Virus record (IMG/VR): IMGVR_UViG_3300042445_000818
Location: 1-31,992 of that record
DNA length: 31,992 bases
Direction: 5' to 3' (one strand)
Source of the DNA: a virus
Of this stretch, positions 1-31,992 are shown one piece after another; positions within the stretch are counted from its first letter, which is position 1, and the number at the start of each line of letters is the position of its first letter. A model generated the notes under the pieces. That model made no database searches. It was not told where the DNA came from and worked only from the letters and a program-made list of their open reading frames with translations. The position numbers and the translations under genes were made by a program.

Positions 1-1302
1 GCAGGTGTAGGCGCAGGTGCACGTACTACTGCTGAAGCAAATTTTGCTAATATTCAAAATATAAGTCCCTTTACGCCATCGGGTGTTGCAGGTACTCAAG
101 CGGTTTCTCCTGCTTTAACAAGTTCTGCTGCTGGCACTGCTGTACCGGGCTCTCTTGGATATAATCCTACTTTGGCCCTAGATGAATTATCAGGTGCAGT
201 TGCTCCTAACTCTGCGGCATATTTAAATACTTCTCCTACAAGTCCTTTTGTAAGTCAAACTCCTGGTTTAAATACAACAACTTTAGGAATAAAAGAAATA
301 CCATCTGGACTAGGTCAAGCAACAGCTGGAGGCGGTGGTTACGCAGGGGAATTAGGCGGTTCTTTACAAACTGCTGGAGAAAATTTTAGTACTTTAATGA
401 AAAACCCACTAGATGTTATGGCAGATTATGGTTATGGTAATTCAGCTATGTTAGCAGGGGGTCCATTAATGTCCGGACTAGAACCTTCTGATTTAGGTTA
501 TACTGATGCCCCTCTTTATAAAGACCCAGACACAGGTAAATATAGAGGTCCACAAGGTCAACTTAATTTAAGTGATCGTTTTGATACAGGCCTTCGTCTA
601 GTTGCAAAGGGTGGGTACATTGATGGTTATGCTTTAGGTGGCGCTGTTGATGTTAATCCACCAGAAGGCGGTGGCATTTCCGATTTATATAACAGACCCG
701 AAGGTCAAAGATCTACACCTATATCAAGAGATGGATATGGTATAGGACGTCTTAATAGCCTTGCAGGCGAACAATCTATGACTCAAGCTCAAACCTTAGG
801 TTATGCTGATGGTGGTAGTGTTTCTAATTATATGACACCAAATACGCCCCTTTTAAATCAAAGAAATGTTTTTTTAGAAACTATGACAAAAGATAATCCT
901 ACCCCTGTTAATTTTGATAGCTATACTGGGAATATAACTCCTAACACTCAGAATGAATTAACCTTGTTTAATACTATAGGAAATTTAAAACCCGAAGCAT
1001 TAGATTATTTGTCAGAACTACGTAAAAAAGGTAATTTTGGAATGGCTAAAGGCGGCTACTTAGATGGTCAAGGTGATGGCATGTCAGACTCAATACCTGC
1101 TACAATAGAAGGCAAACAACCCGCTCGTTTAGCTGACGGTGAATTCGTAGTGCCTGCAGATGTAGTAAGTCATTTAGGTAATGGCTCTTCTAAAGCAGGT
1201 TCAAAAAGATTATATGCAATGTTAGATAAAGTAAGACACGCTCGAACAGGAAATAAAAAGCAAGGTAAAGAAATTAATCCTGCTAAATACATGCCTGCAT
1301 GA
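1..1302 (+). CDS. Virion-associated protein, 5' end outside the window
   Basis: The reading frame is open from base 1, so the visible 433 residues are the C-terminal part of a longer protein; the TTG at 172 is not a credible start. The fragment is rich in Gly, Ala, Ser and Thr and carries repeated GGY-D-G patches (AKGGYIDGY, ADGGSV, AKGGYLDGQ). Near the end is GDGMSDSIPA (from about fragment residue 358), then QPARLADGEFVVPADVVS and a basic tail. From memory this C-terminal block recurs in structural proteins of marine and freshwater podophages, next to genes like those that follow here, but its exact role (tail, neck or internal protein) is not known to me. The stop overlaps the next start as ATGA, indicating translational coupling in a + strand virion operon. 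Confidence 0.75.
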   Translation, partial: AGVGAGARTTAEANFANIQNISPFTPSGVAGTQAVSPALTSSAAGTAVPGSLGYNPTLALDELSGAVAPNSAAYLNTSPTSPFVSQTPGLNTTTLGIKEIPSGLGQATAGGGGYAGELGGSLQTAGENFSTLMKNPLDVMADYGYGNSAMLAGGPLMSGLEPSDLGYTDAPLYKDPDTGKYRGPQGQLNLSDRFDTGLRLVAKGGYIDGYALGGAVDVNPPEGGGISDLYNRPEGQRSTPISRDGYGIGRLNSLAGEQSMTQAQTLGYADGGSVSNYMTPNTPLLNQRNVFLETMTKDNPTPVNFDSYTGNITPNTQNELTLFNTIGNLKPEALDYLSELRKKGNFGMAKGGYLDGQGDGMSDSIPATIEGKQPARLADGEFVVPADVVSHLGNGSSKAGSKRLYAMLDKVRHARTGNKKQGKEINPAKYMPA

Positions 1303-1712
1303 AATCGGTACAAATTGTAGCACCTGAATATATTTATACTATATGGGATGTTGTAGAGCCCATGTTAAAAACGGCGTTCATTAATTTTAATAATGCTGAT
1401 TATGATGTAGAACACATTAAAGTATTAATTATTGAGCAGTATCAGTATTTGTTTGTAGTTGTAGAAGATGAAAAAATTATAGGGGCCTTTACTGTAGAAG
1501 TTATTAATTATCCTAATCATCGAGTAGCACATACAACGTCTATGGGCGGTAAAGGGGTGTTTGATAAAGATACTGTAAAGCAATATGAAGATTGGGCAAA
1601 ACTTCAAGGAGTTACAAAGATTAGAGCTTATGCACAAGATGCGCAAGCTAGGCTTTTTAAAATGAAATTAGGACTTAACGCGGTAACACACGTAGTGGAG
1701 AAAACTTTATGA
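1299..1712 (+). CDS. GNAT-like small virion-operon protein
   Basis: This 137-aa protein has the alternating strand and helix pattern of GNAT acyltransferases: a strand pair around LFVVVEDEKIIGAFTVEVI, a loop with GGKGVF, a helix (KQYEDWAKLQGV), then KIRAYAQDAQARLFKMKLG, which resembles the end of a GNAT fold. The usual acetyl-CoA motif Q/RxxGxG/A is not clear, so catalysis is uncertain. Proteins of about this size sit at the start of the internal-virion-protein cluster of many podophages, where T7 gp13 (138 aa) occupies a similar place; that parallel is positional only. It overlaps both neighbours by 4 bp (ATGA), so translation is coupled throughout. It could be a degenerate acetyltransferase used as an assembly factor. 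Confidence 0.6.
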   Translation: MKSVQIVAPEYIYTIWDVVEPMLKTAFINFNNADYDVEHIKVLIIEQYQYLFVVVEDEKIIGAFTVEVINYPNHRVAHTTSMGGKGVFDKDTVKQYEDWAKLQGVTKIRAYAQDAQARLFKMKLGLNAVTHVVEKTL

Positions 1713-2818
1713 TGAATTTATTTAACTGGGTAGATAAGCTTGTAGGCTACTTCACTTTTAATCTTGGTGGCGGAGGCGGCGGCGGTAGTCCTCAACCTAC
1801 AACTCAAACTTCAGTCTCTACAAATTTACCTGAATATGCAAAGCCATACTATGAAGAGCTTTTAAAACAAGGTGGTAAACAAGTATATTCTACTGATGCC
1901 TCAGGTAATGTTACAGGTGTTAAACCTTATGTACCTTATACAGGTGAACGTGTAGCAGGGTTTACACCAGAACAAGAAAGAGTACAAAAAGAAGTAGCGG
2001 GTATGACTTCACCAGGTGATTTCGGTGCAGCGTCTAAAGGGTTAGGTACAGGTACTTCCATGGGTTTTGGTACGGCTGGCTTAGGATTAAGTCAAGCATT
2101 TGGCTATGCTCCTACAGCTATTTCTGGCGGTACGTTTGATCCTTCCGCAGCGGCATACTATGCTAGTCCTTATCAAACAGGTGTAACAGATATTGCAGTG
2201 CGTGAAGCTCGTCGTCAAGGTGATATAGAAAGATCTCGTGGCGCATTAGGCGCTATTCAACGCGGTACATTTGGTGGTGCGCGTCAAGGTTTAATACAAG
2301 CTGAACAAGATAGAAATCTAGCACAAAACATAGGGGATATTAGAGCTAAAGGTGCACAGGCTGGATATGAGAATGCACAAAAAATGTTTGAAGCAGATCA
2401 AGCTCGTCGTATGAAAGCGGCTGAACTAGGTCAACAAGGACAACAATTTGCTGCAGGTCTTGGTAAAGAGCTTGGTGTTGCAGGTCTACAAACAGGTCTT
2501 GAAGGTGCTTCTAAAACAGGTGCGCTAGCAGCGACACAACAAACAGCTGATCTTGAAAGACTTAAAGCACAAGCCGCAAGTGCCGGTGAAAAACAAGCGT
2601 TACAACAAGAGATTGATAACCTTAAATATCAACAGTTCCAAGAACAACAAAACTATCAAAAAGCACAGCTTGATTATTTATCTCAAATCCTTAGAGGTAA
2701 TGCAGCGGCGTTGGGTACAACTCAAGTACAATATGCGCCAGCTCCAAGCCTAGCTTCACAATTAGGTGGCGTAGGTTTAGCCGGGTTAGGACTTTATAAT
2801 ATCTTAGGAAAGAAATAG
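1709..2818 (+). CDS. Internal virion / ejection-type structural protein
   Basis: A 369-aa protein with a short amphipathic N-terminus, a run of seven glycines (residues 20-26), a low-complexity Gly/Ala/Thr region, and a long Gln/Ala/Glu-rich helical part (about 165-340) likely to form coiled coil. The segment around YYASPYQTGVTDIAVREA followed by GAIQRGTFGGARQGL is, from memory, a recurring signature in structural proteins of aquatic podophages. No enzyme motif is visible. It starts on the ATG overlapping the upstream TGA and abuts the next ATG with no gap. Position between the GNAT-like gene and two further virion genes supports an internal capsid or DNA-ejection role, by inference. The C-terminal LASQLGGVGLAGLGLYNIL is hydrophobic and could contact membrane. 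Confidence 0.65.
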   Translation: MMNLFNWVDKLVGYFTFNLGGGGGGGSPQPTTQTSVSTNLPEYAKPYYEELLKQGGKQVYSTDASGNVTGVKPYVPYTGERVAGFTPEQERVQKEVAGMTSPGDFGAASKGLGTGTSMGFGTAGLGLSQAFGYAPTAISGGTFDPSAAAYYASPYQTGVTDIAVREARRQGDIERSRGALGAIQRGTFGGARQGLIQAEQDRNLAQNIGDIRAKGAQAGYENAQKMFEADQARRMKAAELGQQGQQFAAGLGKELGVAGLQTGLEGASKTGALAATQQTADLERLKAQAASAGEKQALQQEIDNLKYQQFQEQQNYQKAQLDYLSQILRGNAAALGTTQVQYAPAPSLASQLGGVGLAGLGLYNILGKK

Positions 2819-4372
2819 ATGAACATTATTAAACTACAGAATATGTTACGTGGTGTGGCTGATGAGGCACTTATTGGTTATGTTCAAAATCCACAAGGTG
2901 AAGTACCTAGCTACCTAGCCCTAAGTGAGTTACAACGTCGTAAAGATACACGCGCTAAATACCAAGCCGAACAAGCCCCCGAAACAAGTGTAGCAGAAGA
3001 CTTAGGACAAGAAACAATGCCTGACCAAGGCGGTTTAGCGATGCTAGCTGGGCAACCACAAATGCAAATGGAAGATCAGGGTGTAGCGGGTTTAGATACA
3101 GGCGATATGTATGATGAAGAAAACTTTGCTGGCGGCGGTATTGTTGCATTTGCGCCGGGAGGCCCTGTATATCCTAATTATTATGCAGGGGATGAAGAAG
3201 AAGTTACTTCTCCTATGGAAAGATTTATAAACTATTTAGATATAAGTGGACGAGTTAAAAAATCTGATTTTGGTAAGAGACGTGAAGAGCGTAAGAAAAT
3301 AGATGAAAAAATTCAAGAAACTATTCCTACACTTATTGGCGGTAAAAGAGGTTTTTTTGATAGGGAAACAAAAGCTGATCAAAGATTATACGATCAAAAA
3401 AGAAAAGAGTTAGAAGCTTTAAGAGAGCAATCTCCATTCTTTGCTCCTGAACCAGGGGGCGCTGTATATGATAAAAAAGATGCTATTGATCCTAACATGA
3501 CATCTTATATAGAGCAAGAAAAACAAAGACAAAAAGAAAAACAAAAAGAAAAACAAAATGTCACTAAAGACTCTGTTAAAACTCAACCTACTCAAACACA
3601 AGTAGCTCAAACACAAGCACCACAACAAGCTACTGAATCATATGAAGATGCTTTGCGTAAACGTATGGGTATCTATAAAGAGTTTATGGGTTCTAACGAA
3701 GATAGAGATAAACTAAATAAAAAAATAGAAGCTATGGAAGCTCGTGCTGCACGTCAAGAAGAAATGGCGCCGTGGATGGCTCTTACAGAAGCTGGGTTTA
3801 AAACTATGCAAGGTACATCTCCGTTTGCATTAGCTAATCTTGGTGCGGGTGCTCAAGCTGGTTTACAATCATATGGTGCTGCTCAAGATAGAATGGCTAA
3901 CCTAGAAGAAAAACGTTATGCACTTATGAATGAAGCTGCTAAAGCAGATAGAGCTGAAAGACAAGCTGCAATTACATTTGGTGAAAATAGCTATCAACAT
4001 CAAGCTGCTCTACAACAAAGAGAAAGATTAGGTTTAGCAGAATTAGATCTTAAAAAAGAAGCAAATGATATAACTAAACAAATTGGTTTAGGTAAAATTG
4101 CTGCTATGCAAGGTAGAGGCACTGTAGGCAATACAAAAGCTATGGTTGATCAAATACTAAAAATGAATAAAGATCTATATGCAGACCTAGCTATATTTAA
4201 TAAAATTAAAAATCCTAACGAACAACAAAAAGCTGTAATTAAAAAATTACAAGCAGACATAGCTGCTAATGAAGCTAAAGTTAAATCTTTTTATAATAAG
4301 CAAGGATTAGCTAATACAACTTCATCACTAAATCCTGAAGACTTTACTCTAGAGGAATTACCAGGACCATAA
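2819..4372 (+). CDS. Internal virion-like protein with GGGIVAFAPGG motif
   Basis: A 517-aa protein. The N-terminus (residues 5-47) is a helical module with VPSYLALSELQRRKDTR, which I recall from homologous proteins of marine podophages. A glycine motif GGGIVAFAPGG follows at 105-115, then a charged Lys/Gln/Glu tract (about 232-270). A conserved-looking block APWMALTEAGFKTMQG...FALANLGAGAQAGLQSYG covers 317-353, and the rest is predicted long helix. No catalytic motif is seen. The gene begins directly after the preceding stop and shares one base with the following start (TAATG). Its size, composition and place before the giant gene suggest a component of the internal core ejected with DNA, but this is inference. 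Confidence 0.65.
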   Translation: MNIIKLQNMLRGVADEALIGYVQNPQGEVPSYLALSELQRRKDTRAKYQAEQAPETSVAEDLGQETMPDQGGLAMLAGQPQMQMEDQGVAGLDTGDMYDEENFAGGGIVAFAPGGPVYPNYYAGDEEEVTSPMERFINYLDISGRVKKSDFGKRREERKKIDEKIQETIPTLIGGKRGFFDRETKADQRLYDQKRKELEALREQSPFFAPEPGGAVYDKKDAIDPNMTSYIEQEKQRQKEKQKEKQNVTKDSVKTQPTQTQVAQTQAPQQATESYEDALRKRMGIYKEFMGSNEDRDKLNKKIEAMEARAARQEEMAPWMALTEAGFKTMQGTSPFALANLGAGAQAGLQSYGAAQDRMANLEEKRYALMNEAAKADRAERQAAITFGENSYQHQAALQQRERLGLAELDLKKEANDITKQIGLGKIAAMQGRGTVGNTKAMVDQILKMNKDLYADLAIFNKIKNPNEQQKAVIKKLQADIAANEAKVKSFYNKQGLANTTSSLNPEDFTLEELPGP

Positions 4373-7300
4373 TGGCACGATATAAATTAACAGGTCCTAA
4401 CGGTAAACAATATTTATTATCTGGTCCTTCAGGCGCATCAAAAGAAGATTTAGTAAATATACTCGGCACTAAACTAGGCACATCATTAGAAGAACCTTTA
4501 GTTACCACTCCTAAAGAAGCACCAGATGCAACGTTTGGTGAAAGCATAAAAGACATAGGTGTCAGTGCATTACAAGGTGTATTAGGTGCTAAAGAAGCTA
4601 TAACTGGTATCGCTGATATTCCTACTATGGGTATGGCTGGTAAAGGTATAGCCGCAGCTGAAAAAGCTTTATTTGGTGGTACTTCTCAAGAGGGCCGTGA
4701 AAAACTTCAAGAATTAAAATCTGCAGAAGCTCAACAAGAAGAAAAAGAAATTGCAGAAACTAAAGGGTTCTTACCTACTGCTAAAGCATACATAGAAAGA
4801 CCAGGTGCGCTAGCTGGTATGATAACCGAATCTATTCCTACTATGCTAGGTGGTGCAGGTATTGCACGTGGCGCCGTAGGATCAATAGCAAAATTAGCTG
4901 GTAAAAAAGCTGCTCCATTAATTGCCGGTGCCGTTGGTGAAGGTGCGGTTACAGCTGGATCTATAGCAGAATCAACAAGACAACAATCTGAATCAGGTTT
5001 AATTACTCCAGAACAAGCCGGCGTAGCTACCTTAGGTGGTGCACTTACTGGTGGCCTTGGTATATTTGGTGGTAAGGTTGCACAAAAATTAGGTGTAGCT
5101 GATATTGATACTATACTTGCTGGTGGAATAAGTGGCGCTGAAAAGAAAAGTATTTTAAAAGCCGCAGTGCAAGGAGCATTAGTTGAGTCTACCTTTGAAG
5201 AACTACCACAATCTATGCAAGAACAGATTATGCAAAACATTAACTTGGGAAGACCGCCTCTTGAAGGAGTAGCAGAAGCAGGTGCAAGTGGTATGTTAGC
5301 TGGAGCAGTTATGGGTGGTACCGCAAGTGCTTTGTCTCAAGCTAAAGATAATGCCAAAATAGCAAATCAAAATGATCCCAATCCCCCGCCTACAACAGAA
5401 GATGAAACACTAACTGGCGATGTTAATAAACAAGAACCTGCAAAACAAAAACTAGAAGACTTAGATATAGATGATATACTATCTACAGAGGAAAAAATAG
5501 ATGAACAACTTAAGTCCACAAAACCTAGAAAAGGCGTTCAAGTATCTGGAGGACCCGAAGGCGGAGTTGCCGGAGTCGTTGAAGGAGCTGACGGATCTGG
5601 AGTGGTTCGCGATAGAGTTGATACTAAACCAGCTGATGTTGGAGCGGGAACACAGCAACCTGCACTAACAAAAGAGTCTATATTAGGAGATATGGATGCA
5701 GAAGGTTTGCAGTTTAAAAATACTACTCAAGTCAGAAACTATTTAAAATCAAAAGTAAATAAATCTACACTTGCTCAGTTAGAACTAGAAACTCCTACAC
5801 TTGTTAAAGACTTATTCGATCAGCGTAATAAATCCTTAAAAGAAAAACTTAAAGCACAAAAATCTGTGGAAGAAGCAGAAGAGGTTAAGTCACGCCTATT
5901 AAAACTTGAAGAAGCTAATAAGCAAGCTATTGCTAAAAATGAACAAGAGCTTAGTCAAGAACAATATGATGCATTACATCCTTACTTAAAAACTAAATCT
6001 AGTTATGGTAAAGAAGCACCTCTTACATTAGAGCGTGGTATAGATTCTGTAGCTGCAGAAGAAGCATTCATTAAGAAAGACTTAAGAGATGTAGAAGGAT
6101 TTGAAGCAGAGCTTACTCGTATGGCTCAAGAAAAAACTCAAGAAGCTCAAACGGCTCGTAAAGCTACAATTGATAAGTTAATGAAAACTGAAAGACTTAA
6201 CCAACGACAAGCTGAAAGACGCGTAGGTAATTATAAATCTAAACAATATAACTTCACTAAAGATAGACCTTACGACTTTTTAACTGAAGGTGAGTTTTTA
6301 TCTTTGCAAGAAAAATATGATAACAAAAAAGCTCCTACTCCTGCTCAAATTAAAGAAGCTCAAGTCCGTCAAGATTTTATAAATAATTTAACTCCTGAAC
6401 AACAAGCATCAGTTCAACAAAAAATACAAGACAACCTAGCTAACGAACAACTCCTTGCTAAAAAAGCACTTATTAAAGAGCGCGGTCAAAAAGGTCCACA
6501 AGGTACAGAGATTACTCCTGAAGAAGTAGAAACAGCGGGTGAGTTTATTAATGAGTTTAGTTACCAAAACCTAGGTAAGTTCTTAGCAGATAGAGTTAAA
6601 CAGTTAAAGGGTAATGTAAATATTATTTATGGTAAGGTGCCCGGTAATAAACCTGGTATGTTTGACCCATCTACTAATACTATAACTATTGATAGAAATA
6701 ATTTTGGTGATAGACATGAAGGACAGATAGTTACCCATGAGTTAATGCACTACATGATGGACCACATTATTGATAATCGTAATGTGCCTGGATTCTTAAG
6801 TAATGAACAAAAAGCTGCATTAAATAGATTAGAAAACCTACGTAAAGAAACAGTAAATAAATTCGGTAAAACATTTACCATACCTAACCTAAAAGAATTT
6901 GTTGCAGAAGCATTTACAAACAGAGACTTCCAACAAGCCCTAGCTAGCCTTGAGCCTCCACCAGGTAAAATATATCAAAAAGCTAAGGGGTTAGCACGTC
7001 GTATTGCTCAAGCTATACTAGATTCATTAGGTCTTAAAGGACTTAAACCTGTTGTATTGGAAGAGACATTAGACCTTATTGAAAGTATTATTACAGACCA
7101 AAACTATCAACTGCCTGACATTCAAAAAGGTGTTACAGGTAAAGGCATTTCATTTGCGCCAAAACAAGCAGGTGCGCCTAAGATGTATGATAGAGAAAAA
7201 CGATTAGAAAGATTAACTGTATCTGAATACCATAGACCTACTACAGTAGAAACTATTAATAAAACTCTTATAGGTGAAAAAGCTAGGGATCAACTTATTA

Positions 7301-10245
7301 CTCGTTTCCAAAATAGTAGATATGCAATTAAGAAGTGGCAACAAGATTTAACTAAGGCAAAGAAGATTACTGTAGGTGGACCTAATTTTACTAATATCTA
7401 TGATCAAATTTCTTTAGCATTTGGTGAAGCTGACTTTAGAAATAAAGAATACTTGATGGCTCCTGTTCAAAAATTACAGAACTTAATTAATCAATATGCA
7501 AAAGCTGTAAATAAATCTGTTGGCGCTGCACTTGCTGAGTTACATGAATATGCTGAAGCCTTACATGAACCTGAACGTAGACATGTTAAGTTTTTAAAGA
7601 CAGTACCGTTAAGCGTTAACAAAAATTTAGTTGATAGAAATGGTAATCCTACTAGCGCAGCTGATGAAAGAGAAAAGATATTAAGAGCTATAGCTACTAC
7701 TAACAGTTTGTCTGATAATCAAATACAAGCATTGCGTAATAAACTAGAAGACCTTGTGGCTAAGTATAAAGACCCAGCTGGTGAAGGTGCATATAAATCT
7801 ATTGATGAACAAAGTGCCGATTACAACGTAACTGCTGAGTTAAATTCACAAGATGTCCAACAAATATTAGCTATATATAATAAAAGCCCTAATAAAAAAT
7901 TATTAGACGAAGTTATTGCGGCACTTAAACCTATACAAGATGCAACCATAGAACTAAATAAACAAGGTAACTATTGGTCTAACTCTACAGATAATATTAA
8001 ACGGTTCTACAATTGGCAGCACTATATACCATTAAAAGGAAGACCAGCAAGTAAGATGCCTAATAACGTAGCAGACTTAGAATTAGATGATAAACGTTTA
8101 AGTGCTGAGTTAAAAGATTCACCTTATGCATTTGAGGGTAGATTAACTGAGGCTGAAGATCCTATTATACAAACAATGGTTGAAGGCGCGTTGGCTGCTG
8201 CAAGGGCTGGTAGAAAAGGTTTAACTCAATCTATTAAAAATGCAGTGAATCAAAAAATAATTGATGGTGATATTGTAGCTAGTTATACTGCAGGAGAAAT
8301 ATACAAAGGGTTAGATGACAAAGCTAAAAATTTAATTAATCAACGTAGCTCTATTGTGCACCATAATGAAGATGGTTCTATGGACGTAATTCGTATTAAA
8401 GATCCAGCACTATTAGAATCTATACGCCGTACATATAAAGATTCACATCCTATGCTAGATATGGTTAATAGATTTACTAGTCTAATAGGTCAGTCTCATA
8501 CCCGTTATAACCCTGCGTTCCCCGTACTTAACTTTGTACGTGATACATTAACTAATGCGTTTGTGATGGCTATTGATATTGGTCCTGTAGAGGCATTTAA
8601 ATATATAGGCGCTGTGAGTGCTCAAGTCGCTAATGGCGGTTTATTTAAAGCTAATAAAGTGGCAAGGCTATATGCTAAAGGCGATATACAAGGTTTAAGA
8701 CAGTTAGCTAAAAAAGACCCATACTCAGCGGATATGATTGACTATATTGAGCAAGGCGGTCTTGTATCTATTGTGCAAGGTTTATCTGTTAAGAGTCAAT
8801 TAGGTCAATTATATAAAGAATTAAATCAAAGTAAGATTTTAAAGGTTAAAGAGCAAATAGACCCATTCTTTGATGGTTGGGTGTCTACATTTGAATTAGC
8901 CGCAAGATCAGCAGCATATAGAATAGCTAAATCAGATGCTGAAGCAAGGGGTATTAAGGGTGATGCGGCTAAAGAAGCAGGGGCTGTATTTGCAAAACAA
9001 TTAGCTAACTTTGAAGAGGTTGGTGAGTGGGGTAAAACATTAGGTGCACTATTTGTATTCTTCCGTCCGTCTGCTACAGGCGCTGTTCGTGCTTTTGAAT
9101 CTATTGGTCCTATGTTAAGAAGTTGGGAGTCAGTAAAGAAATCATTACCAGATACTATTACTAAAGATCCTAAAGCATTAGCTGAATATGAAGTTAATTG
9201 GAGAAGACAAAGTAGAACGGCTGCAACGGTTGTACTATCCTTATTAGGCGCTGGTGCTACTATATACTTAATGTCCGCGGGTTTAGCTGATGATGACGAT
9301 GAAGGTCGTAATAAGATTATTAATGATGACTTATCTCGTTGGACTCGATTTGCACGATTTGATATTGGTGAAGATAAAGTAGTACAGATACCGTGGGGCT
9401 TTGGTCTTGGTGGTTTTATGGCTGCAGGGGCTCAAATAGCAGGGGCTATGTCTTCTAAAACAAATGACTTAGCAGATATATTTAGTAATGTTATTAATAT
9501 TGGTTTAGATTCTTTTGTACCGTTACCTGTATCTAGAATTAATATGGTTGATAACCCTTCAGCATTTGTATTGGATTCTGTAACACCATCGATAGCTAGA
9601 CCTTTCTTTGAATATGCTATGAATATGAACGCATTCGGCCAAGAAATTTATAACAACAGACAATCAAGATTTGGTAATGCGTATACAGGTGGAGATAATA
9701 TTCCCGATGCATACAAAGATGCAGCTAGATTCATGGCAGATAATTGGGGTGTAGATGCAAGTCCTAATTCATTATATTTCTTTGCTAACAATTATATGGA
9801 TGGCCTAACTAGAATTATGCATAACGGATATGGTCTAGGCTTAACTCTTGCAGGTCAAAAAGATTTTGATGCTAAACGTGATTTATTTATTCTAGAAAGT
9901 TTTATTAGTACTAAATCTAACGTAGACCAAAGAGAATTTTCTAAGATGGAAGATAGTGTTAGAGAGAAAGAACGCTTGTTAAAAATGTTTAAAACTAACC
10001 CTGAAAAATACGCAGACTACTTTTCAGAACACCCGTTTGATGCATCTCTTGTAAAAATGTATAATCAGCAAGTAAATGGAAGATTGAATGATCTAAGAGA
10101 AAGAGCTAATAAAATAAGAAGAATGCCAGGTCTTAGCCCTAAAGATAGAAAGTCTTTACTTGAACCTATTAAAGAAGAACAAAACATCATTAAACGTCAG
10201 ATTACATATAACGTAAACATGATAGATGAAATAGAATCTAACTAA
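4372..10245 (+). CDS. Giant polyvalent/ejection protein with HELMH metallopeptidase motif
   Basis: This 1957-aa protein begins with a short YKLTGPNGKQYLLSGP module typical of very large podophage virion proteins. Residues about 140-330 are Gly/Ala-rich amphipathic segments (for example PTMLGGAGIARGAVG), a pattern seen in membrane-penetrating ejection proteins. Charged linkers and coiled coil run to about 760. A zincin-like domain follows: DRNNFGDRHEG, HELMH at 789-793 and a likely third ligand in KEFVAEAF (841-848). Farther on, NPAF at 1380-1383 with RD at 1390-1391 resembles the LPD38-type domain of large polyvalent proteins (from memory). A hydrophobic stretch near 1617-1635 precedes ADDDDEG. 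It probably enters the host with DNA and protects or opens the path for it. Its stop overlaps an opposite-strand stop. Confidence 0.75.
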   Translation: MARYKLTGPNGKQYLLSGPSGASKEDLVNILGTKLGTSLEEPLVTTPKEAPDATFGESIKDIGVSALQGVLGAKEAITGIADIPTMGMAGKGIAAAEKALFGGTSQEGREKLQELKSAEAQQEEKEIAETKGFLPTAKAYIERPGALAGMITESIPTMLGGAGIARGAVGSIAKLAGKKAAPLIAGAVGEGAVTAGSIAESTRQQSESGLITPEQAGVATLGGALTGGLGIFGGKVAQKLGVADIDTILAGGISGAEKKSILKAAVQGALVESTFEELPQSMQEQIMQNINLGRPPLEGVAEAGASGMLAGAVMGGTASALSQAKDNAKIANQNDPNPPPTTEDETLTGDVNKQEPAKQKLEDLDIDDILSTEEKIDEQLKSTKPRKGVQVSGGPEGGVAGVVEGADGSGVVRDRVDTKPADVGAGTQQPALTKESILGDMDAEGLQFKNTTQVRNYLKSKVNKSTLAQLELETPTLVKDLFDQRNKSLKEKLKAQKSVEEAEEVKSRLLKLEEANKQAIAKNEQELSQEQYDALHPYLKTKSSYGKEAPLTLERGIDSVAAEEAFIKKDLRDVEGFEAELTRMAQEKTQEAQTARKATIDKLMKTERLNQRQAERRVGNYKSKQYNFTKDRPYDFLTEGEFLSLQEKYDNKKAPTPAQIKEAQVRQDFINNLTPEQQASVQQKIQDNLANEQLLAKKALIKERGQKGPQGTEITPEEVETAGEFINEFSYQNLGKFLADRVKQLKGNVNIIYGKVPGNKPGMFDPSTNTITIDRNNFGDRHEGQIVTHELMHYMMDHIIDNRNVPGFLSNEQKAALNRLENLRKETVNKFGKTFTIPNLKEFVAEAFTNRDFQQALASLEPPPGKIYQKAKGLARRIAQAILDSLGLKGLKPVVLEETLDLIESIITDQNYQLPDIQKGVTGKGISFAPKQAGAPKMYDREKRLERLTVSEYHRPTTVETINKTLIGEKARDQLITRFQNSRYAIKKWQQDLTKAKKITVGGPNFTNIYDQISLAFGEADFRNKEYLMAPVQKLQNLINQYAKAVNKSVGAALAELHEYAEALHEPERRHVKFLKTVPLSVNKNLVDRNGNPTSAADEREKILRAIATTNSLSDNQIQALRNKLEDLVAKYKDPAGEGAYKSIDEQSADYNVTAELNSQDVQQILAIYNKSPNKKLLDEVIAALKPIQDATIELNKQGNYWSNSTDNIKRFYNWQHYIPLKGRPASKMPNNVADLELDDKRLSAELKDSPYAFEGRLTEAEDPIIQTMVEGALAAARAGRKGLTQSIKNAVNQKIIDGDIVASYTAGEIYKGLDDKAKNLINQRSSIVHHNEDGSMDVIRIKDPALLESIRRTYKDSHPMLDMVNRFTSLIGQSHTRYNPAFPVLNFVRDTLTNAFVMAIDIGPVEAFKYIGAVSAQVANGGLFKANKVARLYAKGDIQGLRQLAKKDPYSADMIDYIEQGGLVSIVQGLSVKSQLGQLYKELNQSKILKVKEQIDPFFDGWVSTFELAARSAAYRIAKSDAEARGIKGDAAKEAGAVFAKQLANFEEVGEWGKTLGALFVFFRPSATGAVRAFESIGPMLRSWESVKKSLPDTITKDPKALAEYEVNWRRQSRTAATVVLSLLGAGATIYLMSAGLADDDDEGRNKIINDDLSRWTRFARFDIGEDKVVQIPWGFGLGGFMAAGAQIAGAMSSKTNDLADIFSNVINIGLDSFVPLPVSRINMVDNPSAFVLDSVTPSIARPFFEYAMNMNAFGQEIYNNRQSRFGNAYTGGDNIPDAYKDAARFMADNWGVDASPNSLYFFANNYMDGLTRIMHNGYGLGLTLAGQKDFDAKRDLFILESFISTKSNVDQREFSKMEDSVREKERLLKMFKTNPEKYADYFSEHPFDASLVKMYNQQVNGRLNDLRERANKIRRMPGLSPKDRKSLLEPIKEEQNIIKRQITYNVNMIDEIESN

Positions 10246-10438
10246 CTCGCCAAGCTCTAACGCCTAAGTGATTTTCTTTTTGCGTTATATATACTCTAAT
10301 ACCTATCTTAGCTTTCTTAGCACCTGCCTCTATAGCATATACCATTTGGGCTGTTTCCATAGTAGGCACAAAAAAACTTTCTCCTATACTCATATATTCA
10401 AATGGAAATATCCATTCAGGTTCTTGTAGCTCACTCAT
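10238..10438 (-). CDS. Small conserved phage protein (66 aa)
   Basis: The sequence has FEYMSIGESFFVPT near the start and ends GVRAWRVS, with Lys/Ala-rich helix between; the pattern FxxMxxGESFFxP...RxWR looks familiar from small proteins of many phages, where function is unassigned. It is the last gene of the - strand replication operon, starting 8 bp inside the primase gene end. Its stop lies within the last codons of the + strand giant gene, so the two operons converge with no spacer. No enzymatic motif is visible. Confidence 0.7.
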   Translation of the reverse strand: MSELQEPEWIFPFEYMSIGESFFVPTMETAQMVYAIEAGAKKAKIGIRVYITQKENHLGVRAWRVS

Positions 10439-13409
10439 CTGTAGTTTTTGTTAATTCCGATATTTTTAAATTTTTAAAACAGTAACAATACATATTCCAT
10501 TCAGGAGTCGCTGCCATTTTATCCCAGTAAGTTGTCATACGAGTCTTTTTAATTTCATAATCTATATTATTAGTTTTTAATTGTTTTTTAAATGCATTTA
10601 TGTTGGATACCTTAGCTTCTGTTTTAAGATATGTTTCAAGTATGCCTGTAGGAATGCATATCATATTTTTATCATTATCAACCCTAATAACTAAACTGCC
10701 TCTAGGTTCTTCATATACTTTTTCATTTTTAATAGTTAATATGTTTTGAACATTCTTAAGAATAAATGTACCTATAATACTTTCACAATCTATACTATTA
10801 ATCTTAGCGTTCTCATTTTTGTTAGCTAACATTTTTTCAACTATAACTGTATAAATTCTTTCTAAAGGTAGTTCATCTGTTATGCCATACTCATTACATA
10901 TTTCTCCGGCACCAAAACATAGACCAATAGCCATGTGATGAAACCGTTCTGCTGGGTCCCAACCCACATCTTTAACGTATCTATCAATCCATTTTTGAAA
11001 TCTAGGACCTAATTTTTGATCCTCATCATTTGGGTCTTTAAACACCTCTCCTTTGACTTCTAAATCATAGATAGCTTGAATATATTTAGACCCTGCATGG
11101 CCATGGTGATTTAACATAACACTAAAAGTTCTTTTACCAAACAAATCGTTTTCTTGTAATGGTGCAGGTTGTCCAATATCAAACTCTACTATTCGAGCAA
11201 ATTCACCGTTTGGGTCTGAGTTTGTATCTTTTAGTTTTTGATATATAGAACTATTTGATGTCCATAAAGCCATAAGTTTAGATGAAGATTCTATAGTTCT
11301 TATAGCATTAGTAGATCCCTGAGCTTTATATTTTGTTTTACCACTAGACACCATGTGAACCATAGGAGACACTTGATCTATAGGTAGGTTAGTTACTTCG
11401 TCTATAGTAAAAGGCAAGTTACCTAATGCTGACATAATAATTTGTAGTGCATTAACTGTAGCTCCGCCTCCCGCAGTGGATTTAGAATTACCTTTGACAT
11501 ACATTTTTTCAGGATCACCCCAAGGAGAATTAGCTGCAAACATAACGCCTGTCTTACCCGCACCAGCTTCACCTGATAAACATATAACAACACCATTTAA
11601 ATCTGTGTAAGCAACTAAAGGAGAAGCAAAGCCAACTAGCATAGCAAATGCGTGCACTTCCATGCCTGGTGTATTAAAGTTTTTAACAGCTTTTTTCCAC
11701 ATATCAAAACTACCTTTAGGTGTCATAAAAAGACCATAATCTTTTGTTTGTGGAGAGTAGGCTATTGGGTTAATTGACCCGTCTCTCATATATTCTCTAC
11801 TACCTATTACAAAAGAAGTTCTCTCATCATCTGTCCAACCAAAATGCGTACGCATAATATCAGATCGACCCCTATTTCTTAAATACCCACCCCATTTAAT
11901 TATACATTCCATAAAGTGCACCACATTCTTTCTTTCAACAGTTATTGATTTTCTAGCAAAAGCATCCATAAGTTTATCAGCGGAGTACATATGAGCTAAA
12001 GGAAACGTAAATTCTATAGGTTCATCGTGAGGAAACTTAGCTCTTATTACCATTGAGTCACCTGGTCCGTCATCACCTATACATTTTATCTTTTTAATAG
12101 CTTTGAATTCTACTTCACAGATTACGATAGGAGGAGACTTAATAACTTCTCCTGTTTTTGCATCAAACTTACCTGCTACTTCCATAAAGATACCTTTACC
12201 TGGTACATTGAAGAATGGTAGCATTTGTGGGGGGTAAGTATAATTATTGTCATCATCTATCATAACCTCAGTAGACCCTACTTCAACTACTAATTTTTCT
12301 TCTACCTCTTGCCCGTCTTCTACTTCAACACTTACTACAGCAGGGACAATAGGAATAGTACGTAGTCTTCTACCAAAATATAAAGGATTAGATATTTGAC
12401 CTCGTTTAATACATCCTTCACACCCATCAGGATTAGCATTTTCAAACGACGTACATGGGTGTACACCACCAAACGAAGCTGCTTTTAATACAGTAGCTTC
12501 ACGATTATAGTTAGGAGCTTTTTCAGATATAGTATGAATAGCTGTTTCAGAATCAACACAACGGCTAGCTACCGTCAGGCAAGCAGTCCATAAATCATAA
12601 TCTACTTTGTTTTGATTTTCATAGGCATACTTAATTTGCTGACATCCTATGCCTCTAATACTTTCGTCTAATAGTTGTTCAAAACTATTTTCATATGGGC
12701 TACCACCTTGTGCTTCTCGTTCCTCTTGTGACAGACCTTTTTTAGCTTCTTTTAATATAGCTTCTATTGATAGGTCAACGGGACTTATACCATCTAAAAA
12801 TTCTTTAAATTCATCAAATACATATGTAGGTAATTCTTTGCTTAGAACTTGAGACATAGCAGGGGGATCAGCTTTCCAGTTCATGCAATTAGGCGTACGA
12901 GTGGCGCGAGCTGCATCAGCAGTTACATTAACATCTATCTTTAATTCGTTATCTAAACAAAACTTTTTAAATGTTTCTGAGTATAGCTTCCATTGTTCTA
13001 TCTCAATGTCTCTATCAAAAGCCCACCATGCCCACATGCCGCGGCCAGAATCAAATCTAATAGGTTCAGGTAATCCTGTTTTTGCAAGGAAACTATTTAG
13101 TGCGTTTTCAGCTTCTTCTTTAGATGTATATTTTTTACCCTCAGTATCACTTGGGTCTACATCCAAATCAATAAATAGTGATCTAGAATATACGGCTTCT
13201 TGTTTACCGCGTTTCCAACCTTTGTATGTACTATGAGATACATAAATACTAACTCGTGATTGTTTGTGTATTTCAATCTGAGGCTCTAACTCAGCTATAG
13301 TTTCTACATAGTAATGTTTCGTTGTACCTTCTTTAGGCTCAATGGTAATAATGCAATATACACCTTTTGAGGGAAGCACCTTATTATAAAATTCTGTTAT
13401 GCTTATCAT
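10431..13409 (-). CDS. AEP-type primase fused to P-loop helicase
   Basis: With ATG at 13409 the protein has 992 residues; a GTG at 13439 would add 10, but MISITEFYNKVLP fits the usual beginning of such proteins. The primase part shows IDLDVD (80-85, the metal-binding DxD), SGRGMWAWW (121-129, where the family usually has SGxGxH) and DVNVTADAARATRTPN (from 159). A cysteine cluster HPC...C..C (H317, C319, C330, C333) precedes KRGQISNPLYFGRR. The C-terminal half has Walker A GEAGAGKT (613-620), Walker B FTIDEV (667-672) and a sensor-like TSNSS near 719, in a DUF927-like context. It likely primes and unwinds DNA at the replication fork with the polymerase at 18444. Missing His in the second primase motif is notable. 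No strong ribosome site is seen at either start. Confidence 0.85.
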   Translation of the reverse strand: MISITEFYNKVLPSKGVYCIITIEPKEGTTKHYYVETIAELEPQIEIHKQSRVSIYVSHSTYKGWKRGKQEAVYSRSLFIDLDVDPSDTEGKKYTSKEEAENALNSFLAKTGLPEPIRFDSGRGMWAWWAFDRDIEIEQWKLYSETFKKFCLDNELKIDVNVTADAARATRTPNCMNWKADPPAMSQVLSKELPTYVFDEFKEFLDGISPVDLSIEAILKEAKKGLSQEEREAQGGSPYENSFEQLLDESIRGIGCQQIKYAYENQNKVDYDLWTACLTVASRCVDSETAIHTISEKAPNYNREATVLKAASFGGVHPCTSFENANPDGCEGCIKRGQISNPLYFGRRLRTIPIVPAVVSVEVEDGQEVEEKLVVEVGSTEVMIDDDNNYTYPPQMLPFFNVPGKGIFMEVAGKFDAKTGEVIKSPPIVICEVEFKAIKKIKCIGDDGPGDSMVIRAKFPHDEPIEFTFPLAHMYSADKLMDAFARKSITVERKNVVHFMECIIKWGGYLRNRGRSDIMRTHFGWTDDERTSFVIGSREYMRDGSINPIAYSPQTKDYGLFMTPKGSFDMWKKAVKNFNTPGMEVHAFAMLVGFASPLVAYTDLNGVVICLSGEAGAGKTGVMFAANSPWGDPEKMYVKGNSKSTAGGGATVNALQIIMSALGNLPFTIDEVTNLPIDQVSPMVHMVSSGKTKYKAQGSTNAIRTIESSSKLMALWTSNSSIYQKLKDTNSDPNGEFARIVEFDIGQPAPLQENDLFGKRTFSVMLNHHGHAGSKYIQAIYDLEVKGEVFKDPNDEDQKLGPRFQKWIDRYVKDVGWDPAERFHHMAIGLCFGAGEICNEYGITDELPLERIYTVIVEKMLANKNENAKINSIDCESIIGTFILKNVQNILTIKNEKVYEEPRGSLVIRVDNDKNMICIPTGILETYLKTEAKVSNINAFKKQLKTNNIDYEIKKTRMTTYWDKMAATPEWNMYCYCFKNLKISELTKTTDE

Positions 13410-13447
13410 ACGAATGCTTTCTATTTTTAGAGACAACACTGCCCCAC

Positions 13448-13462
13448 CACATATAATATGTG
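13448..13462. promoter_or_regulatory. 15-bp palindrome upstream of primase, candidate operator
   Basis: CACATAT-A-ATATGTG is a perfect inverted repeat with a one-base centre, in the 60-bp gap between the HTH gene and the primase-helicase. On the - strand it contains TATTAT, a plausible -10 box, so a protein bound here could block transcription. The neighbouring HTH protein is the obvious candidate ligand, but this is inference. Confidence 0.45.
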
Positions 13463-13499
13463 TTTTTAAAATTAACTACCGCGAAATTCTATTTTACTA

Positions 13500-13802
13500 C
13501 TAAATCTCTATTGAATCCAAATATTGTTTTGCATAGCTCAGGCCAGAGACAGGTAATTTATTTTCATTAAACCCCTTGTCAAGTTCTTGCATAAATGATT
13601 CAACTTTTACTTTATTTATTTTTCTAATGTATTGACCCCTAAACCAACTATGTATCGTATAGCGTGATACACCTAGCTTACGTGCAATATATAGCGTAGG
13701 CAGCTTTGCTTTGACACATAGTTTGGCTAACTGAACCCCAAGGTTATCAGGGTTCAAAGTACTTAATGTAGCTAAAAAATCTGGACTATAGGGTCTAGCC
13801 AT
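13500..13802 (-). CDS. Small HTH DNA-binding protein
   Basis: The 100-aa protein has a helix-turn-helix in the middle: LPTLYIARKLGVSRYTIHSW, where the turn LGVS and recognition helix RYTIHSWF are clear, followed by RGQYIRKI. This is the layout of XRE-like or similar phage regulators. It begins on the A of the preceding stop (TAATG), so it is co-translated with the ssDNA-binding candidate, and it lies just upstream of a palindrome in front of the primase gene. It may tune expression of the primase and itself or act as a replication accessory factor; there is no direct proof of a target. Confidence 0.75.
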   Translation of the reverse strand: MARPYSPDFLATLSTLNPDNLGVQLAKLCVKAKLPTLYIARKLGVSRYTIHSWFRGQYIRKINKVKVESFMQELDKGFNENKLPVSGLSYAKQYLDSIEI

Positions 13803-14683
13803 TATGATTTAACCGACCATTTCTTCATCACTTCGCTAGCATTGTTTACTGGCTGAGGTGCAGGTTGGCTTGATGGTCTTAGTACAGGTTCAGATACATC
13901 TACATCAGATTTTATATCTACTGGTGTTGGAGCTGCAGTTACTTGTACTTCGCTAGATGTTTCATCTGTTTGATATACAGTTAACTTAACAGCACTTTCC
14001 GCTGCAGAAGACTTACCTTGTCTTTGTAGTACTTCTAAGTCGTTTGCATTAACAGCAGCTGCTGGGCTAAATAAAACTTTAGGTGTAGAAGCTTTAGCAT
14101 CAAACTGCATACGAGTTACTACACGACCAGCACTAACATTATTGTTAGCTAAAAGTTGAACATAAGGTCTGAATGGATACTTACCGCCTTCTTCCTTACC
14201 GAAACATGATGTAGCAGGTAAAACTAATTGCATAACATCACCAGCAGGGTCATTAGGTAATACAACAGCCATTCTCCATGATAGACGACATGCGGTGCCT
14301 GTACCATTAGCCCCTGAATTTTTAGCGCTAAATTGGCATGTATCACATGTTTTAGATTGCGGTGTTTTTACATCAATATCAGGTACACGAGAATCACTAG
14401 ACCAGCATGTAGGACTAATCTTCTCACCTTCCTTGTATGATTGTGCATAAAAAGTTCTTGATGCGGTATGTGCCATCTTAACAATTACGACGTCCATGTA
14501 ATTATTTTCTGAAACACTTACTTCTTTACCACCAACTACTTTTCTAAATGCTTTACCACGAATTGAAATACGTTTGCTACCTTGATTAATGGCACCACCA
14601 GCAACGGCTAAGGTATCTTCATCTAGCCCTGTTTGGATTAATGCGCCACTATTCTGTAATATTACTGATAATTCATTACTCAT
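13802..14683 (-). CDS. Putative Cys4 single-stranded DNA-binding protein
   Basis: The start is set at ATG 14683 because GGAG lies 6 bases before it; the GTG at 14695 gives four more residues (numbering here is from that GTG). Residues 43-80 form a strand-rich block (ISIRGKAFRKVVGG, YMDVVIV), followed by CWSSD (C97), CDTC (C117, C120) and C136, a likely zinc site, then a hydrophobic strand block (MAVVLPNDP). The C-terminal third is a flexible Pro/Ser/Val-rich tail. I recall this Cys pattern in phage proteins beside replication genes that are often left unnamed. Operon position between helicase and primase suggests coating of ssDNA, in the manner of a zinc-containing SSB, but the tail is not the usual acidic SSB tail. 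Confidence 0.6.
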   Translation of the reverse strand: MSNELSVILQNSGALIQTGLDEDTLAVAGGAINQGSKRISIRGKAFRKVVGGKEVSVSENNYMDVVIVKMAHTASRTFYAQSYKEGEKISPTCWSSDSRVPDIDVKTPQSKTCDTCQFSAKNSGANGTGTACRLSWRMAVVLPNDPAGDVMQLVLPATSCFGKEEGGKYPFRPYVQLLANNNVSAGRVVTRMQFDAKASTPKVLFSPAAAVNANDLEVLQRQGKSSAAESAVKLTVYQTDETSSEVQVTAAPTPVDIKSDVDVSEPVLRPSSQPAPQPVNNASEVMKKWSVKS

Positions 14684-14694
14684 TATATTCTCCA

Positions 14695-15108
14695 CTAATT
14701 TGACTTGCTTGTTGGTTTGCGTACAGTTATTGAGACTTCTCTCAACGTGCTGATACCAGGGGGTAGGCCCTCATCTTGACGGGTACTCATAAACTCTTTG
14801 AAATTGGTCTGACTAATACGTTGTTGCAAGAGATCGAGTGCGTTGTTTTCCACAACGTATTGCTTAAAGTTATCCCAGTCGCCACAAGTATATGTTTCTT
14901 TCAAAGACTTAATGATAGTCCCACTCCCTGTACGTATGCTATCAGCATTTATTGCATTGCAGGCTACTAACATTGCCTGTTCCAGCTGTTCTAGGTCAGC
15001 CTTTAATTCAGCATCCCTAATTTCCCACTGGTTCTTCAGTGTATTCCTCTCTGTTCTAATTGTCAAGTACGTTGTAACTAAATCATCTAACTTCATATCT
15101 TCACTCAT
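14695..15108 (-). CDS. Conserved phage replication-operon protein of unknown function
   Basis: A 137-aa protein with a strongly helical N-terminal half (RTERNTLKNQWEIRDAELKA...LEQ, probable coiled coil) and a C-terminal module beginning SIRTGSGTIIKSLKETY and ending LREVSITVRKPT. The block RTGSGTI...DW..F...ALDLLQQRI...GI is familiar from phage genes next to SSB-like genes, without a known activity. The start codon overlaps the SNF2 stop as ATGA. It may be a helicase or SSB partner; that is only suggested by neighbours. Confidence 0.7.
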   Translation of the reverse strand: MSEDMKLDDLVTTYLTIRTERNTLKNQWEIRDAELKADLEQLEQAMLVACNAINADSIRTGSGTIIKSLKETYTCGDWDNFKQYVVENNALDLLQQRISQTNFKEFMSTRQDEGLPPGISTLREVSITVRKPTSKSN

Positions 15109-16670
15109 GTTTCTAACTCCTCTTTATATAAATCAACTAGTTTACTGTGCATATCTACTTTACCTTGTAACATGTTGTACATCTTTCTTTCAATATCTGA
15201 ACCTTGTAAATGAACCACCGTCATCTTATTCTTTTGACCTACTCTATCCATACGGGCTACACATTGTAAATAAGTTTCTACAGAAAGTACAGGACTCCAA
15301 AACACAACTGTATTTGCTGCAGTTAGCGTAACACCATGTGATGCAGCTTGAGGTTGAATGACTAAAGTTTTAGGACTCTCGCTTGTTTGAAATCTACCTA
15401 TAATTGCAGCTCGTTCGGTAGCAGATACTGATCCATTAATTATTTCATTAGTGATACCGTTCTTGTTAAGATACCTTGACACTACTTCAATTGTATGTCT
15501 GTATGGTATAAAGATAATTGTCTTATGTTCTGTTTCGTCTAGCACCTCTTGTAAAGCCGCTAAGCGTGGAGATATATCAAACTCAACAACTTCTTTCTTA
15601 TCTGTATACACTGCACCGCCTGATATTTGTAAAAGTTTATTAACATTAGCTGCGGCGTTTACTGCAGTAACTTGTTCTCCAGCTGCCTCTATTAACATTT
15701 CATTTTTTAATAGCTTATAATATTTATCTACTTGTGGTGTAAGTGGTATGTCTCTTGTTTGATACATGACATCAGGTAAATCTAAACAGTCTGCTTTTGC
15801 GTATCGAATAGAAGGTTGTAGGGCTTTATATATTTCATCTTTAGCATTACGTTTAGGTACCCATTTAAATCTAGATACTTGGTACATAACTTTGTCACGC
15901 CAACCTGCTGTTACTTTAGGTACTCGATTAGGACATACAAGTCTAGCTAGCCCATATGCATCTAGTGGTGATTGAGCTGCTGGTGTTCCTGTTAACATCC
16001 ATAATCTTGTTGATGGTTTTAATATCTTAGTTAATGTCTTCCATCGTGTTGTTGAAATAGTTTTATACGCATTAGCTTCATCAATTACCACTAAATCAAA
16101 CCCTGCTTTTTCTATGGCATCTCTAACAACTGCTACACCGTCGTAATTAATAATTACAAACTCATACTCACCATTAATAATTTTTGTTCTTTTATCTGCT
16201 GTTCCATGAGCTACTGCTGAGGTTCTATGCATACATGTATTAAAGACGTCGCCCTGCCATGCTGAATACATGATTGACAAAGGACATATGATAAGCACTC
16301 GTTTAATTTCTTTTTGATTCATTAAGTAATCAGCTGCCCATAACACAGAAGAAGTCTTGCCTGTGCCTGCCTCATTAAAACAAAAAGCTTTACGATTGAT
16401 AGATAGAAATTCTGCAGTAGTTTTTTGGTGATTAAATGGTTCGTAGAGACCTGGCCATTTATAGTCCCTAACCATAGGTGAAGGTAAATAGTTTCGGAAG
16501 GATATTAATTGGTTAAGTCTAGTCATTTCATCTAAACCCCAATAGACTAGAACGTCAGCAAGATTACCTTTTCTTTCTAGCACCTCACTCTTTTGTATGT
16601 TATCTGTGATGTGAGAAACGATGTGTTCAGGAACTGTAAGTTTTACTGCTTGGTTATCTAAGATTTCCAT
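15105..16670 (-). CDS. SNF2-family DNA helicase/translocase
   Basis: A 521-aa superfamily 2 ATPase with all main motifs. HQKTTAEFL (81-89) stands for the Q-like region, NEAGTGKT (99-106) is Walker A, VVIDEAN (194-200) is motif II with DEAN instead of DEAH, and LTGTPAAQSP (226-235) is motif III. QAASHGVTLT (441-450) is motif V and QCVARMDRVGQ (469-479) is motif VI with the SNF2-type R-x-x-R-x-GQ signature. Such single-chain proteins are common in phages and probably remodel forks, displace proteins or help recombination. The start has AAGG 6 bases upstream. A good sigma70-like promoter (TTGACA, 16 bp, TAAAAT) and a leader hairpin lie between it and the HNH-like gene, so it heads a transcription unit running to the primase. 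Confidence 0.9.
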   Translation of the reverse strand: MEILDNQAVKLTVPEHIVSHITDNIQKSEVLERKGNLADVLVYWGLDEMTRLNQLISFRNYLPSPMVRDYKWPGLYEPFNHQKTTAEFLSINRKAFCFNEAGTGKTSSVLWAADYLMNQKEIKRVLIICPLSIMYSAWQGDVFNTCMHRTSAVAHGTADKRTKIINGEYEFVIINYDGVAVVRDAIEKAGFDLVVIDEANAYKTISTTRWKTLTKILKPSTRLWMLTGTPAAQSPLDAYGLARLVCPNRVPKVTAGWRDKVMYQVSRFKWVPKRNAKDEIYKALQPSIRYAKADCLDLPDVMYQTRDIPLTPQVDKYYKLLKNEMLIEAAGEQVTAVNAAANVNKLLQISGGAVYTDKKEVVEFDISPRLAALQEVLDETEHKTIIFIPYRHTIEVVSRYLNKNGITNEIINGSVSATERAAIIGRFQTSESPKTLVIQPQAASHGVTLTAANTVVFWSPVLSVETYLQCVARMDRVGQKNKMTVVHLQGSDIERKMYNMLQGKVDMHSKLVDLYKEELET

Positions 16671-16692
16671 TATATCCTTAACTAAATTAACT

Positions 16693-16708
16693 AAGCCTAT
16701 ACAGGCTT
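16693..16708 (-). promoter_or_regulatory. 5' leader hairpin of the SNF2 gene
   Basis: AAGCCT-atac-AGGCTT forms a perfect 6-bp stem with a 4-base loop, 22 bases upstream of the ATG at 16670. There is no U-run after it on the - strand, so it is not a terminator. Its distance from the start resembles the TTCAC...GTGAA leader hairpins in this window. Confidence 0.45.
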
Positions 16709-16728
16709 TACAATACTTCTATCTAACT

Positions 16729-16756
16729 ATTTTACTCTGCTGAGTATATATGTCAA
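16729..16756 (-). promoter_or_regulatory. Sigma70-like promoter for the SNF2-primase unit
   Basis: On the - strand TTGACA (16756-16751) is followed after 16 bases by TAAAAT (16734-16729), a five-of-six match to TATAAT. It starts just after the stop codon of the HNH-like gene, and transcription would begin about 50 bases before the SNF2 start. Confidence 0.6.
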
Positions 16757-17071
16757 CTATTTTTTCTTACGTTCTTTTTTACTTACTTCGGAAATTAAAT
16801 TACCTTGAGAGTCTCTTTTGAATGAACGGTTTTTAGATGCACTTTGAATGCGTAATCCGTTCTTGTTTGAACCGCCTTTATCGAGAGCTTTAACATGAGC
16901 TACGTCTTTGCCTTCTCGCATATCAGCCTTGCCATTACCATTTAAATCCTTACCATTTTTATCAATAGAACGACGACCACGCTGACGTTCCATACGACGT
17001 TCGTGTTCACCACGAGCTTTTTGTTGGTCGTATTCTTTCTTATAAGGTCTGGGTTTATTTACGTAAGGCAT
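16757..17071 (-). CDS. HNH-like small basic protein
   Basis: A very basic 104-aa protein starting MPYVNKPRPYKKEYDQQ, a beginning that I recall from small HNH-type phage proteins. The core EGKDVAHVKALDKGGSNKNG with KNRSF (H59, GGSN at 66-69, N81) parallels the HNH pattern in which DH is followed by a GGSN loop and a final Asn. Here Ala replaces the first Asp before the His, so nuclease activity is doubtful. Residues 42-50 (DLNGNGKAD) resemble a calcium-binding loop and look like an insertion. A TATAAT box lies 6 bases before the ATG with no Shine-Dalgarno sequence, so a promoter there would give a nearly leaderless mRNA. Confidence 0.65.
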   Translation of the reverse strand: MPYVNKPRPYKKEYDQQKARGEHERRMERQRGRRSIDKNGKDLNGNGKADMREGKDVAHVKALDKGGSNKNGLRIQSASKNRSFKRDSQGNLISEVSKKERKKK

Positions 17072-17077
17072 GGCGTT

Positions 17078-17107
17078 ATTATATCTTAGGTCTTGTTAAA
17101 CTCGCAA
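17078..17107 (-). promoter_or_regulatory. Possible promoter for a nearly leaderless HNH-like mRNA
   Basis: On the - strand TTGCGA is followed after 18 bases by a perfect TATAAT, 6 bases before the ATG at 17071. Transcription would begin at or next to the start codon. Only four of six -35 bases match, and the AT-rich context makes chance matches likely. Confidence 0.3.
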
Positions 17108-17742
17108 GTCTTTACTGGACAGAATTTGCATAGTGGCGTAGGGTTTGGAAGCCATGTATTAGTGTCATAAGAATTCTCTAGCCGAGTTAAAGGCACTTTA
17201 AAAGCATCCCAAGATTTATCCATATCATCCCTATGATATTCCTCAGGCATAAAGTTATTGTGCATTAAAAATAGAAGCCCTGCTTTAACCTTTTTTACGT
17301 GAGGGAAGTGAGCAAACGTCATAAGCGACATCAGTCTTAATTGTTTTAGGTCAGGGTATTTATCGCTTCCAGTTTTATAATCTATAATGAAGGCATAGTC
17401 ATCGTCAACAATAACCATGTCGGCAATGCCTCTTACCCATCTTTCTTCTGCGCCAAATGTGCATGGTGATTTTTCTTTAGTAAGTGCCATTCTATGTTCT
17501 GGAAGTTTGTCTCCTGGAATAGCTATTACATCATCTACTAAAGGTTTAAATCGTTGATAGTTTTTAGGAAGCTCTTTACCATCTTTAACATAGTGTTCTA
17601 ATGCACTATGCACTTGATTACCATAAATCATAGCCTGCGACGGTATTTGAGTATAGTTTTTAGCAACAGTTAATTCGTAGTATTGTTTAGGGCAGTTTTG
17701 ATATTGCTTGAGTGATGAGAACGACCACGTATAATTAGCCAT
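17086..17742 (-). CDS. RecB/Cas4-like PD-(D/E)XK nuclease with four-Cys site
   Basis: This 218-aa protein has the full arrangement of Cas4/AddB-type nucleases: C17 in LKQYQNCPKQYY, H45 in GNQVHSALEHY, D108 in RGIADMVIVD, D121 and K123 in FIIDYKTG, a QL helix at 134-135, and C205, C208 and C213 at the end. The single early Cys plus three late Cys is the pattern that holds a 4Fe-4S cluster in this family. It probably acts as a 5' or 3' exonuclease in phage recombination or end processing. It shares its first base with the stop of the gene before it and lies among replication genes. It is not beside any cas1 or cas2 gene, so a CRISPR role is not indicated. Confidence 0.9.
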   Translation of the reverse strand: MANYTWSFSSLKQYQNCPKQYYELTVAKNYTQIPSQAMIYGNQVHSALEHYVKDGKELPKNYQRFKPLVDDVIAIPGDKLPEHRMALTKEKSPCTFGAEERWVRGIADMVIVDDDYAFIIDYKTGSDKYPDLKQLRLMSLMTFAHFPHVKKVKAGLLFLMHNNFMPEEYHRDDMDKSWDAFKVPLTRLENSYDTNTWLPNPTPLCKFCPVKTCEFNKT

Positions 17743-17957
17743 TAGTATTCTTTCTTTTGGACTTCGCCTGTTGATTTATTAAGTTCATACTCTGCTAGTA
17801 CTTCAGGATTCTCTAGCATTTTTTCTACCATTTCTTCGTGAGGTATGGGTTCTTTCTTTCTAAATATCTTATCAAAGTTTTCTTCAAACATATCACTTGC
17901 AGGTTTTGACCTAATAAAATCTCCAGTCACATCATTTCTTGCTGTTTTATCACTCAT
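17742..17957 (-). CDS. Small conserved phage protein (71 aa)
   Basis: The N-terminal NDVTGDFIRSKPASDMFEEN with a following FDKIF motif (NDxTGDxIxSK...N.D.IF) is familiar from short proteins found beside phage replication genes; no function is known to me. The remainder is acidic and helical (PHEEMVEKMLENPEVLAEYE). It overlaps the oxygenase-like gene by 8 bp at its start and the nuclease gene by one base at its end, so it is part of the replication transcript. It could be an adaptor for the polymerase or nuclease, by position only. Confidence 0.65.
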   Translation of the reverse strand: MSDKTARNDVTGDFIRSKPASDMFEENFDKIFRKKEPIPHEEMVEKMLENPEVLAEYELNKSTGEVQKKEY

Positions 17958-18444
17958 AATTATTCCTTATATTAACTAATACATCTTCAAATTTTAACTC
18001 GTGTTTTTCTTTTGCAAACTCAATACTTAATAAATATCTTGTAGTTTCAAAATTATACACTGTATGATCTACTTGTGTATTAAAAATATAATAGGTATTA
18101 AGTTTATAAGGAAGTTCTTCTATCTTAAATACTTCTTCGTCTCTGTCAGGACTAAATACACAAAAACTTCTTGCGTTAGGGGTCAATAGCATATTAATAC
18201 CAACCCCACGTCTTGTGTCTGTATGCCAATCATAGCAAGTATATGGGTCTAATCTAAGAATACCTGCAATAAAGTCATACCTTTTAACTAGCCATTTAAA
18301 AAAGTCATCTTTAAATAAAATTTCAGGAGGGACAAGTTTAGCTTTAAAATTAAAATAATCTACCCACTCACTAGAAGAAAATGCAAAGTCTTGTAACTGT
18401 TTATATATTGTAGACTTTTTATTTATCTCATAATATGGTTTCAT
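17950..18444 (-). CDS. 2OG-Fe(II) oxygenase-like protein
   Basis: The 164-aa sequence carries the double-stranded beta-helix signature: H74-x-D76 in CYDWHTDTRRGVGINMLLT, a middle strand region with FCVF, then FNTQVDHTVYNF with H127 and R136 in TTRYLLSIEF. HxD, distal His and downstream Arg are the iron and 2-oxoglutarate ligands, and the layout resembles aspartyl/asparaginyl beta-hydroxylases. The substrate is unknown: it could hydroxylate a protein, or modify a base in phage DNA, since it lies directly between the DNA polymerase and nuclease genes. It shares its first base with the polymerase stop (TAATG), so both are made together. All four key residues are present, so activity is likely. 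Confidence 0.75.
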   Translation of the reverse strand: MKPYYEINKKSTIYKQLQDFAFSSSEWVDYFNFKAKLVPPEILFKDDFFKWLVKRYDFIAGILRLDPYTCYDWHTDTRRGVGINMLLTPNARSFCVFSPDRDEEVFKIEELPYKLNTYYIFNTQVDHTVYNFETTRYLLSIEFAKEKHELKFEDVLVNIRNNYE

Positions 18445-20312
18445 TAACAGTCTCCATAACTTTTACCATATTTAGCTTCACATGTAATAGGTAAGTCTTT
18501 TCCCCATGACGGTGGTGTAGACATTATGTCGGTAATATATTTTAAGGCATTATCTTTATCTGCTTCTTCGGCAATGCATACAATAGCATCATGCACAGTT
18601 AACACAGGTTTATACTTGTCATTAATTACTATCATTTGCTCACCTATGATAATTCTTGCTAATGCTTGCACTACATTTTCTACAACTGAACCACCCCATA
18701 TAGATATATAACCTTTACGAGATTTATATACATACTTAGTTTGACCATCTTCTTTTTCCATTTTAAGCTCTGGGTATTTAATATATAATCCGTTAGGTAA
18801 TTGAATGCCTTCTTGGGTTACAAGTAAACATTTATGCTCGCCTAAATAATAAGGTTTTGATTTATCATTCCAACAAGCTATATCTTTTAAAGCTTTGTCA
18901 CACGCTTCCCATAACTTAATTACTTTATCATTAACCTTTCTATAAACTTTAACAAGTCTTTGACATTCTTGGTCATCTAAGACAGCACCAGGAGGTTGAG
19001 TCTTTAATGTATGTTGTAGCTTACTCCACCCAGTCCCGTAGCCTAAGCCTAGTGTGCAAGTTTTTCCTACAAATCGTTCTGTAGCGTCGGCTTTAGTAAT
19101 AGGTCTATCATATACGGTTGATGCAAACTCACAATAAACATCTCGCCCTTCTCTATACCATTCAACAACATCGGTCTGCCCTGCTAACCATACAAGTATC
19201 CGAGCTTCAATTTGAGATGAGTCGCAGTTAATGACTACGTTACCTAGCGGTGCTTCTACTGCGTTCTTTAATGCTTTCTTTTTCTTGTCCCTTGAAGGTA
19301 AGTTTTGGAAGTTTACTTTTTCTGACCCTGCCCATCGCCCTGTATGAGCACCGTAATACTTTAGTGGTATAGGAAGCTTGCCCTTATTACGAGAAGCAAT
19401 ATTTAAAAATCTTTCTATACGTGATTCTTCTATAGTTGATTTGGTACCTAGACGAACAGCGCATAGTTCTTGAATAAATGAGTCTTCATGTTCTGTTAAT
19501 GCTATAAAACCCTCATCGTTTTTAGCTAACGCAAATGTTTCTTTGCCTGTTGTAACAGATATTTTTAATGGAGGTTCTACACCAAACTCCTTTAGTAATT
19601 CTGCAAATTTTTTATTAGAAGCTAATCTTTTACGAACACATTCAGCCGTATCACAATTTAATCTTTCCATTAATGCACTTAATAATTCATCTTTTTCTTT
19701 TTGTATATCTTCTAATCTACTTGACAAAAGTGCGTCGTCTAAACACAATCTTGGTTGAGTATACATACGGATAGTAATATCAATTAGCTTTAGTTCGTTC
19801 GCTGGAAAGTCTTGAGCTAATACATTGTAGAGTTTATAGGTGAGGTTCACATCGTTCTTACAATACTCACCATATTGTTTTAAATCTTCTGCGGTAAAAT
19901 CTTCTACTCGTTTACCTTTAGCATCAACAACTTCCGTACCTTTTCTACCTAACTGATACCGTTCAACAAGAGCCGCGAGAGAGCCACCCACATCCACACC
20001 ATGCTTAGCACGAGCCATGCCAAGAGTATCAAGATAAATAAATGGAACAATGTTAAAAATAAACGAGAGAATAGCACCATCGAATTGTGTATTATGACAA
20101 AGTAAGATGGCTTCGTTCCAATCAATCTCCATAAGTTTAGTTTTAATATGGTTATGCGTGCCTGTAATAAATTCAGTTTCTCGGTCGTCAATCTTAACAC
20201 CCACTCCAATAACTTGAAATTTTTCATCGCGTATGTATTCCTCTGTGGTTAGGTTTGATAGACTAAAACCTTGTTCATAAAAGGTTTCAAAGTCAAGTGT
20301 GATTAAGTTCAT
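18444..20312 (-). CDS. polA: Family A DNA polymerase with 3'-5' exonuclease
   Basis: This 622-aa enzyme is about the size of phage T7-type polymerases. The exonuclease domain has DFET (D7, E9), HNTQFD (73-78) and YCKNDVNLTY (D154). The polymerase domain has motif A CDSSQIEAR (D364), motif B RFVGKTCTLGLGYG (R413, K417, Y425) and motif C VHDA (H574, D575). Leu421 aligns with Phe762 of E. coli Pol I, where T7 has Tyr; Leu, Phe and Tyr forms mark different phage groups in virioplankton studies. All catalytic acids are present, so it should replicate the genome with the primase-helicase at 10431. The 90-bp gap upstream has AT-rich stretches but no convincing promoter, and no Shine-Dalgarno is evident before the ATG. 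Confidence 0.95.
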   Translation of the reverse strand: MNLITLDFETFYEQGFSLSNLTTEEYIRDEKFQVIGVGVKIDDRETEFITGTHNHIKTKLMEIDWNEAILLCHNTQFDGAILSFIFNIVPFIYLDTLGMARAKHGVDVGGSLAALVERYQLGRKGTEVVDAKGKRVEDFTAEDLKQYGEYCKNDVNLTYKLYNVLAQDFPANELKLIDITIRMYTQPRLCLDDALLSSRLEDIQKEKDELLSALMERLNCDTAECVRKRLASNKKFAELLKEFGVEPPLKISVTTGKETFALAKNDEGFIALTEHEDSFIQELCAVRLGTKSTIEESRIERFLNIASRNKGKLPIPLKYYGAHTGRWAGSEKVNFQNLPSRDKKKKALKNAVEAPLGNVVINCDSSQIEARILVWLAGQTDVVEWYREGRDVYCEFASTVYDRPITKADATERFVGKTCTLGLGYGTGWSKLQHTLKTQPPGAVLDDQECQRLVKVYRKVNDKVIKLWEACDKALKDIACWNDKSKPYYLGEHKCLLVTQEGIQLPNGLYIKYPELKMEKEDGQTKYVYKSRKGYISIWGGSVVENVVQALARIIIGEQMIVINDKYKPVLTVHDAIVCIAEEADKDNALKYITDIMSTPPSWGKDLPITCEAKYGKSYGDC

Positions 20313-20402
20313 GTATTTGGTGGGCTACTCACGGTTTATATAATTGCAAAAATACCATCACGAATTTACACATATAAATAAAGTGCTTTCGCCCATATTC
20401 TT

Positions 20403-20675
20403 TTATAAGGTTGATAATAGTAACAGAATAGCTATCACTATGGCAAACATTATTTTGCTATTTCGGTCTTCTTTCTTTTCAAATTCATCTCGTACATATG
20501 GCGCACCCCACGCCTCTCTTGCACTACGTGGTGTAGGCTTATCAAGGGTGTCAGGCTGAAAGAATCTCCAACCTTTCTTTGCGTTTTTAGCAAATACTCT
20601 ACGTTGCCAGTCTTCAAATTCTCTTATTGCTACTCTCGCTTCAGGATTAAAGTTATTTAATTTTGCGTTTTGCAC
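20403..20675 (-). CDS. Small protein with C-terminal membrane anchor
   Basis: The frame is open to 20819, but the likely start is GTG at 20675, because AGGAG lies 7 bases upstream and the longer version would overlap the zinc-ribbon gene by 131 bp. The resulting 90 residues are basic at first, with a helix (PEARVAIREFEDWQRRVFAKNAKKGW), then a Pro/Arg segment and a C-terminal hydrophobic stretch, SKIMFAIVIAILLLLSTL, which looks like a single tail anchor. The soluble part would face the cytoplasm. I do not recognise a family. It sits between the polymerase and a set of tiny genes. Confidence 0.6.
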   Translation of the reverse strand: MQNAKLNNFNPEARVAIREFEDWQRRVFAKNAKKGWRFFQPDTLDKPTPRSAREAWGAPYVRDEFEKKEDRNSKIMFAIVIAILLLLSTL

Positions 20676-20682
20676 AATCTTT

Positions 20683-20687
20683 CTCCT
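20683..20687 (-). promoter_or_regulatory. Shine-Dalgarno deciding the start at 20675
   Basis: AGGAG on the - strand, 7 bases before GTG 20675 and just after the stop region of the upstream zinc-ribbon gene. No comparable site precedes the ATG at 20819, which favours the short form of the tail-anchored protein. Confidence 0.6.
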
Positions 20688-20688
20688 C

Positions 20689-20883
20689 TTATTTTGCGTA
20701 TTTTTCAAATTCATTACGGCACTCAATCGAACACCAACGGCGGTCATCTTTGACTGGGGTTTCACACCATATACACTTCCCTGTTTGATTAGAAGGTTTT
20801 TTGATTTTATCGTGCGCATTTTTTACTCCCATGTCAATCATGTGTTGCATTAAATCATTGGCTACGTCGGCATCATCACTCAT
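20689..20883 (-). CDS. Small zinc-ribbon protein
   Basis: A 64-aa protein with C37-x2-C40 and C51-x3-C55 around ETPVKDDRRW, then CRNEFEKYAK, the pattern of small treble-clef or zinc-ribbon proteins that resemble the end of ribosomal or DUF2116-like zinc fingers. The N-terminal part is acidic and helical (ADVANDLMQHMIDMG). It begins by overlapping the previous stop as ATGA. It may bind nucleic acid or a host protein; no target can be seen. Confidence 0.75.
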   Translation of the reverse strand: MSDDADVANDLMQHMIDMGVKNAHDKIKKPSNQTGKCIWCETPVKDDRRWCSIECRNEFEKYAK

Positions 20884-21119
20884 CTTACAAATTCTTTGTC
20901 TCTTGATTGAATATAAAAATACTTACGCCACACTCCACCCTTAGGTTGTGCTTTCGGTAAACTAATTAATCCTTGCTTATCTAGTTCTCTAATTCTTTGG
21001 TGATTACCATGTGCGTGTAATATAATATGGTTTCTCCCTGCATTTGGGTGGTCTTCCATATATTGATTAACGATTGCAATAAGTTCTTCATCGGTTTTTC
21101 TTCTGTAATCTTGCGACAT
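20880..21119 (-). CDS. Hypothetical protein, possible winged-helix (79 aa)
   Basis: The sequence has three predicted helices and a turn, DEELIAIVNQYMEDHPNAG, NHIILHAHGNHQRIRELDKQGLI, then a strand pair WRKYFYIQ, which could be a small winged-helix DNA-binding fold. This is a shape-based guess; I do not recognise the family. It abuts the 60-aa gene before it and overlaps the zinc-ribbon gene start by 4 bp. Confidence 0.55.
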   Translation of the reverse strand: MSQDYRRKTDEELIAIVNQYMEDHPNAGRNHIILHAHGNHQRIRELDKQGLISLPKAQPKGGVWRKYFYIQSRDKEFVR

Positions 21120-21302
21120 TTAAAACAAACACTCCCCTACTAATTCAAACAAGTCTTCTTTAACTTCTTTTGGTTTATCTAGTTTAACTACTTTAACATC
21201 AGGATTGTTTTCTGTAAACCACTTAGCTTCCTTGACAGACCAGCGATGTTTACGTATAACCTCTCCCTCGTCATCTATAATTGCATAGCTAAATGGAACC
21301 AT
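21120..21302 (-). CDS. Hypothetical small protein (60 aa)
   Basis: The beginning FSYAIIDDEGEVIRKHRWSVKEAKWF reads as a beta hairpin followed by a helix, as in short phage proteins that return 'IIDDEG...F.TKAEA' patterns. It starts 14 bp inside the previous gene and lacks a strong ribosome site, so translation may depend on coupling. Function unknown. Confidence 0.55.
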   Translation of the reverse strand: MVPFSYAIIDDEGEVIRKHRWSVKEAKWFTENNPDVKVVKLDKPKEVKEDLFELVGECLF

Positions 21303-21471
21303 TTTTTCTTTTTATTTCTTGCATAATCTTAGCTTTCTTTTTACCTTCTTCGGCTTTAGCTAATGCTTCTTCTAATTGTTTAATAGTATATGCTTTGTAT
21401 CTCGGTCTACCATTATGAGTAAGCATGGGGTTTGCATGTCGTTTACTTTTGTGTATCTGTTGCGTTGCCAT
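21289..21471 (-). CDS. Hypothetical basic small protein (60 aa)
   Basis: A Lys/Arg-rich 60-aa protein with a possible coiled-coil helix (TIKQLEEALAKAEEGKKKAK). AAGGAG precedes the ATG, and the gene directly abuts the membrane protein before it. The family is unknown; it may bind nucleic acid given its charge. Confidence 0.55.
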   Translation of the reverse strand: MATQQIHKSKRHANPMLTHNGRPRYKAYTIKQLEEALAKAEEGKKKAKIMQEIKRKNGSI

Positions 21472-21678
21472 TTAAAAACTCCTTTGTTCAAAACATTGAA
21501 GGTGTGACTTTACATAAAAGTTTGGCTTGACTTCTTCATAGAGTTCACCTTGTATGCACTTTAAGTTCATACTATATTTCTTTTGCACGTGAATAGATTG
21601 CATGACTGCCCATGTTAAACAACAGCCGATAATAAATCCTACTACTGCAAATCCTGTACCTTCATATTTACTATTCAT
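21472..21678 (-). CDS. Small one-TM protein near the lysis gene
   Basis: The 68-aa protein has a hydrophobic segment at about 9-26 (GFAVVGFIIGCCLTWAVM) after a short polar N-terminus, then an exposed domain with two cysteines (KCIQGELYEE, SHLQCFEQ). AGGAGAGG lies just before the ATG. It sits beside a lipoprotein-like gene and four genes' distance from nothing else of known lysis function except the SleB-type hydrolase two genes upstream. It could be a holin-like or inner-membrane spanin-like protein, although its outer part is shorter than normal spanins and not clearly coiled coil. The name is therefore not assigned. Confidence 0.5.
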   Translation of the reverse strand: MNSKYEGTGFAVVGFIIGCCLTWAVMQSIHVQKKYSMNLKCIQGELYEEVKPNFYVKSHLQCFEQRSF

Positions 21679-21890
21679 TATCCTCTCCTATATTGTCTAT
21701 AAACTCTACACATCTTATTACCTTTAATTACATTATATAAATTACATCTTATAGCAGGTTTGTTTTGTGATATTAAATATTGTTCACCTACGACTTGCAC
21801 GCCTGCTTGAGTAGCAACGCTTGTAGCGACAGTTGCACACCCTATATTAAAGACCGTTATTAGCATCAATAAGACGTTGCGTAGATTCAC
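21678..21890 (-). CDS. Lipoprotein-like small protein
   Basis: The frame runs to 21932, but a start at GTG 21890 gives MNLRNVLLMLITVFNIGC, a basic residue, a hydrophobic core and a NIGC sequence where C18 could be the lipidated cysteine; ATG 21866 is a third option. The lipobox is atypical at position -3 (Asn). The rest is small (ATVATSVATQAGVQVV) with two further cysteines. The gene overlaps the previous one by 44 bp in another frame, as o-spanin genes sometimes do, and the following gene encodes a one-TM protein. An outer-membrane lysis role is possible but unproven. Confidence 0.5.
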   Translation of the reverse strand: MNLRNVLLMLITVFNIGCATVATSVATQAGVQVVGEQYLISQNKPAIRCNLYNVIKGNKMCRVYRQYRRG

Positions 21891-22086
21891 GATAGCTTTT
21901 AATTCCTGTAATTTTTTCAGCTTTTTCTTCACACTTATATAATGGTGTTATTACTATGTTATGTTTTTTCGTTGGCAAGTCTTTTATCCATGATAGTTCT
22001 TTCGGTCTTGTTTGCATGATGCTTGACCACACGAGGTTTCCGTGACTATTGAATTCTTCGATTGCCCATGCGTATGGGTCTTTCAT
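21847..22086 (-). CDS. Hypothetical protein (79 aa)
   Basis: The sequence starts MKDPYAWAIEEFNSHGN and contains a likely strand pair (NLVWSSIMQ, KHNIVITPLYKC) and a C-terminal helix. AGGAGA stands before the ATG, so the start is well supported. It lies 9 bp after the SleB-type hydrolase gene and is overlapped at its end by the lipoprotein-like gene. No family recognised. Confidence 0.6.
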   Translation of the reverse strand: MKDPYAWAIEEFNSHGNLVWSSIMQTRPKELSWIKDLPTKKHNIVITPLYKCEEKAEKITGIKSYRESTQRLIDANNGL

Positions 22087-22095
22087 TTTTGTCTC

Positions 22096-22449
22096 CTAGT
22101 AGAATACATGGTTGTTTATTATAACACGTGGTTTCATTCCCCACTGATTGTTTAATGCGATGTTGTGAAAATTTGTTGCGCCTTTAGAATAATCTCTTGC
22201 TTTTAAATGCAATATCTCATATGCAATTTTGTAGTATGATGTATTCTTTAACGCCTGTGGCGATGGTGGTTTTAGTTTACCATACCATGAGAATTGATAG
22301 GGCTTTTTCATTTCAATACATACGTTCTCAGGTTTGAAATCGGCACGTCGGTATAATACATAACCTACGGCAATCTGCCCTGTGATGCTTTCTCCCCTTG
22401 CTTCCATAAAAATAGTTTGTGCGAGACACGCCAATGCTTGGTCTATCAT
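22096..22449 (-). CDS. SleB-type cell wall hydrolase (endolysin)
   Basis: The 117-aa protein matches the hydrolase_2 (SleB) family: CLAQTIFMEARGES with the catalytic Glu16 in EARGE, GQIAVGYVLYRR, QFSW (52-55) and GATNFHN (90-96), all in the usual order and near the minimum domain size. It is a lytic-transglycosylase-type enzyme that cuts glycan strands, so it probably releases progeny. There is no signal peptide, which means that a holin is needed; the small membrane gene at 21472 is a candidate. AAGGAGG lies close before the ATG. It belongs to a compact run of short genes and is the only clear lysis gene in the window. Confidence 0.9.
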   Translation of the reverse strand: MIDQALACLAQTIFMEARGESITGQIAVGYVLYRRADFKPENVCIEMKKPYQFSWYGKLKPPSPQALKNTSYYKIAYEILHLKARDYSKGATNFHNIALNNQWGMKPRVIINNHVFY

Positions 22450-22497
22450 AGCAACCTCCTTAAATAAGAAACCAGTTACCTAGCTTACTTCTTTAGA

Positions 22498-22734
22498 TTA
22501 TTTAATTTTGGATAAAAAGTTTTTGAGTTCTGTTGAATACCAAACAATCTTACCTGCGTCTTCAGCAGGGTTACCTTTAAGACCGATTCGGCTTGTGTAT
22601 TTGAGAATGTTACCTCTGAGATAGCCAATGTATTCTTCACCTGACATCTTGGCTCTGATGTAGTCTATTGTTTCAATACCACCGTTGGTATAATGTGGTG
22701 GGTGGTTTACCATATCTACTGTGTTTTCTGTCAT
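22498..22734 (-). CDS. DUF3310 protein
   Basis: A 78-aa protein with VNHPPHYTNGGIETIDYI, GYLRGNILKYTSRIGLKGNPAEDAGK and WYSTELKNF, which match the family DUF3310 (SaV-like), found in many phages. The conserved His-Pro-Pro-His-Tyr and Tyr/Lys residues suggest a nucleotide or small-molecule site, and relatives are thought to be linked to nucleotide metabolism, though this is not settled. It overlaps the VRR-NUC stop by 4 bp (ATGA), so the two are translated together. Confidence 0.9.
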   Translation of the reverse strand: MTENTVDMVNHPPHYTNGGIETIDYIRAKMSGEEYIGYLRGNILKYTSRIGLKGNPAEDAGKIVWYSTELKNFLSKIK

Positions 22735-23018
22735 ATAATCTCCTTTACCAGAGTTAATACTTCCTCTATATTACCTTCATTTACGATGATTGCCAAGCCT
22801 TGATTAGCTTTGATTTGGTCGATGTTGTATTTTTGCAACGCTGTGACTTGACCCTTTCCTGCTTTACATTCTATAGCGATAAACCTACCTTTATAGCAAG
22901 CAATGATGTCAGGAATACCACTCTTACCATAACCTCCAGTTTGAGGGGAGAAATGATAGCAATTTAGGTCGTCGAGAATTTGTTTTACTTTCTTTTTTAC
23001 TTTTGCTTCGGGTGTCAT
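22731..23018 (-). CDS. VRR-NUC domain nuclease
   Basis: The 95-aa protein is a stand-alone VRR-NUC (PD-(D/E)XK) domain: GKSGIPDIIACYKGRFIAIECKAG places D37, E50 and K52 in the nuclease positions and Q57 in the following helix. Phage VRR-NUC proteins of this length are structure-specific endonucleases that resolve Holliday-type junctions. AAGGA lies just before ATG 23018, although this start is 95 bp inside the preceding gene. A TTCAC...GTGAA hairpin leader like those of two other genes is placed 19 bases upstream, inside the end of that gene. Confidence 0.9.
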   Translation of the reverse strand: MTPEAKVKKKVKQILDDLNCYHFSPQTGGYGKSGIPDIIACYKGRFIAIECKAGKGQVTALQKYNIDQIKANQGLAIIVNEGNIEEVLTLVKEII

Positions 23019-23388
23019 GTGTGTCCTTAGTTAGTCGTTCACCTCGTAGTGAATTTAAATCTGTATCGTGTAAGACTATAATATAAAATATAGGTGTTAC
23101 TTGCCATGCTATGTTCTCTAAGTCTTTCATATCATCAGGGCATATATACAAATCAGGGTCAAATAAAGCCCATGTATCTACTAAATCATCTCCTGTAGGT
23201 TTGCCATGTTCTGACTTAGCTTTAGCAAAAGGTAATTTCATTCTAATAAATATTGGTAATGTCTCATCTGTAAATTTCCTTGTATAGTTTTTATCTACGC
23301 AAACCACGTAGCTACCATCTTTATGCCACATCGGCACTCTCCAATGTTTCTTGAGAATATGGTGTGGCATAGGGCAATATACTTTCAT
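22924..23388 (-). CDS. Hypothetical protein with extended overlapping tail
   Basis: The first 110 residues look like a normal globular domain (KVYCPMPHHILKKHWRVP...FIRMKLPF...DTWALFDPDLYICPDDM...WQVTPIFYIIVLHDTD). Residues 112-154 are instead a Ser/Lys/Arg-rich tail encoded by the leader hairpin and the first 95 bases of the VRR-NUC gene in another frame. The tail looks accidental, as if an original stop had been lost when the VRR-NUC leader was inserted. AAAGGG before the ATG supports the start. I do not recognise the domain; the position is between a 346-aa unknown protein and the nuclease. Confidence 0.6.
   Translation of the reverse strand: MKVYCPMPHHILKKHWRVPMWHKDGSYVVCVDKNYTRKFTDETLPIFIRMKLPFAKAKSEHGKPTGDDLVDTWALFDPDLYICPDDMKDLENIAWQVTPIFYIIVLHDTDLNSLRGERLTKDTHDTRSKSKKESKTNSRRPKLLSFLPSNWRLW
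23038..23053 (-). promoter_or_regulatory. Leader hairpin TTCAC-N6-GTGAA (copy 3)
   Basis: TTCAC-CTCGTA-GTGAA has a 5-bp stem and the same total length as the other copies, 19 bases before ATG 23018 of the VRR-NUC gene, with flanks AAATTCAC and GTGAACGACTAACTAA on the - strand. It lies within the coding frame of the preceding gene. Confidence 0.6.
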
Positions 23389-23398
23389 GTATCCCTTT

Positions 23399-24439
23399 CT
23401 ATTTTAATCGTTCTACTAGTTTACCATTAACTGTGATGTCTATGTCCCATTGTGATGATTTAAAGTTTTCTAGATGTGTAAGATATTCTTTACTGAAAGT
23501 ATCATGTTTAACGTGGATATACTTAGCAAACTTTTTCTTAAACACTCTAATCCAATCACTAGGGTGTGCCATACTACTTAAATAATACCCAACATTAAAT
23601 GCTTTCATATAAGTATATATAGCTTCCACAGGCTTCTCAAAAAATAGTTTTTCAGCTAATTCAATGGCGTTATCTCGTTGCTCTTTACCCCAATAATAAT
23701 GATTTCTAGTTTCAGTATTAGTAAAAAGTTCGTTTGTTACTTCCTCTTTGTCTTGATTGAAAGATTCTTTATCCATGCAAGTTATAAAGGCATATGCACC
23801 ATTAAGTTTATCTTGATAGATATTCATAGCTTCTTTAGATTTCTTTCTATCTACTGTTTTATATGTGGCTAGATATTTTGATGATTCGTGTATTGCCATG
23901 GTATCCATGTTGAATCGTATATGTTTAAAGATTGGTATTCTTATATCTACACCATTATCTCTACGCCCATACACAATACCTCCATGACCTACACTTGATT
24001 GAAACACGCCATTGGCATAGTGATACGCAGAAAATATCATACGCATACCTTGATGAAAGTTATCAGTCACAATCTCTACTGTGTTGTCTGACCTAATAAT
24101 TAAATCTATCTTAGCGTTTTTAACATCTTTTTCGTAGTAGCCTGTGGGTTCATAGGTTCTTGCATCAGTATTCCACTTCTCTTTTTCTCGCCACTTTTTA
24201 AACTCTTTACTATCCATGCTACCTTTCTTGGCATTAAATTCTTCGGTAGTCATGGTTTCTGTTTGCCACTTATGATAGTAACCTACGTGATACTCTGTCT
24301 CGCCATTTACTTCTTTCGGATAAAAGTATTTATAGTTATGGTTTCTATCGCTAAAGGGATACTTATCTATTGTCCCCCTCCAAGGTTTCTGTGTTTCTGT
24401 AATACGTTTTAGTCGTTCATATTTTAGTTCGTTATTCAT
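23399..24439 (-). CDS. Hypothetical phage protein (346 aa)
   Basis: A 346-aa protein of mixed strand and helix composition with many Tyr, Trp and Lys residues (YKYFYPKEVNGETEYHVGYYHKW) and a middle block DNFHQGMRMIFSAYHY...GVDIRIPIF that reads like a beta-rich core. The C-terminal part contains helices and DWIRVFKKKFAKYIHV. No motif of a known enzyme is visible, and I cannot name a family. GGGAGGAA stands before ATG 24439, which overlaps the end of the 52-aa gene before it. It is the largest protein without assignment in this block. Confidence 0.65.
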   Translation of the reverse strand: MNNELKYERLKRITETQKPWRGTIDKYPFSDRNHNYKYFYPKEVNGETEYHVGYYHKWQTETMTTEEFNAKKGSMDSKEFKKWREKEKWNTDARTYEPTGYYEKDVKNAKIDLIIRSDNTVEIVTDNFHQGMRMIFSAYHYANGVFQSSVGHGGIVYGRRDNGVDIRIPIFKHIRFNMDTMAIHESSKYLATYKTVDRKKSKEAMNIYQDKLNGAYAFITCMDKESFNQDKEEVTNELFTNTETRNHYYWGKEQRDNAIELAEKLFFEKPVEAIYTYMKAFNVGYYLSSMAHPSDWIRVFKKKFAKYIHVKHDTFSKEYLTHLENFKSSQWDIDITVNGKLVERLK

Positions 24440-24590
24440 ACTTCCTCCCTAGTTCTTCAAAGATTTTCTCAAATGCTTTCGGTTCAAAGTCTAGCTTGTT
24501 ATGTTCAAACATAGTCTTTCTTCCGTTAGTGTGTTTAACATAGCCTTTCACGATGACGTTACTTACTATAATTTGTTTCTCTTTACTCAT
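24432..24590 (-). CDS. Small hypothetical protein (52 aa)
   Basis: The ATG at 24590 overlaps the stop of the 24583 gene, and the TAA at 24434-24432 lies inside the start of the 346-aa gene, so the 52 codons exactly fill the gap. The protein begins MSKEKQIIVSNVIVKGY and ends EKIFEELGRKYE; a GGGGGAA sequence precedes the start. It reads as a two-strand plus helix peptide of unknown role, and its fit in a gapless operon is the main support. Confidence 0.65.
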   Translation of the reverse strand: MSKEKQIIVSNVIVKGYVKHTNGRKTMFEHNKLDFEPKAFEKIFEELGRKYE

Positions 24591-24888
24591 CTATTCCCCC
24601 TGCTTGTTGAATGACATACTCTAATCTCATGTCAGCTAATAGTTTCTCTAACTGTGGTATTGTTTCTTTGTGTCGTCTAGCATAGTGCCAGTTAATACGA
24701 TGTGATTCTTTACTTCTAATATTTAGTTTCCATGCTATTTTACTTATCTCATGCATAATTTCATTTCGTTCTTTAGCTAATTCTAATGTTTGTGTTGTAT
24801 GCACTTTAATTTGCTCTCCTATGTGAACGTTTACTAAACCCATTGATTGTCCAAAGAATATTCTGTCTTTAGTTCGCATCTTAGTCAT
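24583..24888 (-). CDS. Hypothetical helical protein downstream of the VWA gene
   Basis: The frame opens at GTG 24909 inside the VWA gene, but ATG 24888 is preferred: AGGTGG lies upstream and the overlap is only 8 bp. The 101 residues are mostly basic helix (ELAKERNEIMHEISKIAWKL, HYARRHKETIPQLEKLLADM). No family is recognised. Direct linkage to the VWA and MoxR genes suggests a fourth member of that cassette, by position only. Confidence 0.6.
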   Translation of the reverse strand: MTKMRTKDRIFFGQSMGLVNVHIGEQIKVHTTQTLELAKERNEIMHEISKIAWKLNIRSKESHRINWHYARRHKETIPQLEKLLADMRLEYVIQQAGGIDE

Positions 24889-26053
24889 TTTTCTTAACCA
24901 CCTTGCCACTTGGTGCTACGAAGTTATTGTTCTGTGTTACAAGCCATAACGTAGGGCATTTAACGTTCCACGTTATCTCTGATTCAAGGTATCCGTCTGT
25001 GAATACAATGATTGCTTCGGCTTCCACACGTTGTTTGTTTAGGTGTTCACTCACACATGAAACCATAGTTCCACCCCCACCCTGTGGTTTAAGTAATTCT
25101 TTGATGTTGTCATAGTGTTCAGGTAAAAAGACTTGTTCACCATGCACCTCCGTATCCCACCACAACACACGCACTTTACTTGGTGTTGCCACAGAACAAA
25201 TAGATGCCAGTTCCGATGCAAACTCAGTAAGGGCTACGCTATCAATCGAACCTGATGTATCTATGGCTACCACTAACTCACCTACCGATTCGTTTTCCAT
25301 ACTTGGTAAATAAATATCATTAGCCATCTGACGTTTGTTAAACTTACGCCATGTATATTCATCATTACCTTTGGTTGCACTTGATATAAACTCGCGTAGC
25401 ACCTCTCGCCAATTCACTTTGGGTTCTAACATATCGCCAATCACGCGAGGAATCTTAGCACCCATACGACCTGCAAGTATGCCACCCTCACGTAAAGCCT
25501 TGTCAATCTTGCCTGACATTTCCTTAGCTTCTTCATCAGTCATACTCTGTGCGTTCTCGAAGTCATGCTCATCTAGTGTCTTACCTAGTGATTCACCCTT
25601 ACCTGAATCCTTGTTTTGTTTCTGTTGTTTCTTCAAGTCTTCATATATTTCACGCACCGACCAATTATGATACTTAGCATCATAGAGACCACCCTCAGGT
25701 AAGTGACACAAATCTCTATCGTTCAGATTCATAATCACATCATTGACTGCATAGTCTGTTGCTACGTTGATAGCTTGTGCATTATCCTTAAACTCTTTCT
25801 TGAATCTAGGTATATGTTTTAATGCAACGTGTAAGTTCTCATGCAATATCAAACCACGTAACTCTGCATCTGTCAGCTTAGATATAAATTCACGACCATA
25901 CTTTTTATTAACGCCGTCAGTATATGCCGTTACCTTATCCTCAATGACTGAGTTCTTACCCATGAGCATGACACCTGAATACAATGCCGTCTCACGATGT
26001 TTCATTAAGGCTATGTGTGCTTTCTTTAGCCTTGTCTCTTGAGTAATTGCCAT
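24881..26053 (-). CDS. VWA protein with N-terminal HExxH peptidase-like domain
   Basis: The 390-aa protein has two domains. The first carries LILHENLHVALKH, where HENLH (71-75) is a zincin motif, as in the DUF2201 N-terminal metallopeptidase-like region. The second is a VWA fold: AIDTSGS (D265, S267, S269) forms the MIDAS site, GGGGT with T329 and VFTDG with D353 complete it. A charged linker (about 143-200) lies between. Proteins with this architecture pair with MoxR AAA+ ATPases, which lies 12 bp upstream here. Such pairs act as chaperone-like or metal-insertion systems in bacteria; in a phage the target is unknown. GGGG before the ATG supports the start. Confidence 0.9.
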   Translation of the reverse strand: MAITQETRLKKAHIALMKHRETALYSGVMLMGKNSVIEDKVTAYTDGVNKKYGREFISKLTDAELRGLILHENLHVALKHIPRFKKEFKDNAQAINVATDYAVNDVIMNLNDRDLCHLPEGGLYDAKYHNWSVREIYEDLKKQQKQNKDSGKGESLGKTLDEHDFENAQSMTDEEAKEMSGKIDKALREGGILAGRMGAKIPRVIGDMLEPKVNWREVLREFISSATKGNDEYTWRKFNKRQMANDIYLPSMENESVGELVVAIDTSGSIDSVALTEFASELASICSVATPSKVRVLWWDTEVHGEQVFLPEHYDNIKELLKPQGGGGTMVSCVSEHLNKQRVEAEAIIVFTDGYLESEITWNVKCPTLWLVTQNNNFVAPSGKVVKKND

Positions 26054-26065
26054 GTCTATCCCCTA

Positions 26066-27139
26066 TTAAAATAATTCGTGATTCTCAGTAGCCCACTTAG
26101 CTATCTCTGCATTGTTACGTGCTAGCTTGACACCATTCTTACTACGCACCATCATGGTAAAGAATACTGCTTGAATCTCGCTACTCTCAATGCGATTCAC
26201 AAACTTCATGAACGCTGATAAGTCCTCTTGAGAGGATAGGTTATCCGTCGCTTGGAACATCAACATCAATAATGCAGAAGTCTCTGTCGGCATACTAATA
26301 TCCATGGGTTTTTCAATGATGTCTTTGAAACGAGGTAATGATTTCTCTACCGATAGGAACGCACTCATATCTGCTGATGCACTCGCACCGATAGTCCCTG
26401 CCAACGCACACATGACTGCATTGTCGCCTAGTAAGTCTTTGTAATTCACAATGACTGATGCCTTAGCCAATGAACGTGGTGAACAGAATGATAGGTTCGG
26501 CTTACTTGGTTGAAAGATATATGGGTTGTCTGCTTGGTCGCCCTCTGTATAACTTGCCAATGACCTAGGAAACATATACACCCATGCTCTGATTAACGGA
26601 TTGATTGCATTCTCTGTTGCCCATTTCAACCATGTATCAACATCAGGCTTTTGCATCTTCAATATACATACACGATTGCCTGCATGAGCCAACATACTGT
26701 CACCCACTCCGTCACTTGCATTGTTACTTGTTGCAAAAACTATCGATTCACGTGGTAGTGAAACGTCACCTACAGTTCTCTCTAACATAAGACGTGTAAA
26801 GATAACTTGCAATAGCTTTGGTGATTTCATAAACTCGTCGAGTAAGATAACCTTAGGCTTTGGTGAATCTAGTTTAAACAATTTACCCACATAACTATCC
26901 AACGTCTTTGTATCATGGTTGGGTATCGTCATAGCAATATCACTCATATCTTTCACAGGGCAATCTACATAGATGTAGTCATAGCCATCACCTAAATCTT
27001 CCTCTATCATTTTAAGTAATGACGTCTTACCACAACCAGGCTCAGATTGGATTACAGGCGTAAGTTCCTTACCTATCGTGGGTATCAATACTCTTAGTTC
27101 ATCAATCGTTACATTATTTACTGTGTTTATTGTAGCCAT
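26066..27139 (-). CDS. MoxR-type AAA+ ATPase
   Basis: A 357-aa AAA+ protein with Walker A EPGCGKTS (33-40), Walker B VILLDEF (97-103), sensor 1 ATSN (136-139) and a conserved arginine in the region of PRSLAS. The single-domain layout, small lid and adjacent VWA gene mark it as MoxR-like rather than a clamp loader or helicase. AAGGAGACG precedes the ATG. ATP hydrolysis likely remodels a substrate bound by the VWA protein, while the protein encoded upstream at 27150 may be the third subunit. Base composition is visibly less AT-rich than that of the polymerase region. Confidence 0.9.
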   Translation of the reverse strand: MATINTVNNVTIDELRVLIPTIGKELTPVIQSEPGCGKTSLLKMIEEDLGDGYDYIYVDCPVKDMSDIAMTIPNHDTKTLDSYVGKLFKLDSPKPKVILLDEFMKSPKLLQVIFTRLMLERTVGDVSLPRESIVFATSNNASDGVGDSMLAHAGNRVCILKMQKPDVDTWLKWATENAINPLIRAWVYMFPRSLASYTEGDQADNPYIFQPSKPNLSFCSPRSLAKASVIVNYKDLLGDNAVMCALAGTIGASASADMSAFLSVEKSLPRFKDIIEKPMDISMPTETSALLMLMFQATDNLSSQEDLSAFMKFVNRIESSEIQAVFFTMMVRSKNGVKLARNNAEIAKWATENHELF

Positions 27140-27149
27140 TTACGTCTCC

Positions 27150-28079
27150 TTAGAATTTAAATTTAGATAAGATGTCATCAACGTCATTCTTTACTCTGTC
27201 ACGCACCATATCGTTCTCTCTGATTAAATCACTATCTACTCCGTTTAGTGTCCGTTCTAGTCCTAATACTGCACTGCTTAACTTACTACTCACTTCATTA
27301 TCCACAGGCTTAAAGTCTTTAAACGTATTGCATAAATCTTTAGCTTTCTCCAACGTGGATTCATAAATCTTACGTCGTTTAGTTTTCGTTTCACCTGACT
27401 GTGAATCCTTAATTTCATCGACACCACAACAATGACTGATACTTTCCATCACTTCTGTTAAGCGTTCTACTTGCTCATTTAAGATACCAGTTATGATGCC
27501 CTCAGCTTGTCTCTCATACTGACCTTTCAAGTCCTCAGCTATGTCGTTACTAATCTGACAACGCCAATCGTGAGCAGGCACTTCGGCTACGTATAGCTTT
27601 ATCCCAAATTTATTTCTTACCTCACTCGCACTTGGGTAATCATTTTGGTTAAACATATCACCTGCCTTGAAAGCCATGTTCGATACGATAGCTTGGTAGT
27701 TGTTTATAAAACTGTCTAGTAACCGATTGAATTCCACTTCGTGGTCATTAAACTCACGCTTGAATTTCTCTAGGTTGATGACAGGTAATATATCTTGTGC
27801 ATTGTTCCACCTAAACGTGTTACGCTTGAGCCAGTTGTATATCGTCTGTCTATAATTACTAACGCGTTTATGGAATTGGTCATCAGCTAAGAGATTCTTA
27901 ACAAATCTACCTGCACTACTCTCGGCTTTCTTAGCTTGTGTTACCTCGTCACTAATCCCTCTGTCTTGCTTTGTTGCTGACCACACATTGACATCGACTG
28001 ATACTAATACTGCTGACGTTGCCAACGATATGATATGGTTCGGTTGTTGCATCTCAAACTTCAAGACGTTTGCTTCCAT
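27150..28079 (-). CDS. Third member of MoxR-VWA cassette (309 aa, unknown)
   Basis: The 309-aa protein is largely helical, with a conserved-looking block SSAGRFVKNLLADDQFHKRV near residues 54-73, a TFRWNNAQDILPV loop, and long coiled-coil-like helices in the last 120 residues. It has no catalytic motif. It stands immediately before the MoxR gene, and in phage genomes a protein of this kind often goes with MoxR and VWA genes (from memory, DUF3150-like; not certain). It probably is a substrate adaptor or structural partner of the ATPase. The start has AAGGAGATAG, a TTCACG...CGTGAA leader hairpin 21 bases upstream and a promoter-like element beyond it, so this gene heads the unit. Confidence 0.75.
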   Translation of the reverse strand: MEANVLKFEMQQPNHIISLATSAVLVSVDVNVWSATKQDRGISDEVTQAKKAESSAGRFVKNLLADDQFHKRVSNYRQTIYNWLKRNTFRWNNAQDILPVINLEKFKREFNDHEVEFNRLLDSFINNYQAIVSNMAFKAGDMFNQNDYPSASEVRNKFGIKLYVAEVPAHDWRCQISNDIAEDLKGQYERQAEGIITGILNEQVERLTEVMESISHCCGVDEIKDSQSGETKTKRRKIYESTLEKAKDLCNTFKDFKPVDNEVSSKLSSAVLGLERTLNGVDSDLIRENDMVRDRVKNDVDDILSKFKF

Positions 28080-28100
28080 GTCTATCTCCTTATGTTGTTG

Positions 28101-28116
28101 TTCACGTTGTCGTGAA
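28101..28116 (-). promoter_or_regulatory. Leader hairpin TTCACG-N4-CGTGAA (copy 1)
   Basis: A perfect 6-bp stem with a 4-base loop lies 21 bases upstream of ATG 28079. Read on the - strand the flanks are AAATTCACG and CGTGAACAACAA, shared with copies at 30887 and 23038. There is no U-run, so it is not a terminator; it may protect the mRNA 5' end or bind a regulator. Confidence 0.7.
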
Positions 28117-28162
28117 TTTAATATTAACTATCATCTATAACTTTCTTACCCCATGTCTATAC

Positions 28163-28188
28163 AGTATAGCATAACTTGACATATAAAC
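28163..28188 (-). promoter_or_regulatory. Repeated 26-bp promoter-like element (copy 1)
   Basis: On the - strand GTTTATATGTCAAGTTAT is followed after GC by TATACT, a -10 box in an extended TGC context. The copy at 30967 agrees at 22 of 26 bases. No consensus -35 exists at 17 bp, so the conserved upstream part may be bound by an activator. It lies 46 bases before the hairpin leader of the 309-aa gene. Confidence 0.6.
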
Positions 28189-28205
28189 ATACGACTTGGG
28201 ATAAA

Positions 28206-28661
28206 CTATATAAGTATGTCTATACTCCTACTTACAGTCATAATACTCCACGGGTCAAAGCCACTACCACGTTCCTCGATGTCCTCCATTTCCTCACCGA
28301 TTCTAGTGAATGAGCATGACACAGGGTTTTCCATACCTTGCTTACTATCATACAAATTAGCATACTCCTCCATGATTTCATACAATCTTTCATGACACTT
28401 AACATCTTCATAGTCGTCATACCACTTCACATCATCAGCATGAAACACTATAGTTCTAGCTTCTTTGTTTATGACTAATTCATCATTTATGTTATTGGTA
28501 TCATCAAAACATTTCTTAGCCATTTCATCACTCTGCATCTCGGTGAGCATAAGTAAGAATATCCCATCAGCACTTATCTTTTTATCTTCCTCTGATGCAT
28601 CATCATTCCATAATATTTCATCAACCTTGATACCATACGCTACTTCACTTCGATAGCCCAT
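28206..28661 (-). CDS. Conserved phage protein (151 aa), acidic
   Basis: The beginning MGYRSEVAYGI, the block VKWYDDYEDVKCHERLYE and CSFTRIGEEMEDIEE are familiar from phage proteins of unknown function (pattern GYRSEV...W..Y.DV......RIGED..DIE). It is acidic, soluble and has no enzyme motif. GGAGG precedes the ATG. The gene ends just before the promoter-like element at 28163. Confidence 0.7.
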   Translation of the reverse strand: MGYRSEVAYGIKVDEILWNDDASEEDKKISADGIFLLMLTEMQSDEMAKKCFDDTNNINDELVINKEARTIVFHADDVKWYDDYEDVKCHERLYEIMEEYANLYDSKQGMENPVSCSFTRIGEEMEDIEERGSGFDPWSIMTVSRSIDILI

Positions 28662-28662
28662 G

Positions 28663-28863
28663 TTATTTGTCCTCCACAGCTCTCAAGCGTTTAGAATAAT
28701 AGATAGCATCTTGTATAGCTTGCCACTCAAACATATTCTTATTCTTAGCTATCTCAATTAACTGCTCATCTTCTAATTGTTTCTGTTGCCATGCCATATC
28801 CATTTCATTCTGTTCTATCTGTTGCTCTTGTTCCTGTCTTATTGATTCGCCTACTCTACTCAT
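28663..28863 (-). CDS. Small Gln/Glu-rich helical protein (66 aa)
   Basis: A Gln-rich sequence (EQEQQIEQNEMDMAWQQKQ) predicted as a single long helix, possibly coiled coil, then a short helix with Tyr/Arg residues (AIYYSKRLRAVEDK). The start overlaps the previous stop as ATGA. No family is recognised. Confidence 0.6.
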   Translation of the reverse strand: MSRVGESIRQEQEQQIEQNEMDMAWQQKQLEDEQLIEIAKNKNMFEWQAIQDAIYYSKRLRAVEDK

Positions 28864-29084
28864 TTTAATTCTCCCTCATCTAAGTTATCGTGTGATTCAC
28901 CATTAAGTGAACGGATATAATGCAAGAGTTCCCTACATACCTCATACCTCCCATGCACTATGTCCTCCGTTCCATCTGTTATTTCCTCTAACCCATTGAC
29001 TACTTCGGCGTCATGTTTCAACTCGTCTACGAGCCATCGCGTGATGTTATCAACCATGCCTTTATACTTTAGTGGTCTCGCCAT
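28860..29084 (-). CDS. Hypothetical protein (74 aa)
   Basis: The 74 residues start MARPLKYKGMVDNITRWLVDELKHD and include ICELLHYI-like helix (YEVCRELLHYIRSL). The fold appears all-alpha. GAGGA before the ATG supports the start. No known domain is visible. Confidence 0.6.
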   Translation of the reverse strand: MARPLKYKGMVDNITRWLVDELKHDAEVVNGLEEITDGTEDIVHGRYEVCRELLHYIRSLNGESHDNLDEGELK

Positions 29085-29086
29085 GA

Positions 29087-29380
29087 TTAGTCCTCACACG
29101 TTCCGTTGATACATTGTTTAGCTTCAAGGATTTCTTTTTCTAGTTCCTCAACTGCTTTGTTGTTTAATACTTCATAGGCATACTCTTTAGTTTCTGAATA
29201 CACCTCGCCCTCGATGACATCTAACTTGCATAGTAACCCTTTGTCTGCCACGTGGTCTTTGATAACTGATGCGATGTATGTCTCGCCTGTTATATCCTCA
29301 CCCCATGATTCAATGTCGTTTAACTTAGCTTTTGGTATGCCTACCTCGGCTACTACTGTAAATTTAATATAATCTGCCAT
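29087..29380 (-). CDS. Hypothetical acidic protein (97 aa)
   Basis: The N-terminus reads as beta strand (YIKFTVVAEVGI), followed by a mixed region and a C-terminal helix (NNKAVEELEKEILEAKQ) that ends in a Cys pair (C92, C96). It is acidic throughout. AAGGAG lies before the ATG. I do not know the family; other genes in this cluster share the same strand-plus-acidic-helix style. Confidence 0.6.
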   Translation of the reverse strand: MADYIKFTVVAEVGIPKAKLNDIESWGEDITGETYIASVIKDHVADKGLLCKLDVIEGEVYSETKEYAYEVLNNKAVEELEKEILEAKQCINGTCED

Positions 29381-29381
29381 G

Positions 29382-29543
29382 CTATTCTCCTTGTTTAATG
29401 TCTACTGTATGAATTTGCCCTGCTTGCTCTTGCCATAACTCAGGGTGTCTTAGTGCTTCTACTTCTGCTTCCTTACTACTATGTGCAGAGACGTGAACCT
29501 CATACACAATGCTTTCTTCCAACTTAACTATATAGTTCTTCAT
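29382..29543 (-). CDS. Hypothetical small protein (53 aa), start corrected
   Basis: The open frame reaches 29606 inside the previous gene, but ATG 29543 is preferred because AGGAGG stands 10 bases upstream and the gene then follows the previous stop without overlap. The 53 residues start MKNYIVKLEESIVYEVHV, a beta hairpin, followed by a helix with SSKEAEVEALRHPELW. This hairpin-helix form, with 'EA...AL' helix, recurs in small phage proteins that resemble the 30262 gene product (MIKKYLVSM...YEVEAENEEEAYEM). Confidence 0.65.
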   Translation of the reverse strand: MKNYIVKLEESIVYEVHVSAHSSKEAEVEALRHPELWQEQAGQIHTVDIKQGE

Positions 29544-29547
29544 GATA

Positions 29548-29560
29548 ACGTGACCTCCTA
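29548..29560 (-). promoter_or_regulatory. Shine-Dalgarno region deciding the start at 29543
   Basis: TAGGAGG on the - strand overlaps the stop codon of the 114-aa gene and leads to ATG 29543. It makes the longer start at 29606 unlikely. Confidence 0.6.
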
Positions 29561-29902
29561 TTGTTGTGCCTTGCTTATTGTAAGTCCTACTAACCCACCT
29601 TGCCATATAACTTCTTTCATGTCGTCGGTGTTATACCATACATGAATTTCACCACTCGGTCTACCCTGTGATTGATGCCTTGTTGTTGAACGTGAATATT
29701 TATCCTTGTTGCCTATCCACTTCTGTTCTTTAGCATCATATACATACATAGGGAAGTGTGAACCATAACTATAAACTGCATACACTTGGTTATCATTCAC
29801 TCTACCTCCTCCCTGTGGTATCCACTTACCAAACATATTGCTACCTTGAAACTCTTTAAACCCATTTACATAATCTCTTGCCTTGTTATTACTTACTCTC
29901 AT
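29558..29902 (-). CDS. Conserved phage protein (114 aa)
   Basis: A 114-aa protein with KEFQGSNMFGKWI, then VYAVYSYGSHFPMYVYD, W-x2-NKDKYSRSTTRHQSQGRP. The pattern YxVYSYGxHFPxYxYD plus KYS.TT.RHQSQ is familiar from phage proteins of unassigned function. Beta-rich core with a conserved aromatic surface; no catalytic residues are obvious although Ser/Thr/Arg/His conservation could form a binding site. AAAGGAGA stands before the ATG. Confidence 0.7.
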   Translation of the reverse strand: MRVSNNKARDYVNGFKEFQGSNMFGKWIPQGGGRVNDNQVYAVYSYGSHFPMYVYDAKEQKWIGNKDKYSRSTTRHQSQGRPSGEIHVWYNTDDMKEVIWQGGLVGLTISKAQQ

Positions 29903-29913
29903 TCTCGTCTCCT

Positions 29914-30111
29914 TTAATTATCTTTATCGACAACTTCAATCTCAACTCTGAACCCTACATCTTCTAGCCACGTGATAATCTCACTCTGCACTAGCTTGGC
30001 ATCAATGTAGTTCAACTCCTCATCTCCGTTATCTTGCCATTCATCTACGTGTGAAGTGTTAAAGTCATACTCCAAGTTCATCGTTACCTTATACTTCTTG
30101 GTTGCTATCAT
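29914..30111 (-). CDS. Hypothetical acidic small protein (65 aa)
   Basis: The 65 residues consist of a strand (KYKVTMNLEYDF), an acidic loop (HVDEWQDNGDEELN), a helix (AKLVQSEIITWLEDVG) and a final strand (RVEIEVVD), giving a small alpha/beta form. AAGGAG precedes the ATG. Its start overlaps the preceding 53-aa gene by 4 bp. Confidence 0.65.
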   Translation of the reverse strand: MIATKKYKVTMNLEYDFNTSHVDEWQDNGDEELNYIDAKLVQSEIITWLEDVGFRVEIEVVDKDN

Positions 30112-30269
30112 GCTGTTCTCCTTATCACTTCAACCATATACATCTTTTTTAATTGCCTTGTTGTCATCTCTTGCAATTTTCTTAACTCGTCTTGCCTTAC
30201 TGCCATGACCATCACATACTCGTCACATATCCAATGGTATAACTTTTTAATCATATCCTCTCTACTCAT
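30108..30269 (-). CDS. Small hypothetical helical protein (53 aa)
   Basis: The ATG at 30269 has GGAGG six bases upstream, and the TGA at 30110-30108 overlaps the next ATG as ATGA, so the frame is flanked exactly like other genes of the operon. The product begins MSREDMIKKLYHWICDEY and continues in a basic helix (QDELRKLQEMTTRQLKKMY). No family is recognised. Confidence 0.7.
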   Translation of the reverse strand: MSREDMIKKLYHWICDEYVMVMAVRQDELRKLQEMTTRQLKKMYMVEVIRRTA

Positions 30270-30423
30270 CATTCACCTCCCTTATGTCATCATCACCAAA
30301 GTATTCCTTTGCTATGGGTTCTACCTCACCTAATGCTATCATCTCATAGGCTTCTTCCTCATTCTCTGCCTCAACCTCGTATAGCTCTGTCGATTGCATA
30401 CTCACTAAATACTTCTTTATCAT
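30262..30423 (-). CDS. Small hypothetical acidic protein (53 aa)
   Basis: The start ATG 30423 overlaps the previous stop as ATGA, GGGAGGG stands 8 bases before it, and its TAG overlaps the next gene by 8 bp. The product starts MIKKYLVSMQSTELYEVEAE, a beta pair, and has a helix ENEEEAYEMIALGE. It resembles the 29382 product in style, perhaps a paralogue. The role is unknown. Confidence 0.7.
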   Translation of the reverse strand: MIKKYLVSMQSTELYEVEAENEEEAYEMIALGEVEPIAKEYFGDDDIREVNDE

Positions 30424-30629
30424 TTCACTATCCCTCCCTTGTTGTTAAGACCTTGTAAGTCTAGTTTGTTTGTGATTACCATGTAATTGCTTTTGTGCAT
30501 AGGTGCTATGGTGTGTTTTGTTTTTCTTGCATCTACCTCGCCACACTTTAAACACGTGGTATAACCCAACGCCCATCTTTGGTGCAATACATGGTCGCCA
30601 CACTTATTACATAGATTTTTATACTCCAT
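30420..30629 (-). CDS. Conserved phage zinc-ribbon protein
   Basis: A 69-aa protein with C7-x2-C10 and C26-x2-C29 around RWALGYTT, then a basic and aliphatic tail (APMHKSNYMVITNKLDLQGLNNKGG). The pattern CxxCG...GYxTCLxCGE...H..P.HKSNYM is familiar from small phage zinc proteins of unknown role. GGAGGG precedes the ATG. It may bind DNA or a host RNA polymerase-type target, but no data support a specific partner. Confidence 0.8.
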   Translation of the reverse strand: MEYKNLCNKCGDHVLHQRWALGYTTCLKCGEVDARKTKHTIAPMHKSNYMVITNKLDLQGLNNKGGIVK

Positions 30630-30676
30630 GTTAAACCCTCCCTAATTTGCGTAGTATGCCAACGCCTGACACATGG

Positions 30677-30859
30677 TTAATGAAATAAACTAACGATAAG
30701 AATGAACCCTGCAACACCCCATGCAATAACCTCTGTAATAATAAGTCTACGAAGTCTTGTTTTTGGTATGGTTACGTATTGGCTCATGGTTACCTCTCTG
30801 TTATAACTTGACATATAATCTTGTAGCTTTTTGTTCTTGCTGTGGTCTGTGTAGTTCAT
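30677..30859 (-). CDS. Small one-TM protein, first gene of the early operon
   Basis: The 60-aa frame has a polar N-terminus (MNYTDHSKNKKLQDYMSS) and a C-terminal membrane segment at 39-59 (IITEVIAWGVAGFILIVSLF) after basic residues. ATG 30859 has AAGGAG 8 bases before it, but ATG 30787 (residue 25) also has AGAGG 5 bases before it, so two forms could be made. A leader hairpin and promoter-like element lie upstream. It would be among the first proteins made, with a membrane function unknown to me. Confidence 0.65.
   Translation of the reverse strand: MNYTDHSKNKKLQDYMSSYNREVTMSQYVTIPKTRLRRLIITEVIAWGVAGFILIVSLFH
30803..30820 (-). promoter_or_regulatory. Copy of the TATATGTCAAGTTAT motif inside the first gene
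   Basis: On the - strand GATTATATGTCAAGTTAT repeats the upstream part of the promoter-like element, but no -10 follows at the same distance. It lies in the coding region before the second start at 30787. It may be an extra binding site for whatever recognises the element. Confidence 0.4.
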
Positions 30860-30886
30860 GTTGCTATCTCCTTTGTTAGTTTGTCG

Positions 30887-30902
30887 TTCACGTTGCCGTG
30901 AA
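30887..30902 (-). promoter_or_regulatory. Leader hairpin TTCACG-N4-CGTGAA (copy 2)
   Basis: TTCACG-TTGC-CGTGAA (+ strand) forms a perfect 6-bp stem, 27 bases upstream of ATG 30859. The - strand 3' flank GTGAACGACAAACTAA matches the flank of the copy before the VRR-NUC gene with one difference. Confidence 0.7.
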
Positions 30903-30966
30903 TTTGGTTAAAGTTTTGTATGTGTAGATAGTATGACGTATTATTTTCTCTCCCCACATAACTACC

Positions 30967-30992
30967 ATTATACTATAACTTGACTTATAAAC
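30967..30992 (-). promoter_or_regulatory. Repeated 26-bp promoter-like element (copy 2)
   Basis: On the - strand GTTTATAAGTCAAGTTAT is followed after AG by a perfect TATAAT (30972-30967). It would start a transcript about 100 bases before the first gene of the - strand block, passing through the leader hairpin at 30887. Confidence 0.65.
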
Positions 30993-31025
30993 CTATAACT
31001 ATACATATCTTTTTTACTTTTAGCT

Positions 31026-31052
31026 GTTCTACGTGTTCTAGGGTTTGTTCTA
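31026..31052. repeat. GTTCTA hexamer cluster, left group
   Basis: Three exact GTTCTA copies start at 31026, 31035 and 31047, with spacings of 9 and 12 bases. A reverse-oriented TAGAAC follows at 31069. Confidence 0.75.
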
Positions 31053-31058
31053 GTTTTT

Positions 31059-31070
31059 ACTTGACATATA
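31059..31070 (-). promoter_or_regulatory. Degenerate copy of the promoter-like motif at the repeat cluster
   Basis: ACTTGACATATA on the + strand (TATATGTCAAGT on the -) repeats the core of the 26-bp element and overlaps a TAGAAC hexamer at 31069. No -10 box follows at the expected distance, so it is probably a binding site rather than a promoter. Confidence 0.35.
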
Positions 31071-31120
31071 GAACAGGATTTGGTTTGGGTTGAGTGATTT
31101 TGGTTTGGTTTAAGTCTTTG

Positions 31121-31162
31121 TTTTTATTTATTTATTTATTATTTATTATTATTATTATATTA
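31121..31162. other. 42-bp pure A/T tract, candidate DNA-unwinding element
   Basis: All 42 bases are A or T, in TTTA and TTA repeats. From 31075 to 31170 the + strand has only one C. Such a stretch melts easily, as in origin unwinding elements, and is placed between the two groups of GTTCTA hexamers. Confidence 0.6.
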
Positions 31163-31167
31163 GTATA

Positions 31168-31192
31168 GTTCTATGCTTGTTCTAATGTTCTA
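31168..31192. repeat. GTTCTA hexamer cluster, inner group
   Basis: Exact GTTCTA copies start at 31168, 31179 and 31187 (spacings 11 and 8), directly after the A/T tract. A single TAGAAC at 31235 follows. Confidence 0.75.
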
Positions 31193-31308
31193 GCGTTTTT
31201 AACATATGCCTTCCTCGCGACGAATTTTTTAGTTTAGAACAGATTGCACTGCGAAAAAGGTCGCCTTGTCTTCACAAAGTTCAAAACCTACCTATACCTA
31301 AAAAACCT

Positions 31309-31407
31309 TAGAACACTAGAACAAACCATATAAATCAAACACTTAGTATAGAACAAGATTAGAACAATTTAGAACAAGACTTAGAACAACTTAGAACAAC
31401 TTGGAAC
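31309..31407. repeat. TAGAAC hexamer array, right group, helically phased
   Basis: Exact TAGAAC copies start at 31309, 31317, 31349, 31360, 31370, 31382 and 31392, with a one-mismatch copy TGGAAC at 31402. From 31349 onward the steps are 11, 10, 12, 10 and 10 bases, about one turn of DNA, so bound proteins would sit on one face. Most units read TTAGAACAA. Confidence 0.8.
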
Positions 31408-31457
31408 AACTCTATGGCTTATTACACTCATACACGATACATCAACTAAGAAACAAA

Positions 31458-31473
31458 TTCACGACTACGTGAA
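31458..31473 (+). promoter_or_regulatory. Leader hairpin copy in opposite orientation near the origin
   Basis: TTCACG-ACTA-CGTGAA with flanking A and T gives a 7-bp stem. Its + strand flanks (CAAATTCACG on the left) match the - strand flanks of copy 2, so it is inverted relative to the gene leaders, and no gene follows it. CACGACTACG from this site recurs at 31497-31506. Confidence 0.55.
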
Positions 31474-31589
31474 TGGCTAAATAAACTTCTTGACCACACG
31501 ACTACGCGACAACGACGTCGACGACACAGAACTGGTATCAATGTGGCTAGGGATATAATTAAACGATGTGTCCAACCTCCGCAGGCTAC

Positions 31590-31605
31590 GCAAGCGCCCG
31601 CTCGC
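31590..31605. repeat. GC-rich imperfect palindrome
   Basis: GCAAGCG-CC-CGCTCGC pairs with one mismatch in an otherwise AT-rich region. No T-run flanks it on either side, so it is more likely a protein site or a minor RNA structure than a terminator. Confidence 0.35.
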
Positions 31606-31633
31606 TATGTAACTGGTTTCAAAAATTTAGGCC

Positions 31634-31659
31634 AAAAAAAAGGAGGCCCGAAGGCCTCC
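31634..31659 (-). terminator. Intrinsic terminator with UUCG loop
   Basis: On the - strand GGAGGCC-TTCG-GGCCTCC (31659-31642) is a perfect 7-bp stem with the stable UUCG loop, followed by eight T (31641-31634). It lies 10 bases after the stop of the gene at 31669 and ends that transcript before the origin-like region. It works in one direction only. Confidence 0.92.
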
Positions 31660-31668
31660 CTAGATTTA

Positions 31669-31989
31669 CTACGCAACCCATTTACGATTAAATTCTGAAA
31701 TCGCTGTTATGAGTTTCTTTTCGTTCGCGCTGTCATCACCACGCGCCTTTGCATTAGCGCACTTCTTTTTAAGGCCATCAAGGGTTTCTTTGACAGTTTC
31801 GGCAAAGGTTCGCGTTGCACCACGTTCGCGCGGTTTACCCTCGTTCTTTAAGGCCTTAATTGCTTTTTTAAGATCATTCAAGCGGTTGCTACAATATTTG
31901 CTTACTTGATCACGCTCGGCCTTGATTAAAGAATGTAATTGCGGATTGCTAGTTCTTAACGCGCCGAAGGCCTGCGGTGTATAGGCCAT
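31669..31989 (-). CDS. Hypothetical basic helical protein (106 aa), higher GC
   Basis: The complete frame from ATG 31989, three bases from the window edge, so its ribosome site cannot be seen. The product is Lys/Ala/Arg-rich and almost wholly helical (KAERDQVSKYCSNRLNDLKK, TFAETVKETLDGLKKK), compatible with a coiled-coil or DNA-binding protein. Codons are richer in G and C than those of the genes to the left. An intrinsic terminator follows directly. No family is recognised; an origin-binding or scaffold role could be considered because of its position, without evidence. Confidence 0.65.
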   Translation of the reverse strand: MAYTPQAFGALRTSNPQLHSLIKAERDQVSKYCSNRLNDLKKAIKALKNEGKPRERGATRTFAETVKETLDGLKKKCANAKARGDDSANEKKLITAISEFNRKWVA

Positions 31990-31992
31990 GAT

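Follow-up and report, generated by a model that had tools for sequence, protein, structure and literature searches.

Ori-lambda combines a phage-encoded initiator, O, with iterons and an A/T-rich region, and the alpha protein of P4 is a primase, helicase and origin-binding protein in one, with iterons at ori and crr; the type I iteron of P4 (GGTGAACAG) resembles the GAACA core of the motif described below. The origins of SaPIs and PICIs consist of two iteron sets flanking an A/T-rich region and are driven by Rep or Pri-Rep (PMC6092414, PMC7581432). In SaPI Rep, it is the C-terminal domain that recognises these iterons; Cch and SaPIbov1 Rep are related proteins (PMC7581432). In the PLE replicons of Vibrio cholerae, the RepA_N domain covaries with the ori iterons (PMC8263062). 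The hexamer array analysed here is very probably the iteron origin of an uncultivated phage, driven by a primase-helicase whose C-terminal half has been exchanged together with the array.

The window, a whole IMG/VR record of 31,992 nt, contains 40 TAGAAC hexamers on its two strands (shuffle mean 21.7, sd 4.3, maximum 34). Fifteen of the 40 exact TAGAAC/GTTCTA copies fall within 372 bp (31026-31397), and the remaining 25 are scattered over the record at about the number expected by chance. The dense cluster noted by a sequence-only reading of this DNA is therefore well founded, since by a scan statistic the densest 6-mer cluster per 400 bp held at most eight copies in 100 second-order Markov sequences, compared with 15 in the array. 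TAGAACA is found 14 times inside the array and six times outside it, and TAGAACAA eight times and once, respectively. The array occupies part of an intergenic gap of 809 bp (30860-31668), bounded on one side by the first leftward early gene and on the other by a terminator; no listed ORF of at least 60 aa overlaps it, and an Rfam scan of the window gave no match. In window order, the iterons comprise three on the minus strand and one on the plus strand, the A/T tract, three minus, one plus and finally eight plus (seven exact copies and an imperfect one). Thus, the orientation does flip from left to right as had been proposed, but the axis is not the A/T tract, because three GTTCTA copies sit to the right of this tract and the inversion runs across 31193-31308 (Table 1).

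Table 1. Features of the array, its surroundings and the proposed initiator, in window coordinates.
Feature	Position	Strand	Remarks
Probable -10 box (TATAAT) of the leftward early promoter, preceded by TATAAGTCAAGTTATAG	30967-30972	-	Invariant ATAATG..TTATGTGGGGAGAGAA in alignment
GTTCTA iteron triplet, promoter side (31026, 31035, 31047)	31026-31052	-	Exact matches; spacing 9 and 12 bp; a triplet at 9-12 bp spacing is kept at the same place in most relatives
Single iteron, opposite in orientation to the adjoining triplet	31069-31074	+	Exact match; counterpart in relatives TTGTTCCTATnnGTCAAG
TTAAGTCTTTG box, left partner of the inverted pair with 31334-31345	31110-31120		Kept as CAAGCACTTA or TAAGTGCTTGAT in close relatives
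A/T tract, putative duplex-unwinding element	31120-31167		96% A+T, tied as the most A+T-rich 48 bp of the record; at the corresponding place in nine aligned sequences and visible in other printed arrays
Iterons 31168, 31179 and 31187, the last two an 8-bp doublet	31168-31192	-	Exact matches; a 7-9 bp doublet is present in nearly all measured arrays
Centre of inversion (~115 bp) with conserved TTGCACTGCGAAAAA (31244-31258) and an extra iteron (31235, +)	31193-31308		Alignment; TTTTCGCAGTG invariant across nine aligned sequences
Iteron doublet TAGAACACTAGAAC (31309, 31317)	31309-31322	+	Spacing 8 bp; mirrors the other doublet in relatives
ATCAAACACTTA box, right partner of the inverted pair	31334-31345		TAAGTnnTTGATT invariant in nine aligned sequences
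Distal direct repeats (31349, 31360, 31370, 31382, 31392) and one-mismatch 16th iteron TTGGAACAA (31401-31409)	31349-31409	+	Spacing 10-12 bp
Intrinsic terminator of the 31669-31989 gene, far side of the array	31640-31661	-	Terminator call
Proposed initiator, 992 aa: AEP primase (1-210), DUF927/Cch-like helicase (~490-870), C-terminal winged-helix-like domain (~875-985)	10431-13409	-	Sequence and predicted fold
100-aa ORF adjoining the initiator, weakly class-following	13500-13802	-	86/84% identity at same motif, 63-73% at different motif

A sigma-70 scan found no full-consensus promoter. Other repeated elements surround the array. The dyad TTCACGnnnnCGTGAA occurs three times in the window (28101, 30887 and 31458), two copies lying in leader regions and the third beyond the origin, and different dyads are repeated at similar places in other loci (TTTCCACG..CGTGGAAA in L071 and CGGGAACTCCCG in L030), so that the genome-specific dyads form a second genome-specific motif set. 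Many genomes also repeat the element AACTTGACATA / TATGTMAAGTT near the origin and at the early promoter (30980-31075 in the window).

Relatives were searched for with the nearby ATPase and a flanking small ORF, which gave about 100 loci. When only TAGAAC was counted, a cluster was present in a minority of these loci, but with de novo 6-mer clustering, most of the loci reaching that far proved to have an array at the corresponding position, showing that the apparent absence was due to switching of the motif. Dozens of related uncultivated phages carry an array upstream of the early genes, made up of 8-16 copies at stereotyped distances, and its motif is largely uniform within one genome and different between genomes (TAGAACA, TGGAACA, TTGAACA, CAGAACA, ATGAACC/A, GAACT, CCGAACA, GTGAAC, TGGAATT and TGACACA). 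The 33 arrays measured in detail have the same order with small variations: inner doublets spaced at 7-9 bp, usually about 100-125 bp between the doublets, and outer sets at ~9-12 bp. All six genomes checked have one array each. Layout and place are thus conserved in relatives, but the hexamer TAGAAC itself is not, even at about 95% core-gene identity, because the motif has switched. Lack of conservation in close relatives, which the sequence-only reading had named as evidence against an origin, is accordingly a misleading measure if TAGAAC alone is counted.

With the iterons masked, the array spacers are 77% identical within a motif class and 49% between classes, and the flanks show little class effect (84% within and 77% between on one side, 80% and 76% on the other). 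Since the spacers track class and the flanks hardly do so, the ~400-bp array is exchanged as a unit. Comparison of the sequences indicates that the initiator block is likewise exchanged as a unit and that most genes in between do not follow class. No array was found in the part of genome G054 examined, nor in the parts read of the distant named relatives Rollin, RHph_TM3_14A and KPP25; the comparable site of RHph_TM3_14A is an A+T-rich gap of 770 bp, and the repeats of KPP25 are unrelated. A DNA search with the array region against named phages gave no match. A second IMG/VR record, 3300042406_000036 (G037, L262-L264), overlaps window positions 1-21808 (21.8 kb) at 100%, adds 23.5 kb and evidently comes from the same virus, judging by this overlap. 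The genome is at least 55 kb long and encodes a DNA polymerase, an exonuclease and a DNA-ejection-type protein, and related contigs are 60-67 kb.

The proposed initiator probably starts at ATG 13409 rather than GTG 13439, since relatives have stops just upstream. It matches PF06048 (DUF927; E=1e-16) and, weakly, the sequence of Cch; with 22 bits against a cut-off of 700 for NCBIfam SCCmet_Cch1 (NF047345), it appears to be a distant relative of Cch1 and not Cch1 itself. The predicted model (pLDDT 82) has the DUF927/AAA+ MCM-like helicase fold, with residues 390-990 matching SCCmec Cch (5dgk, Z 30.7) and SaPIbov1 Rep (8tch, Z 27.5) over alignments of 464-490 residues, and residues 1-206 matching the AEP protein S-2L PrimPol (Z 19.1). 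Invariant residues include D81, D83 and a cysteine cluster, and we take the two aspartates to fit an AEP primase. When folded alone, the C-terminal domain (pLDDT 85) has its best matches, which are modest, in Cch (Z 8.7) and SaPIbov1 Rep (Z 8.3), followed by other winged-helix DNA-binding proteins; Foldseek gave a weak match (E 0.17). By its best matches, the domain probably shares the fold of the Cch/SaPIbov1 Rep DNA-binding domain. Elsewhere in the replication module, a DUF2201 metallopeptidase/VWA-like protein that is ~95% conserved in close relatives adjoins an AAA ATPase (24881-27139). An alphaproteobacterial MAG contig (L268, JABAZY010000021.1) encodes a 67% helicase relative and may hint at the host or be a misbinned phage; the contig piece has no array.

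The primase-helicase is the protein whose divergence best follows the motif. Between the window and genomes G001 (TAG), G002 and G005 (both TGG) and G003 (TTG), the ATPase is 95-96% identical and the ORF 13802-14695 93, 94, 88 and 88% identical, compared with 92% (G001), 64 and 53% (G002 and G005, the 64% spanning 60% of the protein) and 37% (G003) for the 992-aa primase-helicase. The C-terminal domain is 87% and 86% identical in same-motif pairs and 36-49% in different-motif pairs. Against G002, the drop starts near residue 350, residues 1-350 being 70-86% identical in 50-residue bins; G002 and G005 share 94% identity in the helicase, 84-86% in the C-terminal part and 77% in the N-termini. 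When ORFs were ranked by same- minus different-motif identity, a scan in which 39 ORFs were absent from at least one of the four comparison genomes, the initiator came first, followed by its small neighbours (13500-13802 and 10238-10438), and PolA had a weak class gap. Tree distances for PolA and the initiator C-terminal half are 0.28 and 1.37, respectively, between the window and G002, and 0.10 and 0.07 between the window and G001. Partial Mantel tests over 30 genomes, which contain few independent switches among very close relatives and motif classes assigned by hand, associated motif class with the C-terminal domain given PolA (r=0.22, p=0.003), with p=0.12 for the helicase and p=0.04 for the N-terminus.

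The correspondence has exceptions. G018 and G019 prefer TGAACT and GGAACT, respectively, though their C-terminal domains are 97% identical, and identical motifs recur with distant initiators, so that motif and protein are not related one-to-one. At the position of R957 (992-aa numbering), close to where the first wing strand ends, the initiator has R or K in GAAC lineages and in the GACAC one, whereas either H or Q is present in both of the separate GAATT lineages, and this position is a candidate base-reading residue. Recoding of an in-frame TAG was suspected in two initiators and rejected: in G002 the TAG lies upstream of the real start, and in G005 re-reading revealed no inner stop.

An iteron-type origin, as the sequence-only reading had suggested, is the best reading of the array, given its conserved layout, its single occurrence in each genome checked and the tracking of its motif with the primase-helicase. 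Many repeat copies above chance lie in intergenic DNA next to an A/T-rich region of unwinding type, and the motif class covaries strongly with the primase-helicase, as expected of a cognate initiator, although the pairing itself is a prediction. Six relatives have their cumulative GC-skew minimum, proposed earlier as a check, within 1-4 kb of the array, a signal that is, however, inseparable from gene direction. On these computational results, and by family resemblance to SaPI-type initiators, the C-terminal winged-helix-like domain of the primase-helicase would bind NNGAACA-type iterons, and initiator oligomers would assemble on the two inverted iteron sets, open the nearby A/T tract and load their own MCM-like helicase ring, with priming by the AEP domain. 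The phage PolA (18444-20312) would then extend the primers, and replication would proceed bidirectionally from the array. In this scheme, the iteron set and the C-terminal half of the initiator would be one specificity module spread over two loci about 17.6 kb (~18 kb) apart, both halves of which relatives have swapped together.

Situated immediately upstream of the leftward early promoter, at a place where many phages use repeated operators, the array could instead be the operator of a transcription regulator of the early operon, with the motif following that regulator. We consider this unlikely, since the protein that best follows the motif is the primase-helicase and not a repressor, most copies are distant from the promoter and flank both the A/T tract and the ~115-bp gap, and an origin accounts better for inverted sets of ~15 copies about a melting-type tract; the iterons may well also autoregulate. 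The single intergenic array per genome would also suit a packaging (pac/cos), terminal-repeat or partition site, comparable to the short-repeat blocks near the T7 ends, and the ends of the G014 contig overlap by 1229 bp at 97%, indicating a circular or redundant map. Nevertheless, the G014 ends are not at its array and the motif follows a replication protein, making such a site very improbable, with the qualification that a linked terminase could be among the 39 ORFs missing from some genomes in the ORF comparison. Finally, slippage and conversion can spread short intergenic repeats, and the differences between genomes could in principle be drift and homogenisation after neutral expansion. The copies, however, are irregularly spaced on both strands within unrelated spacer, their spacing is kept even where the motif differs from genome to genome, and the motif follows a single protein, so that we give this explanation hardly any credence.

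For a large group of uncultivated phages, the origin reading predicts both an origin and its cognate initiator, and it raises the testable question of why origin specificity switched. We tentatively suggest that origin specificity is a rapidly switching trait of this tailed-phage group, with joint exchange of the two unlinked loci among near-identical phages dividing it into mutually non-interchangeable replication types. As a driver of the switching, an agent that attacks or exploits one origin type, such as satellites, decoy origins, origin-directed nucleases or co-infecting relatives, is conceivable, and this too is speculative. Decoy lambda origins interfere (PMC4488673) and, together with the PLE (PMC8263062) and geminivirus (PMC12548392) systems, indicate that origin specificity can be under such pressure. 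The at least nine motif types, which include closely related pairs, offer a natural series for working out the DNA-reading code of the winged-helix-like domain, with the R957 position as a first lead.

The analysis points to an iteron origin whose initiator is SaPI-like, with the two loci unusual in being unlinked and their specificity switching naturally, and the open-access literature searched contained no description of such an arrangement. The array system shares a phage-encoded initiator, iterons and an A/T-rich region with lambda, but the lambda iterons lie inside the O gene and O is neither helicase nor primase. P4 alpha is likewise a combined primase-helicase-origin-binding protein, but it is a satellite protein with another arrangement. 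Close relatives among geminiviruses also differ in a short iteron together with the recognising domain of Rep, apparently under diversifying selection (PMC12548392), although these are rolling-circle ssDNA plant viruses with an unrelated initiator. PLEs resemble the present phages in that modular pairs of initiator DNA-binding domain and origin are swapped between close relatives; they differ in being satellites, in having an unrelated RepA_N initiator without helicase or primase, and in that cognate specificity was demonstrated by experiment.

The likeness to SaPIs and PICIs extends to the short iterons, present in many copies and as two inverted sets, to the A/T-rich tract that separates the outer sets, and to an initiator that joins an AEP primase and a self-loading helicase to a C-terminal DNA-binding domain and has allelic variants. 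Here, however, the carriers are tailed phages of about 60-65 kb and not satellites, a status at odds with the genome length and the phage replication and ejection genes described above. A distance of 17.6 kb separates array and initiator gene, whereas the SaPI/PICI origin is immediately 3' of rep or pri-rep, and the A/T tract belongs to one half of the array, where it is flanked by doublet and triplet, separate from the inversion centre. With SaPIbov1 Rep (8tch) and SCCmec Cch (5dgk), the initiator shares DUF927 and the predicted fold of residues 390-990, including the C-terminal domain, at a sequence identity of only ~12-14%; it differs from both in being phage-encoded and fused to an N-terminal AEP primase like S-2L PrimPol. 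The SaPI/SCCmec type of self-loading initiator would thereby extend to autonomous tailed phages.
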